Positions 1-64,000 of a DNA stretch of 64,000 bases are shown piece by piece. Both the position numbers and the translations under genes were made by a program. Position 1 is the stretch's first letter. Each line of letters opens with the position of its first letter. This DNA comes from Methanocaldococcus fervens AG86 (GTDB lineage: Archaea > AGJL01 > Methanococci > Methanococcales > Methanocaldococcaceae). Below the pieces are notes generated by a model. The model was not told the origin of the DNA. It made no database searches and saw only the letters and a program-made list of their open reading frames with translations. The stretch spans positions 1-64,000 of the forward strand of contig NC_013156.1 of NCBI RefSeq assembly GCF_000023985.1. The letters are read 5' to 3'.

Positions 1-124
1 TTAATTTTATGATTTTTTAGTTTACAACCTATTATGTATTTAGATAAATAAATGACCATGATAACCTATAAATATTATTTATCATTATTAATCATTATAA
101 ATGTCTTATAAACTGGTGATGATT

Positions 125-394
125 ATGGAGCAATTTGTTGATATTGTTAGAGATATACTTATTTTTATTGCTTCATTTGGTATTTTAATGGCTTCTTATA
201 GGTTATGGGTTGAGAAAGATAGGAAAAATATGATATATGCAAGAATACACATCTTGGGGGTTATTGACTGCGCATGCTTTTTAATATTTATGGCTTTAGG
301 AGAGATACTCTTAGCTTTTGTTTATCTAATTTTAGCTCCATTCTTGGCTCATGCAATTGCAAATGCAGCATACAACGATAAGTTGTCAGAATAA
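125..394 (+). CDS. MnhG-like small membrane protein (EhbC-like)
   Basis: An 89-residue protein with about three hydrophobic segments. Its C-terminal stretch APFLAHAIANAAY and the central ARIHILGV match the pattern of MnhG/PhaG, a small subunit of Mrp-type antiporters; related subunits occur in the energy-converting hydrogenases Eha and Ehb. The frame is open from ATG 101, but GGTGAT at 115-120 sits four bases before ATG 125, so 125 is the likely start. A TATA-like CCTATAAATATT lies near 66-77, suggesting the gene is transcribed alone here. Another part of Ehb is encoded at 55-60 kb, so this may be a detached Ehb subunit; that assignment is inference. Confidence 0.7.
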   Translation: MEQFVDIVRDILIFIASFGILMASYRLWVEKDRKNMIYARIHILGVIDCACFLIFMALGEILLAFVYLILAPFLAHAIANAAYNDKLSE

Positions 395-426
395 ATAAAA
401 ATAAAAGTAATTTTAAAATTCTCTTT

Positions 427-485
427 GAAACTTTTGTAAAAGTTTCATCAAAACTGATGCATTAAGGAAGGGCTTTCAGCCCTTC
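427..485. terminator. tandem hairpins between convergent genes (dispersed repeat copy 1)
   Basis: Two perfect inverted repeats lie between the converging ends of the MnhG-like gene and ftsY. The first is GAAACTTTT-GT-AAAAGTTTC (427-446). The second is GAAGGGCT-TTC-AGCCCTTC (467-485), and it can be extended by an outer GCATT/AATGC pairing. The spacer contains ATCAAAACT. A second copy of the same architecture, in the opposite orientation, lies at 20952-21012. A bidirectional terminator or a dispersed repeat element are both possible. Confidence 0.7.
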
Positions 486-532
486 ATAATGCCTCTTAAA
501 TTAATTTTCCCAAAGTTTTCTTAAAATGCTGT

Positions 533-1726
533 TTAGAATTCTCTTTCAGTTGAGAATTCAAATTCCTCTTCTCCAAACAATTTTTTAACCATCCAATCAG
601 CGTCAAACTCAATCAAATCACTATATCTTTGTCCAACTCCTAAATACAGAATTGGTTTTCCAATTGCATATCCAATCGATAAAGCTGCTCCTCCCTTAGC
701 ATCTGCATCTACTTTTGTTAATATAATGCCGTCTATATCCACTGCTTTATTAAACTCCTCTGCCTGATACACGGCATCGTTTCCAGTCAAGGCATCTCCA
801 ACAAATATAACCAAATCTGGCTTTGTGACCCTAACAACTTTTTTAATTTCTTCCATTAAATTTGTGTTTGTTGCCTGTCTTCCGGCCGTATCAGCTAAAA
901 CAACATCAATCCCTCTTGCCTTAGCATGTTGGATAGCATCATAAATAACTGCTGCAGAATCAGCTCCCTGCTTATGCTTTATTACCTTAACTCCAATATT
1001 TTTAGCATGCTGTTCTAACTGCTCTATAGCTCCAGCTCTAAAGGTATCTCCAGCAGCTAATACAACACTATATCCCTTTTGCTTTAATTTATAAGCCAGT
1101 TTAGCTATAGTTGTGGTTTTTCCAGTTCCGTTAATTCCAACAAATACAATAACAGTTGGTTTTCCTTGAGCTTTGTTCTTTTTAATTATTTCTTCAATAT
1201 CAATTTTTTCTTGGGATAATATATTTTTTATGGCATTTTTTACAGCATTTATTGTGATTTCCTCCACATCGTCATCTGGAGAAATCTTTTTTCCAACCAA
1301 CTCATTTTTTATATTCTCAATTAACTTCTCCACAACTTCCAATGCAACGTCCGCCTCTAAAAGTTCAATTTCCAACTCTTCTAAAACATCTTCTATATCT
1401 TCCTCTAAAATAACTACTTCCTTTTTAATAACTTTTTTAATAGCCCTTGTCAATCCAAATCTATCAAAGAGGCTTATTTTTTTCTCTTCTTCTTTAACTT
1501 CCTCCTCTTTTTCCACTTTTTTCTCTATGACTGTTTCAGTTTTGATTTCTGGTTCTGTTTTTTCTTCTTCTACACTAGCTTTAGATTCTTTTTTAAATAA
1601 TCCAGTAATTGGGATTTTTGGTTTTTTCTTTTCTTCTTTAATTTCTTCAGCCTCTCCTTTAGTGTAAATTTTCTCAGTTATCTTTGATGCAGTTTGTAAA
1701 AGTTTTTCTTTTAATTTTCCAAACAT
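533..1726 (-). CDS. ftsY: signal recognition particle receptor FtsY
   Basis: SRP-receptor GTPase that docks SRP-ribosome complexes at the membrane for cotranslational insertion. The first ~95 residues are Lys/Glu-rich (A domain), followed by the helical N domain and the GTPase G domain. Visible motifs are [10 protein letters not shown] (P-loop), DTFRAGA, DTAGR and [10 protein letters not shown]. The frame is open from 1759, but the start at 1726 (MFGKLKEK) is preceded by a strong GGAGGGA ribosome binding site, giving 397 residues. It converges on the MnhG-like gene, and the next gene is divergent 66 bases away. Confidence 0.96.
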
Positions 1727-1804
1727 AACAATCCCTCCACAATTAACGTAATAACTCAAATATATGTAAACATACTTCTTATAATTAATGATATGGGGGA
1801 GAAC

Positions 1805-2539
1805 ATGGACGAGAAAAAATTCATATCAATATTGGCAGTTCTATTAATTTTTACATCTATGATAGTTTATTCAATACATTTTATAATATTTGGAGATGCT
1901 GAGCATATATTGAGCTATTTTTTATTGCATTTAGCGTTTGTTCCTATTGAAGTCTTGCTTGTAACTATAGTTATTGAAAGGATATTGGATTATAAGGAAA
2001 AAAATGAAAAGTTGAAAAAATTGAATATGGTTGTTGGGTGTTTTTTTAATAATGTTGGAGAGAAACTATTGGAGATAATCTTAGAAGGGGATGTTGGAAA
2101 TATAAGGGATTATTTAAAAATATCAAACGATTGGGATGATAAAAAATATAAAGAAACAAAAAAATTGTTAAAAAATTTTAATTATAACATAGACATGGAG
2201 AAAATTGATTTAAATAAACTCAAAAATTTTTTAGAAAAAAATAAAGAGTTTCTTTTGAGATTAATGGAAAATCCCGTATTATTGGAGCATGAAGAATTCA
2301 CTGAACTGTTAATGGCAGTGTTCCACTTGACTGATGAGCTACATAGGAGAGAGAATCTAAATAACCTCCCAAAAAGTGATTTAGAGCATTTGAAGAATGA
2401 CATCATCAGAGCTTATAAGTTATTGGTTATTCAATGGTTGAATTACCTTATTCACTTAAAAAATAACTATCCATATCTTTATTCGGTATATTTAAGAACA
2501 AATCCATTTAATAAAAAATCTGCAGTTGTATATGATTAA
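1805..2539 (+). CDS. uncharacterised protein with two N-terminal membrane segments
   Basis: I do not recognise a named family with certainty. Two hydrophobic segments (about residues 5-28 and 38-60) are followed by a charged, largely helical cytoplasmic region of about 185 residues. The segment [20 protein letters not shown] followed by [17 protein letters not shown] looks like a conserved block linking the membrane part to the soluble part. The ATG at 1805 is preceded by GGGGGAGAAC and is a better start than the in-frame ATG at 1793. It is transcribed divergently from ftsY. Nothing shows enzymatic function. Confidence 0.7.
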
Positions 2540-2822
2540 AATTTTATGCTTTATATGGATTTTTGAGATTTTAATATTTTAGTTTCTATTTAATTTGTTT
2601 TTAAATTAATTATAACTGTTAAACCTTCATTAAAATCCTATTTTGTGTAAAATAGAAATATTTTGATGTTTAATTGAATAAAGAGATTTTTACCAGTTAT
2701 ATACTATTTTAAAAGATTATCGCAGTTATTTAAAGTATTTAAAATGAATTCGTTCCGTTATCTTTATATGTTAGTACTAAGAAAGTACCACTTAGCAAAA
2801 ATTAGGTGTTATCGGTGCTAGT

Positions 2823-3044
2823 ATGGATGACAAAAAACAATTACTGTTTAATGCAGTTTTTGACATTTATAAGCTTTTTATTGGTGCTGGATTAACTTTA
2901 TTGGTTGCAGTTATCTTGAAGATTGCATTCTCTGAAGGTAGTTTTTCTACTGGGCTAATATTGTCCTTAATTGATATTATAGCAATGTTCTATCTTAGTT
3001 TGGTATTTGGGAGCATCTTGTATGATATTTACAAAAGTTTGTAG
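2823..3044 (+). CDS. small two-helix membrane protein
   Basis: A 73-residue protein with two predicted membrane helices (about residues 17-34 and 45-68) and charged ends. No family recognised. GGTGCTA at 2814-2820 supports the start. A TATA-like CTTTATATG lies near 2762-2770, leaving a leader of roughly 30 bases that could form a small GTACT/AGTAC hairpin. The stop codon is followed directly, with no intervening base, by the stop codon of a convergent small gene. Confidence 0.65.
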   Translation: MDDKKQLLFNAVFDIYKLFIGAGLTLLVAVILKIAFSEGSFSTGLILSLIDIIAMFYLSLVFGSILYDIYKSL

Positions 3045-3167
3045 TTAATCTTTTTGATGAACTAATTTCTTTCCAAACTTCCAATACCATATAGCAAATA
3101 ATGTTGAAAATATAACCATAAAACCAATGACTACCAAGACCAATATAGAGAAGGCGTCAAGTTGCAT
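3045..3167 (-). CDS. 40-residue single-span membrane protein
   Basis: A small gene read from the minus strand. It begins MQLDAFSILVLVVIGF, has one hydrophobic helix of about 22 residues, and ends in a basic tail (WKFGKKLVHQKD). The ATG at 3167 is preceded by AGAGGTCG at suitable spacing, a convincing ribosome binding site that supports translation. The topology (acidic N terminus, Trp/Tyr belt, Lys-rich C terminus) suggests an outside-in single-span protein. Function unknown; it could be a small subunit or regulator of a membrane complex. Confidence 0.6.
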   Translation of the reverse strand: MQLDAFSILVLVVIGFMVIFSTLFAIWYWKFGKKLVHQKD

Positions 3168-3332
3168 AATTGCGACCTCTTTTTTTATTATTTTCTCTTT
3201 GTTTTATATTTTCAATTTCATCATTCGTTACCTATAATTTTATACAATCTAAGATATAACTTTATTGTTCATCATATTTACTATCATCATCTCATTAAAA
3301 ATTTTAATAAATAAAAAATTTAGAACTTAAAT

Positions 3333-5189
3333 TTAAAACCTATTTTTTATACTTGCATCAAGCTCATCTAATGAGTAAACATTCAACTCTCCATTTTTTA
3401 CAGCTTCTATTGCCTTAACTGCTGCTTTAGCTCCTTGAATTGTGGTTATATATGGAATACCCAAATCTACAGCTGCTCTTCTTATGTAATACCCATCAGA
3501 CTTTGCCTTTTTCCCTGAAGACGTGTTTATTATCAAGTGTATCTTTCCATCCCTCATTAATTTTAAAATATTGTCATTTGGACTTTCAGATATCTTTTTA
3601 ACAAGTATCGCTGGAATACCATTCTCCCTCAAAATTTTAACAGTGCCTTCAGTTGCATATATTGTGAATCCAAGCTCATGTAGTTTTTTAGCAACATCTA
3701 CAATTTGCTTTTTATCCTTATCTCTAACGCTAATAAATACATTTCCAACAATTGGCAATTCCATATTTGCAGATAATTGAGCTTTATAATATGCCCTACC
3801 AAAGTCCTTGTCTATTCCAATTGCCTCTCCAGTAGATTTCATTTCAGGTCCTAAAACAGGGTCAACACCAGGCAATTTTTGGAATGGGAATACTGCCTCT
3901 TTAATTGATACGTATTTTGGCTTGGAAATCCAAACCTTTTCAGCTACTTCTTCAACATCGTAATCTTTAATCAACTCCTCCAACTTCTTACCAAGCATAA
4001 CTTTTGTGGCTAATTTAGCCAATGGAATTCCTACTGATTTACTTACATAAGGAACAGTTCTTGAAGCCCTTGGATTTGCCTCTAAGACATAAACAACTCC
4101 ATCCTTAACTGCATACTGCACATTCAAAAGCCCTACTATATTTAAAGCCCTCGCTAACTTAGCTGTGTAATCAATAACAGTATCAATTATTTCCTTTGGT
4201 AATGTTTGAGGAGGAATGACTGTTGCTGAATCTCCACTATGCACTCCAGCCTCTTCAATATGCTCCATTATTGCTCCAATTAAAACGCTCTCTCCATCAC
4301 AAACAGCATCTACATCTAACTCAATAGCATCCTCCAAAAACTTATCAATTAATACTGGATGCTCTTCTGAAACCTTAACAGCCTCTTCCATATACTCAAT
4401 TAACTCATCCTCACTATAGACAATCTGCATTGCCCTTCCTCCTAAAACATAGGAAGGTCTAACTAAAACAGGATAGCCAATTCTTTTAGCTATCTCTAAA
4501 GCCTCCTCCTTTGTAAATGCAGTTCCTCCCTCTGCCTGAGGAATATTTAACTTCTTCAAAAGTTTTGAAAACTCTTCTCTATCTTCAGCAACATTTATAT
4601 CTTCTGGAGTAGTCCCTAATATATTAACTCCAGCTTTCTTTAACTTCATAGCCAAGTTTATTGCTGTCTGCCCTCCAAATTGAACGATAACTCCCAAAAG
4701 TTCCCCATTCTCCTTCTCTCTTTCAGCAATATTTAACACATCCTCAAATGTTATTGGTTCAAAGTATAGTTTATCTGAAGTATCGTAATCGGTTGAAACA
4801 GTTTCAGGGTTGTTATTTATAATTATTGCCTCAATGCCCATTTCTTTTAAAGCTAAAACTGCATGAACGCTTGAATAATCAAACTCTATTCCTTGCCCTA
4901 TCCTTATAGGCCCAGAACCAATAATTATAACCTTTTTTCTATCAGAAGGATTGCTTTCATCTTGTTCCTTATAAACATAGGTCTCATAAGCTGAATAGTA
5001 ATAAGGAGTTTTTGCCTCAAACTCTGCGGCACATGTATCTACCATTTTATACAATGGGATGATATTGAGCTTTTCTCTCAGCTTTCTAACTTCCAACTCA
5101 TCCATTCCCAATAAATTACCTATTTGTTTATCAGAGAATCCTAATTTTTTAGCTTTTAGCAGTATTTCCTTTAATTTTTCCATGTCCAT
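3333..5189 (-). CDS. carB: carbamoyl-phosphate synthase large subunit, C-terminal part
   Basis: Second half of CarB. It begins within the oligomerisation domain (LGFSDKQIGNLLGMDELEVRKL), then has the carbamate-phosphorylating ATP-grasp unit (GSGPIRIGQGIEFDYSS, NNNPETVSTDYDTSD, VLEANPRASRTVPYVSK), and finishes with an MGS-like allosteric domain (IYATEGTVKILRENGI). The complex makes carbamoyl phosphate for pyrimidines and arginine. The start has its own GGTGAT site, 30 bases after the N-terminal half, so two polypeptides are made from one transcript. Its 618 residues plus 481 for the other half equal a normal CarB of about 1070-1100 residues. No carA lies in the window. Confidence 0.96.
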   Translation of the reverse strand: MDMEKLKEILLKAKKLGFSDKQIGNLLGMDELEVRKLREKLNIIPLYKMVDTCAAEFEAKTPYYYSAYETYVYKEQDESNPSDRKKVIIIGSGPIRIGQGIEFDYSSVHAVLALKEMGIEAIIINNNPETVSTDYDTSDKLYFEPITFEDVLNIAEREKENGELLGVIVQFGGQTAINLAMKLKKAGVNILGTTPEDINVAEDREEFSKLLKKLNIPQAEGGTAFTKEEALEIAKRIGYPVLVRPSYVLGGRAMQIVYSEDELIEYMEEAVKVSEEHPVLIDKFLEDAIELDVDAVCDGESVLIGAIMEHIEEAGVHSGDSATVIPPQTLPKEIIDTVIDYTAKLARALNIVGLLNVQYAVKDGVVYVLEANPRASRTVPYVSKSVGIPLAKLATKVMLGKKLEELIKDYDVEEVAEKVWISKPKYVSIKEAVFPFQKLPGVDPVLGPEMKSTGEAIGIDKDFGRAYYKAQLSANMELPIVGNVFISVRDKDKKQIVDVAKKLHELGFTIYATEGTVKILRENGIPAILVKKISESPNDNILKLMRDGKIHLIINTSSGKKAKSDGYYIRRAAVDLGIPYITTIQGAKAAVKAIEAVKNGELNVYSLDELDASIKNRF

Positions 5190-5219
5190 ATAATCACCTT
5201 ATTTTCTAAGACTAAATTT

Positions 5220-6665
5220 TTAATTTAAATTTCTAATTTCTCCTCTCAATTTTTCCAACTCCTTCTTCATATCGACAATATTTTTAATCTTCTTAATGAA
5301 GAATTCATCAATATCTGTTAGTTCTACTATTTTTTCAATGCTCCAACCTTTCTCTAAAGCTTTAGCTATAACAAAAATCCTTTCATCTGTTGGGTTCCTT
5401 AAAATTTCTTCTATTTCTTCATCACTATACTCTTTATCTTTTCCATCTCCAATTAAGCCAAATCTTCCTATATCTAAACTTCTAATTGCTTTTTGTAGGG
5501 CTTCTTCAAAGCTTCTACCTATTGCCATAACCTCTCCAGTAGATTTCATACTCGTTCCTAATCTCTTATCTACTGTCTTAAATTTATCAAATGGCCATCT
5601 TGGGATTTTTACAACAACGTAGTCTAAAGTAGGTTCAAAACTTGCTGGAGTTTCCTTTGTAACATCATTTAATATCTCATCCAACGTCTTACCAATAGCT
5701 ATTTTAGCCGCTATCCTTGCTATTGGATAACCTGTAGCTTTACTTGCTAAAGCGGAGCTTCTTGAAACTCTTGGGTTAACCTCAATAACTCTATATTCAG
5801 TCATCTCCTTATTTACAGCAAATTGTATATTACAACCTCCTTCGATACCCAAATGCCTTATAATCTTTATAGCAGCGTTTCTTAATTTTTGGTAGAACTC
5901 ATCTGGCAATGTTTGTATTGGAGATACAACAATACTCTCCCCTGTGTGTATTCCCATTGGGTCAATGTTTTCCATACCACAGACAATTATACATGTGTCT
6001 TTCCTATCTCTCATAACCTCCAGCTCAAACTCCTTCCAACCTAAAACACTTTCATCAATTAAAACTTGATGAATTATAGAATATTTTAAACCTTTTGAAG
6101 CAATATCTATTAACTCCTCTTTGTTGTGGGCTATTCCTCCTCCTGTTCCTCCTAAAGTGAATGCAGGTCTTACAATAACAGGATATCCAATCTCTTCAGC
6201 AAATTCAACTGCCTCATCAACAGAATTAACTGCCTTACATTTTGTAACTGGCTCGTTAATCTCAGCCATAGCCTTAGCAAAAAGCTCCCTATCTTCTGCA
6301 ATTTCAATTGTTTTTATGTTAGAACCTAAAAGCTTAATTCCATATTTATCTAAAACTCCTCTTCTATGCAACTCCAAAGCTAAGTTAAGTCCTGTTTGTC
6401 CTCCCATTGTTGGTAAAATAGCGTCTGGTCTCTCTTTTTCAATAATCTTTTCAACTATGTCGGGGTGTAGTGGTTCTAAATAAACCTTATCTGCCATATC
6501 TGTATCAGTTTGGATTGTAGCAGGGTTTGAATTTACTAAAATAGTATAAATTCCTTCTTCCTTCAAAGCTTTACACGCCTGAGAACCAGAAAAGTCAAAC
6601 TCTGCCGCTTGCCCAATAACTATCGGTCCTGAACCAAAAACCATCACTTTTTTAATACTCTCCAT
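5220..6665 (-). CDS. carB: carbamoyl-phosphate synthase large subunit, N-terminal part
   Basis: First half of CarB, containing the carboxyphosphate-forming ATP-grasp domain. Signatures are [34 protein letters not shown], the glycine loop [10 protein letters not shown], and [20 protein letters not shown]. It ends inside the oligomerisation domain ([20 protein letters not shown]). The ATG at 6665 is preceded by GTGGTGGAT; a TTG at 6680 extends the frame but lacks a site. The downstream half follows after 30 bases on the same strand. Each half retains complete catalytic motifs, so this is a functional split rather than a broken gene. Confidence 0.96.
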
Positions 6666-6835
6666 TAATATCCACCACAATATTTTATAATATTTGCATA
6701 TTTAATTGTTATTGCTCAGATTACTTTAATATTGGGAATGAGCTTTTTAAAATTGCATAATTATAATATGTTGCTTACATTTAAGTATCCTTTCCATAAT
6801 AATCAGTTAAGGTTTTTAAAGTTAATGGTGATAGA

Positions 6836-8497
6836 ATGGAAGAAAAGATTTTACCAATTGCATTAAGAAATGCCATAAAATATAATGGAAAAGCAAATCC
6901 AAAAGCAGTTTTAGGGATATTTTTGTCCGAAAATCCAGAATATAGAAGTAAAGTAAAAGAAGTAATGCCAATTATTGAAAAGGTTGTTGAAGAAGTTAAT
7001 AAACTGCCTTTAGATGAGATTAAGAGAAGGCTGGAGGAGTTGGGAGAAGATATTAAAAAGAAAGAAAAGAAAGAGAGAGATTTAGAGCTACCAAACGTTA
7101 AAGATAAGGTAGTTATGAGATTCGCCCCTAATCCTTCTGGTCCTTTGCATATAGGACATGCAAGAGCCGCAGTTTTAAACGACTACTTTGCTAAAAAGTA
7201 TAACGGAAAGTTGATTTTAAGATTGGAAGATACAGACCCTAAGAGAGTTTTGCCTGAGGCATATGATATGATTAAAGAGGATTTGGAATGGTTAGGGGTT
7301 AAAGTTGATGAAACTATTATACAATCAGACAGAATGGAAATTTATTACGAATATGGTAAAAAGCTTATTGAAATGGGCAAAGCTTACGTTTGTGATTGTG
7401 ATCCAGAGGAATTTAGAGAGTTAAGGAATAAGGGAATCCCATGCAAGTGTAGAGAGAGGGCTGTTGAAGACAACTTAGAGTTATGGGAAAAGATGCTTAA
7501 TGGAGAGCTTGAAAATGTAGCTGTTAGATTAAAAACAGATATAAAGCATAAAAACCCATCAATTAGAGATTTTCCAATATTTAGAGTTGAAAAAACACCT
7601 CACCCAAGAACTGGAGATAAATACTGCGTTTATCCTTTAATGAACTTCTCAGTGCCTGTTGATGATTATCTATTAGGAATGACGCACGTTTTGAGAGGGA
7701 AAGACCACATTGTAAATACTGAGAAGCAAGCTTATATTTACAAATACTTTGGTTGGGAGATGCCTACATTTATACATTATGGTATTTTGAAGATAGAGGA
7801 TATTGTTTTAAGCACTTCATCAATGTATAAGGGAATTAAAGAAGGGCTTTATAGTGGATGGGACGATGTTAGGTTGGGAACTTTGAGGGCTTTGAAAAGG
7901 AGAGGAATTAAGCCAGAAGCAATATATGAGATGATGAAGAGAATTGGGATTAAACAGGCAGATGTTAAGTTTTCTTGGGAAAATTTATATGCTATAAACA
8001 AGGAGCTTATAGATAAAGATGCAAGAAGATTCTTCTTTGTTTGGAATCCTAAGAAGCTTGTTATTGAAGGAGCTGATAAAAGAGTTTTAAAACTTAGAAT
8101 GCATCCAGATAGACCTGAATTTGGTGAGAGAGGGTTGATATTTGATGGAGAAATTTATGTTGTTGGAGATGAGTTAAAAGAGGGTAAGATGTATAGGCTT
8201 ATGGAATTATTTAACATAGTTGTTGAAAAAGTAAATGATGTTGCATTTGCCAAATATCATTCAGATGATTTTAAAATAGCAAGAAAAAATAAAGCTAAGA
8301 TTATACACTGGATTCCTATAAAGGATAGCGTTAAAGTCAAGGTTTTAATGCCTGATGGTGATGTAAAAGAGGGTTATGCTGAAAAGGATTTTGCCAATGT
8401 AAATGTTGATGATATTGTCCAATTTGAGAGGTTTGGATTCGTTAGAGTGGATAAAAAAGAAAATGATGAATTCTTATGTTGCTATGCCCATAGATAA
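6836..8497 (+). CDS. gltX: glutamyl-tRNA synthetase (archaeal type)
   Basis: Charges glutamate onto tRNA-Glu, and in methanogens also onto tRNA-Gln for later amidation. The class I HIGH motif is at residues 105-108 ([11 protein letters not shown]). The KMSKS equivalent is the archaeal [10 protein letters not shown] near residue 330. An N-terminal helical extension of about 90 residues and a C-terminal beta-barrel anticodon-binding region are typical of the archaeal/eukaryotic GlxRS branch. GGTGAT three bases before ATG fixes the start. It is transcribed divergently from carB and converges, with one base between stops, on the RlmE-like gene. Confidence 0.96.
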
Positions 8498-8498
8498 T

Positions 8499-9239
8499 TT
8501 ATTGTTTAGATTTTAATTTCCTCATTTCTTTAATTTTTTTAGCCAATAATTCGTTATTTTCTTCATTATCAGGTTTTTCAATTCTTTTTATCTTATCCTC
8601 CTCTTCCCATTTTTTTCCAGTATATCTCTTAGCTATAACATAAACCTCAGCACTCTCCTTTCTCGATGCCTGAGGCTTTGTAATGTAAACCTTCTCAAAG
8701 TATTTTTTAACTAACTTTACGTAATCATCTATCATATTTCCATAGAACACCTTAGCTACGAAGTTTCCTCTCTCTTTTAGCATCTCAGTAGCTATTTGTA
8801 AGGCAGTTGTTACCAAATCAATTGAACGAGCGTGGTCTACATCCCAATAACCGCTTATATTTGGAGATGCATCGCTTATAACTACATCCACCTTTTTTTC
8901 TTCGTTTGGAATTAGCTCTCTAATTTTATTTAAGTTCTCCTCTAAAGTAAAGTCCCCTTTTATAGCTCTTACATTATCATACTCAAAAGGTTTAACTGGC
9001 TGTAAATCAATGCCAATGACAAAACCCTTATCTCCAACTATCTCCCTCGCTACCTGCATCCACCCTCCTGGAGCACAACCCAAATCCAAAACTATTCTTC
9101 CCGGCTTAATAACGTTAAATTTTTCATTCAACTGCATGAGCTTAAATGAAGCCCTCGAACGGTATTTGAGTTTTTTAGCTAATTTGTAATAAAAATCTCT
9201 CTTTCTCTGTAAAACCCATCTTTTGTCTTTTCTTCCCAT
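8499..9239 (-). CDS. rlmE: RlmE/FtsJ-type ribose 2'-O-methyltransferase
   Basis: Predicted 23S rRNA (uridine 2'-O) methyltransferase acting on the ribosomal A-loop. The SAM-binding loop [14 protein letters not shown] is near residue 50. The conserved N-terminal YRSRASFKL supplies the first catalytic Lys region, [16 protein letters not shown] the acidic motif, and VAKVFYGN the later catalytic Lys. A Lys/Glu-rich C-terminal tail of about 45 residues extends beyond the bacterial enzyme. The start has GGTGAAACT upstream. A second, different FtsJ-fold enzyme fused to a THUMP-like domain is at 31307. Confidence 0.92.
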
Positions 9240-9313
9240 AGTTTCACCATAAATTTTAAATAAGCGTAATTTTTAAATGGCAATAAAATAATCATTAGAA
9301 AAAGCTGATTATT

Positions 9314-10561
9314 ATGTCTTTAAGTAGAGACAGTATTTATATACTATTGTCAAATTTATACTCAAAAGGAATGGCATATCTATTTTACTTTATAACTGCA
9401 TTTTTGTTAGGAACAGAGGCATTTGGAATTTTAAAAGGTTTAATGCCAATAGCTGATACTGTAACAATATTTTTTTCTTCTGGAATTCCCCCAGCTATAG
9501 CAAAATTTTTAGCTGAAGAGAAAAATGAAAATGTTGAAAAATATGTCCCAATATTGCATTTAATGATTTTACTTTCAATCTTTGGATTTATCTTAACCCC
9601 TTATATAAAATACATCTTAGGAGGGCATTATCTAACCTTAAATACTTCTTTGTATTTGGCGATTGGACTTTGTATTCTAGCTTCAACCTTAATTGCATTT
9701 TCAAGAGGAATTTTGCAGGGATTATTGAGGATTAAACACCTCTCATCTACGTGGATTGTTGAATATACTGTAAAAATTATTTTAGTTTTTATCTTAACCT
9801 TATACTTTGGAATTTTTGGCTCACTGCTTTCAATATCTTTATCTTATTTAATTGCAGGCATTTTTGGGGTTTACTTGATACATAAAGCTATAAATGGAAG
9901 ATTTAATGTTAAAAAATTGATTGACATTAAAATAAAAAACATATTCTCAGATTTTAATTTAAAGGTTTTAAAATACTCTATACCAATAGCTTTAACCTCC
10001 TCCTCCTATAGATTGTTTGGAGATGTTGATAACGTTATAATAATGTCCATTATGGGGGGATTTTGGAGCGGGATTTATGGCTACTCATCTTTAATATCAA
10101 GGGGAATATTTATGTTTGCTTCGGCTGTTAGCATCCCTTTACTTCCAAGAATATCAAAAACAAAAGATTTAAATCTATTAAAAGATGGGATTATACAAAA
10201 CACCATATTTTCATCAATTTTTGTTTTAGGTTGCATATTCTTTCCAGAAATTCCTTTAATAGCGTTTTTCAAAATAGCCCATCCAGAAGGAATTTTATGC
10301 CTAAGGATTTTGGCAATCTCCTCCCTGTTTATGAGCTACTATACCTTAATATCCTCTGCACTTCAAGGTTTGGGATATGCAAAAATCTCCTTCTACATAA
10401 TCTTATTTGGATTAATATTAAACGTTTTTTTAAATTTAATATTGGTAAATGCCTATGGAATAGTTGGGGGAAGCTTAGCCACGCTAATAACATCAATAAT
10501 TGTATTTTTAATTGGAGTTTTAGCTATTTTAAGGGTAAAAAAAGCTTACTTAATTAAATGA
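9314..10561 (+). CDS. polysaccharide/oligosaccharide flippase (MOP superfamily)
   Basis: A 415-residue integral membrane protein with about 12-14 helices. It starts SRDSIYILLSNLYSKGMAYL, the typical N terminus of Wzx/SpoVB-like flippases that move lipid-linked glycans across the membrane. The arrangement of polar residues in helix 1 and the segment SGIPPAIAKFLAEE fit this family. The ribosome binding site is weak (AGCTGATT). The neighbouring cis-prenyltransferase makes the kind of polyprenyl carrier such flippases handle, so a role in S-layer or archaellin glycosylation is plausible inference. Its last 16 bases overlap the convergent MBL-fold gene. Confidence 0.82.
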   Translation: MSLSRDSIYILLSNLYSKGMAYLFYFITAFLLGTEAFGILKGLMPIADTVTIFFSSGIPPAIAKFLAEEKNENVEKYVPILHLMILLSIFGFILTPYIKYILGGHYLTLNTSLYLAIGLCILASTLIAFSRGILQGLLRIKHLSSTWIVEYTVKIILVFILTLYFGIFGSLLSISLSYLIAGIFGVYLIHKAINGRFNVKKLIDIKIKNIFSDFNLKVLKYSIPIALTSSSYRLFGDVDNVIIMSIMGGFWSGIYGYSSLISRGIFMFASAVSIPLLPRISKTKDLNLLKDGIIQNTIFSSIFVLGCIFFPEIPLIAFFKIAHPEGILCLRILAISSLFMSYYTLISSALQGLGYAKISFYIILFGLILNVFLNLILVNAYGIVGGSLATLITSIIVFLIGVLAILRVKKAYLIK

Positions 10562-11346
10562 TATTTATATTTCCCATTTAAAAGCTCAACTTTTAACCCT
10601 AACCTCGCTGGAATAACTTCTATACCTGTGTTTTGAGATATGTACTCTGCCTCTATCTGTGGATTTGTCATTTTAATTCCCATGTGGTTCATTATCAACA
10701 ATTCCGGCTTTTTACTCATTGAATTTATTAAATCAATGGCATCATTGGAGCAGAGATGCCCCCTTATCCTTTCATTTTTCTTTCTAACGATATTTGCTAT
10801 CAAAATCCTAACCCCATCAAAATCCTTTATTAATTCTGGAATAAGTTCAGTGTCTGATGTGTAGCCAATATCTCCATAGATTGTTGATAATCTAAACCCT
10901 ATGCCAAAAGGATCTCCATGTTTTGTGTGTGTTGCCTTTATTGTTGTATCATACAGCTCCATTTCATCTCCAGGATATAGAACGTTAACTTTTTCAAGCT
11001 TTGATTGGTGATATTTTGATATAACATATTCATACTCTCCAAAACCTTCGACAACTGAAAGATTTCCTAAAAAAATTCCTCTTTTTTTAGTCATTCCCTG
11101 AGTCATTGCCTCAACAATAACTTCTCCATCTGTATAGTGGTCTGGATGACAGTGGGATATGAATAAAGCGTTAGTTCTCCAAGGTGATATTTTTAGCTCG
11201 TTTAATCTCACTATCGCCCCCGGTCCAGGGTCTACGTGCATTCTAAGTTCGTTGGTGTGTATTCTAAATCCCCCTGTTGCCTTTTTTTGAGTTATTGTAG
11301 CCCATCTTCCACCACCGCATCCTAAAAAGACAATTTCCACTCTCAA
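10546..11346 (-). CDS. metallo-beta-lactamase-fold hydrolase
   Basis: MBL-fold protein with the metal-binding signature SHCHPDHYTD near residue 84, later ligands in TKHGDP and the conserved Asp of GYTSDTE, and a terminal NHMGI. This layout is that of RNase Z/phosphodiesterase-like MBL proteins; the substrate is unknown. The N terminus is uncertain. The frame opens at TTG 11346 (10 bases after AGGAG), a GTG occurs two codons later, and there is no in-frame ATG before the first beta strand (VEIVFLGCGGG). It overlaps the flippase gene end by 16 bases. Confidence 0.85.
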   Translation of the reverse strand: MRVEIVFLGCGGGRWATITQKKATGGFRIHTNELRMHVDPGPGAIVRLNELKISPWRTNALFISHCHPDHYTDGEVIVEAMTQGMTKKRGIFLGNLSVVEGFGEYEYVISKYHQSKLEKVNVLYPGDEMELYDTTIKATHTKHGDPFGIGFRLSTIYGDIGYTSDTELIPELIKDFDGVRILIANIVRKKNERIRGHLCSNDAIDLINSMSKKPELLIMNHMGIKMTNPQIEAEYISQNTGIEVIPARLGLKVELLNGKYKYHLIK

Positions 11347-11404
11347 AATACCACATCTCCTTTCCGTGTTTTAAAATTAGTAATTTATTATAATTTGGCT
11401 AATA

Positions 11405-11880
11405 TTAATCTTTTACTTCTTTACATGTTGCAGTGTATGTTCCATTTACAGATATTTTTATATATGGATATGTTATAACCATTGCTGCAAATTCCTTTGG
11501 CGGAATAACTTTATAATAAACAACTATTTTATTACCAATGTTTGTTATATTGATTATTTTTATTTTATAACCTGCAGTAGGCATTTCCCCCAAATTTATA
11601 ACCACAATAGTTTTATTATCTTTGTAATAATAATAACATCCCTTATTTTTCTCTCCAAAGGAACCATAGGCAATTATTTCATAATCTAATGTTTTTAGAG
11701 AAATATTTTTAGTAAAAAACTCTGATTTTTGGATATGTCGGATATGTTTGCTGTATTAGCTTTATCGTCAGTTTTATTTATTATATTGTAAGTTTTTTCA
11801 GAGAAATTTTTATCAGAAGAGATGCAACCGCATAAAATTATGGAGAAAAGGATAAATAAAAATATTTTGTTTACTTTCAT
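11405..11880 (-). pseudogene. PrcB-like lipoprotein, frameshifted in a T6 run
   Basis: The 5' part (11880-11695) encodes a lipoprotein signal (KIFLFILFSIILCGC, with Cys as the lipidation site) and a Ser/Asn-rich linker, then stops. Shifting frame at the homopolymer 11714-11719 (T6 on the coding strand; one more T restores the frame) gives an open continuation, FFTKNISLKTLDYEIIAYGSF, that runs into the 11605-11405 frame. That frame holds GEMPTAGYKIKI and VITYPYIKI, typical of the PrcB C-terminal domain. The restored product would be about 158 residues. The ATG overlaps the uppS stop (ATGA), implying translational coupling. A sequencing error, a true pseudogene or slippage are all possible. Confidence 0.75.
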
Positions 11881-12719
11881 TGTCCAAACCTCCTATGTCT
11901 TCTCTGATACTCCCTAATAGCCCTTAAAAAATCCACTCTCCTAAATAACGGCCAATATATATCACAAAAATACAATTCAGAATAAGAACTCTGCCAAATT
12001 AAAAAATTGCTAATCCTCTCCTCTCCAGAAGTTCTAATGATTAAATCAGGATTTGGAAATGGCAAATCAGCAGTATATAAGTGCTTATCAATTAATTCCT
12101 TATCAATGTCTTCTGGCTTTACCTCCCCTTTCTTAACCTTTTCAGCTATCTTCTTCACTGCATCTATTATCTCCTGCTGACCTCCATAAGCAATAGCCAC
12201 ATTGATAAAAAATTCACTGTAGTTTTTTGTTTTATCTTCAGCATATTTTATTGCCTTTTGAACGTTTTTTGGCAGTAAGTTTATTCTTCCAATAGCTCTA
12301 ACTCTAACTTTATATTTGTGGACTTCTTCATCATCTGCAATCTCATAAAACTTTTTTTCAAAAAGTTCCATTAATTTTTCCACTTCTTCTTTTGGCCGTT
12401 TAAAATTTTCAGTTGAAAATGCATATAATGTAACAACTTTAATCCCTAAATCTCTCGCCCATCTTAAAACGTCCTTAACCTTTTCAGCTCCTAAGTAATG
12501 CCCATAATACCTATCTTTCTCGTAAATTTCAGCAGCTCTTCTGTTTCCGTCCATAATAATAGCTACATGCTTTGGTAGGTTATTTTTATCAATGGACTCT
12601 TCCAAAATCTTCTCGTAAATTTTTAAAATTCCTGAATTATCTAAAAATCTATAAAAATCAATTGTCAATCTTTTTCCAATATTCTTTAATTTATTTTTTA
12701 CATTATTCAAACTCTCCAC
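11877..12719 (-). CDS. uppS: cis-prenyltransferase (polyprenyl diphosphate synthase)
   Basis: UppS/dehydrodolichyl-diphosphate-synthase family enzyme that extends prenyl diphosphates into the long polyprenyl carrier used for glycan transfer. Motifs are HVAIIMDGNRRAA (catalytic Asp and phosphate-binding Arg), TLYAFSTENFKRP, IAYGGQQEI, LIIRTSGEERISNFL and SELYFCDIYWP. An N-terminal extension of about 45 residues precedes the catalytic core, usual for archaeal members. Its start overlaps the mtxX end by 17 bases, and its stop overlaps the downstream lipoprotein start. Confidence 0.95.
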   Translation of the reverse strand: MESLNNVKNKLKNIGKRLTIDFYRFLDNSGILKIYEKILEESIDKNNLPKHVAIIMDGNRRAAEIYEKDRYYGHYLGAEKVKDVLRWARDLGIKVVTLYAFSTENFKRPKEEVEKLMELFEKKFYEIADDEEVHKYKVRVRAIGRINLLPKNVQKAIKYAEDKTKNYSEFFINVAIAYGGQQEIIDAVKKIAEKVKKGEVKPEDIDKELIDKHLYTADLPFPNPDLIIRTSGEERISNFLIWQSSYSELYFCDIYWPLFRRVDFLRAIREYQRRHRRFGQ

Positions 12720-13428
12720 CTGCTAAGAATTTAACTGCATTGTAATATCTTTCCCAATTGGCGTTTCTACTCGTGTCAATAAAGTTAATATTCTTATCTG
12801 ACAAAATAACAGCTCCATAACCTGGAATTTTACAAACTAAACCCAAACATCTAAAAATTATATTTCCAGTAACTCCATCTATTGCTACAATTATATTATA
12901 TCCCTCTTTTAAGTATTCTTCTATCAATATACCCTCATGAATAATATCAATCTTTCCTCTAAAATGCTTTACAATTTCTTCAGCTTCGTATATGGTTTCA
13001 TCAACCTCTTTATTCCTCCCTAAATCTCCCAATCTCCCCCCAGATAAAACTGCAACTCTCGGCTCAAGATTGTGATTTTTTAAAAAGTTGGAAGCAAACT
13101 CAATAATCTTTATTTTATCGTTTATTCTCTCATTTTTATCCTCTGATATATCATCAATTCCTACGGGGGATAGTAGAAAAATACCTTTTGTAAAAGGGTT
13201 CTTTAAAATTGAAGCTCTATAAAATTTTCCTACATTTTCTCTCAAATAGGGAATCACTTTTGAAGATGGTAAAGAACCCCTAACAGCTCCCCCTATCTCT
13301 CCATCTATCAACTTATCTATTAAAAGTTTTGGATTTTCAATTAATTCAACTTCTATTCCTTCTTCTTTCAATTTTTCATATGCCTTTAAAACTTCCTCCT
13401 TATTTTCTCCTAAACCTATTGCATACAT
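12703..13428 (-). CDS. mtxX: methanogenesis marker protein 4 (MtxX family)
   Basis: Matches the MtxX family, annotated as a methyltransferase-related methanogenesis marker protein and related in fold to phosphate acetyl/butyryltransferases. Conserved-looking blocks are GGAVRGSLPSSKVIPYL, VAVLSGGRLGDLGRN and VAIDGVTGNIIFRCLGLV. The frame can be extended to GTG 13437, but GTGAT four bases before ATG 13428 favours the shorter start. The preceding gene, another methanogenesis marker, ends at 13434, immediately upstream of this start. The biochemical role is not established. Confidence 0.85.
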   Translation of the reverse strand: MYAIGLGENKEEVLKAYEKLKEEGIEVELIENPKLLIDKLIDGEIGGAVRGSLPSSKVIPYLRENVGKFYRASILKNPFTKGIFLLSPVGIDDISEDKNERINDKIKIIEFASNFLKNHNLEPRVAVLSGGRLGDLGRNKEVDETIYEAEEIVKHFRGKIDIIHEGILIEEYLKEGYNIIVAIDGVTGNIIFRCLGLVCKIPGYGAVILSDKNINFIDTSRNANWERYYNAVKFLAGGEFE

Positions 13429-13433
13429 AACCA

Positions 13434-14420
13434 TCACTCAAATTCAACCTCTATGCCCAAAATATTTCTTTTTCCTTTTAAGATGTCTTCAGCTATTAAA
13501 GCTCCGCCAATAGCCCCGCTCTCTCCATATAAGGCAAATACCTTTGCTTCAACAAACTCTTTAATCCTTTTTGGAATATCTATTGGATTTCTTAAAGTTC
13601 CTATTGAGCCTGCTAAAACTACTCTTCTTTTGCTTTTATCCAATAAAGGTAATAAACTGTTAATCTCCATAGATACACTTAAAATTAAGCTATCAACTGC
13701 CAACCTACAATTTTCATCATTAAAGTAGTTTTTAATTATCGCTTCCTTAGTGTTTTCAACTCCTTTATAAAGTTTAGCTATTTTAACAGCTCCAGCTTTA
13801 GAAAATGCTTCATTTGCTGTAATCTTCCCACTGTTTATATCTCTAATCATCTCCAAATCTATTGGGCCGTGTAATATTCCAATAGCTCCTATACATGCGT
13901 CAAAACCACCAAAGATTCTTCCATCCTTTATTAATAGAGTTACGGTATTTGAAGATATGTCTGACAAAACAAAATCTTTAAATCCAAATAATTTATGTGC
14001 GTAATAAGCTATAGAAATCTTTTCTGGAGATGCTATATGTGAGTATAGGGCTCTAAATCGTTTGTCTAAGCATTCAACTTCCCTATGCAATCCTGGAATA
14101 ACAACAGCTGGTAATCCAGATGCTTTAATCTCATCATACACCTTCGTTCCTCCACCAACCTTCTCTCCAGCTCCTTCTATGCTTAAAACTCCCCTATTTT
14201 TAACCTTCTCTATAGGGAGAATTTTATTTATACCATCGCCCATTGAATAAGTTAGAGCTATTAAGTCAATATCTTCCAATGGAATATGTTTTTTTAACTC
14301 TTCTAAGTAAGATTTTTCTTTTAATTCAGTTCTTTTCAATTTAAATATTGTTTTTTTATTGTTATCTTTTATGCATGTTGTTATCCCAGAGGTTCCATGA
14401 TCTATTCCAACGGTTATCAT
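13434..14420 (-). CDS. methanogenesis marker protein 12 (ASKHA-fold)
   Basis: 328 residues beginning ITVGIDHGTSGITTCI, a phosphate-1-type loop of the actin/sugar kinase/hsp70 fold. Later motifs are VLSDISSNTVTLLI (phosphate-2) and VVLAGSIGTLRNP plus GESGAIGGALIAEDIL (adenosine region). This matches the methanogen-restricted marker protein 12 family, suggested to be an ATPase or kinase for an unknown methanogenesis function. GGAGGGAG precedes the ATG. It heads a run with mtxX, uppS and the lipoprotein gene on the minus strand. Confidence 0.85.
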   Translation of the reverse strand: MITVGIDHGTSGITTCIKDNNKKTIFKLKRTELKEKSYLEELKKHIPLEDIDLIALTYSMGDGINKILPIEKVKNRGVLSIEGAGEKVGGGTKVYDEIKASGLPAVVIPGLHREVECLDKRFRALYSHIASPEKISIAYYAHKLFGFKDFVLSDISSNTVTLLIKDGRIFGGFDACIGAIGILHGPIDLEMIRDINSGKITANEAFSKAGAVKIAKLYKGVENTKEAIIKNYFNDENCRLAVDSLILSVSMEINSLLPLLDKSKRRVVLAGSIGTLRNPIDIPKRIKEFVEAKVFALYGESGAIGGALIAEDILKGKRNILGIEVEFE

Positions 14421-14499
14421 TAATCTCCCTCCTGTTCATCAATAACAATTAACATAAGTTTTATAAATTAGATGATTTTAATTGCATTAAGGGGATAGT

Positions 14500-15250
14500 A
14501 TGGAGAAGTTTGATATGGCAATGTTTGTATTTTTAATAGCTTTGTTTTTGTTTATATTTTTGCCAATCATCTATATGCTTTCAACTCCTGGAGATTTAAG
14601 CTTATTGTTAGATAGAGAGGTTGTAGATGCATTTAAAACTACTTTATCAGCTGGAGTTGTTGCTACCTTAATAGCTTTAATTTTCGGAATTCCTACAGGA
14701 TATATTTTAGCAAGGCATGATTTTAAATTTAAAAGCTTTATTGAGGCTATTTTGGATTTACCCATGGCTATTCCACACAGCGTTATTGGTATAATAATAC
14801 TCTCCTTCATTTATGGCATCGATGTTATAAAATTTATTGGTAAATATGTAGTTGATAACTTTTGGGGCATTGTTGTTGTATATCTGTTTGTTGGCATTCC
14901 TTTTATGGTTAATAGTATAAGAGACGGATTTTTAAGTGTTGATGAAGAGATTGAATATGTTTCAAGGACTTTGGGGGCTTCAAAAATAAGGACATTTTTT
15001 GAAATTTCCCTACCATTAATAAAAAATAATATCATTTCAGGGATTATTTTAAGTTTTGCAAGGGGAATAAGTGAAGTTGGGGCTATATTGATAATTGCCT
15101 ATTATCCTAAAACAGTTCCTGTGTTAATATATGAAAGATTTACAAGTTTTGGTTTAAATGCCTCAAAACCAATATCAGTAGGGATGATTCTAATTAGCTT
15201 AATGTTGTTTGCAGTATTAAGAATGTTTGGAAATATAAAAAGGGGAAAAG

Positions 15251-15258
<8 letters not shown>
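14500..15258 (+). CDS. wtpB: tungstate/molybdate-type ABC transporter permease
   Basis: 252-residue permease with about six membrane helices. The EAA loop region is recognisable: EYVSRTLGASKIRTFFEISLP, followed by AFARGISEVG-like SFARGISEVGAILIIAYYP, a hallmark of ModB/WtpB/CysT permeases for oxyanions. GGGGAT three bases before ATG fixes the start. A TATA-like TTTTATAAA lies near 14459-14467. It overlaps the ATPase gene by 8 bases. No substrate-binding protein gene is next to it, so tungstate versus molybdate or sulfate cannot be decided; tungstate is the usual need in this genus. Confidence 0.85.
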
Positions 15259-17697
<2,439 letters not shown>

Positions 17698-17746
17698 CTC
17701 TAACACCAGAAAATTTGTAACTTTTTAATTTTATAAGCTATTATAA

Positions 17747-18301
17747 TCATAGTAGAATTTTCTCATAATATTCCTCATAACCAAAGTGCCAATGTTTAAT
17801 TTTTTCTTTTAACTCATTTTCAAGCATCAATATTTTATCAAATTCTTCTTTATTTAAATATCCAATATATCCTTTTCTTATTGCCTCTTTACATTTTAAA
17901 CTACAAGGGATAAAACCAGACGGTAGAACTATGGCATAAACTCCCCTGCTTTTTAACTCTTCTTTCATATCTTCAACTTCTTTTAAATGTTTCCTATCTA
18001 TTGCTATTCTAACATCTTCAACAAAAGATTTTATGCAACATTCAGGGTACTCTAAAAGTTTTCCGATCTCAAAATCATCCAATCTTCTATAAATTCCAAG
18101 TTCTGTAGATACAACAGGGTCTATGGCTGGTCTAACTTTTGGTTTATACTTCTCAACGATTTCAATTTGAAACTTCAACCTCTCAACTATCTGATGGTAT
18201 TGAAATTCATCTAAACTTTTTATATGCTCTTTTAGAGTTTCAAATCCCTCTAACTCTCCAGACCTTAACTTTTCAATCTTATATAACAATTTTTTTAACA
18301 T
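17747..18301 (-). CDS. DUF483 family protein
   Basis: 184-residue protein of the archaeal DUF483 family. The visible conserved block is LLEYPECCIKSFVEDVR (paired Cys), with a second Cys pair at GFIPCSLKCKEAI, so a metal or disulfide role is conceivable. The frame extends to a TTG at 18313, but GAGTGAAAAC before ATG 18301 marks the better start, eight bases after the FprA-like gene. Co-transcription with that flavoprotein suggests a redox-linked role; the function is unknown. Confidence 0.8.
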   Translation of the reverse strand: MLKKLLYKIEKLRSGELEGFETLKEHIKSLDEFQYHQIVERLKFQIEIVEKYKPKVRPAIDPVVSTELGIYRRLDDFEIGKLLEYPECCIKSFVEDVRIAIDRKHLKEVEDMKEELKSRGVYAIVLPSGFIPCSLKCKEAIRKGYIGYLNKEEFDKILMLENELKEKIKHWHFGYEEYYEKILL

Positions 18302-18309
18302 GTTTTCAC

Positions 18310-19485
18310 TCAAAGAAATTTATCCAATTTAATTTTTGCCAATTTTTTACCAAATTCTTTAATTTTTCTAAGGTCATTTTCACCAGGAGCAAATCTACGT
18401 GTTAGTATCTTACCACTAATAACTTTAAACCCCAACTTTTCAAAAAACTCATTTATTTTTTTAGTGGCATATTCTTCCCATCCATAAGAGCCAAATGCTA
18501 CACCAATCTTTTTATTATATGGTTTCAATCCCTCTATATATGTCAATAACATTCCAACTTTTGGATGGACATTTGTATTTATTGTTGGAGAACCGATTAT
18601 TACATACTTTGCATCTAAAATATCTCTAACTACAATATTTAAGGTGGATGCATCTAGTCTGTGGTATGTTACATTAACTCCTCCTTCAGCTAATCCTTCC
18701 CCTAATGCTCTGGCAATTTTTTCTGTAGAGTAATAAATGGTTGCATAAGCAATAACTGCAGTATTTTTATAAACTCCAGAGCTCCAATTACGGTATTTTA
18801 GTAGAATTTCATCAATCATTTTATGCCAAATAATCCCGTGTGAAGGGCATATATATTCTAAATTTAGGTCTTTTAAAATCTTTAGCATTTTTAAAATATT
18901 GTCTTTATTTGGTAGTAAGATGTTTGCAAAAAATTCTTTAGCTTCAAGCATAATTTTATGCCCCACTTCTAAATCTACTTTTTCTTTATATACTGTATGT
19001 TGCCCAAATAATTCATTAGAAAACAGAATTTTGTTTTCTACACAGTATGTTAGTAAATACCTAAATTTGTCATCAGTTATGAATCTTAATGTTTTGTTTC
19101 CAATGGTTATTTCATCCCCATTATTTATAATGATGAATTCCCAATCTTTCGTATCAAATTGGGTATCTAAACAATATTTTCCGATTTTTGTGGTAACAAC
19201 TTTTGCGCCAGTAATTTCAACGAGCTTTTCCAGGCACTCATTGTGGTCTAAACCAGAAGGGTTTGGAATAATATAATCTATTTTTAAGTCAGCTATATCT
19301 TTTAAGTATAGTTTTAGTTCATCAAGATGTTTTATTCTTGGAGGGTCTATTAAGACATTCTCTTTGTCTAAGATGAGGTATGAGTTGTATGTGGTTCCTT
19401 TGTTAATATCTAAACTCATGTATTCCTTAACTTCCCATTCTATGAAACTCATGCAGTAAATGTCATCTTTTATTTTTAATACCAT
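18310..19485 (-). CDS. FprA-like flavodi-iron protein with degraded di-iron site
   Basis: Type-A flavoprotein architecture: an MBL-fold domain (about residues 1-240) then a flavodoxin domain (about 245-391) with FMN-binding segments AYATIYYSTEKIA, GSPTINTNVHP and AFGSYGWEEYATKKI. Intact relatives (F420H2 oxidase FprA, rubredoxin:oxygen oxidoreductase) bind two irons through HxExDH plus His, Asp and His. Here the first motif reads PSGLDH (His to Pro76, Glu to Gly78, Asp80 kept). The HWPD region is replaced by TDDKFRY, SND has become SNE, and only the last His (PSHG, 216) is clear. GGGGGAGTCC before ATG 19485 sets the start. Oxygen reduction is doubtful. Confidence 0.85.
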   Translation of the reverse strand: MVLKIKDDIYCMSFIEWEVKEYMSLDINKGTTYNSYLILDKENVLIDPPRIKHLDELKLYLKDIADLKIDYIIPNPSGLDHNECLEKLVEITGAKVVTTKIGKYCLDTQFDTKDWEFIIINNGDEITIGNKTLRFITDDKFRYLLTYCVENKILFSNELFGQHTVYKEKVDLEVGHKIMLEAKEFFANILLPNKDNILKMLKILKDLNLEYICPSHGIIWHKMIDEILLKYRNWSSGVYKNTAVIAYATIYYSTEKIARALGEGLAEGGVNVTYHRLDASTLNIVVRDILDAKYVIIGSPTINTNVHPKVGMLLTYIEGLKPYNKKIGVAFGSYGWEEYATKKINEFFEKLGFKVISGKILTRRFAPGENDLRKIKEFGKKLAKIKLDKFL

Positions 19486-19608
19486 GGACTCCCCCAAAAA
19501 CATTAATTATGGAATTAATTAATATTTTGTAGAACAATTATATATAGGTAAAACTTTAATTAATCTAGTATCTTATAATCCTATTAACAGCATAAGCTGA
19601 GGGAAATT

Positions 19609-19779
19609 ATGGTAAAAATAAATTACAAAAAATGCGGGTATTGTGGAGCATGTGTTGGAGTTTGTGAAAATTTGGCTATAAATTTGATAGAGCATATTAT
19701 AGTCATTGATGAAAAAAAATGTAATAATTGTAAGTTATGCACAATAGTATGCCCATTAAATGCATTAGAGGGGGAATAA
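19609..19779 (+). CDS. mini-ferredoxin, coupled to geranylgeranyl reductase
   Basis: 56-residue 2[4Fe-4S]-type ferredoxin. The first Cys set is [11 protein letters not shown], lacking the usual Pro after the fourth Cys; the second is [22 protein letters not shown] precedes the ATG. Its TAA overlaps the ATG of the following reductase (TAATG), so the two are translationally coupled and the ferredoxin is very likely the electron donor for that enzyme. TATA-like sequences are present around 19540-19575. The short length is normal for archaeal mini-ferredoxins. Confidence 0.9.
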
Positions 19780-20957
19780 TGAGGGAGTTAAACGATGTAT
19801 ACGATGTAGTGGTTGTTGGAGCTGGACCTGGAGGAAGTATGGCAAGTTATGCCTCAGCAAAAAATGGGGCTAAAACACTGTTAATTGAAAAATCACAAGA
19901 AATTGGAGAGCCTGTTAGATGTGCTGAAGCTATTCCATCTATAGAAGAATTTGGAATAAAACCAACACCAGAATTTGTTAGAAGTGTTGTTAAAGGGGGA
20001 ATTTTATTCTCCCCTTCTGGAAAAAAGGTTACTGTAACTCAAGATAAAGCTCAAGGCTACATAGTTGAGAGAAAAATTTTTGATAAATATTTGGCCATTA
20101 GGGCAGCTAAAGAAGGAGCTAAAGTGGCGGTGAAAACAGCAGCTATAGGTTTAGAGAGAGATGGGGATTATTGGAACGTTATAGTTGAATTTTTAGGAGA
20201 AGAGTATGCTATAAAAACCAAAGTGGTTATAGCAGCTGATGGTGTTGAGAGCAATATAGCTGAGTATGCGGGTTTAGAGGCAAAGAAAAAACCATTAGAA
20301 ATTTGCTCCTGTGCTGAATATGAGATGGTGAATGTTGAATTGTTGGATAAAAATATGATGGAATTCTATTTTGGTAATGAAGTGGCTCCAGGAGGCTATG
20401 TTTGGATATTTCCTAAAGGGGAGACAGCAAACGTTGGATTAGGAGTTAGAGATAGAAAAAAGAAGGCAATTGATTATTTAGAAGAATTTATAGAAAACGG
20501 TTTGGCTAAGGATAGGTTGAAAAACGCTACTCCAGTAGAGTTTAAAGTTGGAGGAGCTCCTGTTTCTGGACCTATAGAAAAAACATACACCGATGGGCTT
20601 TTAGTTGTTGGAGATGCTGCTGGGCAGATAAGTCCATTAACTGGAGGAGGGATTTACTTAGCTATGGACTGCGGATTAATGGCTGGAGAGGTAGCAAGTA
20701 AAGCTGTAAAATTAAATGATTGGAGCGAAGATGTTTTAAAAGAATATGAAAATAGATGGAAAGAAAAACATTACGAATATTTGATGAACCATTTGACGTA
20801 TAGAAAAATCTTAGAGAAAATGAGTGATGATGAGTTGGACGCTTTGGCAGAGGCTTTGGGAGAGAGTTTAGATGGCATAGATTTGAAAAAATTTGTTAAA
20901 AGAATTATAACAAAGAAACCTTCACTTTTAAAATACTTTAAGGATTTACTACAATAG
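19779..20957 (+). CDS. digeranylgeranylglycerophospholipid reductase
   Basis: FAD-dependent geranylgeranyl reductase family enzyme that saturates the isoprenoid chains of archaeal membrane lipids. The Rossmann FAD motif [21 protein letters not shown] is near the N terminus. Later come [24 protein letters not shown] and [19 protein letters not shown], the second FAD site. The start is at ATG 19779, after AGAGGGGG and overlapping the ferredoxin stop; the in-frame ATG at 19737 lies inside the ferredoxin gene and is unlikely. 392 residues is the normal length. Confidence 0.93.
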
Positions 20958-21012
20958 GGCTTCGCCCTATTGGTATACTTATAGTTTTGATCAACCTTTT
21001 ACTAAAAGGTTG
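20952..21012. terminator. tandem hairpins between convergent genes (dispersed repeat copy 2)
   Basis: CAATAGGGC-TTC-GCCCTATTG (20952-20972, overlapping the reductase stop codon) and CAACCTTTT-ACT-AAAAGGTTG (20992-21012) flank a spacer that contains AGTTTTGAT. On the opposite strand the order and motifs match the element at 427-485: an A/T-flanked hairpin, ATCAAAACT, then a GGGC-stem hairpin. It sits between the converging ends of the reductase and uspA, where a bidirectional terminator would be expected. Confidence 0.7.
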
Positions 21013-21015
21013 TTA

Positions 21016-21456
21016 TTATTCTTTTTTTGGTTTTTTAACAACTAAAACTGGGCAGTGTGCATTTTTAATAACTCTTTCAGCAACACTACCTAATAATATC
21101 CTTTCTAATCCAGTTTTCCCGGTAGTTCCCATGACAATTAAATCTGCTTTTTTCTTTTCAGCAAATTCAACAATCTCTTTTGCAGGAATTCCTTCCAACA
21201 TTTCTGTATGAACTTCAACTCCATACTCTTCAGCTAATTTTTTGACCTTTTTTAAAGCTTCATGCCCCTCCTCTTTTAACAGCTCACTAATCATTTCCCA
21301 GCTACCTTCTGCAGGTAATCCAACAAATGGAGAGACATCAACAACGTATATTGCATAAACTTCAGAATCAAATTTCTTCGCTATATTAACTGCATGCTTT
21401 GCAGCTTCAATTGAGACATCTGAACCATCAGTTGGGATAACTATTTTTTTATACAA
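21016..21456 (-). CDS. universal stress protein UspA family
   Basis: 146-residue Usp-fold protein. The N-terminal strand is KKIVIPTDGSDVSIEAAKHA. The ATP-binding signature is VMGTTGKTGLERILLGSVAERVI, i.e. the G-2x-G-9x-G-(S/T) pattern of ATP-binding Usp proteins, and it ends CPVLVVKKP. Translation most likely begins at TTG 21456, with GGTGA four bases upstream; no ATG occurs before the first strand. It is a single-gene unit facing the geranylgeranyl reductase. Confidence 0.93.
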   Translation of the reverse strand: MYKKIVIPTDGSDVSIEAAKHAVNIAKKFDSEVYAIYVVDVSPFVGLPAEGSWEMISELLKEEGHEALKKVKKLAEEYGVEVHTEMLEGIPAKEIVEFAEKKKADLIVMGTTGKTGLERILLGSVAERVIKNAHCPVLVVKKPKKE

Positions 21457-21780
21457 GTTTTCACCATTTCTGATTTTGATTTATTATTTTATTATATGTT
21501 TAGTATATTATAAATTTAGGATTTATAATATAAAAACCTGCCTATGACATATATTATTTTTCTTCGTTATGTTTAATCATGTTTACCATTTTTAGTACCA
21601 TAATTTTTTATTGATTAATAAAATTTATTGAAATTTTTATTATATAGTATGCTATTTTAAGTTTTTTACTTGGATTAAGGAATATCTCTTCACTTACACA
21701 AAAAATATATAAATTTTACTAAGCATATATTGTTTATGGATATTTAAAATTGTTTTTTATATATGACATGAGGTGATAAT
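21457..21780. other. 324-base gene-free stretch between uspA and the chemoreceptor
   Basis: This AT-rich divergent intergenic region holds the promoters of two genes. I see TATA-like elements for both directions and no open frame with a ribosome binding site. No clear inverted repeat or RNA-like GC island is visible. Confidence 0.6.
21704..21713 (+). promoter_or_regulatory. TATA box for the chemoreceptor gene
   Basis: AATATATAAA lies about 70 bases before the chemoreceptor ATG. The expected transcription start, about 25 bases downstream, leaves a leader of roughly 45 bases containing the GAGGTGATAAT ribosome binding site. Confidence 0.5.
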
Positions 21781-24030
21781 ATGCTCAAAAAGTTTAAAAT
21801 AAGTACAAAACTTATGATCATGTCAATATTTATCATTTTAGTGCCAATGATAATTCTGGGAGCTATGACATATCATTCTGTCTCAAATACAACAGAAGAA
21901 ATGTTGCAAAAAAATTTAGAGTCTGCATTTAGAACTGCAAATTCTGTTATTGATGGAAGACTGCATGAATTATCTGAAATGCTTTGCGTATATGCTGATG
22001 ATCCAAATTTTGTTAAATATATGGAGGAAAAGAATAAGGAAAATGTGCGTGAGTATGTTATTGATTTTAAAGAGGAAGCAGATGCAGATTTTGTTGTTGC
22101 GTTTGATACAGATGGAAAAGTGTTCGCAAGGTCGAATAATAATTTAAGTGGGGATAAAGAGCTGTATGATTTGGTTCTTAAAGCGTTATCTGGAAATAAA
22201 ATATCAGGTTTTGTTGTCCTTGATGAAGAAACCATGAAAAAAGAGGGTTTAGAACACCTACAATTGGAAGTAATCCCAACGCCAGGTATGGCAAATATTG
22301 ATGAAGATGTAGGAAAAAAAGGCTTGGCATTAGTTGCAATTGAACCTATTAAGGATGAAAATGATAATATTTACGGAGCATTACTGGTAGCAGATGTTCT
22401 AAATAAGGACTATACGCTTGTTGATAAGATAAGCGAATACACTGGAGGAAAATTAGCGACGATATTTTTAGATGGCCTTAGAGTAACGACCAATGTTGAA
22501 AAAGACGGAAAGAGGGCAGTAGGAACTGTAGTATCACAGGAAGTTTATGATGAGGTTATTAAAGAAGGAAATCCTTATGTTGGGAGGGTGTTTGTTGTTA
22601 ACGATTGGTATTTAACAGAATATGGGCCTATTAAAGATATTAATGGAAAAATTGTTGGAATGTTATTCGTTGGAGTGCCTGAAGATGAAGCTATAGTTCT
22701 TATGAATGATATTCGAAATGATGTTGTAAGTGCTGGAATTATTGGGACGTTATTTGGTGTAGGGATTGCGTTGATAGTTAGTAGGTCGATAGTTAATCCA
22801 ATAAAAAAGTTAGAAGAAGTTGCTGAAGAAGCTACAAAAGGGAATTTAAATGTTAGGGCAGAAGTTGAAAGTGACGATGAGATTGGAAAGTTGGCAGAAG
22901 CCTTTAACGAAATGATAGATAATGTTAATAAAGCTTTAGAAGAAGTAAAACGTAGAGAAGAGTTAGCTAAGATTCTTATAAATGATTTAAGGAATGTTAT
23001 GACAAGAATTGCCAATGGTGACTTAACTGCGAGAATGAATGAAAGTGGAGAGAAAAACAAAATTCAAAAGCTTGTTAATCGTGCATTAGATCAGTTAACT
23101 GAAATGATAAAAATGTTAAAAGAAGAGACGGATGAATTAAATAACGAACTTGATGTTATTAAGGAGGAGTTGAATAGGGTTAAAGAGATTTCTGATCAGG
23201 TTACTGATGCATCAAGCCAAGTTGCTACTGCAGCTACTGACCAGTCAAATAAACTTCAAGATTTAACTCAGGAGTTGGAGCATACTGTACAACTCTCAGA
23301 TGAAACCTTAAAAGCTGCTGAAGAGGGAGTTTCAGCAATTAATGAAGTAGAAGAAAAATCAGATGAAGGGGTTAAGAACGTTGAAAATGCAATCGAAACA
23401 ATGCAAAGAATAGCCAACGTTATCGACGAATTAGGTAGAGCTTTAGAAGATTTGGGTAAGAAAAGCCAAAAAATCAACGAAATTACTGCTTTAATTAAAG
23501 ATATTGCCGAACAAACTGGTTTGTTAGCTTTAAACGCTTCTATTGAAGCTGCAAGGGCTGGAGAGGCGGGAAGAGGTTTCGCAGTCGTTGCGAGTGAAAT
23601 CAAAAACCTTGCTGAGGAAATAGGAAAGTCAATTGAAGACATCAACAGAACGGTTGAAGAAATTAGAAAAGCTCTCGATAAGACTATCGATTTAGGATTA
23701 ACTGGAAAGAATGAAGTGGATAAAGGAGTTGTAGTGATAGATGAGGTTAATAAAGCATTCTTAAAGATCAAAGAAGCTGTTGATAAAACTAAAGAAGTTA
23801 TTGAGAATATTAAAAATGCCGCAAAAACTTCTGCAGATGATGTAGAACAGGCTTTAAAACATATTCAAGATATAGCTTCGATATCAGAAGAGTTTGCCGC
23901 TACAGCTGAAGAGTTAACAGCATCAACCGAAGAATTAAATGGAGCAATAGATGAGATTTATAAAGCTACAGAGAAAATTGTTGACATATCAAACAAACTC
24001 AAAGAATCAGCAGACAAATTCAAAACATAA
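21781..24030 (+). CDS. mcp: methyl-accepting chemotaxis protein with Cache sensor
   Basis: 749-residue transmembrane chemoreceptor. Helix TM1 is at about 11-33. An extracellular Cache-type ligand domain (about 35-310) contains [20 protein letters not shown] and [19 protein letters not shown], seen in Cache sensors. TM2 is at about 318-340, followed by HAMP ([20 protein letters not shown]) and a possible second HAMP ([15 protein letters not shown]). The long coiled coil has the conserved tip [20 protein letters not shown], which contacts CheA/CheW. GGTGATAAT sets the start. No che gene or archaellum gene is in the window. CGN arginine codons are commoner here than in neighbours, which hints at transfer. 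Confidence 0.95.
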
Positions 24031-24237
24031 AATATAATACTTTAATTTAATTTTTATTTTTTATTAATTCTCAATTAATTCTTATTTATTTTAATATTTT
24101 AATAATGATTTATCTTTTTTGTAAAATTTCTTGATGGATTTCGTCATCTTTTTAAAAGAGTTATCAATTTTTCAATAATAAACTATAAATTATAACAAAA
24201 TAATATTTTACATATAACCACGTAAAATGTGATAATC

Positions 24238-24660
24238 ATGAAGGAAAGAACCTTCGTAGCTTTAAAACCAGACGCTGTAAAAAGAAAATTAGTTGGAAAA
24301 ATTATAGAGAGATTTGAAAATAAAGGTTTTGAAATTGTGGCTATGAAGATGATTAAATTGGATAGAGAAATGGCAGAGAAATACTATGAAGAACACAAGG
24401 GAAGGGAGTATTTTGAAAGATTGATAAATTTCATGACATCTGGAAGAATGATTGCAATGGTTATTGAAGGAGAAAATGCCGTATCAGTTGTAAGGAAAAT
24501 GATAGGCAAAACGAACCCTGCTGAAGCGGATCCGGGAACTATAAGAGGAGATTTTGCTTTAACAACTCCAGATAACATAATTCATGCATCAGATTCAAAA
24601 GAAAGCGCTGAAAGAGAGATAAAGCTATTTTTTAAAGAAGGGGAGATATTTAGTGAATAG
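24238..24660 (+). CDS. ndk: nucleoside diphosphate kinase
   Basis: Transfers the gamma phosphate among nucleoside di- and triphosphates through a phosphohistidine. It begins KERTFVALKPDAVKRKLVG, and the active-site block is DNIIHASDSKESAEREI with the catalytic His in NIIHASDS. MIGKTNPAEADPGTIRGDFA is the nucleotide-contact loop. The ATG at 24238 is preceded by GTGATAATC; a GTG nine bases earlier belongs to that site. 140 residues is standard. The purL gene follows after 63 bases. Confidence 0.96.
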   Translation: MKERTFVALKPDAVKRKLVGKIIERFENKGFEIVAMKMIKLDREMAEKYYEEHKGREYFERLINFMTSGRMIAMVIEGENAVSVVRKMIGKTNPAEADPGTIRGDFALTTPDNIIHASDSKESAEREIKLFFKEGEIFSE

Positions 24661-24723
24661 GCATAAGGTTTAATAACACATCTTTCATTTTCTATATTAA
24701 ATCAATTTGATAAGGTGTAATAT

Positions 24724-26925
24724 ATGGATGAAAATGATTTAAGATATATAGAGAAAGTTTTAGGAAGAAAACCAAACCACATAGAGTTGGCAATGTTTGA
24801 AAACTTATGGAGTGAACATTGCGCTTACAGAACATCAAAAAAGCTTTTGAGAATGTTTGCTAAAACGGTTAATGAAAAAACATCTAAACATATCGTCGTT
24901 GGAATCGGAGATGATGCCGCTGTAATTAGGTTGAAAGATGATATATGCTTAGCAATTGCCATGGAAAGCCACAACCACCCATCTTATATAGACCCATACA
25001 ATGGAGCTGCTACAGGAGTTGGAGGGATAGTTAGGGATGTTTTATCAATGGGAGCTAAGCCTATAGCCCTATTAGACCCATTAAGATTTGGAGATATATT
25101 TGGAAAAGAAGGGGATAAGGTTAGATGGCTGGTTGAAGGAGTTGTTAAAGGAATTGGGGACTATGGAAATAGGATAGGGGTTCCAACTGTTGGAGGAGAG
25201 TGTGAGTTTGACAGCTCCTTTGATTATAACAACTTGGTTAATGTCGTATGTGTCGGTTTAGTTAGAGAGAATGAAATCATTACAGGAAAAGCAAAAGAGC
25301 CAGGATTGTCTTTAATATTGGTTGGTTCAACAGGAAGAGATGGGATAGGTGGAGCTTCATTTGCATCAAAGGATTTAACTGAAGAGAGTGAGGAAGAAAG
25401 ACCAAGTGTCCAAGTTGGAGACGCGTTTTCTGAAAAATGTTTAATTGACGCTGTTTTAGAGGCAATAAAAACTGGAAAAATTAAAGCTATGAAAGATTTA
25501 GGAGCTGCAGGTCTCTCAGGAGCTTCATCGGAGATGTGCTATGGTGGAGGAGTTGGATGTGAGCTTTATTTAGAAAATGTTGTATTGAGAGAGCCGTTAA
25601 CTCCTTATGAGATTATGGTGTCTGAAAGTCAGGAGAGGATGCTATTAGCTGTTGAGTCTGGAAGTGAAGAGGAGGTAATTAAAATATTTAAAAAATATGA
25701 GCTTCCTGCTTCAGTTATTGGTAAAACTATTGAGGAGAAGAGGATTATTGCCAAATACAATGGTGAAGTTGTTGTTGATTTACCATTAGATTTGCTCTGT
25801 GAAGCTCCTTTATACGATAGAGAGGCAAAAGAGGATTTAAAAGAAAGAGAAGATGATAAGGAAAAAATAAAGATGCCTGAAGATTTAAACGCTGTGTTGT
25901 TGAAACTATTGGAAAGTCCAAATATCTGCTCAAAAGAATGGATTTATCAGCAGTATGACCATGAAGTTCAAATAAGAACTGTCATAAAACCAGGAAAAGA
26001 TGTAGCTGTCTTAAGGATAATGGAAACTTATCCTACCGGCATTGCCTTAACAACTGACTGTAATTCAAGATACTGTAAATTAAATCCCTATGTAGGGGCA
26101 GTAAATGCCGTTGCTGAGGCGGTGAGGAATTTAGCAACTGTAGGAGCTGAGCCAATAGCCATGCTTGACAATTTAAACTTTGGAAATCCTGAGAGGTCGG
26201 AGAGATTTTGGCAGTTAGCTGAATGTATAAAAGGTTTATCTGATGCCGCAGAATTCTTTGAGATTCCAGTAGTCGGAGGAAATGTAAGTTTATACAACGA
26301 AACAGTTATTGAAGGTAAAGAATTCCCAATAAACCCAACTCCAGCAATATTTGTTTTGGGTAAAGTTGAGGATGTTGAAAAAGTCCCTGGAGTTTTAGAT
26401 AATAAGATTAGAGAAGGGGATATGTTAATAATTACAAATGAAACAAAAGATGAGATGGGAGGAAGTGAGTATTATAAAGTTATACACAACACTGAGGAAG
26501 GAAGAGTTCCAAGGGTTGATTTAGATAAAGAAAAGAAGATTTATGAGGAAGTTAGAGAGGTTATAAAAGAAGGTTTAGTTAGCGAGGCAGTTGACTGTTC
26601 AAGAGGTGGTTTGGCTGTAGCTTTAGCTAAAATGGCTATATTAAATAACATTGGCTTAGATGTAGATTTAACTACCTATAATAAAAACAACTTGAGAGAT
26701 GACATCTTATTATTCTCAGAGACCTCTGGAAGAATAATATTGGCAGTTAGAGAGGAAAATAAGGATAAAGTTTTAAGTAAATTGAGCAACGCATATGTTA
26801 TTGGAAAAGTTGGTGGAAATAAATTGAAGATAAAAATTAATGGAAAGGATGTTATTGATTTGGATGTAGAGGAGATGAAAAAGAGGTATTATGAGGCATT
26901 TCCAAAGATGATGGGAGAAATTTAA
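24724..26925 (+). CDS. purL: phosphoribosylformylglycinamidine synthase subunit PurL
   Basis: ATP-dependent synthetic subunit of the FGAM synthase PurLQS complex in purine synthesis. Motifs include [68 protein letters not shown] and [12 protein letters not shown]. At 733 residues it is the small archaeal/Gram-positive type lacking the glutaminase, which is a separate PurQ. GGTGTAATAT precedes the ATG. purQ and purS are not in the window. It converges on secF with a 10-base gap. Confidence 0.97.
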
Positions 26926-26935
26926 AACCTATTTT

Positions 26936-27784
26936 TTAAATCTTTTTAGCTCTGTATTCGGTTATGTAGTATCTTAATATTCCAGCGTTCAATAACCATG
27001 TATTTAAGATATCTGCAACCAATGCAAATATTAAAACTGTTGCTATATTTGCCAATATATCAGCAACTGGGATAAAGAGTTTTACAACAATCAATAATAT
27101 CAGCATTGCAGAGATTGTAGTGAATGTCATAGTTAGTCCTGTTTTCATAGCTTCTTTAACTGTTTCATCAAAGCTTTTTGATAATCTTTTTAGCACTCTT
27201 GTAGTTAGTAGGATATTTGAATCCACACTATAACCAATAACCATTAATAGAGCGGCTATTGTTGCAGAGGAAAGCTCAATGTTAAATAAGCTCATAGCCC
27301 CCAAAGCCATAATTAAATCTGAAAGTGCAGACAATATAATAACTCCACTCGCTATTGGGTTTCTGAATGCAAAATAAACAGCTATAGCCATGAATATGAA
27401 CGCAAATGAAATAGCTTTAAGTCCTTCTTCAAAGAATTTAGAGCTTAAAGTAGCTCCAATTGTTTTTTCAGAGTAATTTAATTTATCCAATCTATCCACA
27501 TTAAAAAATTCTTTAATTTTTTGTTTTACAATATCAACATCTTCAGTTTTACATCTAACAACTATATAATATCCATCAGCTGCTTTTAGCTTTTTTATTT
27601 CAGCAATGTTGTTAAGACTGTTTTTTAAACTGGTTATATCCATATCGTTATTAACTTTAATCGTTATCTCCGTTCCTCCTGTAATATCTATACTTTTTGG
27701 AATTCCCTTAAAACCTATCAACAAAATTGATAATATGAGAAGGGCTAAGGGTATAGCTATTGACAGTCTATAATCTTTTAGCAT
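26936..27784 (-). CDS. secF: protein-export membrane protein SecF
   Basis: Subunit of the SecDF complex that uses ion motive force to assist protein translocation. An N-terminal helix is followed by DITGGTEITIKV (the P1-head entry motif), a periplasmic-side domain of about 80 residues, then five helices with VIGYSVDSNILLTTRVLKRL and DETVKEAMKTGLTMTFTTISAM, both signature blocks. 282 residues is normal for SecF. The start follows GGGGTTGG. No secD adjoins it: the next gene downstream is convergent purL and the upstream gene is divergent. Confidence 0.93.
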   Translation of the reverse strand: MLKDYRLSIAIPLALLILSILLIGFKGIPKSIDITGGTEITIKVNNDMDITSLKNSLNNIAEIKKLKAADGYYIVVRCKTEDVDIVKQKIKEFFNVDRLDKLNYSEKTIGATLSSKFFEEGLKAISFAFIFMAIAVYFAFRNPIASGVIILSALSDLIMALGAMSLFNIELSSATIAALLMVIGYSVDSNILLTTRVLKRLSKSFDETVKEAMKTGLTMTFTTISAMLILLIVVKLFIPVADILANIATVLIFALVADILNTWLLNAGILRYYITEYRAKKI

Positions 27785-27864
27785 TGTTCCAACCCCTTAA
27801 TATTTTATCCATACAAAACAAACTTTTTTATATGCAGTGAAGTAATATAAATATTAATATCCTT

Positions 27865-29181
27865 ATGGATAAGGTGATACCTATTAGACCAAAAAAATTT
27901 GTAATGTTTTTATTTTTGTTCTTTTTATTTGCAAATTTGTCTTTGGCATACACCATTGAGAGGGTAGATATTGAATGTATTGTCAATCCTGACGATACAA
28001 TAAACGAAACAATAACTATGATAATTTACAATAACGAAAATGAAAATTTAAGCTCTGTAACTTATACTATCCCTCAAAATATCAGAAACTTTACAATAAA
28101 CTCTCCTAATGGTGTTAGGGGATATAGTGCTTTATATGACCAAGGAGTTACTAAGATTACGATAGAGCTCGAAAAACCCATAATGCCTACTGAATCTACA
28201 AATATATCAATTAATTGTTTCGTTACTGATGCAATTTGGACGAAAAATGACGTTAAACAGCTTATCCTCAACTTTCCAATCCCTGCAAAAAATGCTGAAA
28301 TAAAAGTAGTTCTTCCTCCAGGGGCGGTTATATTATCACCACAGGGAACTTTGCTTGTAACACCTTCTGGGTATAAAATAACTACAGACGGGAAACACCA
28401 AATTATCATTTGGGATTTATCCCTAGATAAAGAAATAACCTTTACAGTTGCTGTAAAATATTCCTTTGTCTCATATCCTTCACAGAATATCATAGAACAT
28501 CCAGCTATTAGCAGTAATTTAAAATATCTTCTAATAATCACAGTATTTGGGACCATATTACTTGGAGCATTGTTCGTTATGGAGAGAACGTCCAAAAATA
28601 GGATTGTGGAAGAAAATAAAAATATAAAAAATGAGTTAGATAAGTTAAAAAATAAATTAAAAGAAAAAGAAGACGAAGTTAAAAACGCTACAGAAATAAT
28701 AAAAGATTTGGAAGAGGAATTAAATAAGGCTAATAAAAACTTATTAAGCAAAGACGAGATTATTGGTGTATTAAATGAGAGAATTTCAGAATATGAGAGT
28801 AGGATAAAAAATCTTGTGGATGAAAATGCCAATTATAAAGAAAAAATTGATTCGTTAAGTGAATACGTTAAAGCTTTAGAAAAGGAAAATAAAGAACTAA
28901 AAGATAAGGTTAGAGAATTAAATGAAATCATACAAAAGGACATAGAATTAAAGAAAGGGGTTTTATGGGACTTTTTAACTGAAGATGAAAAAACTATAAT
29001 TGATTTAATAAAAAAGCACGGACATATAACCCAAAAAGAGATTGTAGAAATTACTGGAATGAGCAAACCAAAAGTTTCAAGAATTATATCTGAATTAGAG
29101 GATAGAAAAATCATAAGAAAGGAAAAAATAGGAAGAATAAATAAATTAACCTTAACAGAAGATAGTAAAAAGCTCTTATAA
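27865..29181 (+). CDS. membrane-anchored winged-helix regulator
   Basis: One-component transmembrane regulator. It has an N-terminal signal or anchor (KKFVMFLFLFFLFANLSLA), an extracellular beta-rich domain (about residues 30-205), and one transmembrane helix (YLLIITVFGTILLGALFVM, about 213-231). A long cytoplasmic coiled coil follows (about 240-365), then a C-terminal MarR-like winged helix (HITQKEIVEITGMSKPKVSR). The start is uncertain. ATG 27865 lies only about 17 bases from a TATA-like AATATAAAT (27844-27852) and lacks a site, whereas GGTGAT (27873-27878) is spaced for an ATT codon at 27883. It probably senses an external or membrane signal. The glycosyltransferase gene follows in 12 bases. 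Confidence 0.85.
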   Translation: MDKVIPIRPKKFVMFLFLFFLFANLSLAYTIERVDIECIVNPDDTINETITMIIYNNENENLSSVTYTIPQNIRNFTINSPNGVRGYSALYDQGVTKITIELEKPIMPTESTNISINCFVTDAIWTKNDVKQLILNFPIPAKNAEIKVVLPPGAVILSPQGTLLVTPSGYKITTDGKHQIIIWDLSLDKEITFTVAVKYSFVSYPSQNIIEHPAISSNLKYLLIITVFGTILLGALFVMERTSKNRIVEENKNIKNELDKLKNKLKEKEDEVKNATEIIKDLEEELNKANKNLLSKDEIIGVLNERISEYESRIKNLVDENANYKEKIDSLSEYVKALEKENKELKDKVRELNEIIQKDIELKKGVLWDFLTEDEKTIIDLIKKHGHITQKEIVEITGMSKPKVSRIISELEDRKIIRKEKIGRINKLTLTEDSKKLL

Positions 29182-29193
29182 TTTGGTGAGACT

Positions 29194-30375
29194 ATGAAAA
29201 TCTTAATATCGGTTTGTGGGGAGGGCTTTGGGCATACAACAAGATGCGTAGCAATTGGTGAAGCTTTAAAAGATGATTATGAAATTGCCTATGTTGCTTA
29301 TGGTAAAAGTAAAGATTTCATTGAAAAATACAATTTTAAAGTTTTTGAGACATTTCCAGAGATAAAATTAAAAGGAAAGGATGGGAAGTTTGATATAACT
29401 TCAACTATATTCAATAAAGAATACAGCCCAAGAAAGGCTATTGAAAGAGAGATTGAAATTATAAAGGGATATAACCCTGATTTGGTTATTTCTGATTGCA
29501 AATATAGCACAATTGTAGCTGCAAAACTTTTAAAAAAGCCAGTTATTTGTATAAGCAATCAAAACTATACAAGATACAAATTAAAAACTGATTTAATTGT
29601 CTATCCAACAATGAAAGCTTTAAATGTTATACATGAGAAATGTGAAAAATTTGTAGTTCCAGATTTTCCTCCACCATATACAATATGTGAATACAACTTA
29701 AAAATTATAAAAAATATGGAGTTTATTGGGCCTTTAATTAGATATGATGTTGATAACGTTGACAATGTTGAAGGTTATATATTGAGCGTTATCGGTGGGT
29801 TTGAATATAGATACAAGATCCTTGAAGAACTTGGAAACATTGCCTTAAAAAATAACCTTAATGTTAAACTCGTATGTGGGTGTTATGAAGTAGCTAAAAA
29901 GATAAAAAATGACTTGAAATTGAAGTCATATAAGAATAAAAATATTGAGATAATCCCTATAACAACCAATATGAAAGAACTTATAAAAAATGCTGAGATT
30001 GTTGTATCACATGGTGGACATTCAACGATAATGGAAGCTCTATCATTTGGAAAACCGTTAATTGTTATTCCAGATTTAGACCATCCTGAGCAGGGGAATA
30101 ATGCCAAAAAAGTTCATGAACTGGGTTGCGGAATAGCTTTATCCTACAAAGAGCTATACAGACTGGAAGAGGCGATATTTGATATAAAAAACATGAGGAT
30201 GTATAAAAGAAACGCCTTAAAGATGAAAGAACTTGCAAAAAAATACAATGGAAAGAAAAATATCAAAAAAATAATAGACGATTTCTTTGAAACAAAAAGC
30301 AATTTAAGGAAATACTACTTAACAGATAGAATAACTAACAAGCTAATCAATAAGATTAAATTGAAGATTAGGTGA
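29194..30375 (+). CDS. MurG/GT28-like glycosyltransferase
   Basis: GT-B fold glycosyltransferase. The N-terminal nucleotide-fold loop is [11 protein letters not shown]-like ([20 protein letters not shown]), and the C-terminal donor-binding block is [24 protein letters not shown] followed by [18 protein letters not shown], as in the MurG/GT28 group. Two Rossmann domains, about 1-170 and 190-350, fill 393 residues. GGTGAGACT precedes the ATG. Position after the membrane-bound regulator hints at cell-surface glycan synthesis; donor and acceptor are unknown. Confidence 0.83.
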
Positions 30376-30379
30376 TTTG

Positions 30380-31303
30380 ATGATAACAGTATTGTCAGGG
30401 GGAACAGGGACACCAAAGTTATTACAGGGCTTAAAAAAAGTTGTTGATAATGAAAAATTGGCTGTTGTTGTAAATACTGGTGAAGATACATGGATAGGGG
30501 ATTTATACTTATCACCAGATGTTGATACCGTCCTCTATACACTATCTGATTTAATAAATGAAGAGACATGGTATGGAGTTAGAGGAGATACCTTCCACAC
30601 TCATGAGCAGTTAAAAAAGCTTGGATTTGATGAGGTTTTAAGAATAGGAGATAAAGATAGGGCTTTGAAGATGCATAAAACTTATTATTTAAAAAGAGGT
30701 TATAATCTCTCAGAAGTTGTAGATATGGAGAGAGAAGCTTTAGGAATTAAAGCAAAAATTATTCCAATGACCGATGATAGAGTTGAAACAAAAATTTTGG
30801 CAAAAGTTGATGGAAAAACTGACTTATTAAAATTCCATGATTTTTGGGTTAAGAGGAGAGGAGAAGTTGAGGTTTTAGATGTGATTTATGAAAACTCTTT
30901 ATATGCAAAGCCATGTGAAAAGGCTGTTGAAGCTATAAATAACAGTGAGCTTATCATTATCGGCCCCTCAAATCCTATAACTTCCATAGGGCCAATTTTA
31001 AGCTTAAATGGTATGAAAGATTTATTAAAAGATAAAAAGGTTGTTGTTGTCTCCCCAATAGTTGGAGATTCCGCAGTTTCAGGTCCTGCAGGCAAATTGA
31101 TGAAAGCAAAGGGTTATGAGGTCTCTGTTAAAGGGGTTTATGAATTTTATAAAGATATAGTTGATATTTTAGTTATTGACACCGTTGATAAAGATATGGC
31201 AAAAGAGATACCATGCAAGGTTTTAATAACAAACACAATCATGAAAACATTGGATGATAAAGTTAGGTTGGCAAAGAATATTATTGAATTCTGCAGTGGA
31301 TAA
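30380..31303 (+). CDS. cofD: 2-phospho-L-lactate transferase
   Basis: Transfers the phospholactyl (or phosphoenolpyruvyl) group from the guanylyl-activated donor to the deazaflavin Fo, forming F420-0. The N-terminal loop is TVLSGGTGTPKLLQGLKKV; further blocks are VVNTGEDTWIGDLYLSPD and IIGPSNPITSIGPIL, plus SPIVGDSAVSGPAGKLM. GGTGATTTG precedes ATG 30380; a TTG directly before it merely extends the frame. 307 residues is standard. It follows the glycosyltransferase by four bases and precedes the THUMP methyltransferase by three. Confidence 0.96.
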   Translation: MITVLSGGTGTPKLLQGLKKVVDNEKLAVVVNTGEDTWIGDLYLSPDVDTVLYTLSDLINEETWYGVRGDTFHTHEQLKKLGFDEVLRIGDKDRALKMHKTYYLKRGYNLSEVVDMEREALGIKAKIIPMTDDRVETKILAKVDGKTDLLKFHDFWVKRRGEVEVLDVIYENSLYAKPCEKAVEAINNSELIIIGPSNPITSIGPILSLNGMKDLLKDKKVVVVSPIVGDSAVSGPAGKLMKAKGYEVSVKGVYEFYKDIVDILVIDTVDKDMAKEIPCKVLITNTIMKTLDDKVRLAKNIIEFCSG

Positions 31304-31306
31304 TTT

Positions 31307-32356
31307 ATGAAACCAGTAGCCTTAACAACTACAAAACCAGGATTTGAGCCCCAGCTGAGGGAGGAGTTAAATAAAATACCAATAAAAAAGAAAATTTTAT
31401 GGACTCCATTTAGAGGAATTTTAATAGTTTTATCTTCAAATCCTTACGATTTTTTAGAAGTTGTTAAAGAAAATAAATCAAATTTAAAATTTTTATTTAG
31501 ATTAATTCCTTTAGAAATAGAATGCCAAACAGATATTGATGAGATAAAAAAGGCAGTTTTATCTTTAATAAATGAAAAGAAAGAAAAATTAAAAAATAAG
31601 TCTTTTGTGGTTAGATGCAATAGGAGAGGGAGTCATAAATTTACAAGTGAAGACATTGAAAGAGTTATTGGAAGATATATCTTAGATAATTTTAAAGATT
31701 TGAATCTTAAAGTTGATTTGAAAAATTGGGATTTTAAAATAAATATTGAAATTCTACAAAATAAGAGCTATATTTCAATATTCTACAACAATTTCAATGA
31801 GTTTGTTATTGAAGAGAATATAAGAAATTTAAAAAACTTAAAAAGATACGTTGAAAGACCATTAAACCGTTCAGAAAGGAAAATGCAAGAGTTAATGGAA
31901 AAATTCCCATTTATATTTGAAAATTTAAACTGTGTTGTTGATATCGGTTCAGCTCCAGGTGGATGGGCAAAGATGTTATCAAAAAAAGCTAAAAAGGTTT
32001 ATGCCATAGATACTGGAGAATTAAAGGTAAAAGCAAAAAACATAATCCATATAAAAAAGAGAGCTGAAGATGTAGATTTTGAAAAAGATATCGATGAGGA
32101 GATTGATTTAATAACTAATGACACAAACTTATATCCTGATGAATCAATATTTTTAACGTTAAAATTTGCAAAATATTTAAAAAGTGGTGGATATATAATT
32201 CATACACTAAAAGCGAGAAATTTGGAGACTAAAAAGGAAGATTTAAATCAGGTGTTAAAAATTTTAGACCAATATAAAAATATTGAATTATTTAAGATAA
32301 TTAATTTAAAGGCTAATACCAAAAACGAACTCACACTAATACTCAAAAAATTGTAG
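31307..32356 (+). CDS. THUMP-like/FtsJ-fold RNA methyltransferase
   Basis: The N-terminal ~180 residues resemble a THUMP-type RNA-binding region (TTTKPGFEPQLREEL, then SFVVRCNRRGSHKFTSEDIE). They are followed by an FtsJ-fold methyltransferase domain with SAM loop VVDIGSAPGGWAKML (about residue 208) and the acidic motif LITNDTNLYPDES. The combination suggests a 2'-O-methyltransferase acting on rRNA or tRNA. The ATG follows GTGGATAA and starts three bases after cofD. The exact target is unknown. It differs clearly from the RlmE-like enzyme at 8499. Confidence 0.85.
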   Translation: MKPVALTTTKPGFEPQLREELNKIPIKKKILWTPFRGILIVLSSNPYDFLEVVKENKSNLKFLFRLIPLEIECQTDIDEIKKAVLSLINEKKEKLKNKSFVVRCNRRGSHKFTSEDIERVIGRYILDNFKDLNLKVDLKNWDFKINIEILQNKSYISIFYNNFNEFVIEENIRNLKNLKRYVERPLNRSERKMQELMEKFPFIFENLNCVVDIGSAPGGWAKMLSKKAKKVYAIDTGELKVKAKNIIHIKKRAEDVDFEKDIDEEIDLITNDTNLYPDESIFLTLKFAKYLKSGGYIIHTLKARNLETKKEDLNQVLKILDQYKNIELFKIINLKANTKNELTLILKKL

Positions 32357-32381
32357 GGGGAAGTATTGCAGAATATCCCGA

Positions 32382-32393
32382 AAAATATATATA
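32382..32393 (+). promoter_or_regulatory. TATA box for the histone gene
   Basis: The A/T run AAAATATATATA lies about 50 bases before the histone ATG, preceded by a GA-rich stretch that could be a BRE. The implied leader is about 25-30 bases with the GAGGTGG ribosome binding site. It suggests strong, separate transcription of the histone gene. Confidence 0.55.
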
Positions 32394-32437
32394 CTTCTAT
32401 TGTAAAAACTAAAAATGTAAAGCTCTGAGGTGGTATT

Positions 32438-32641
32438 ATGGCTGAGCTTCCAGTTGCTCCATGTGTAAGGATATTGAAGAAGGCTGGTGCTAAGAGAGTT
32501 AGCGAAGAAGCAGGGAAATATTTTGCTGAAGCTTTAGAACAAATTGCCTTAGATATTTCTAAGAAAGCAGTCGATTTAGCTAAGCACGCAAAGAGAAAGA
32601 CTGTAAAAGTTGAAGATGTGAAGGCTGCATTGAGGGGGTAG
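32438..32641 (+). CDS. archaeal histone
   Basis: 67-residue HMf-type histone fold with no tails. It starts [21 protein letters not shown], and the third helix ends [19 protein letters not shown]. Conserved DNA-contact Arg/Lys residues and the central helix [21 protein letters not shown] are intact. Such proteins dimerise, stack into hypernucleosomes and wrap DNA. GAGGTGGTATT precedes the ATG, and a strong TATA element lies upstream. Confidence 0.97.
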
Positions 32642-32801
32642 ATGTATAACTTACATTATATCTATAATAATAGTACACCTTTTTATTTTTTGTGCATATT
32701 AATAAAAATATTTAAATATTTGGAACTAAATATAATTAAGATTAAATAGCGGTATTTTGATTTGATATTAGAGACTCTTTTAATGAGAATCTGGTGAGAG
32801 G

Positions 32802-33482
32802 ATGAGGATTGTTTTTGATTTAGGTGGCTCGGTTGTAATGCCAAAAGAAGGGGCAAATGTTGAAAAAATTAAAGAATATGCCAACACTTTTAAAAAGATT
32901 AAAGATGAAGGGCACGAAGTGGCTATAGTTGTTGGAGGAGGAAGAACAGCGAGGGAATATATAGGTATAGCAAGAGAATTGGGAGCTAATGAGGGTTTTT
33001 GTGATGAATTGGGAATAATGGCTACAAGAATGAATGCAATGATTTTGATTACAGCTTTAGGAGATTACAGTATAAAAAAAGTTCCTACATCATTTGAAGA
33101 GGCAGAATTAATTTTAAACTTAGGAAAAATACCTGTTATGGGTGGAACTCATCCTGGACACACAACAGATGCTGTAGCTGCCTCATTAGCAGAGTTTATA
33201 AATGCTGATTTATTGGTCATAGGGACGAATGTTGATGGAGTCTATGATAAAGACCCAAATAAATATGAAGATGCTAAAAAGTTTGATAAAATGAGTGCTA
33301 AACAACTCGTTGATTTGGCTTTATCTTCCTCATTAAAAGCTGGTTCTTCATCAGTTGTTGATTTATTGGCTGCTAAGATTATCGAAAGAGCAAGGTTAAA
33401 AGTGGCAGTTGTTAAAGGAACTCCTGAAGAACTTTTAAATGTTAGCAAAGGAATAATAAATGGAACAATAATTGAGGGATAA
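32802..33482 (+). CDS. pyrH: uridylate kinase (archaeal type)
   Basis: Amino-acid-kinase-fold UMP kinase that makes UDP in pyrimidine nucleotide synthesis. It starts RIVFDLGGSVVMP; the nucleotide loop is VVGGGRTAREYIG; later motifs are VMGGTHPGHTTDAVAASLA and TNVDGVYDKDPNKY. The ATG follows GGTGAGAGG. 226 residues fits archaeal PyrH. It is followed after two bases by the Zn-ribbon membrane protein gene. Together with CarB it places two steps of pyrimidine synthesis in the window. Confidence 0.95.
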   Translation: MRIVFDLGGSVVMPKEGANVEKIKEYANTFKKIKDEGHEVAIVVGGGRTAREYIGIARELGANEGFCDELGIMATRMNAMILITALGDYSIKKVPTSFEEAELILNLGKIPVMGGTHPGHTTDAVAASLAEFINADLLVIGTNVDGVYDKDPNKYEDAKKFDKMSAKQLVDLALSSSLKAGSSSVVDLLAAKIIERARLKVAVVKGTPEELLNVSKGIINGTIIEG

Positions 33483-33484
33483 TT

Positions 33485-33679
33485 ATGGAGATTCCAAAGC
33501 ATAGACACTGTTTAAATTGTGGTATTTCAATTCCACCAGACCAAGTTTTCTGCTCAGAAAAATGTAAAATTGAGTATATGCAAAGAAGAAAGAGGTTGAT
33601 GAGAACCCAATACATGTTTTTAGCTATTGCAGTGCTTATCATCTTATATTATATTATAACAATAGCGCTGAAGATGTAA
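33485..33679 (+). CDS. DUF2116-type Zn-ribbon membrane protein
   Basis: 64 residues: a zinc ribbon of form HCLNCGISIPPDQVFCSEKC (two CxxC-like pairs) followed by one hydrophobic helix (about residues 44-60). This is the DUF2116 layout found in archaea. GAGGGATAATT precedes the ATG, two bases after the pyrH stop. The function is unknown; a membrane-tethered zinc ribbon could serve as an assembly or ribosome-associated factor. The structured RNA at 33725 follows. Confidence 0.82.
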   Translation: MEIPKHRHCLNCGISIPPDQVFCSEKCKIEYMQRRKRLMRTQYMFLAIAVLIILYYIITIALKM

Positions 33680-33724
33680 CCAAAAATTATTTAAGATATT
33701 AATCTCAATTAATTAACGACTATT

Positions 33725-33822
33725 GTCCTGACTCCTTAAGGAGTTGGGACGCGTCGATGACCCAGTGGAGTTTCTGCCCCTTTGACCCCAAAGGGGTAGG
33801 AAAATGATGAAGCTGGGGAGGC
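33725..33822 (+). ncRNA. GC-rich structured RNA with kink-turn upstream of rps6e
   Basis: A GC-rich island in AT-rich surroundings. Hairpin 1 is GTCCTGACTCC-TTAA-GGAGTTGGGAC (33725-33750, fully paired counting two G-T wobbles). The second element has a kink-turn: stem GTC (33753-33755), bulge GAT, GA, stem CCCAG (33761-33765), paired with CTGGG (33813-33817), GA, GGC (33820-33822). Above it are an 8/13-base internal loop and a 10-bp hairpin CTGCCCCTTT / AAAGGGGTAG (33774-33799). ATGATGA occurs at 33804-33810. Kink-turns are L7Ae sites. It could be a guide RNA, an Hgc-class ncRNA or an rps6e leader. Confidence 0.7.
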
Positions 33823-33923
33823 ATAGGGTGAAAAAATAAAAATTGATAAAACCTGTTTTATTGAACTTAAATTAATTTAAAAATTAAAAAAATAAAAGTA
33901 AAAATAATATAGGAGGTAGTAGT

Positions 33924-34316
33924 ATGCCAACAGCAAAATTCGTAGTTGCAGACCCAAAAACAGGAAGATGCTACCAAATTGAAGCAGACAACACACCATT
34001 AGTTGGTAAAAAAATTGGAGAAGTCTTTGATGGAAAAATTTTAGGTTTAGAAGGATACAAATTGCAGATAACAGGAGGAACAGACTCAAGCGGTTTCCCA
34101 ATGAGACCTGACATTCACGGAAGTAGAAAGGTTAGAGTTTTATTAAGTGCTCCACCAGGATTTAAACCAAAAAGAAAAGGAGAAAGAAGAAGAAAAACAG
34201 TTAGAGGAAACACAATAGCTCCTGATATTGTTCAAATTAATGTAAAAGTTGTTGAATACGGAGAGAAATCAATTCCTGAATTGTTAGGATTAGAAGGAGG
34301 AGAAGCTCAAGAGTAA
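33924..34316 (+). CDS. rps6e: 30S ribosomal protein eS6
   Basis: 130-residue archaeal eS6, beginning [19 protein letters not shown], with [31 protein letters not shown] and the basic [18 protein letters not shown]. It is a small-subunit protein shared with eukaryotes. GGAGGTAGTAGT precedes the ATG. The 100 bases upstream separate it from the structured RNA; TTAAATTAATTTAAAA near 33866-33881 could be its own TATA region. Confidence 0.97.
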
Positions 34317-34491
34317 AATATAAAATAAATCAGATTTCAAAAATCTTATTTTTTATTTTCATTTATTTATAATTAAATTTTTAGCCATTTTAGTTGAGAG
34401 AGTTTTTTGACTATTTTGTTATAAGCTAAAATTATAAAAATAGGAAAATACTATTTTACAGATAAATAAGTAAGATTTACGGGGGATAATT

Positions 34492-35727
34492 ATGGCAAAG
34501 AAAAAACAAACTAAACAGGCAGAAGTGAATATTGGAATGGTTGGACACGTTGACCATGGAAAAACAAGTTTAACAAAAGCATTAACAGGAGTTTGGACAG
34601 ACAGACATAGTGAGGAGTTGAGAAGAGGAATTTCAATTAGATTAGGATATGCTGACTGTGAGATAAGAAGATGCCCACAATGCGGAACTTACACAACAAA
34701 ACCAAGATGTCCAAACTGTTTAGCTGAGACAGAGTTTTTAAGAAAGGTTTCTTTCGTTGATTCCCCAGGGCATGAAACTTTGATGGCTACAATGCTTTCT
34801 GGAGCTTCTTTAATGGATGGGGCAATTTTGGTTATTGCTGCCAATGAACCATGTCCTCAACCACAAACAAAAGAACACTTAATGGCTTTGGAGATTTTAG
34901 GAATTGATAAGATTATAATTGTCCAAAACAAGATTGATTTAGTAGATGAAAAGCAGGCTGAAGAGAACTATGAACAAATAAAAGAATTTGTTAAAGGAAC
35001 TATTGCTGAAAATGCTCCAATAATTCCAATCTCAGCTCATCATGAAGCAAACATTGATGTTTTGTTAAAGGCAATACAGGACTTTATTCCAACACCTGAA
35101 AGAGACCCTGATGCAACTCCAAGAATGTACGTTGCAAGAAGTTTTGACATAAACAAGCCAGGAACTAAGATTAAAGATTTAAAAGGAGGAGTTTTGGGAG
35201 GGGCAATTATTCAGGGAGTGTTTAAGGTTGGAGATGAGATTGAAATAAGACCTGGAATTAAAGTAACTGAAGGAAATAAAACTTTCTGGAAGCCATTAAC
35301 TACAAAGATCGTTTCATTAGCCGCTGGAAACACTATAATTAGAAAAGCCCATCCGGGAGGATTAATTGGAGTTGGAACAACATTAGACCCATACTTAACA
35401 AAATCAGACGCATTAACTGGAAGCGTTGTAGGATTGCCTGGAACTCTCCCACCTATTAGGGAGAAGATAACAATAAAAGCCAATTTGTTAGATAGGGTTG
35501 TGGGAACTAAGGAGGAGTTACAAATAGAGCCATTGAAGACGGGAGAGGTTTTAATGCTAAACATTGGAACTGCTACAACCGCAGGAGTTATAACATCAGC
35601 AAGAGGAGATATTGCAGATATAAAATTAAAGCTTCCAATCTGTGCTGAAATTGGAGATAGAGTAGCTATAAGCAGAAGAGTTGGGTCAAGGTGGAGGTTA
35701 ATTGGCTATGGAACTATTGAAGGCTAA
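34492..35727 (+). CDS. eif2g: translation initiation factor aIF2 gamma subunit
   Basis: GTPase subunit of aIF2 that delivers initiator Met-tRNA to the small ribosomal subunit. Motifs are [17 protein letters not shown] (G1), [11 protein letters not shown] (switch 1), [14 protein letters not shown] (G3), [10 protein letters not shown] (G4) and [11 protein letters not shown] (G5). The zinc knuckle [16 protein letters not shown] is typical. 411 residues is the normal size with no intein. GGGGGATAATT precedes the ATG. Confidence 0.97.
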
Positions 35728-35758
35728 ATATTTTTTTATTTAAATTGAGGGATTACTA

Positions 35759-36841
35759 ATGATTGAACATCTCTTAAAAAATAAAGAGCAGATTATTAAA
35801 AAAATGGAAAAAATTAATGGGTTATCTTATAATATTAATGAGTATTGGATTGAGGATAACTTTGATAAACCAATTGAAATGAGCTTCGCTGGTGGGGATG
35901 GTAGCTACAACCATATAGATTACATATCATTTTCATTTTTTGGAGTTGGAGCAGTTAGCTTTAGGCATAAAATTGGCGAAAAAATCAAAAAAACTAAAGA
36001 TACTTATATTTTCGATATCTCCCACCCATTGGATATTGAAACCAAGTTAAGAACTTACATGCTAACTTTGGAGTTAAAGACAGCATTATATACGCTTAAA
36101 AACTATGATATTGATTATTACATAATAGACGGCTCTTTATTTTCATTATTAATATTTGCAAAGACAAACATTGATAAAGCTGATAAAAATAAGTTTGATT
36201 CAATATATAAGGAATATAAGAAAGAGTTAGATAAAAAAATTGATGAAGAGCTAAAAAGTGGAGAGATTGGCATTATATCAAAAGATTTGGAGTTGGATAG
36301 AGAAGATAAGTTGTTGGTTGAGCATGCTGAGTATATGGTAACGCTAACTAAACTTTTAAAAGAATTTAAAGATAAGTTGATTGGAATTTCAAAAACATCC
36401 AAAATAAATATTTATTTTAATGCAGAAATCCCTGATATAGCAGTTTTTACAAAATTTACCAATAAAGAAGGGTACTCAACACCAATAAACTTTATAAAAA
36501 TGCTTGGAAAGAAAAAAGGAGAAGGGCATAGCCAGTTAAGTAGTGTAATGAAAGGAATAAACTTTATAAATGAATATAACGGCAATATTGAAACTGCATA
36601 CATACAATTTGTGAGATTGGAAGATAACTGCGGAGTAGTAGGGATAACGAGCTTTAATAAAATTGATAAAGATGTTTTATCATCCCTAAAAGAGATATCC
36701 GTAAATGGTTACCCATATATATTAAAAAAATCCCATGAAACTGTTGAAATAACCAATAAAAAACTGCAATCAATTGCTAAAATGCTTAATATAGATGATC
36801 CAATTGCAAGGCACATATTGGGAAAGAAAAAGAAATTTTAG
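35759..36841 (+). CDS. nurA: NurA-domain nuclease
   Basis: NurA-family protein; NurA with the HerA translocase and Rad50-Mre11 resects DNA ends in archaea. Motif AGGDGSYN supplies the first metal-binding Asp, YYIIDGSLFSLL the second acidic motif, and VNGYPYILKKSHETVEI the conserved C-terminal block with His. A Lys-rich helical insert lies at about residues 140-180. GAGGGATTACTA precedes the ATG. No herA is adjacent; it lies between eif2g and metG, 16 bases from the latter. Confidence 0.8.
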   Translation: MIEHLLKNKEQIIKKMEKINGLSYNINEYWIEDNFDKPIEMSFAGGDGSYNHIDYISFSFFGVGAVSFRHKIGEKIKKTKDTYIFDISHPLDIETKLRTYMLTLELKTALYTLKNYDIDYYIIDGSLFSLLIFAKTNIDKADKNKFDSIYKEYKKELDKKIDEELKSGEIGIISKDLELDREDKLLVEHAEYMVTLTKLLKEFKDKLIGISKTSKINIYFNAEIPDIAVFTKFTNKEGYSTPINFIKMLGKKKGEGHSQLSSVMKGINFINEYNGNIETAYIQFVRLEDNCGVVGITSFNKIDKDVLSSLKEISVNGYPYILKKSHETVEITNKKLQSIAKMLNIDDPIARHILGKKKKF

Positions 36842-36857
36842 TTAAAGGAGGGAGAGG

Positions 36858-38810
36858 ATGAGATATTTAATAACCACTGCCTTAGCTTACACTAACGGTC
36901 CATTACACTTAGGGCATGCAAGAAGTACTTACATCCCAGCAGACATTATGTGTAAATATCTAAAGTTGAGAGGAGAAGAGGCTATCCACGTTGGTGGAAC
37001 CGACAACCATGGTGTTCCAATAACATTGACTGCTGAAAAAGAAGGAAAAAGCCCAGAAGAGATTGTTGAAAAGTATCACAATGAGATTAAAGAGGATTTA
37101 GATTTATTGGGAGTAGAGTTTGATGCGTTTGGTAAAACCCATAGCCAAATACATATTGAAACTGCCCAAGAATTTTATCTAAAGCTAAAAGAGAATGGCT
37201 ATATTTATGAAAAAGAGATAGAGCAGTTTTACTGTCCAAAATGTAAAAAATTCCTTCCAGATAGGTATGTTGAAGGTATCTGTCCATACTGTGGTGGAGA
37301 AGCAAGAGGAGACCATTGTGAAGTTTGTGGAAGACATTTAGAGCCTTTTGAATTAAAAGACCCTTATTGTGTAATCTGCAAAGGAAAGCCGGAAATTAGG
37401 AAAACAAAACACTATTTCTTTAAATTAAGTGCTTTGAAAGAAGAGTTGGAAGAGTATATAAAAAACGCTGAAGAAATGCCAGAGCACGTTAAAAACATGG
37501 CGTTGAATTGGATTAAAGAGCTTCATGATTGGGATATTTCAAGGGATATAAGCTGGGGAGTTCCAATTCCAGGAACTAATCAGGTAATGTATGTTTGGTT
37601 AGAAGCTCCTATTGGCTACATCTCATTTACAAAGATGTTAGGGGATGTTTGGAAAAAATATTGGTTAGAGAAGGACACAAAGATTTACCACTTCATTGGA
37701 AAGGATATAACCGTTCATCATGCTGTCTTCTGGCCTGGAATGCTAATCGCTCATGGAGATTACAATTTACCAACTGCAGTAGTTAGTGGAGGCTATCTCA
37801 CTTTAGAAGGAAGAAAGATGAGTACAAGTAAAAGATGGGTAGTTTGGGTAAAAGATTTCGTTAAAAACTTTGATGCTGATTATTTAAGATACTATTTAGT
37901 CATGTCAGCTCCTCTATACAAAGATTGTGATTTCTCATTTGATGACTTCAAAAATAAAATAAATAATGAGCTTATAAACATAATTGGAAACTTCACCCAT
38001 AGGGTTTTAACATTCACACATAGAAAGTTTAAAAAAGTTCCAATAGTCGATGAAAGTAGATTGAAGGAAGAGGATAAAAATCTATTAAAGAAATGTGAAG
38101 AAACAATTGAAGCTGTTGATAAAAACATAAGAAGCTTTAAGTTTAGAGATGCTTTAGTTAATATACTACATCTTGCCATTGAAGGAAACAGCTACTTCCA
38201 GAAGATGGAGCCATGGGCTGTTGATGATGAAAATAGATTGGAGGAAATATTATATACCTGCTGTAAGACAGTAAAAACTCTCGTTTATTTGCTCTACCCA
38301 TACATGCCTAAAAAATCCTTAGCATTGTTAGATTTGATGAATGAAGAGCTTGATTTGAACTTAAGAGGAAATGAGCTGAAGAAGCCAAAAATTGTATTTA
38401 AGAAAATAGATGACAAAAAGATAGGAGAGATGAAGAAAAAACTTTATGAGAATAAAGTAGAAGAAAAAGGAGGAGAAAAAATGGAGCAGATAGACATAAC
38501 ATATTTGGAAAAAATTGATTTAAGAGTTGGAGAAGTTGTTGAAGCTGAAGATATACCAAAATCAAAAAAATTATTAAAATTGATAGTTGATTTAGGAGAT
38601 GAAAAGAGGCAGATAGTTTCAGGAATAAAAGATTACTACAAACCTGAAGATTTAGTGGGTAAGAAAGTTATAGTTGTTTGTAATTTAAAACCAGCTAAGT
38701 TGTGTGGAGTTTTATCTGAAGGGATGATTTTAGCGGCTGAAGATGACGAAGGAAACGTTAGCTTATTAACAGTCGATAAGGACATAAAGGCAGGTAGTAA
38801 AGTCAGATAA
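36858..38810 (+). CDS. metG: methionyl-tRNA synthetase
   Basis: Class I synthetase of 650 residues. The HIGH motif is [10 protein letters not shown], and the zinc-binding knuckles are [26 protein letters not shown] and CVICKGK, i.e. the four-Cys-pair type. The catalytic [12 protein letters not shown] is near residue 320, followed by a helical anticodon domain. A C-terminal EMAP/Trbp111-like tRNA-binding domain (about 545-650, [20 protein letters not shown]) is fused. GGAGGGAGAGG precedes the ATG. Confidence 0.97.
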
Positions 38811-38870
38811 TTTCAAAATTTTTATTTTTCATTTATTTTATTATTTTTATTTTATATTTGGGGTGATGGA

Positions 38871-40088
38871 ATGTTACAAAAATGTATAAAGTGTGGAAAA
38901 ACTTACGATGTTGATGAGATTGTTTATACATGCGAGTGTGGAGGTTTATTGGAAATTGTTTATGACTACGAAGAAATAAAGGACAAAGTCTCAAAAGAAA
39001 AATTAAGGGAAAGAGAGATTGGCGTTTGGAGATACTTAGAGTATTTGCCAGTAAAAGATGAAAGTAAAATCGTTACTTTGCATGAGGGAGGAACGCCATT
39101 ATACAGATGTAAAAACTTAGAGGAAGAGTTGGGAGTTAAAGAACTCTATGTGAAAAATGAGGGGGCTAACCCAACTGGAAGCTTTAAAGATAGGGGAATG
39201 ACCGTTGGTGTAACAAGGGCTAATGAATTGGAAGTTGATGTTGTTGGCTGTGCTTCAACTGGGAATACCTCTGCCTCTTTAGCCGCTTACTCAGCAAGAA
39301 GTGGGAAGAAGTGTATAGTTCTATTGCCGGAAGGGAAAGTAGCTTTAGGAAAATTAGCCCAGGCAATGTTTTATGGGGCTAAAGTTATTCAGGTTAAAGG
39401 AAACTTTGACGATGCATTAGATATGGTTAAACAGTTGGCAAAGGAAAAATTAATCTATTTGCTAAATTCAATAAACCCATTTAGATTAGAGGGGCAGAAG
39501 ACAATAGCCTTTGAGATATGCGACCAATTAAACTGGGAGGTTCCAGATAGAGTTATAGTCCCTGTAGGTAATGCTGGAAACATCTCAGCTATATGGAAAG
39601 GATTTAAGGAATTTGAAATAACAGGTATTACAGATGAGTTACCAAAAATGACTGGAATTCAGGCGGAAGGTGCTAAGCCAATTGTTGAAGCATTTAAAAA
39701 GAAAGCTAAGGATATCATTCCATACAAAAATCCAGAAACAATTGCAACAGCTATAAGGATTGGAAATCCTGTAAATGCTCCAAAGGCTTTAGATGCGATA
39801 TACTCATCTGGAGGTTATGCTGAAGCAGTTACAGATGAAGAGATTGTTGAAGCTCAAAAGTTGTTGGCAAGGAGAGAAGGAATATTTGTTGAACCTGCTT
39901 CAGCTTCATCAATAGCTGGACTGAAAAAGTTATTGGAAGATGGAGTTATTGACAGAGATGAAAGAATTGTTTGTATAACAACTGGACATGGTTTAAAAGA
40001 CCCTGACGCGGCAATAAGAGCAAGTGAAGAGCCAATAAAAATTGAATGTGATCTTGAAGTTTTAAAAAGAATTTTGAAGGAGTTGTAA
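38871..40088 (+). CDS. thrC: threonine synthase
   Basis: PLP enzyme converting O-phosphohomoserine to threonine, the step after homoserine kinase (encoded at 16136). The N-terminal zinc-ribbon-like CIKCGKTYDVDEIVYTCECGG precedes the fold-type II core. The PLP lysine is in NPTGSFKDRGMTVG (about residue 108), and the phosphate-binding region contains VGNAGNISA. GGGTGATGGA precedes the ATG. 405 residues fits the class II archaeal enzyme. Confidence 0.96.
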   Translation: MLQKCIKCGKTYDVDEIVYTCECGGLLEIVYDYEEIKDKVSKEKLREREIGVWRYLEYLPVKDESKIVTLHEGGTPLYRCKNLEEELGVKELYVKNEGANPTGSFKDRGMTVGVTRANELEVDVVGCASTGNTSASLAAYSARSGKKCIVLLPEGKVALGKLAQAMFYGAKVIQVKGNFDDALDMVKQLAKEKLIYLLNSINPFRLEGQKTIAFEICDQLNWEVPDRVIVPVGNAGNISAIWKGFKEFEITGITDELPKMTGIQAEGAKPIVEAFKKKAKDIIPYKNPETIATAIRIGNPVNAPKALDAIYSSGGYAEAVTDEEIVEAQKLLARREGIFVEPASASSIAGLKKLLEDGVIDRDERIVCITTGHGLKDPDAAIRASEEPIKIECDLEVLKRILKEL

Positions 40089-40144
40089 GCAAATTATTTA
40101 TTTGATAGTTGCATATCTCTATTCAAAAAATTCTGGGTGAGATT

Positions 40145-40651
40145 ATGCAGAGTGTAATAAAAGGAAGGGTCTGGAAATTTGGAGATAACATAGATACGGA
40201 TGCCATATTGCCAGCAAGATACTTAGTTTATACAAAACCAGAGGAATTAGCTCAATTTGTCATGACTGGGGCAGACCCTGAATTTCCAAAGAAAGTTAAG
40301 CCTGGAGATATAATAGTTGGGGGCAAGAACTTTGGATGCGGTTCAAGTAGAGAACATGCTCCATTGGGATTAAAAGGAGCTGGAATTAGCTGTGTTATTG
40401 CTGAGAGTTTTGCAAGAATATTTTACAGAAACGCCATCAACGTTGGATTACCATTAATTGAATGTAAAGGAATTTCAGAGAAGGTTAATGAAGGAGATGA
40501 ATTGGAGGTTAATTTAGAAACTGGAGAGATTAAAAACTTAACTACTGGAGAGGTTTTAAAAGGTAATAAATTGCCAGAGTTTATGATGGAAATTTTAGAG
40601 GCTGGAGGATTAATGCCTTACTTAAAGAAAAAGATGGCTGAAACTCAGTAA
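40145..40651 (+). CDS. leuD: 3-isopropylmalate dehydratase small subunit
   Basis: Swivelling small subunit of the aconitase superfamily, for leucine synthesis. It begins [20 protein letters not shown], followed by the specificity loop [11 protein letters not shown] and the signature [19 protein letters not shown]. In the studied M. jannaschii paralogues YLV-type loops mark isopropylmalate isomerase, while YLRT marks homoaconitase (compare 48089). GGGTGAGATT before ATG 40145 gives 168 residues; the frame extends to 40109 without a site. The large subunit is elsewhere. ilvD follows after 45 bases. Confidence 0.93.
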
Positions 40652-40696
40652 TTTTATTTTATTATTTTTAATTTATTTTTATTTTGAGGGGATAAT

Positions 40697-42358
40697 ATGA
40701 TAAGTGATAATGTAAAAAAAGGGTTAAAAAGAGCTCCAAATAGGAGTTTATTAAAAGCATGTGGATATACAGATGAAGAGATAGAGAGGCCTTTTATTGG
40801 AGTTGTTAATAGCTTTACTGAAGTAGTTCCAGGACATATTCATTTAAGAGAAGTAGCTGATGCAGTAAAAAAAGGTATCTACGCTAATGGAGGAACAGCC
40901 TTTGAATTCAACACAATGGCTATATGCGATGGAATTGCGATGGGACATGAGGGGATGAAATACTCCCTACCATCAAGGGAGATTATTGCAGATACTGTGG
41001 AAAGTATGGCCAAAGCTCATGGATTTGATGGATTAGTTTTAATTCCAAGCTGTGATAAGATAGTTCCTGGAATGATAATGGGAGCTATAAGGACTGGACT
41101 ACCATTTATAGTTGTTACTGGGGGTCCGATGTTTCCTGGAGAGTTTAAAGGAGAGAAGTATGATTTAATCAGCGTATTTGAAGGGGTTGGAGCTTGTGCA
41201 GCAAGAAAAATTACTGAAGAAGAGCTTAAAGAGATTGAAGATATTGCATGTCCGGGAGCTGGTAGCTGTGCAGGTTTATTCACAGCAAACACAATGGCAT
41301 GTTTAACTGAGGCTATGGGATTATCCCTCCCTTACTGTGCCACATCTCATGCAACAACTGCTGAAAAAATAAGAATAGCTAAGAGAAGTGGGATGAGGAT
41401 AGTTGATTTAGTTAGAAATAATATAACTCCAGATAAGATATTAACTAAAGAAGCATTTGAAAACGCTATTTTGGTAGACTTAGCTTTAGGAGGTTCAACA
41501 AACACAACCTTGCACATTCCAGCAATAGCAAATGAGATAAAGCCAAAATTCATAACTTTGGATGACTTTGATAGACTTAGTGATGAAGTTCCGCACATAG
41601 CTTCTTTAAGACCTGGAGGAGAACATTTCATGATTGATTTACATAGAGCTGGAGGAATTCCAGCAGTTTTAAAAGTTTTAGAGGAAAAAATACACAAAGA
41701 ATGTTTAACAGTTAGTGGAAAGACAGTTGAAGAGATTATCAGAGGGGTTAAATACATTGACCATAGCGTTATTAGACCAATTGACAATCCAGTCCATGAA
41801 ACTGCTGGTTTAAGAATATTGAAAGGAAGTTTAGCACCTAATGGGGCAGTAGTTAAAATTGGGGCTGTAAATCCAAAGATGTATAAACACGAAGGGCCTG
41901 CAAGAGTATTTGATAGTGAGGAAGAGGCAGTTGATGCGATATTGGGTGGAGAGATTGAGAAGGGAGATGTTGTAGTTATTAGGTATGAGGGGCCTGCAGG
42001 AGGGCCTGGAATGAGAGAGATGTTAGCCCCTACATCAGCAATATGTGGGATGGGCTTGGACGATTCAGTTGCTTTAATTACCGATGGAAGGTTTAGTGGA
42101 GGAAGTAGAGGGCCTTGCATTGGGCACGTCTCTCCAGAAGCAATGGCTGGAGGACCTATAGCAATAGTTGAAGATGGGGATATTATTAAAATAGATATGA
42201 TAAATAAAAAATTGGATTTAGCTTTAGATGAAGAGGAAATTAAAGAAAGATTGGCAAAATGGAAAAAACCTGAGCCAAAAGTCAAAAAAGGTTATTTGGC
42301 AAGATATGCTAAGCTTGTAAGCTCAGCAGATGAAGGGGCTGTTTTAAAGTATGATTAA
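40697..42358 (+). CDS. ilvD: dihydroxy-acid dehydratase
   Basis: Iron-sulfur dehydratase of valine, isoleucine and leucine precursor synthesis. Cluster Cys residues are visible in [11 protein letters not shown] and [16 protein letters not shown]; further blocks are [20 protein letters not shown] and [25 protein letters not shown]. 553 residues is normal. GAGGGGATAAT precedes the ATG. It neighbours leuD on the same strand, making a small branched-chain amino acid cluster, and the CRISPR leader region starts after it. Confidence 0.97.
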
Positions 42359-42359
42359 T

Positions 42360-42697
42360 AAGATTGTATTTTTAGATTATCTCGCTGGATAAATTTTATT
42401 TTTAGATTTTAAGGTTTTTTATTGAATTTCGAAGGGTATTAAGTATTTGAATTAATTAAAATATTAAGATTTTTTAAAAGATTTTAGTTAATTATCTTTT
42501 AAGGCATATTTCCACAACAAATAAATTATATTTTAAAAAATAATTGCTTTAAAATTCTTTTTTAGTTCTAAAAAGCAAAATTTATATATGTGCAGAGGTA
42601 TATAAACAAATGGGGTTAAGTACCCTCGACTTATAGGGTAGAGTAAAGCATAAATATTATGAGTGTTAAAAATGTGCTTATCTCAAATAATTGCCCT
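42360..42697 (+). other. CRISPR leader region
   Basis: 338 bases without a gene between ilvD and the first CRISPR repeat. It is AT-rich, with a TATA-like TTTATATAT at 42581-42589 pointing towards the repeats, so transcription should begin near 42612. A short inverted repeat TACCCT/AGGGTA (42621-42626, 42635-42640) lies just after that point. The position resembles the long leader-like repeats known before CRISPR arrays in M. jannaschii (recollection, not compared here). Confidence 0.6.
42581..42589 (+). promoter_or_regulatory. TATA box for the CRISPR array
   Basis: TTTATATAT about 110 bases before the first repeat, oriented toward the array. It would drive the precursor crRNA, starting near the TACCCT/AGGGTA hairpin. 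Confidence 0.5.
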
Positions 42698-42947
42698 GTT
42701 AAAATCAGACCGGAACGGTATGGGAATTATTGTCCCTCCGTTTTGTTGTTTTTGTTGTTTCACAATTATATCATTTGGTTAAAATCAGACCAGAACGAAA
42801 TGGAAATTTTATAACAATATAAAAGCTGTGTTCTATCGTTTTTTCCTTAAGTTAAAATCAGACCGTCTCGGTAGGAAAGAGTTTTTTAAACATTATATTT
42901 TTTACTGTTTTTCAAATGTTAAAATCAGACAGGTACGAAATGAAATC
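42698..42947 (+). CRISPR. degenerate four-repeat CRISPR array
   Basis: Repeats of about 30 bases start at 42698, 42778, 42851 and 42918, each beginning GTTAAAATCAGAC, with spacers of 50, 43 and 37 bases. The 5' 13 bases are identical in all four. The rest varies: CGGAACGGTATGGGAAT, CAGAACGAAATGGAAAT, CGTCTCGGTAGGAAAGA and AGGTACGAAATGAAATC. From memory the repeat resembles the M. jannaschii CRISPR repeat, which has a CCG-TTT-CGG mini-hairpin; repeats 1 and 3 keep CCG/CGG with altered loops, while 2 and 4 lose it. No cas gene is in the window. The last repeat ends 15 bases from the antiporter gene end. Confidence 0.85.
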
Positions 42948-42962
42948 TAAGAAAATAAAAAA

Positions 42963-44126
42963 TCAATTTTTAACTTTTTTACATTTTGCAATAAACACAT
43001 TTTTTGTAAGTATTGGAGTTAGTGTAGCTGTTATCACCGATAAAGCAACGATTGTTACAAATATTTCATTTCCTATTAAACCAAGCTCTTTTCCGATTGA
43101 TGCAGCCACTAAAGATGCTGAAATTTTTGGGATTGTTAATAAACCTCCAATAGTGTTTTTTACCCTATCAAAACCTAAAATTTTCAAAGCTATAAAGCCA
43201 GAGAAAAACTTCAATGTCACAGCTGAAACTAATGTTATTAATAATAGCTCTAAATTGCTTAAATCAAATATAACCCCAATGTTTGTTTCCATACCTAAAA
43301 CTAAGAAGAATATTGGTATAAATAAACCATAACCAATTGCGTTTAAATTTTTGTTTAATAATTCGTCGTGCTCTTCTTTAGTTAAAGCCTCACTAACGGC
43401 AACGCCGCAAATAAACGCCCCCACTATTGGATGAATTCCAATAACTTCCCCAAGTATTATGGCAATAAATATAATGGATAGGACAAAGTGTATTCTTTGA
43501 GCATGAAGTTTTTCAAATATGCCAAGAATGTATTTAGATAGGAGAGGGATAGCTAAAAGCAAAGCCCCAATGTATAAAAATACTTTCAATAAAAACATCC
43601 CTATATCTTCTCCACCAGTTCCCAACTTTATAACAACTGACAGCAAAAGGAGGGTGAGCAAATCAACAGTTATGGTAGCACTTAAAATTATGGTTCCCAA
43701 TCTAGTTTTTACCATCTTTAACTCATCCAATAGAGCATAAACAATGGCTACAGAATGGGATGCAAATATTACACTGTAAAGCAAACTGCCAATAAATCCT
43801 AAACCTAAATACTGCCCAATTAAATACCCTCCTAAACCAGGAATTAATAACGAGAAAAAAGTTAAAACTAGAGAATTTTTAAATTCTTCTCTTAAAGTTT
43901 CATTATCAACTTCTAGACCAGCTAAAAACATTAACATAATTGCTCCAAAATCTGCAAACACTTTTAGTGTTTCATCTACTTGCAATATATTTAACCCATA
44001 AGGCCCTATTATAATCCCTGCAATCATAATCGATGTTATGGCTGGAATGTTAAATTTCTTCAACAGATTTGGAATAATGAAGATTATCGACAACACTATA
44101 AAGAATACATAATAATAACCTTCCAT
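42963..44126 (-). CDS. CPA2-type Na+/H+ or K+/H+ antiporter (KefB/NapA-like)
   Basis: 387 residues with about 12-13 membrane helices and no RCK domain. MIAGIIIGPYGLNIL and LMFLAGLEVD in the early helices, and GEVIGIHPIVGAFICGVAVSE in the middle, match CPA2 antiporters; charged residues in VDLLTLLLLS and KFFSGF would fall in the crossover region. GGTGAAGGA precedes the ATG. Ion specificity cannot be read from the sequence. The gene is transcribed toward the CRISPR array. Confidence 0.88.
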   Translation of the reverse strand: MEGYYYVFFIVLSIIFIIPNLLKKFNIPAITSIMIAGIIIGPYGLNILQVDETLKVFADFGAIMLMFLAGLEVDNETLREEFKNSLVLTFFSLLIPGLGGYLIGQYLGLGFIGSLLYSVIFASHSVAIVYALLDELKMVKTRLGTIILSATITVDLLTLLLLSVVIKLGTGGEDIGMFLLKVFLYIGALLLAIPLLSKYILGIFEKLHAQRIHFVLSIIFIAIILGEVIGIHPIVGAFICGVAVSEALTKEEHDELLNKNLNAIGYGLFIPIFFLVLGMETNIGVIFDLSNLELLLITLVSAVTLKFFSGFIALKILGFDRVKNTIGGLLTIPKISASLVAASIGKELGLIGNEIFVTIVALSVITATLTPILTKNVFIAKCKKVKN

Positions 44127-44211
44127 TCCTTCACCACTAAGATTTTAGTTTTTAAATTAAAAGGGTATTATATTATATAATCCTTTTGCTTAAACAGAAA
44201 TTGGTGATAGT

Positions 44212-44985
44212 ATGTTGATTTTGGCAGGTTTGGGACTCTATGATGAAAACGATATGACTCTAAAAACACTAAAATTTGCTAAAAAGGCAGATAAAATTTA
44301 TGCTGAATTTTATACAGCAGTTCTAACTGGAACTACAATAGAAAAGATAGAAGAAGTTTTAGGCAAAAAGATTCATGTTTTGAGCAGGAAAGAGGTTGAA
44401 TATGATGGGTATAAGTTGATAGAAGAGGCAAAGGATAAAGATATAATGTTTTTAACTGCTGGAGATCCAATGGTTGCCACAACACATGTAGATTTAGCTA
44501 TAGAGGCAAAAAAGAAAGGGGTTGAGGTTTTAATAATAAACGCTCCATCCATCTATTCAGCAGTAGGAATTACTGGGCTTCAATTGTATAAATTTGGTAG
44601 AACCGCTTCAATCGTGTTTCCAGAAGAAAATTACTTTCCAGAAACTCCATACAATATAATAAAAGAAAATTTGGAGAGGGGATTGCATACTCTTTGCTTA
44701 TTAGATATTAGAGTTGATGAAAATGAAAAAAGGTTCATGACGGCAAATGAAGGGTTGAAAGTGCTTTTAGAGCTTGAAAATAGGAAGAAGGAAAATGTCA
44801 TAAGTGAAGATACAAAGGCTGTTGTTGTAGCAAGAGCTGGAAGTTTGAAACCAAAGCTTGTTTATGGAAAAATAAAATATTTAATTAATTATGATTTTGG
44901 AAAACCATTACATTGTATAATAATCCCAGGAAAGCTTCATTTTATGGAAGAAGATGCGTTAAAGTATTTATGTGAAAATATTTAA
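44212..44985 (+). CDS. dphB: diphthine synthase
   Basis: SAM-dependent methyltransferase that trimethylates (archaea) the modified histidine of elongation factor 2 during diphthamide formation. The tetrapyrrole-methylase fold begins LILAGLGLYDENDMTLK; the central motifs are FLTAGDPMVATTHVDL and NAPSIYSAVGITGLQLYKFG. 257 residues is typical of Dph5. GGTGATAGT precedes the ATG. It converges on the TPR gene with eight bases between stops. Confidence 0.95.
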   Translation: MLILAGLGLYDENDMTLKTLKFAKKADKIYAEFYTAVLTGTTIEKIEEVLGKKIHVLSRKEVEYDGYKLIEEAKDKDIMFLTAGDPMVATTHVDLAIEAKKKGVEVLIINAPSIYSAVGITGLQLYKFGRTASIVFPEENYFPETPYNIIKENLERGLHTLCLLDIRVDENEKRFMTANEGLKVLLELENRKKENVISEDTKAVVVARAGSLKPKLVYGKIKYLINYDFGKPLHCIIIPGKLHFMEEDALKYLCENI

Positions 44986-44993
44986 AATTTGGT

Positions 44994-45947
44994 TTAACTT
45001 TCAAATAATTTGTTGTATTCGTTAATTGCCTCATCTAACTTCCCAAGTCTTTCCAATAATTTCGCTTTATTTAATATAGATGAACTTACCAACAATTTAT
45101 TTTCGGGATTTTCATTAATTATTTCATCATAGATTTTTAATGCATCTTCAATTTTATTAAGATTTTCGTATATCAAAGCTAAGTAAAATTTTGCTTCAAC
45201 GTCATTTGGATATTTTTCTAAATATTTATTTATGTGGCTTAATGCATCTTCATAGTTATTATTTGCCAATTCTAAATAGGCAATATCTTTATAAACATGT
45301 ATTAGATTTTCATTTAAATTTATCGCTATTTTCAAAGCATCTAACGCTTCTTTTATATTTCCAAGTTTCTTTAAAATCCTCCCCTTTAAATACCACACAT
45401 AAGCGTCATTTCTTCTGATTTTTAATATTTTATTTGCGCATTCTAATGCTTCATCCAACCTCCCAAGATTTTCTAATATTATCGCCTTCTCTCTTAAAAT
45501 TGAAGTTAGATTTGGATATATCTTTAAAAATTCATCAAGAACTTCAAGTGCTTTGTCGTACTCTCCAAATTCCATATAAATTAATGCCTTATGAAATGGA
45601 GATAAATAACATGAGTTGGAGAGTTTTGATAACTTATCAATGTATTTTAAGGTTTTTTCATACTCGCCCTTTACAAATGTTAGACATATGAGATTTCCCA
45701 AAGACAATAGAGATGTTTTTTCAATAGTTTCTAAGTATTCAAAATATTTCACTGCATCTTCTATGTCTCCTTTAAGTTTTAATACAATTCCTTTTATATA
45801 CAATACTAAAGGATTGTTTTTATCAACCTTCTGAACTTTTTCTAAGTATTCTAACGCTTTATCAAAATTTCCTTTATCTGCACATTCCAGTGCATTAACA
45901 ACATTTTTTAATACTTCTAGCGTTTTTGTTATATCATCATAATTCAT
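44994..45947 (-). CDS. tetratricopeptide-repeat protein
   Basis: 317 residues made almost wholly of TPR units of 34 residues (for example AYVWYLKGRILKKLGNIKEA and VEAKFYLALIYENLNKIEDA); I count about eight. No signal peptide or membrane segment. Such proteins are usually scaffolds, and the partner is unknown. The GTG at 45956 extends the frame, but GTGTGATTAAA directly before ATG 45947 sets the start. Many TPR proteins of this sort occur in the genus. Confidence 0.85.
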   Translation of the reverse strand: MNYDDITKTLEVLKNVVNALECADKGNFDKALEYLEKVQKVDKNNPLVLYIKGIVLKLKGDIEDAVKYFEYLETIEKTSLLSLGNLICLTFVKGEYEKTLKYIDKLSKLSNSCYLSPFHKALIYMEFGEYDKALEVLDEFLKIYPNLTSILREKAIILENLGRLDEALECANKILKIRRNDAYVWYLKGRILKKLGNIKEALDALKIAINLNENLIHVYKDIAYLELANNNYEDALSHINKYLEKYPNDVEAKFYLALIYENLNKIEDALKIYDEIINENPENKLLVSSSILNKAKLLERLGKLDEAINEYNKLFES

Positions 45948-46406
45948 TTTAATCACACTTGATTGGTAATGTGGGATAAGTAATTTGTTATGCCTTAATA
46001 ATCATTGAAAAACATGAATCCATTATGACCACAGCACTTAATTAACAATAATATTAATTTAATTCCTATAAATAGTTTGGGATTCAACCTTTCGAAAGAG
46101 TTGTTAAACTATTGTGGAATAACAATGCTGATATAAACCCATTAAAAGCATTTTTGGATGGTATTTCAAAATTAATGGAACAAATATTGTTAAAAATATG
46201 TAAAATCTTAATAAAATGGAGTTTATATTGTCCAATAAAATTGTAATATTCAAAGTTTTTAGGATTAAAATCGTGCTGTCATAATGGGGAATAAAAAGAA
46301 ACCTAAGTATTTATTGATAAAAATGATTTTTTTTTGCGAAACTTGTAAAAATAGAGAAGATTTATAAAAACAGAAAATACTCCCCACCAAAAATTTTAAA
46401 AATTAT
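45948..46406. other. 459-base gene-poor stretch with a possible gene remnant
   Basis: No gene with a start and ribosome binding site was found. A frame on the plus strand from 46082 to about 46246 (QPFERVVKLLWNNNADINPL and onwards, about 55 codons) is open but has no ATG before its final third, so it may be a decayed gene fragment. A TATA-like TCCTATAAATAG lies at about 46065-46076. The rest is AT-rich with no clear repeat. Confidence 0.4.
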
Positions 46407-47459
46407 TTATGTTGTTGAGCTTTCAGCATCGTTGTATAGTTCATCCCCAACATCAACGTCTCCTTCAAACCCTTTACTATCTTTTAGTGTCTCTATTCTA
46501 AACATGTATGATTTATACCAAATATCTTCTGGTTTTTTCTTTACTGGAGTTAATCTCCAAGCTCTTGTTTCTTCTTCATATCCCCAATTTACATAATGGT
46601 TGAAATTCCTTATTATGTCTGTTATAACTACATTGAACTCATTTATCAATGTTCTTTGAATCTCTCTCCATTTATCCAATGAGCTTTCCCTTCTTGTAAT
46701 TCCAAAGTAACCTGCTCTCCTCTCTCCTTTTAATGCTGATATTCCTCTCCCAATAAATGTTTTTACAGCATAGACGGTTTCTGGTGGGTCAGTTATAAAG
46801 GTATCAAACGCTCTGCTGTATTTTTCTGGGAGTGGCTTTCTTAAATCTAATGTTATAACCTCTATGTTTTTGTAATTTAACTCTTCAGCCACATTTTTTA
46901 TAAAATTAATTAATCTATCATCAATGTCAACAACAACTATTTTTCTAGGGAGATTTGAGAGCATTAAGGCAATGCTTGTTAAATCATCGTCCCCTAAAAC
47001 CAAAACATCTTTATTGAATAAATCTCCTCTCGAGTTCATCAAAGCAATTCTTGAAACTGTGCACTCTGGTGTAACAAAACCTTGGTCGTATTCGTGTTTT
47101 GGCATAGGTCTATTTTTAACGATTTCTTTAAATTTCTTTAATAAATCTTCGTAATTCTTTAAAGAAACTCCTCTCCCCTCACAGCATTCACAAACATCAT
47201 CCTCTCTCTTTCCAATTCCATAAGATTTTATAAATTCATTCCCTTTTTCAGTAAATTCTATTCCTTCACCTATTTTTACTAACCCCTCTTCTTCTAAAAC
47301 TCTTATAATATCAGCAACTAAGGGTAATGGCTCTTCGCTTAAATCAACAATCTTCCAAAAATCGCTTGATGTTAAAATAGCTGACAACACGTTTTCCACT
47401 GACTTGTCATATACTGGAATCTCTGATTTCGCTCTGACCTTCTCTAAAATTTTTTCCAT
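46407..47459 (-). CDS. bpsA: N4-bis(aminopropyl)spermidine synthase
   Basis: Makes branched polyamines such as N4-bis(aminopropyl)spermidine, found in hyperthermophiles. An N-terminal winged-helix-like part (about residues 1-85) is followed by a CECCEGRG segment, then the Rossmann aminopropyltransferase core with VLVLGDDDLTSIALML and VVDIDDRLINFI and the motif FITDPPETVYAVKTF. The C terminus ends in an acidic tail (GDVDVGDELYNDAESSTT). GGTGA four bases before the second ATG (47459) fits best; an ATG directly upstream is also possible. Confidence 0.93.
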   Translation of the reverse strand: MEKILEKVRAKSEIPVYDKSVENVLSAILTSSDFWKIVDLSEEPLPLVADIIRVLEEEGLVKIGEGIEFTEKGNEFIKSYGIGKREDDVCECCEGRGVSLKNYEDLLKKFKEIVKNRPMPKHEYDQGFVTPECTVSRIALMNSRGDLFNKDVLVLGDDDLTSIALMLSNLPRKIVVVDIDDRLINFIKNVAEELNYKNIEVITLDLRKPLPEKYSRAFDTFITDPPETVYAVKTFIGRGISALKGERRAGYFGITRRESSLDKWREIQRTLINEFNVVITDIIRNFNHYVNWGYEEETRAWRLTPVKKKPEDIWYKSYMFRIETLKDSKGFEGDVDVGDELYNDAESSTT

Positions 47460-47553
47460 CATTTCACCTCTTTTAGTAAGACTTCGCTGTTATATTATTT
47501 ACTTAAAAGTAGTTTATATGTCTTTAGGAAAAGTTATTAAAAGTTTTAAAATC

Positions 47554-48039
47554 TTATTTTAGGTATTTTCTATAGCAAGCTCCTTGCCCTATTCCTTCGT
47601 TGATAGCCACTTCTATCCATTCTATGTTGGAAAAACCAAGATTTTTTAACCTATCTGCTATCTCATTGGCAAAATATATTGCCAGATCTTCAGCAGTGGT
47701 TGATGGAATAGGCAATAAAATAACATCTTCAACAGGAATACTGTATTCTTTATTCTCATATTTAAAGTATAATGCCTTATCTCTCAGCTCATAATAAACA
47801 TTCTCATGATTCTTTGGGAGTATTAATTTGTGGTCTAACTTATCACAAATCTCTTTTACAATCTTTTTAACTATCTTAAAATCGCAAACAAATTTAAATT
47901 CTCCAGCCCTTTCTCCACAAAGTTTTACATCGACATAATAGGAATGCCCATGTATCACTCCACAAGAAGGATGTCCAAATACAATATGGGCAGAAGAAAA
48001 CCTAAAACCAGCATGTAGTCCATTTAGTTCTAACATCAT
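47554..48039 (-). CDS. queD: 6-pyruvoyl-tetrahydropterin synthase/QueD-like protein
   Basis: 161-residue T-fold enzyme. Zinc ligands are seen in RFSSAHIVFGH and the CGVIHGHSYYVDV motif (Cys-x3-HGH, the QueD pattern), with VCDFKIVKKIV, LDHKLILP and PSTTAEDLA as the other signature blocks. The likely product is 6-carboxy-tetrahydropterin, feeding 7-deazaguanine synthesis for archaeosine in tRNA. GGTGTAAAATA precedes two adjacent ATG codons, so the start may be one codon later. The homoaconitase small subunit gene lies 49 bases upstream. Confidence 0.88.
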   Translation of the reverse strand: MMLELNGLHAGFRFSSAHIVFGHPSCGVIHGHSYYVDVKLCGERAGEFKFVCDFKIVKKIVKEICDKLDHKLILPKNHENVYYELRDKALYFKYENKEYSIPVEDVILLPIPSTTAEDLAIYFANEIADRLKNLGFSNIEWIEVAINEGIGQGACYRKYLK

Positions 48040-48088
48040 TATTTTACACCTTTTTTATTTTTAAAAATTTTAGTAAAATTTAAAAAAT

Positions 48089-48580
48089 TTAATTAATTTT
48101 AGTTTTTCTCTTCAAATAATTGACTAAACCTCCAGCATTTAAAATTTCTCTTTCCAGACCTTTTGGAGCTTCACACTTTATTGTTTTATCTTTATCAATT
48201 ATTTTAATTTCTTCTTTATCCAAATCAATCTCAACAACATCTCCATCTTCAATTTCATCGGTATTAGCTATTATTGGGATTAATCCAACGTTGATGGCAT
48301 TTCTGTAAAATATTCTTGCAAAGCTTTTGGCTATAACCGCCTTAATTCCACAGTATTTTATTGCTATCACAGCCTGCTCTCTACTTGAGCCACATCCAAA
48401 GTTTTCTCCAGCGACAATAACATCTCCTTCTTTAACTTTTTTTGGAAAATCTTCATCAATTCCTGCCATACAGTGGGAAGCTAACTCATAGGGATCTGTG
48501 GTTCTCAAATATGGCCCCGGAATTATCGCATCGGTATCAACGTCATCTCCAAATTTGTGGACTCTTCCTTTGATAACCAT
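48089..48580 (-). CDS. hacB: homoaconitase small subunit (YLRT type)
   Basis: 163-residue paralogue of leuD. It begins [20 protein letters not shown] with specificity loop [13 protein letters not shown], then [18 protein letters not shown]. In the M. jannaschii work this YLRT loop marks the homoaconitase small subunit of the 2-oxosuberate route to coenzyme B. GGTGATAAA precedes the ATG. The large subunit is not in the window. It follows reverse gyrase after 13 bases on the same strand. Confidence 0.92.
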
Positions 48581-48593
48581 TTTATCACCAATT

Positions 48594-51500
48594 TTATTTA
48601 ATGCTTAAAATCTCTTCATGTAACGCTTTTAAAACCTCTAAATAATCAACTTCCCCATTTTCAATTTTGTCCATAATCTCTTCCAACTCCCTCGTTCTCT
48701 CTTCAGATATTAGATTAGGATAATTGTTTATTAAATAATTATAAACTTCAGTTCCTAACTTTGTTGGGATTAACTTACCTTTGTTTTTGCTTTTAGTCAC
48801 ATATCCTCTATCTAATAACTTTTTAATTATTTGGGCATAAGTTGAAGGCCTTCCAATGCCCCTCTCTTTCATCAATTTAACAACTTCTCCCTCATCATAC
48901 AATGGAACTTTTGGAATTTTTGTAATCTTCTTCTCCAATATTTTTAAAGAGTTTTTCTCAACCTTTGGAAGCTTTTTTAACTTTAAGTTATAAATTTTGC
49001 TCCATCCATCAAATTTCACATCTATGTAGCCTTCAATCTTTTCATCCAAATCTTTTATATATATCTCCTCATATTCCACAACTGCCTCTTTCATCTGAGA
49101 AGCCAAAAATCTTCTAAATATCAAATCATAAACTTTTATATGATTTTTGGTTAATTTTATATTGCTCTCTTTCAAAAACTCAATAAGCTCCTCTGTATCC
49201 ATTGGTTTTGTAGGTCTTATACATTCATGAGCCCCTTCCATGAAGTATTCTCTATTTTTTAGGTAATCTTCTAAGTTATTTAGCTTTAAATACTCCTTAG
49301 CCACTCTCATTCCATCCAACGATACCCTTGTTGAACTTGTTCTGTGGTAGGTGGTTAAGCCCAGCTCAAATAATTCTTGAGCTATAGCCATCACTTCATC
49401 AGCACTCAGCCCAAATCTCTTCGTAGCTTCCTCCAATAATGTATCTGTTGTGAATGGTGGGAGAGGAGATATCTCCTTATCATAAATATTAACTTCAACT
49501 TCAACCTCATCTTTATTAAATTCCTCTTCCCAAATTTTTCCAACGTATATGTCATTTTCTAATCTCAAAGATAAGTAAGGAACTTTTATTTTATGCTCGT
49601 TGTATCTCTCTATAATCCATCCCAATACTGGCGTTTGAACCCTACCGGCTGAGAGGTAATTTTTATTAAACACCTCCCAAAGTTTTTGACTCAATCTAAA
49701 TCCAATCCATCTATCTTCTATCCTCCTAACTATCTGACCTTTAACTTTGTTTTCATCTAAGCTAAGCTCCTCTCCTTTTTTAAATGATTCTACTGCCTTT
49801 AATATAGCTCTCTTAGTAATCTCATTAAATCCGACTCTATAGATATTTTTGTTAAATGGAAGAGCATTTAAAGCAATATCGTAGCCGATTTTTTCCCCCT
49901 CTGTATCAATATCTGTTGCTATGAATATGGCATCAACCTCATCTGCAATCTCTCTAATAATCTCTATATTTTCCTTTGCATCCATTGCATTTACTCTCTC
50001 TCCTCTCTCCATTAGCTGTTTTATCAACTTTTCAAAGTTCTTCTGGTCTGTAAATTGCTCTCCATTCACTTTTTTAATTGAGGCGTATATTGGAATATAC
50101 AGGTTGTTATCTATTTTAATTCCATAAAATCCTTCTTTTGTAACTAAATCAAACACATGCCCCCCACTTGCAGTTATAATTAAGTTTAAGTCTCCAATAC
50201 AAACCTCATATATGTTCCTGTTGTTTATCTTCCTAACAGATGGCTTTCCGAAGAAATTAGCTATAGTTCTTGCCTTATTTGGGCTTTCTACAACCATTAA
50301 AACAGATTTTAATAAATCTGGAACTTTACCTTTAGCCCTTCCTAATTTTATCTTCTCCCTATCTTCATCAATCTTTTTAATTAGCTCTTCTAAGTTTATT
50401 TCATCAATCTTCCTAAATTCACTTTCATACATAAACAGCATATACTTTTTTAGAGCTTCAAAAATCTCCTTCTCATCCACCAAAACAATACTTGCCCCTT
50501 TAGTTAAACCAAACTCTGTCATCCTTGAAGTTCTTCCGGAAGCTTGGATATAGGTTTTTACATCTGGAATTAATAACAAATACTCTCCATCTTCTTTTCT
50601 TAATGAAAAATTCTTTATCTTTAATTTTTCAACGATTATCTCTCTAATCTCCTCTTCCGTTTTTCCTTCAATGTCAATATCTTCCTTTAACTCCCCTTTT
50701 TCTTTTAAACTGTTTATATATTCTTTTAATCTAATTTTAAACTTTGGAATGCCGTAAAATATGGCATATCTAACTCTTTCTGGCATATCTAAACCTCTAA
50801 CTAAAACTCCATAGTATGAGGCAACACCAATTAAAACATCTATCTCCCCATTTCTAAAGTCATCAAAACCTTTTTTGTCCTTTGAATGAATTAGTTTTGC
50901 CTTAATATTATTTTTTAATAAAAACTTCTCAATTTCTTGAGCTTTTTCAACACCGTAATCAATTGATACAAATACAATTCCTCCAGAGCCAAATAATTTT
51001 ACATATTCCAAAATTTTTTCCTTGCTAAATTCTTCGTCATAAATATCAGCAACATCCCTAAGCTTATTCATTCCAAACCCTATTTCAAAATCTAAAAGCT
51101 CTCTATAGAGTTTAACTCTATCCCCATAGCTTTTTCCAGTAGCAGAGGCGATAATTAAACATCCGTGATTTATTTTAGATATTTTTTTCTTTAAAAATTC
51201 TCTCTTTTTTAATGCACTCTCTATTTTACCAATTTTTATTAAATAAATTATCTTATAAGCTTCGTTTATAATTTCATCATCAAATCCTAACAGCTTCAAA
51301 GTTCTATCAATGTTTTTTGAGGCTTTTAATAAAGCATCAACGTCATCAACAAAGATGAAATCAAATACGTTATTTGGCATGTTTTTAGCTAAAAAGTTGG
51401 AGGTTGTTATTAATATATCGTAATCGTTGTTATCTATTCTCTCTTTCGCTTCTTTCTTCTCTTTTGTTGATAACTCTGAATGATAGGCAACAACTTTAAC

Positions 51501-51953
51501 ATTTAAATTATTTTTTTCTATTAGAGATATCATTTTTTCGTAAGTTTGCTTAACTAAAAGTGTTGTAGGTAAAATTATATAGCATTTCTTTCCTTTTTTT
51601 GATAAAAATAAGCTCATCAATATACCAAAAAAGCTCTTCCCCACACCTGTTGGAGCAACAATTGAGAAGCTTTTATTTTTTAAAACCCTCTTTGCCCACA
51701 TCTTCTGTATACTTAAAAGTTCAAATCCCAAATCTTTTACAAATTCCTCAAATTCTTTAAATTCATTCCAAATATTGCAGTAATTTTTTAAATTTTTTAA
51801 TGTCTTTTCTTCTCTAAGCTTCTCACATAGTTTTAACTTTTCAAAGGCCTTTTCTTCTTTTAAACATTTTTCGCAAACCCCAATTTCCAATCTTTTACTC
51901 GTTATCTCTCCATTACAGTTTGGACACATCTCTTTATATATCATCGGTATCAT
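48594..51953 (-). CDS. rgy: reverse gyrase, intein-free
   Basis: Hyperthermophile hallmark that introduces positive supercoils: an SF2 helicase-like module joined to a type IA topoisomerase. The N-terminal zinc finger is CPNC...CEKC (about residues 10-35). Walker A is APTGVGKS (about 100) with FVDDVDALL (about 203). The Toprim domain starts VVESPNKARTIANFF (about 554) with ATDIDTEGEKIGYD. The catalytic Tyr is in GLTTYHRTSSTRVS (about 867). GGTGTTACTT before ATG 51953 gives 1119 residues. The M. jannaschii gene carries an intein; here the tyrosine region is uninterrupted. Confidence 0.97.
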   Translation of the reverse strand: MIPMIYKEMCPNCNGEITSKRLEIGVCEKCLKEEKAFEKLKLCEKLREEKTLKNLKNYCNIWNEFKEFEEFVKDLGFELLSIQKMWAKRVLKNKSFSIVAPTGVGKSFFGILMSLFLSKKGKKCYIILPTTLLVKQTYEKMISLIEKNNLNVKVVAYHSELSTKEKKEAKERIDNNDYDILITTSNFLAKNMPNNVFDFIFVDDVDALLKASKNIDRTLKLLGFDDEIINEAYKIIYLIKIGKIESALKKREFLKKKISKINHGCLIIASATGKSYGDRVKLYRELLDFEIGFGMNKLRDVADIYDEEFSKEKILEYVKLFGSGGIVFVSIDYGVEKAQEIEKFLLKNNIKAKLIHSKDKKGFDDFRNGEIDVLIGVASYYGVLVRGLDMPERVRYAIFYGIPKFKIRLKEYINSLKEKGELKEDIDIEGKTEEEIREIIVEKLKIKNFSLRKEDGEYLLLIPDVKTYIQASGRTSRMTEFGLTKGASIVLVDEKEIFEALKKYMLFMYESEFRKIDEINLEELIKKIDEDREKIKLGRAKGKVPDLLKSVLMVVESPNKARTIANFFGKPSVRKINNRNIYEVCIGDLNLIITASGGHVFDLVTKEGFYGIKIDNNLYIPIYASIKKVNGEQFTDQKNFEKLIKQLMERGERVNAMDAKENIEIIREIADEVDAIFIATDIDTEGEKIGYDIALNALPFNKNIYRVGFNEITKRAILKAVESFKKGEELSLDENKVKGQIVRRIEDRWIGFRLSQKLWEVFNKNYLSAGRVQTPVLGWIIERYNEHKIKVPYLSLRLENDIYVGKIWEEEFNKDEVEVEVNIYDKEISPLPPFTTDTLLEEATKRFGLSADEVMAIAQELFELGLTTYHRTSSTRVSLDGMRVAKEYLKLNNLEDYLKNREYFMEGAHECIRPTKPMDTEELIEFLKESNIKLTKNHIKVYDLIFRRFLASQMKEAVVEYEEIYIKDLDEKIEGYIDVKFDGWSKIYNLKLKKLPKVEKNSLKILEKKITKIPKVPLYDEGEVVKLMKERGIGRPSTYAQIIKKLLDRGYVTKSKNKGKLIPTKLGTEVYNYLINNYPNLISEERTRELEEIMDKIENGEVDYLEVLKALHEEILSIK

Positions 51954-52107
51954 AAGTAACACCAACATGAAAATCCTTATAAGTTATTTAATTATTATTT
52001 TTAATGTTGATTTGGCATGAAAGGATTTAAAAAGTTTTTGCCTGAAACTTTAGTTATTCAAAATTAAAGAATTTAAACATTACATTAAACTTTAAGATAG
52101 TGGGAGT

Positions 52108-52686
52108 ATGGGATTTTTAGAGGATAAAAAAAGGACTTTGATGAATTTGGAACTTGCTATAAGAGAAGGTTTGGTAGATGAGGAGATAATACCAATATTA
52201 AACAAAATTAATGGGATTGACAGCTATTATACAACATCCAGCTGTATTGGCAGAGTAGGAATAATGGAAATCCCAAAAAATAAGAATCCAAAATTATATT
52301 CGAGATGGCTTGGAAAATGGCACCATTACGCTAACTATGAGGAGATGTTTAACGCTTTAAAAAATAGAAAAGAGGGGTATATAGTTTTTGTTATGAACTC
52401 TCCCATACTGCATATTGCATGTAAAGATATAATATCAGCGAAAAAAATGCTTGAATTGGCTATACACTCTGGATTAAAAGCTTCATCTATAAAATCAATT
52501 TCAGATAGAAGGATTATTGTTGAGATTTTAACAACCTATAAGGTAGATGCTCCAATAGGTGAAGATGGAAGATTATTTGTTGATGAAAACTATCTAAAGT
52601 TTTTGTTAGATTATAGCAACTCAAAACTTAAAAAGGCGAGAGAAATTTTGATGAGATGGGCTAATAGGTTAGATGAGCTAAAATAA
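52108..52686 (+). CDS. taw3: tRNA wybutosine-synthesis methyltransferase Taw3
   Basis: TYW3 family enzyme that methylates the tricyclic base at position 37 of tRNA-Phe in wyosine synthesis. Motifs are FLEDKKRTLMNLELAIREG, INGIDSYYTTSSCIGRVGIM, PKLYSRWLGKWHH, and SGLKASSIKSISDRRIIVEI. 192 residues is usual. AGTGGGAGT precedes the ATG. It lies 19 bases before hef on the same strand and is divergent from reverse gyrase. Confidence 0.93.
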   Translation: MGFLEDKKRTLMNLELAIREGLVDEEIIPILNKINGIDSYYTTSSCIGRVGIMEIPKNKNPKLYSRWLGKWHHYANYEEMFNALKNRKEGYIVFVMNSPILHIACKDIISAKKMLELAIHSGLKASSIKSISDRRIIVEILTTYKVDAPIGEDGRLFVDENYLKFLLDYSNSKLKKAREILMRWANRLDELK

Positions 52687-52705
52687 AATAAAGAGTAGGA
52701 TAGTT

Positions 52706-55009
52706 ATGTATATTGAACATCCATTAATAAAGCCAAACAAATTGGAAGCGAGGTTGTATCAGCAGATTATTGCGGCAAATGCATTAAAGAAAAAAACATT
52801 ATGCGTTTTATCGACAGGTTTAGGGAAAACTGCTATAGCAATTTTGGTTATAGCAGGTATTTTAACAAAAAAGGATGGAAAGGTTTTAATCTTAGCTCCA
52901 TCAAGACCTTTAGTTGAGCAACACTGCAACAGGTTGAAAGATGTTTTAAATATTGATGAAAATATGATAATAGCTTTAACAGGGAAAATATCTCCAAATA
53001 AAAGAGCTGAACTTTATAAAAAGGGGAAGATATTTGTTGCCACGCCACAGGTTATTGAAAACGATATTATAGCTGGAAGGATAAATATTGATGATTTTGT
53101 TTTACTAATAGCTGATGAAGCTCATCACACTACGGGAGACCATGCCTATGCATTTGTAGCAAAAAAATTTAAAGATAAATGCCATGTTTTGGGATTAACG
53201 GCCTCTCCAGGTTCTGATATAGATAAAGTTATGGAAATCTGCGAAAATTTGGGAATTGAACATGTTGAAGTTAGAACTGAAGATGATGAGGATGTAAAGC
53301 CATACGTTGCTAAGGTAAAGCTAACCCCTATTAGAATTGAGCTACCTCCTGAGTTTAAAAAAGCGTTAAAATTAATAAATGAAGCGTTAAAAGAGAGGTT
53401 AAAGATATTAAAAGATTTTGGAGTTATAAATTCCATTGCAAATGTAACAAAAACAGAACTCATTGAATTAAATAATAAGCTATTCTCTTATGATGAGGAA
53501 GTTAAATATGAGCTTATAAGAGTTTGCTCTGAAGCTTTAAAGCTTATGCATGCTAAAGAGCTTTTAGAAAGTCAAGGGAAAACTGTTTTTTTAAGCTATA
53601 TTAATAAATTATCAATGCAAAGAACAAAATCTGCAAAATCAATTTCTAACGATGAAAAAATTAGAGAAGCGGTTAATTTATTAATGGAATCTAATGTTGA
53701 GCATCCAAAATTAGAAAAAGTTGTTGATATGGTTAAAAATATTTTAGAAAAAAATAAAGATGAGAGAATTATTGTTTTTGCACAATACAGAGATACTGTG
53801 GAAAAAATCGTTAATCTATTACATCAAAATGGCATTAAGGCGATAAGATTTATTGGACAGGCGAATAAAGAAGGAAAAGGAATGAGTCAAAAGCAACAGA
53901 TAGAGGCAATAGAGAAATTTAAGAGAGAAGGGAGTGTTTTGGTTTCAACAAGCGTTTCTGAGGAAGGAATAGATATTCCAACAGTAAATTACATCATATT
54001 TTACGAGCCAGTTCCTTCTGAAATTAGGTTTATTCAGAGAAGAGGTAGGGCGATGAGAGGGGAGGGTGGAAAGGCTTATATTTTAATAGCAAAGGGAACA
54101 ACTGATGAGGCATATTATAGAAGCGCTTTATATAAAGAGAGGGAAATGAAGAGACTGTTAAAAAATATGTGCTACCTGTTGAATAAAAGATTACAGAAGA
54201 AATTCGAAGAAAAAGAAAAAGAAGAAAAAACTGAAGAAAAAATTAAAGAAGTTGAAAAACCTTCAACAAAAACAACAAAAGAAGAGGAAACAAAAAAACC
54301 AATGACGATATTGGATTTTATTAAACAAGCTGAAACTAAACCAGAAAGTAAAGAAGAAAGACTTAAAATTGAAAATATAAAGACAAAAAAACCAGTAAAG
54401 ATTATTGTGGACGTTAGAGAGAAAAATATGGCTAAACTTCTACATAACTATGCAGATGTTGAGCTAAAAACCTTGGAAGTTGGTGACTATGTTTTAAGTG
54501 ATAGGGTAATTGTTGAGAGGAAGACGGCTGAAGATTTTGTAAATTCAATTATTGATAAAAGGTTATTTAATCAGTTGAAAAATTTAAAAAAGGTAGAAAA
54601 GCCATTGTTGATTATTGAAGGTGAAAACTTTAGCAGATTGCATGAAAACGCTATTAAAGGAGCTATTTTATCAATAATTTTTGATTTTGGTATTCCAATA
54701 GTATTTACAAAAAATGCTGAAGAAACAGCTGATTTATTAATAAAAATTGCTGAGAAAGAGCAGATAAAGGAGAAAAGGGCTGTTATGGTAAGATATGGAA
54801 AAACTACGATGTCTTTAAAAGAACAGCAGAGATTTATCGTTGAAAGTTTACCAGACGTTGGTGGAGCTTTGGCTGATAGGTTATTAAAGCATTTTAAAAC
54901 TGTTGAAAATGTATTTACTGCAAAAGAAGAGGAGTTGATGAAGGTTGAAGGAGTTGGAAAAGAGAGGGCTAAGAAGATTAGAGAGGTTTTAACTGCAAAA
55001 TATGAATGA
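52706..55009 (+). CDS. hef: Hef helicase/nuclease
   Basis: FANCM/XPF-family protein that handles stalled forks. The helicase part has STGLGKTAIAI (about residue 37), LLIADEAHH (about 136) and QRRGRAMRGEGG (motif VI, about 450). A Lys/Glu-rich linker spans about 490-560. The XPF nuclease domain holds DVREKN and VIVERKTAEDFVNSI (ERKxxxD, about 604), and the terminal tandem helix-hairpin-helix includes LPDVGGALADRLLKHF and VEGVGKERAKKI. 767 residues, complete. Its stop abuts the stop of the convergent ferredoxin gene with no spacer. Confidence 0.97.
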   Translation: MYIEHPLIKPNKLEARLYQQIIAANALKKKTLCVLSTGLGKTAIAILVIAGILTKKDGKVLILAPSRPLVEQHCNRLKDVLNIDENMIIALTGKISPNKRAELYKKGKIFVATPQVIENDIIAGRINIDDFVLLIADEAHHTTGDHAYAFVAKKFKDKCHVLGLTASPGSDIDKVMEICENLGIEHVEVRTEDDEDVKPYVAKVKLTPIRIELPPEFKKALKLINEALKERLKILKDFGVINSIANVTKTELIELNNKLFSYDEEVKYELIRVCSEALKLMHAKELLESQGKTVFLSYINKLSMQRTKSAKSISNDEKIREAVNLLMESNVEHPKLEKVVDMVKNILEKNKDERIIVFAQYRDTVEKIVNLLHQNGIKAIRFIGQANKEGKGMSQKQQIEAIEKFKREGSVLVSTSVSEEGIDIPTVNYIIFYEPVPSEIRFIQRRGRAMRGEGGKAYILIAKGTTDEAYYRSALYKEREMKRLLKNMCYLLNKRLQKKFEEKEKEEKTEEKIKEVEKPSTKTTKEEETKKPMTILDFIKQAETKPESKEERLKIENIKTKKPVKIIVDVREKNMAKLLHNYADVELKTLEVGDYVLSDRVIVERKTAEDFVNSIIDKRLFNQLKNLKKVEKPLLIIEGENFSRLHENAIKGAILSIIFDFGIPIVFTKNAEETADLLIKIAEKEQIKEKRAVMVRYGKTTMSLKEQQRFIVESLPDVGGALADRLLKHFKTVENVFTAKEEELMKVEGVGKERAKKIREVLTAKYE

Positions 55010-55504
55010 TCAACTTTTGATAATCCTCCTTAGATTGATTGAGAGGATAGAGCTAATTTTGTTTATCTGCTCTTCAGAAATCTCAATCTTTTTCTGTAGT
55101 AATTTTGAGATATCGACCTCTATGTAATCTTCTCCAACATCTCTTGAATGAATTGGAGATATTTCATTAAATACTGAAAATACTGGACAAAAATCATGGC
55201 AGTATAGGCAATAGATGCACCTCTCTGGGTTAATTTTTGGTATTTTATCTTTAACATAGTTTTCAGTTATCTTAACTGGCTCAGTTGGAATCATTTCAAT
55301 TGCCTTTGTTGGGCATACGTTGGCACATCCTTCACAACCAATACAAAGCTCTTCAATAACTGTTTTTGGAATTTTAACAGTTCCAGATAATATAGCGTTT
55401 CTCATCTCTAAGCTTGTATACCTATCAGAGCCAAAGATGATTCTCTCTAAATTCTCATATATTCCAGTTAAAAATATTTTGGCAAATTTTTTCAGCTCAT
55501 CCAA
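55010..55504 (-). CDS. ehbL: ferredoxin-type hydrogenase subunit (EhbL-like)
   Basis: Carries two [4Fe-4S] motifs, CIGCEGCANVCP and CIYCLYCHDFCP, in the middle of a helical protein, resembling NuoI/EhbL subunits that pass electrons to or from the hydrogenase core. The best start is TTG at 55504, preceded by GGTGAT at four bases; the ATG at 55540 lies inside the polyferredoxin gene and has no site. That gives 164 residues. It is the last gene of the Ehb segment and converges with hef. Confidence 0.88.
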   Translation of the reverse strand: MDELKKFAKIFLTGIYENLERIIFGSDRYTSLEMRNAILSGTVKIPKTVIEELCIGCEGCANVCPTKAIEMIPTEPVKITENYVKDKIPKINPERCIYCLYCHDFCPVFSVFNEISPIHSRDVGEDYIEVDISKLLQKKIEISEEQINKISSILSINLRRIIKS

Positions 55505-55521
55505 TTTAATCACCAAAAAAT

Positions 55522-56919
55522 TTATTCTTTTACTTTCCATTTTCTATGCAAATATATTGCCTTAGTTGGGCAGATGTTATAACAAGCTCCACAAAACTCA
55601 CACTTCTCTTTATCAACAACTCCATAATCTATGCAGTTATTTGGGCATGCCTTATTGCATAAACCACATTTTATGCAGAAGTCCATATCAACCCTAATAA
55701 ACGAGTTTTCCCTATCAACAACCTTTTTATATCCAGTAGTGTTTGGAATTACATCTCTTGGGCAGTGGATAGCACAAGTTTCACAAGATATGCAGTTGTC
55801 TGTAAATAAAACTTCTCCATTACTTCTATCTACGATTATAGCATCCATTGGGCAAACATTTGAGCATGTAGCACACAATATACAGTTTTCATCTTTAATC
55901 TTTTCTAATTTAACTGTGGTTATCTCTATAGCATTTTCTGGACAGTTGTTTAAACAAATCTTACACAAGGAACAGCCACCAACAACTTTATCGTCTTTAA
56001 CTCTTCTAACATCGTTAGGGCAGATTTCAACACATTTTAGACATTTCCAACAAGCATCTGGGCTGTAAAATAAGTGCCCATCTTCAAACCTTAAAGCTCC
56101 GCTTGGGCAGTTGTTAGCACACAACCCACAGTTTATACAATAACTTTTTGGCTGGGATGTTTTATTCTCCTTAACTTTAACAACTCTAAAGTTCTCAACC
56201 TTTAAAGCATCGTTAGGGCAGATTTCAACACATTTTAGACAGAGGACGCATTTGTTGTAAGCTACTTCCCCATCTTTTATGGCATCTTTTGGGCAACTCT
56301 CCCCACACAAATTGCAGGAGGTACATGCATCTATGGTTTCTGGATTGATGGATTCTCTTGGACATAAATAAGAGCATCTCAAACAACCTACGCATTTATC
56401 TCTATAAATTTTAATTGATGTTCTTTCCACTTTTTCAACGATTTTTCCTGATTTTTCTTCAACATTAAATATTTTAACCTTCATAAGGCTTTCTAAAACT
56501 TTTAAGTATCTTTCTGCCAATCTTTCCCTCTTTGTATTTAATAACTCGTAAGAGCTAACTCTTGCGTTATAAGGGCAGACTTCAACGCAGACACCACACA
56601 TTGAGCAAATACCCATTGGAAACTTCTTTCCATCTTTTTCTGTAATTTTTATAATGTTTATTGGGCATACACTAGCGCATACTCCACAGCCGTTGCATCT
56701 CCTTCTATCTACGTAGTAGCCTCCAAACTTGTTTCTTTTAATTGCTTTATTTGGGCAGTTTCTTGCACACTCTCCACAAGTTAAGCAGGAAAAGCTCTTA
56801 TTATTTAATAAAAATATTGCATCTGTTGGACAGGCTTCCATACACTTAGATGTTTGTGAAAAAGGACAAGATTGGCATTTTTCTTCCACTCTACATTTAT
56901 CCAGTATGGTTATAATCAT
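55522..56919 (-). CDS. ehbK: polyferredoxin of energy-converting hydrogenase B
   Basis: 465 residues packed with iron-sulfur motifs. I count 13 canonical CxxCxxCxxxCP sets (from [12 protein letters not shown] to [12 protein letters not shown]) plus an N-terminal variant [17 protein letters not shown], so up to 14 [4Fe-4S] clusters. It probably acts as an electron wire between soluble ferredoxin and Ehb. GGTGATAGG precedes the ATG. It resembles the polyferredoxin MJ0514 of M. jannaschii (recollection). No transmembrane segment. Confidence 0.95.
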
Positions 56920-56946
56920 CCTATCACCAAAAATATTAAATTTAAA

Positions 56947-57192
56947 TTAGTATTTTCTAAATAACCTGTTTCCAATAATTATTCCAATAACTGCAGATAA
57001 ATAAGTGCAAGATAAAGGCAATAAATCATAATATGGGAATTCTTTTAAAAAATATGCTATAACCACTGCTAAAATTAAATAGCCGAAAATGTTTCCTATT
57101 TTGTGCCTATACTTAGCCCCAATCAATATCCCAAACAAAAATGCAAGAATTGAAGGATAGTATAAATAATTTGACATTATTGCATCAAGCAT
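56947..57192 (-). CDS. ehbJ: small membrane subunit (EhbJ-like)
   Basis: 81 residues with three hydrophobic helices (about 10-27, 34-50, 57-76). I assign EhbJ from its place between the MnhB-like subunit and the polyferredoxin, not from a sequence motif. GGTGGTTTGAA precedes the ATG, and it starts 15 bases after the previous gene ends, so it belongs to the same transcript. Confidence 0.7.
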   Translation of the reverse strand: MLDAIMSNYLYYPSILAFLFGILIGAKYRHKIGNIFGYLILAVVIAYFLKEFPYYDLLPLSCTYLSAVIGIIIGNRLFRKY

Positions 57193-57207
57193 TTCAAACC
57201 ACCAATG

Positions 57208-57990
57208 TTATTTTTCCTCTGATTTTTCAATTTTTTCGATAATGACCTTTTCACAAGATAGCAAGAATGCAGCAGTTGAAAGCCCAGCTAAAACTTTTAA
57301 TCCTACAGCAATGTTTAGATATGGGATAATACCAGCGGTTATAATCTCTTTTGGAGCTGGAAATACCATATATCCATTAATCTCTGTAAAGTTGAATAGG
57401 TAATAACCTCCTATAAACATTCCAGCAACACCTAACAGCAAATAAGTTAAAGCCCCTAATGCCTCTAATCTCTCTAAAAATTTATGTTCAAACCATAATG
57501 GGCTATTAGAACCAAATGCAGTTACTGACAATATCAACGCTGCTGCTATTAATGCCCCTCCTTGAAAACCTCCTCCAGGAGTTATATGCCCACCCAATAT
57601 AGTTACAATCCCTAAAGCAACCATTAGAACACTCATAGGGAATGCTAAAAATTTAATTATTGGTGTGAATTCACCCCAACCTTTTATTGTTATATAATCC
57701 TCTGATTCGGGAGCTTTAAATATCTCTTTTAAGTATGTGTTGTCATACAATGCCTTTCCAAATACAACCCAAGAAACCATAACTGCAACAACTAAAACCA
57801 AACACTCCCCCAATGTGTCGTAAGCCCTCCAATCAAATATCACGGCACATACGTAGTTTGGGATTATATAATTTGTAAGATAAACAACATTAACCCCTGG
57901 ATTTACTTGCATGTTTGCCAAGCTGTATAAAATGCTCGCCCCAAACATAAAGAACGATAAGGCAACAACTAAATCTCTTTTGGAATTCAT
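57208..57990 (-). CDS. MnhB-domain subunit (EhbH/EhbI-like, possibly fused)
   Basis: 260 residues with about six membrane helices. The N-terminal ~85 residues include VIFDWRAYDTLGECLVLVVA, as in MbhE-like and MnhA-tail proteins. The C-terminal part has LGGHITPGGGFQGGALIAAA, the MnhB signature. Other methanogens may encode these as two proteins (EhbH and EhbI), so this could be a fusion; that is inference from order and size. GGTGGTAAA precedes the ATG, and the preceding gene ends one base upstream. Confidence 0.8.
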   Translation of the reverse strand: MNSKRDLVVALSFFMFGASILYSLANMQVNPGVNVVYLTNYIIPNYVCAVIFDWRAYDTLGECLVLVVAVMVSWVVFGKALYDNTYLKEIFKAPESEDYITIKGWGEFTPIIKFLAFPMSVLMVALGIVTILGGHITPGGGFQGGALIAAALILSVTAFGSNSPLWFEHKFLERLEALGALTYLLLGVAGMFIGGYYLFNFTEINGYMVFPAPKEIITAGIIPYLNIAVGLKVLAGLSTAAFLLSCEKVIIEKIEKSEEK

Positions 57991-57991
57991 T

Positions 57992-58303
57992 TTACCACCT
58001 TGTCATATAGATGCAGAATGCCATTGCCCCTAAAAAGACAGAGAGCCAAAACAACTGGTAGTTTATAGCATTTGAATTCTCTTCCTTAAACTTAAAAATT
58101 AAAGGTGATATTGCTAAAGAGAAGGCTAAAGCAGCTAAACCAAACAAAGTCATTAAAGTTTTTTCATAAATCCTACCGATAATCAAAGCTCCAAAGATGA
58201 ACAACAAGTATAGAGTATATTCTCCAGCAAATACTGCACCAACTGTAATTCCATCCCCATGCTCTTCTTTATCCAACTTTTTTTGAAATTCATTATAATC
58301 CAT
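57992..58303 (-). CDS. ehbG: small membrane subunit (EhbG-like)
   Basis: 103 residues: a charged N terminus of about 20 residues followed by three helices. Named from its position between the MnhD-like and MnhB-like subunits. GGGTGG five bases before ATG 58303 favours this start over the GTG at 58312. No enzymatic motif is visible. Confidence 0.7.
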   Translation of the reverse strand: MDYNEFQKKLDKEEHGDGITVGAVFAGEYTLYLLFIFGALIIGRIYEKTLMTLFGLAALAFSLAISPLIFKFKEENSNAINYQLFWLSVFLGAMAFCIYMTRW

Positions 58304-58321
58304 AAAATCCACCCAAATTAA

Positions 58322-59767
58322 TTATTTTAAACAATAATTAACTCCTAACTCATTTGCGTAGTCCCAGAGATAGTTTGTTACAATATCTGGGTAGATACCA
58401 ATTATTACACATAAAGCGGTTAATACAAATAAGCTGAAGACCGCAAGTTTAGGAACTCCCTTGTTTTGGTATTCTTTTAGAGTTTCTTCATCAACTGGCT
58501 TTAAGTAAATTAAATAAAATGCTTTCATCATAGAAACGAAGGTTCCAATACTAACTATAATCATTATCATAGCTATTTCTGGCATATTTACTTGCATAGC
58601 CGCCTGAGCAAGCATCCACTTACTCTGAAACCCGTTGAATGGTGGAACTCCACTTATCGCAAGCTTTGCACATAAAACCATAAATGCTACAGAAGGCATT
58701 AAAGGCAGTAAGCCCCCTAATTTATGCAAATTACTTCCTCCTTTATGGCTCACAATATAAGCCCCTAAAAATAAGGCAGATTTATAAATAACGTGATTTA
58801 TAGCATGGAAGATACCTGCAACAATTCCCAATGGAGTTCCTAAAGCTAATCCAGTAGCTACATATCCCCCTTGACTTATAGCGTGATATGCCAACAATCT
58901 CTTATAATCACTTTGCAGTAAAGCCATTACAACACCAAATACCATTGCCAAAACTCCTAAGGCAATTAAAACTCCATGAGCACTTACAAAGTAATCCAAT
59001 CCATTGAATAGCTTTAAAATAACTATCATTAAACCTACTAATACAAACTTTGAATACGTTTGTAGCATTGCAGAGATAAAGCCCTTAGATCTTGCATACA
59101 AATCAGCTTTAACGTTATGGAATGGAGGAAGACCAGCTCCATAAGTTAAACCAACAATTAACAGCAGTAAACCTCCATAAATCATTGGATTATCAACCAA
59201 AATATAGTTTTTCATGTCTGTAATGTTTAAAGTTCCAGTTGAAGCTAATAAAAACGCTATTCCCAATAGCATTAAAGATGCTGCAACATTCCCAAGTATC
59301 ATATATCTTAATCCAGCCTTATATGCCTCTTCAGTTCCAGACAAAAATACTAATCCAGCCTGAACTATTGAAACTATCTCAAAAAACACATATAGGTTGA
59401 AGATATCATCAGCTAAAACTATTGCTGCAACGCTCGCAAATCCCATCAAAGTAAGGGTAACAAACATATTGTTTGTTAATTTCTCCCCCATTCCTGAAAT
59501 TAAGACGAGAGAGGCAATTAAAGATAAGGTTACAATAACTGCCTGCTTTGCTGGATTGTAGAGATATGCTATACCGGAAACCCATCCATCAACAACTCCA
59601 TGTCCTCCAAAGTAGTAATAGCCGTATTGGCTAATAAATGGCAGAATAATTAAAATTGCAGCTGTGATAAATGTTATATATTTTACAGCCTTTTCTTTTC
59701 CATGTAGTAAATTCATTATTATTGCCATAATTAATGGAAACACAACTATCATTGGCAAGTAGTTCAT
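58322..59767 (-). CDS. ehbF: MnhD/NuoN-like proton-translocating subunit (EhbF)
   Basis: 481 residues with about 14 membrane helices, the proton-antiporter-type subunit of an energy-converting hydrogenase. Signatures are NLYVFFEIVSIVQAGLVFLS (with the helix-5 Glu), LLLIVGLTYGAGLPPFHNVKADLY (with the conserved Lys region), LLAYHAISQGGYVATGLALG, and FHAINHVIYKSALFLGAY. AGGTGGAAAG precedes the ATG. The complex uses ion motive force to reduce ferredoxin for carbon fixation. Confidence 0.93.
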   Translation of the reverse strand: MNYLPMIVVFPLIMAIIMNLLHGKEKAVKYITFITAAILIILPFISQYGYYYFGGHGVVDGWVSGIAYLYNPAKQAVIVTLSLIASLVLISGMGEKLTNNMFVTLTLMGFASVAAIVLADDIFNLYVFFEIVSIVQAGLVFLSGTEEAYKAGLRYMILGNVAASLMLLGIAFLLASTGTLNITDMKNYILVDNPMIYGGLLLLIVGLTYGAGLPPFHNVKADLYARSKGFISAMLQTYSKFVLVGLMIVILKLFNGLDYFVSAHGVLIALGVLAMVFGVVMALLQSDYKRLLAYHAISQGGYVATGLALGTPLGIVAGIFHAINHVIYKSALFLGAYIVSHKGGSNLHKLGGLLPLMPSVAFMVLCAKLAISGVPPFNGFQSKWMLAQAAMQVNMPEIAMIMIIVSIGTFVSMMKAFYLIYLKPVDEETLKEYQNKGVPKLAVFSLFVLTALCVIIGIYPDIVTNYLWDYANELGVNYCLK

Positions 59768-59782
59768 CTTTCCACCTTAAGT

Positions 59783-60139
59783 TTAATCTTCTTTCAATAT
59801 TACAGAACTTTTAAGTGTTTTGTATTTTTTATACAATATTATAGAAACTCCAAGCATTACGGCGAGCATTGAAGCCTCTATAACTATGTTTGTCAATACC
59901 AATGCATGAGTTAGTGGATAGGCAGATTCCTTAGCAAACACTTCAAAAGAAACCCCAGGTAGTTTTATTGGCACTATTCTTCCATTATATCCAATAGTTA
60001 TAAGTGCTAAATTCACCCCATTTCCTAAAAACTCCAAAGCTATGATTTTTTTTAGAACATTATCAACAAAAAACACGCCATATAATCCAATAATTACTAA
60101 AAGTCCTGATGTGATAAACGAAGCCATTTGAAAATCCAT
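59783..60139 (-). CDS. ehbE: MnhC/NuoK-like subunit (EhbE-like)
   Basis: 118 residues with three helices. IALEFLGNGVNLALITIGY contains the conserved Glu and Asn region of MnhC/NuoK, and DPLTHALVLTNIVIEASMLA-like ESAYPLTHALVLTNIVIEAS the second conserved segment. It precedes the MnhD-like gene, as MnhC does in Mrp operons. GGTGGATAG before ATG 60139 sets the start; a TTG at 60151 extends the frame. It is the first gene of the transcript. Confidence 0.85.
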   Translation of the reverse strand: MDFQMASFITSGLLVIIGLYGVFFVDNVLKKIIALEFLGNGVNLALITIGYNGRIVPIKLPGVSFEVFAKESAYPLTHALVLTNIVIEASMLAVMLGVSIILYKKYKTLKSSVILKED

Positions 60140-60190
60140 TCTATCCACCAATAATTTATCATTATTATTAATGACAGATTGGGTTTAACA

Positions 60191-60203
60191 CTATATAAAT
60201 ATT
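60191..60203. promoter_or_regulatory. shared TATA region between ehb operon and phosphoesterase
   Basis: CTATATAAATATT lies in the 95-base gap between the divergent ehbE and phosphoesterase starts. Being nearly symmetric, it can be read as a TATA box in both directions. Leaders of about 20 and 25 bases would result. No operator-like repeat is obvious. Confidence 0.5.
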
Positions 60204-60234
60204 ACGTTAGAGCAATCAATTTAAGGTGATTTTT

Positions 60235-60954
60235 ATGATGGCTATAATAAGCGATATACACTCCAACTTAGAGGCATTAGAGGCTGTTTTAAATGATATA
60301 AAAAATAGAGGCATTAAAAATATTGTATGTTTGGGAGATATTGTTGGTTATGGTGCTAATCCAAATGAGTGCGTAGAGTTAATAAAAGGAGCTAAGTGCA
60401 AATGCGTAGCTGGAAACCATGATTATGGTGTTTTAGGAAAAGAGAGCTTAGATTTCTTTAACAAATATGGAGCTATAGCAATATTATGGACTAAAAAATT
60501 TATAAAACCTGAAAATTTAAAATTTTTAGATTCTCTACCCTTAGTTATTGAGGAAAAGATAAAAAATAAAAAAATTATATTCTCACATGCAAATCCTAAA
60601 TATCCTGAGTTGTGGGAGTATTTATATCCAGATTATGTTGATGAGGTATTTGATTGTGGTGATTTAATATTCGTTGGACACTCCCACATACCATTTGTAA
60701 ATTCTGAAGAAGGGAATTTATTGATTCATAAAGGTAGTGTTTATTTGGAAGAGGATAAAAAATATCTAATAAATCCTGGAAGTATAGGGCAGCCAAGAGA
60801 TGGAATAAACAAGGCAAGTTATTGCATATTTGATGAGAAAAACTTTAAAATAGAAATTGTTAGAGTTGAATATAATATTAAAGGAGCTTATGAAAAGATT
60901 GTTAAAAGTGGATTGCCAGAATGGTTGGGAGAGAGGTTATTTTTAGGAAGGTAA
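60235..60954 (+). CDS. metallophosphoesterase (MJ0936/YfcE-like superfamily)
   Basis: 239-residue calcineurin-like phosphoesterase. The metal-binding motifs are IISDIHSNLEALEAVL, CLGDIVGYGANP, VAGNHDYGVLG, IIFSHANPKY and FVGHSHIPFV, followed by INPGSIGQPRDG. A 2',3'-cyclic or small phosphodiester is a likely substrate type; the exact one is unknown. GGTGATTTTT before the ATG pair at 60235/60238 sets the start; the GTG at 60226 lies in that site. Its stop directly abuts the Sec61-beta stop on the other strand. Confidence 0.9.
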   Translation: MMAIISDIHSNLEALEAVLNDIKNRGIKNIVCLGDIVGYGANPNECVELIKGAKCKCVAGNHDYGVLGKESLDFFNKYGAIAILWTKKFIKPENLKFLDSLPLVIEEKIKNKKIIFSHANPKYPELWEYLYPDYVDEVFDCGDLIFVGHSHIPFVNSEEGNLLIHKGSVYLEEDKKYLINPGSIGQPRDGINKASYCIFDEKNFKIEIVRVEYNIKGAYEKIVKSGLPEWLGERLFLGR

Positions 60955-61116
60955 TTATAAAAATCTACCGTAAGTTAAAATAGCCTCAATAATAACGAAA
61001 GCAATGGTAAATCCAAGGACGTGTTCAGGCTTAATTCTAATCTTTGAAAACGTTTCATCCATATATCTTATTAATCCCGCACTCGTAGCTAATCCTGTTT
61101 CTTCCCTTTTACTCAT
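60955..61116 (-). CDS. secG: preprotein translocase Sec61 beta subunit
   Basis: 53-residue archaeal Sec61-beta. It has the polar N-terminal [19 protein letters not shown], then one membrane helix ([17 protein letters not shown]). It is the small non-essential subunit of the SecYE-beta channel. GGTGAAATC precedes the ATG, and its ATGA overlaps the coaBC stop, so the two are translationally coupled. No spacer separates it from the convergent phosphoesterase gene. Confidence 0.93.
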
Positions 61117-62309
61117 GATTTCACCAATCCTACAACTTTTTCAACAATTTTTTCAGCAACTTCTTTTTTAGAACCAGAGACCTTTTCAACATCATCCTTC
61201 GTTATAATATAAACCTCTGTATAATCGTCTCCAAAGTAGTGCTTACTTAAATCATTGGCAATAATCATATTTAAATTATATTTGTTTAATCTCTCCTTAG
61301 CTTTATTTATAAGATCTTCCTCATTTAAGTTATACTCCGCCTTAAATCCAATAATTATTTTATCTTTATAAGCTTTTCTCAACTCTTCTAAGACCTTTGG
61401 ATTTCTTTTTAATTTTAATATTGGCTCTTCCTCAGAACTTAATTTTCCTTCAAAACTCTCAACTGTAAAATCAGATATTGCCGCTGATGAAATAATTATA
61501 TCAAAATCTTTAGCCAATTCAATGGCTTTATTTAGCATCTCTTTGGCTGTTAAAACCCTATGATTTTTTATATAATATGGGGGCTCTAAACCCATAGCCG
61601 TTATAACCTCAACATAAAACCCCTCTTTACAAAATGCCTCAGCTAATGCAACGCCCATTTTTCCAGATGATAGATTAGTTATAACCCTAACCTTATCTAT
61701 AAATTCAACAGTCCCTCCATTCAATATTAAAACTCTATTTCTTTCCCTCTTTAAATCATTTCCAATCTTTTCAATAATAAAGCCAACAATTTCTTCAACA
61801 CTCGCGACCTTTGCCTTTCCTTCCTCAAATCTTGGTGATACAATATAAACATTATCCTTATTTTTAAGCTCATCTATATGCCTTTCAATGGATTTAAGCA
61901 TGTTTTCATGCATTGCCGGGACAATAAATACTGGTTTATTTCCAAAGAACATTAAGAATGTTGTATTTACAATGTTATCAGCAATTCCTAAGTTTATTTT
62001 TGAAATTATGTTTGCTGTTGCTGGATATATCAAAAGGCAGTCGCATTCATTGTATAAAAATATATGCTCAATATCTCCAGTAATTTCTTCATAAACATCA
62101 TTTCCACAGCCAAATTTTAAGGCGTCTTTACCAATAATTTTTTTAACTTCCTCAGTAACTATGCAGTAAACCTCTGCTCCATGCCTTATTAATTCCCTCA
62201 TTAATTTGGGAGATTCAATAGCAGCTATTGATGAAGTTACTGCAACCAATATCTTTTTTCCTTCTAAGAGTTTTGATTTAGTTCCTTTCAATAATTTGGT
62301 TGGGTGCAT
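61113..62309 (-). CDS. coaBC: bifunctional CoaBC (PPC decarboxylase / PPC synthetase)
   Basis: Two steps of coenzyme A synthesis. The N-terminal flavoprotein CoaC domain (to about 190) starts [21 protein letters not shown] and includes PAMHENML, the conserved substrate-recognition block. The C-terminal CoaB domain has [50 protein letters not shown] and [16 protein letters not shown] precedes the ATG. It sits between a Zn-ribbon gene and Sec61-beta on one transcript. Confidence 0.95.
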
Positions 62310-62316
62310 GATTTCA

Positions 62317-62475
62317 CTATTCTCCTTTTAAGTTTATAATTGTCTTGCATTTTGGGCATATAACTTTATCTCCAACACATTTAAATTCATAAGAACAATT
62401 GGGGCATTTAATCTTTTTTATAAAGTCATCTAAGCCATCTAAATCAATAACTGTAAATTTTTCTATATCTTTCAT
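62317..62475 (-). CDS. 52-residue zinc-ribbon protein
   Basis: A small frame with two CxxC knuckles (KCPNCSYEFKC at about 23-33 and VICPKCKTI at about 38-46), the standard zinc ribbon. The N-terminal half is acidic and helical (MKDIEKFTVIDLDGLDDFI). GAGATT precedes the ATG, the gene begins nine bases after nadX ends and stops seven bases before coaBC, so it is part of the operon. The function is unknown; RNA or protein binding is common for such ribbons. Confidence 0.75.
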   Translation of the reverse strand: MKDIEKFTVIDLDGLDDFIKKIKCPNCSYEFKCVGDKVICPKCKTIINLKGE

Positions 62476-62484
62476 AATCTCAAC

Positions 62485-63288
62485 TCATGTTCCAACTTTT
62501 ATTGGCTCAGCTAAATCTCTTATTAATCTAACGGCGGAATATGCAGCCAATGCAGAAGTTCTTGGATTTTCTTCAAATGGAACATTTTCAACACAGACCT
62601 TTAATTTCCCTATGGAGCTCTTAACAATTACTTCATGTTTGTTTAATTTAGCGTTAGGATCTGCAACAATCATAACTTTTGCTGGGAACTCTGCAGCTAT
62701 TGATAAAGTTACTGAAACGTTTATATTTGCTGGAAATTCCTTTATAGCTTCAAAAACATCTCCTTCAAAAACAATTACGGGCTCTTTTATATCTTTTACA
62801 TTGTAGCCGAGATTTTTTAAAGCATCTTCTAAGGCATTGACTGGCTTTGTTGTTTTTAAAATAACCTCCTTTATTTTTCCCAATCTCATGGCTTTTATAG
62901 CATCTAATCCGCCAATGGCTCCTGATGGAAGATATATCTTTTTTCCAGCATTTTTAGCTAAATTTTGAAGCTTTAAAAATAAATTTTTATCTACCAACGC
63001 ACCAACGCTCATTATCAATACATCTTTTTTATTTGTCAATGATTTCTCAGCAACCTCTTCAACTGCCCTTACTGATGCAGCTTCAACAACTAAATCTAAA
63101 TCCTCTTTAACCAAATCATCAACGCTTTTGCATATCTTAGCCCCGGTTAATTTTGAAAGCTCTTCCATCTTATCCAAATTTTTATCATAAACAGCAACTA
63201 CCTTAGTGTTTTTTATGGTTCCATCTAAAACTTTTTTTGAAATAAAACTACCTATGGCTCCACAACCAACAATACCAATTTTAAACAT
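62485..63288 (-). CDS. nadX: L-aspartate dehydrogenase
   Basis: NAD(P)-dependent enzyme that oxidises aspartate to iminoaspartate for NAD synthesis, replacing NadB. The Rossmann motif is [20 protein letters not shown]. Further blocks are [38 protein letters not shown] (catalytic-region Gly/Ser), and [21 protein letters not shown] with the conserved His in NKHEV. GGGGGG upstream supports ATG 63288 (267 residues); an ATG two codons earlier is also open. Confidence 0.92.
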
Positions 63289-63355
63289 TATCATCCCCCC
63301 AATAAATAAAAAACAAAAATCGACATAATTTTAGCTCAATTATGAAAAATTAAAT

Positions 63356-63625
63356 TTATTTCTTTAAAAACCCGTATCCTGATTCTGCTGGAGGTTTAAC
63401 CAATATTATGTTCCCAATAGCCGTTATTAAGTTGAATGGTAAAACAACTTTCTTACCCGGGGTGGTGATGTATTCTTTTAAACATCCATTTTGAATATCT
63501 GAGACAATTAAACCGCTAATAGCTCCTTTATTCAAATCGAGCATGACATCATAAACTTTTCCTACATATACTGCTGTTGTGGTGTATATTGGTTTTTCTA
63601 AAATGTCACTAACCCTAATTGCCAT
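63356..63625 (-). CDS. PRC-barrel domain protein
   Basis: 89 residues forming a single PRC-barrel: [14 protein letters not shown], then [21 protein letters not shown], the recognisable centre of the domain. Such proteins in archaea have been linked to cell division (CdpB-type) and RNA processing; which applies here is unknown. GGTGAACGAC before ATG 63625 gives the start; a GTG at 63634 extends the frame. It is separated by 61 bases from nadX. Confidence 0.85.
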
Positions 63626-63705
63626 GTCGTTCACCTAACATATATACTTAAACTTTAAAAATTCTATTAACCAAATCTTTATTTAAATGTTTTTGTGTGA
63701 TGATT

Positions 63706-64000
63706 ATGGAAGGTTTTAAAATTGCAATGAAAGTTATTGACGAGATTGACAAAAAGATAAAACCCTTAATTGGTTGGGAAAAGGCAGATGAAGTTGTTAA
63801 AATAGGAGCAGATGGTACCCCAACAAAAAGAATAGATGTAATTGCTGAAAATATAGCAATAAATATATTGGAGAAGTTCAGTGGGGGAATTTTAATAAGT
63901 GAAGAGATTGGTTTAAAAGTTGTTGGTAATGATTTAAATTATATATTTATTTTAGACCCAATAGATGGAACTTACAATGCCTTAAAGTCAATTCCAATAT
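63706..64000 (+). CDS. IMPase-fold phosphatase / NAD kinase, N-terminal part
   Basis: The gene runs off the window edge. The 98 visible residues show the inositol-monophosphatase/FBPase fold: KIGADGTPTKRIDVIAE, ILISEEIGLKVV (metal-binding Glu pair) and FILDPIDGTYNALKSIPI (DPxDGT metal motif). In Methanocaldococcus a protein with this N terminus and this neighbourhood is fused to an NAD kinase domain and acts as NADP phosphatase/NAD kinase; only the phosphatase start can be seen here. GTGATGATT precedes the ATG. Confidence 0.85.
   Translation, partial: MEGFKIAMKVIDEIDKKIKPLIGWEKADEVVKIGADGTPTKRIDVIAENIAINILEKFSGGILISEEIGLKVVGNDLNYIFILDPIDGTYNALKSIPI

What the first reader, a model, noticed from the sequence alone, without database searches (positions are those of the whole stretch)
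33725..33822. GC-rich structured RNA with a textbook kink-turn just upstream of rps6e
The island stands out from AT-rich flanks. It folds into a wobble-complete 11-bp hairpin and a second domain. That domain has stem GTC, bulge GAT, GA, stem CCCAG paired with CTGGG, GA, GGC, which is the kink-turn consensus, topped by an 8/13-base internal loop and a 10-bp hairpin. Kink-turns bind L7Ae, itself a ribosomal protein, and lie in guide RNAs, RNase P and some mRNA leaders. The position between pyrH-DUF2116 and rps6e makes either an L7Ae-controlled leader or an independent guide RNA plausible.
Basis: partly seen in the sequence, partly recalled or inferred. Interest (0 to 1): 0.78.

Follow-up and report, generated by a model that had tools for sequence, protein, structure and literature searches.

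The report
Double kink-turn RNA leader of rps6e
Just in front of a ribosomal-protein gene (rps6e), heat-loving methane-making archaea carry a conserved folded RNA with two back-to-back kink-turns, the shape gripped by the protein L7Ae, so this message probably carries a built-in sensor for that protein.

Summary
The island (33716-33831, +) folds far better than shuffles (z -5.6). It belongs to a single-copy RNA family directly upstream of rps6e in all 14 genomes of the window's genus and both genomes of a second genus. It is absent from the other Methanococcales searched and has no Rfam match. Covariation is overwhelming: 28 of 37 pairs have a change on both sides (shuffles 12.2 +/- 2.2). The anatomy is a weak closing stem, an 11-bp hairpin, and an arm with two head-to-head kink-turns sharing one 5-6 bp helix.

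The upstream neighbour differs among lineages while rps6e stays. A TATA-like box lies about 30-40 nt before the RNA in most genomes. In one genome only about 20 nt separate RNA and start codon. This favours a 5' leader of rps6e over a free guide RNA. L7Ae binding to both kink-turns is likely but inferred: the same genome's l7ae leader carries an almost identical kink-turn core including its Shine-Dalgarno. How occupancy changes S6e output is unknown, since the rps6e Shine-Dalgarno is usually not inside the fold. I rate it a new variant of the known L7Ae/kink-turn leaders.

The parts
33686..33693 (+). TATA-like box (ATTATTTA), 34 nt before the RNA's first paired base
   Evidence: An equivalent box starts 31-40 nt upstream of the RNA in most of the 16 loci, farther in G007/G013 and G008; consensus only, no TSS data
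33716..33831 (+). whole conserved structured RNA (covariance-model match)
   Evidence: R1 133.1 bits, R2 122.5 bits; one copy in the genome
33720..33723 (+). P1 closing stem, 5' arm (CUAU), pairs with 33823-33826
   Evidence: 78% of cells paired, 2 of 4 pairs with changes on both sides; weakest helix
33725..33750 (+). P2 hairpin, 11 bp, conserved U.G-G.U wobbles (GUCCUGAC/GUUGGGAC)
   Evidence: 98.8% cells paired, 5 pairs with changes on both sides
33753..33760 (+). kink-turn a, bulged strand: C stem GUC, bulge GAU, GA
   Evidence: C stem covaries (GUC/GGC, GGUU/AACC, GGUU/AGCC); GA kept in all
33761..33766 (+). helix shared by both kink-turns (CCCAGU), pairs with 33812-33817
   Evidence: all 6 pairs have changes on both sides, 95.6% paired
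33767..33772 (+). kink-turn b, non-bulged strand: G-GA, C stem GUU (pairs with 33803-33805)
   Evidence: C stem varies G.U/G-C, U-A/C-G, U-A/A-U
33774..33799 (+). apical hairpin, 10 bp
   Evidence: all 10 pairs have changes on both sides
33803..33811 (+). kink-turn b, bulged strand: AAU, bulge GAU, GA, A
   Evidence: GAUGA invariant in all 16
33818..33822 (+). kink-turn a, non-bulged strand: GA then C stem GGC
33823..33826 (+). P1 closing stem, 3' arm (AUAG)
33853..33859 (+). CTGTTTT tract between RNA and rps6e, recurring (CTRTTTT-like) in nearly all loci but not G012; role unknown
   Evidence: read by eye
33911..33916 (+). Shine-Dalgarno AGGAGG of rps6e
   Evidence: sequence; not paired with the RNA in any consistent way
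33924..34316 (+). rps6e (ribosomal protein S6e), 130 aa, the linked gene
   Evidence: ORF; homologue in all searched Methanococcales genomes of good quality

Best explanation
It is the structured 5' leader of the rps6e mRNA. Transcription starts at or just before P1. The RNA folds into a short closing stem, an 11-bp hairpin and an arm with two head-to-head kink-turns on one shared helix. L7Ae, the archaeal kink-turn protein, binds one or both. When L7Ae exceeds its binding sites in rRNA, C/D and H/ACA RNAs and RNase P, the leader is occupied and S6e output is lowered, so that this small-subunit protein follows RNP supply. Shown: structure, conservation, linkage to rps6e, kink-turn sequence rules. 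Inferred: transcript ends, L7Ae binding, and that binding changes expression; the sign and step of control (translation or mRNA stability) are guesses.
For: Covariation over 16 genomes: 94% of cells paired, 28 pairs changed on both sides against 12.2 in shuffles, score 0.49 against 0.226, and slid controls collapse. RNAalifold on an alignment not fitted to the structure recovers P2, both kink-turn C stems, the shared helix and the apical hairpin. Linkage: one match per genome, immediately upstream of rps6e, in 14 of 14 genus genomes and both genomes of g5. Upstream neighbours differ: DUF2116/pyrH, Rpp30 in G008, a large chelatase-like ORF in G002, a divergent CBS-domain gene in G012, glutamine-synthetase-like in G035 (gene names by my reading of the translations). 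G012 leaves about 20 nt between RNA and ATG, and its divergent neighbour means RNA and rps6e need a promoter upstream of the RNA. A TATA-like box lies 31-40 nt before the RNA in most genomes. The same genome has L7Ae-family genes, and its l7ae leader has a kink-turn with the same GAU-GA-A/G-GA core that includes the SD. L7Ae control through leader kink-turns is established elsewhere (PMC5539422, PMC6298567), and every kink-turn analysed folds on L7Ae addition (PMC6298567).
Against: No transcript or binding data. In most species the rps6e Shine-Dalgarno is about 80 nt or more from the fold and not consistently sequestered, unlike the l7ae leaders. A U-rich tract and AT-rich stretch in the spacer could be a terminator plus a second promoter. 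The four near-identical G004-type sequences have poor C-stem pairs in kink-turn b. In G034 the RNA is about 400 nt from rps6e. The fold is predicted stable without protein, whereas the known l7ae switches are unstructured without it.
Confidence: 0.6

Rival explanations
1. An independent stable non-coding RNA (an L7Ae RNP, perhaps a degenerate C/D-like RNA) with its own promoter and a U-tract terminator, next to rps6e only by retained gene order.
For: Own TATA-like box; 5' end of the fold near the expected TSS; a CTRTTTT-like tract after the RNA in nearly all genomes; C/D-like topology with GAUGA on both strands; GC-rich stable fold like other hyperthermophile ncRNAs.
Against: Linkage to rps6e survives several different upstream neighbours. 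In G012 there is no U-tract and no room for a second promoter before the ATG. No guide-like single-stranded stretch between the boxes. RNase P RNA in the same genome is followed by TTTTTT, a stronger tract than here.
Confidence: 0.2
2. An S6e autoregulatory leader: S6e itself, not or not only L7Ae, binds (for example at P2 and the junction) in place of its 16S site; the kink-turns are architectural or recruit L7Ae as a helper.
For: The downstream gene is the ribosomal protein; P2 has strongly conserved wobbles and sequence; r-protein autoregulation is common (established knowledge).
Against: No resemblance to 16S or 23S rRNA of this genome beyond 9-10-mers. Absent from the Methanococcaceae genera g2-g4, which also have S6e.
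Confidence: 0.2
3. A small-molecule or ion riboswitch that uses kink-turns only for architecture.
For: Three-way-junction-like fold with conserved P2 sequence; kink-turns occur in SAM-I and lysine riboswitches (stated in PMC3124441).
Against: No conserved single-stranded ligand-pocket-like core was seen; the linked gene is a ribosomal protein; no Rfam riboswitch match.
Confidence: 0.06
4. A coding or uORF feature: the AUG within UGAUGAA starts a leader peptide (MKLGRxR...).
For: A short ORF is present in most species, and it is in frame with rps6e in G008 and G012.
Against: M. infernus-like G002 reads MKPS*; the bases are explained by the kink-turn and helix covariation.
Confidence: 0.04

Closest known systems
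L7Ae-responsive kink-turn in archaeal l7ae 5' UTRs (Daume 2017 PMC5539422; Huang 2019 PMC6298567)
   Same: Standard kink-turn with GAU bulge and tandem GA pairs in the leader of a ribosomal-protein mRNA; this genome's own l7ae leader shares the core of kink-turn b
   Different: Gene is rps6e, not l7ae; two kink-turns on one helix plus an 11-bp hairpin; predicted stable without protein; SD not part of the kink-turn
Double kink-turn module of euryarchaeal RNase P RNA (Lai 2017, doi 10.1093/nar/gkx388; text not held, known here only by title)
   Same: Two kink-turns close together in one arm
   Different: RNase P RNA is a separate gene here. Its P12-like arm reads GAGAUGACGAUGAUAG...UUGAGGA, apparently both bulged strands on one side, whereas here they lie on opposite strands (my reading)
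Archaeal box C/D guide RNA
   Same: Topology: GAUGA on the 5' strand, GA, hairpin, UGAUGA on the 3' strand, GA; two L7Ae-type sites facing each other
   Different: The stretches between boxes are 6 nt and pair with each other, so there is no guide; D-like boxes are usually GGA, not CUGA
P. abyssi sRkB/sRkC (PMC3124441)
   Same: Untranslated RNA with two kink-turns, shown there to bind L7Ae; in sRkB one stem holds the start codon of the downstream gene
   Different: Kink-turns in separate stems P1 and P4; different gene, size and lineage

Membership tests
L7Ae/kink-turn mRNA leader (l7ae-type) | standard kink-turn: C stem, 3-nt bulge, tandem G.A/A.G, NC stem | tested here: met
   two of them
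L7Ae/kink-turn mRNA leader (l7ae-type) | lies in the 5' UTR of a protein-coding mRNA | tested here: inconclusive
   promoter-like box and RNA-to-ATG distances agree; no transcript data
L7Ae/kink-turn mRNA leader (l7ae-type) | SD inside or next to the kink-turn | tested here: not met
   SD 33911-33916 is about 80 nt downstream; only in G012 is it close
L7Ae/kink-turn mRNA leader (l7ae-type) | binds L7Ae and changes translation | not testable with these tools
   needs EMSA/reporter
RNase P RNA double kink-turn module | part of an RNase P RNA | tested here: not met
   RNase P RNA is elsewhere, C1:1009727-1009984; no RF00373 match in the window
Box C/D sRNA | C/D and C'/D' boxes separated by unpaired guides of about 10-12 nt | tested here: not met
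   intervals are 6-nt arms of a covarying helix; no Rfam match at the gathering score, only a chance-level TtnuCD34 at E 8.5
Box H/ACA RNA | ANA box 3' of the stem, kink-turn in the upper stem above the pocket | tested here: not met
   position after the stem reads AUA, GUA, AAA, GGA, UAA, CUU, CAA across species; no Rfam H/ACA match up to E 10
any Rfam 15 family | match at gathering score | tested here: not met
   none in the window; best sub-threshold E 1.2, RAGATH-34, on a shifted segment

The most novel reading that the evidence does not exclude
A two-site L7Ae sensor, two head-to-head kink-turns on one helix, that couples synthesis of the small-subunit protein S6e to the free pool of L7Ae: a trans-regulatory r-protein circuit in Archaea built on a C/D-like RNA architecture without guides.
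Probability: 0.4. Interest if true: 0.65.

Novelty: new variant of a known kind. Interest (0 to 1): 0.52.

Why it matters
Few structured r-protein leaders are described in Archaea. This family is well supported by covariation, apparently undescribed (not in Rfam 15, not found in the searched papers), and present in M. jannaschii-like genomes, whose L7Ae is well studied. If L7Ae controls rps6e, then L7Ae, shared by ribosome, guide RNPs and RNase P, would regulate another ribosomal protein in trans. The paired, oppositely facing kink-turns are also a compact natural module for structural work.

Tried and rejected
Rfam scan of the window and a permissive scan of the region: nothing credible. rRNA mimicry by shared words with the genome's rRNA operon: only 9-10-mers. 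Extra copies in the own genome: none; the second DNA hit is an ABC-transporter gene, and other GATGA pattern hits, looked at by eye, lack the complementary layout or look like coding sequence. Wider relatives: none among about 260 genomes outside the order; a weak hit in G208 (E 0.004) lies in a coding frame and was rejected. No match in rps6e loci of other archaea. The antisense hit in G011 (18 bits) is the inverted P2 hairpin. SD sequestration by folding whole leaders: no consistent pattern. The uORF reading was rejected because of G002. Lai 2017 was not held, and Klein et al. 2002 did not turn up in the paper searches, so I could not check whether GC screens of M. jannaschii already flagged this locus.

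Full report
Setting. The window lies in a 1,485,061-bp chromosome.

Observation. The island folds at -53.5 kcal/mol, z -5.56, none of 200 shuffles as good; the opposite strand gives z -2.8. It is the most GC-rich 70-nt stretch of the window. The named elements are all there.

Conservation. A DNA search found the RNA in most Methanocaldococcus-like genomes. Placing rps6e in 34 of 36 genomes of the order and reading upstream showed it in front of rps6e in all 14 genomes of the genus and in both g5 genomes, including divergent ones missed by DNA. Covariance model R1, built from 8 sequences, found the 8 that were not in the seed at 33-125 bits; the divergent ones scored 33-65 bits. R2, built from all 16, gives exactly one match in each of those 16 genomes and none in the other 20 of the order. 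Among 297 genomes reaching across the domain only one further weak hit appeared, inside a coding frame.

Structure. On the model-fitted alignment 94% of cells are paired and 28 of 37 pairs show changes on both sides; no shuffle reaches any measure and slid partners collapse to 35-59% paired. Because that alignment leans towards the structure, I also folded the plain MAFFT alignment: RNAalifold independently returns P2, the stem under kink-turn a (with a fourth covarying pair), the shared helix, the C stem of kink-turn b and the apical hairpin, with 16 of 26 pairs changed on both sides in at least one sequence. P1 is the weakest element: 78% paired, displaced in G002, G012 and g5.

Two kink-turns. 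Kink-turn a: GUC-GAU-GA-CCCAG / CUGGG-GA-GGC. Kink-turn b reads on the other strand: AAU-GAU-GA-A-GCUGGG / CCCAGU-G-GA-GUU. They share the CCCAGU/GCUGGG helix and face each other. In divergent species both C stems change together with their partners (G008 GGUU/AACC and GCUUAG/CUAAGU; G012 GGUU/AGCC and GCCC/GGGU; g5 GCA/UGU) while the GA of both bulged strands is kept. G002 appears to have A at 2n in both and G012 in b; a natural kink-turn with A at 2n that binds L7Ae is known (PMC3985660, abstract). A descriptor for this layout occurs once in the window and 0.05 times per shuffled window.

Leader or gene. The RNA stays with rps6e while the upstream neighbour changes. A TATA-like box starts 31-40 nt before the RNA in most species, placing a transcript start near P1. 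In G012 the RNA ends about 20 nt before the start codon, with a Shine-Dalgarno in between and no U-tract, so a separate terminated RNA plus a second promoter hardly fits. In most Methanocaldococcus genomes the spacer is longer and has a CTRTTTT tract, so an additional short transcript there is not excluded.

Mechanism. L7Ae is the obvious ligand: it is present, binds kink-turns generally, and controls its own mRNA through a leader kink-turn in several archaea (PMC5539422, PMC6298567). In this genome the l7ae leader contains CCUCC-G-GA-UU / AAAA-GAU-GA-A-GGAGG, whose last five bases are the Shine-Dalgarno, matching the core of kink-turn b. The rps6e Shine-Dalgarno is not in the fold and no consistent sequestration is predicted, so the step controlled is open.

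Relation to known kinds. It works like an L7Ae/kink-turn leader but is not an l7ae-type leader (other gene, SD not in the kink-turn). It is not RNase P RNA, not a C/D guide (no guide), not H/ACA (no ANA box), and has no Rfam family.

Noticed in passing
L072 and L074, upstream of rps6e (genomes G023, G029): A different rps6e leader: a hairpin GGTGATAACATC...TACTGTTATCACC whose 5' arm copies the Shine-Dalgarno/start region AAGGTGATAAGATG, so its 3' arm could pair with either; looks like an SD-mimic switch.
   Followed up: no
L071, L079, L080, L081, L082 upstream of rps6e: Other Methanococcaceae rps6e leaders share a promoter (AAAACTATAAAAAT) followed by an AGAYGGG..GGAA motif, unrelated to the double kink-turn RNA.
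   Followed up: no
L108, minus strand, about 100 nt before the L7Ae-family ORF (G000 C1 near 1039440): The l7ae leader of this genome holds a kink-turn containing the Shine-Dalgarno, and an upstream CCAC-GAUGA...GA-GUGG element that may be a second one.
   Followed up: partly
window 33804-33840: The AUG in kink-turn b opens a short basic ORF (MMKLGRHRVKK*), similar in most species but MKPS* in G002 and fused in frame to rps6e in G008 and G012.
   Followed up: partly
window 33853-33859 and equivalents: A CTRTTTT-like tract between RNA and rps6e in nearly all genomes, absent in G012; terminator, pause or processing site not decided.
   Followed up: partly
L067 (G034), between RNA and rps6e: In G034 the RNA is about 400 nt from rps6e, with an intervening stretch holding a CACTGCAACCTTCGGTTGCAG hairpin, possibly an inserted element.
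   Followed up: no
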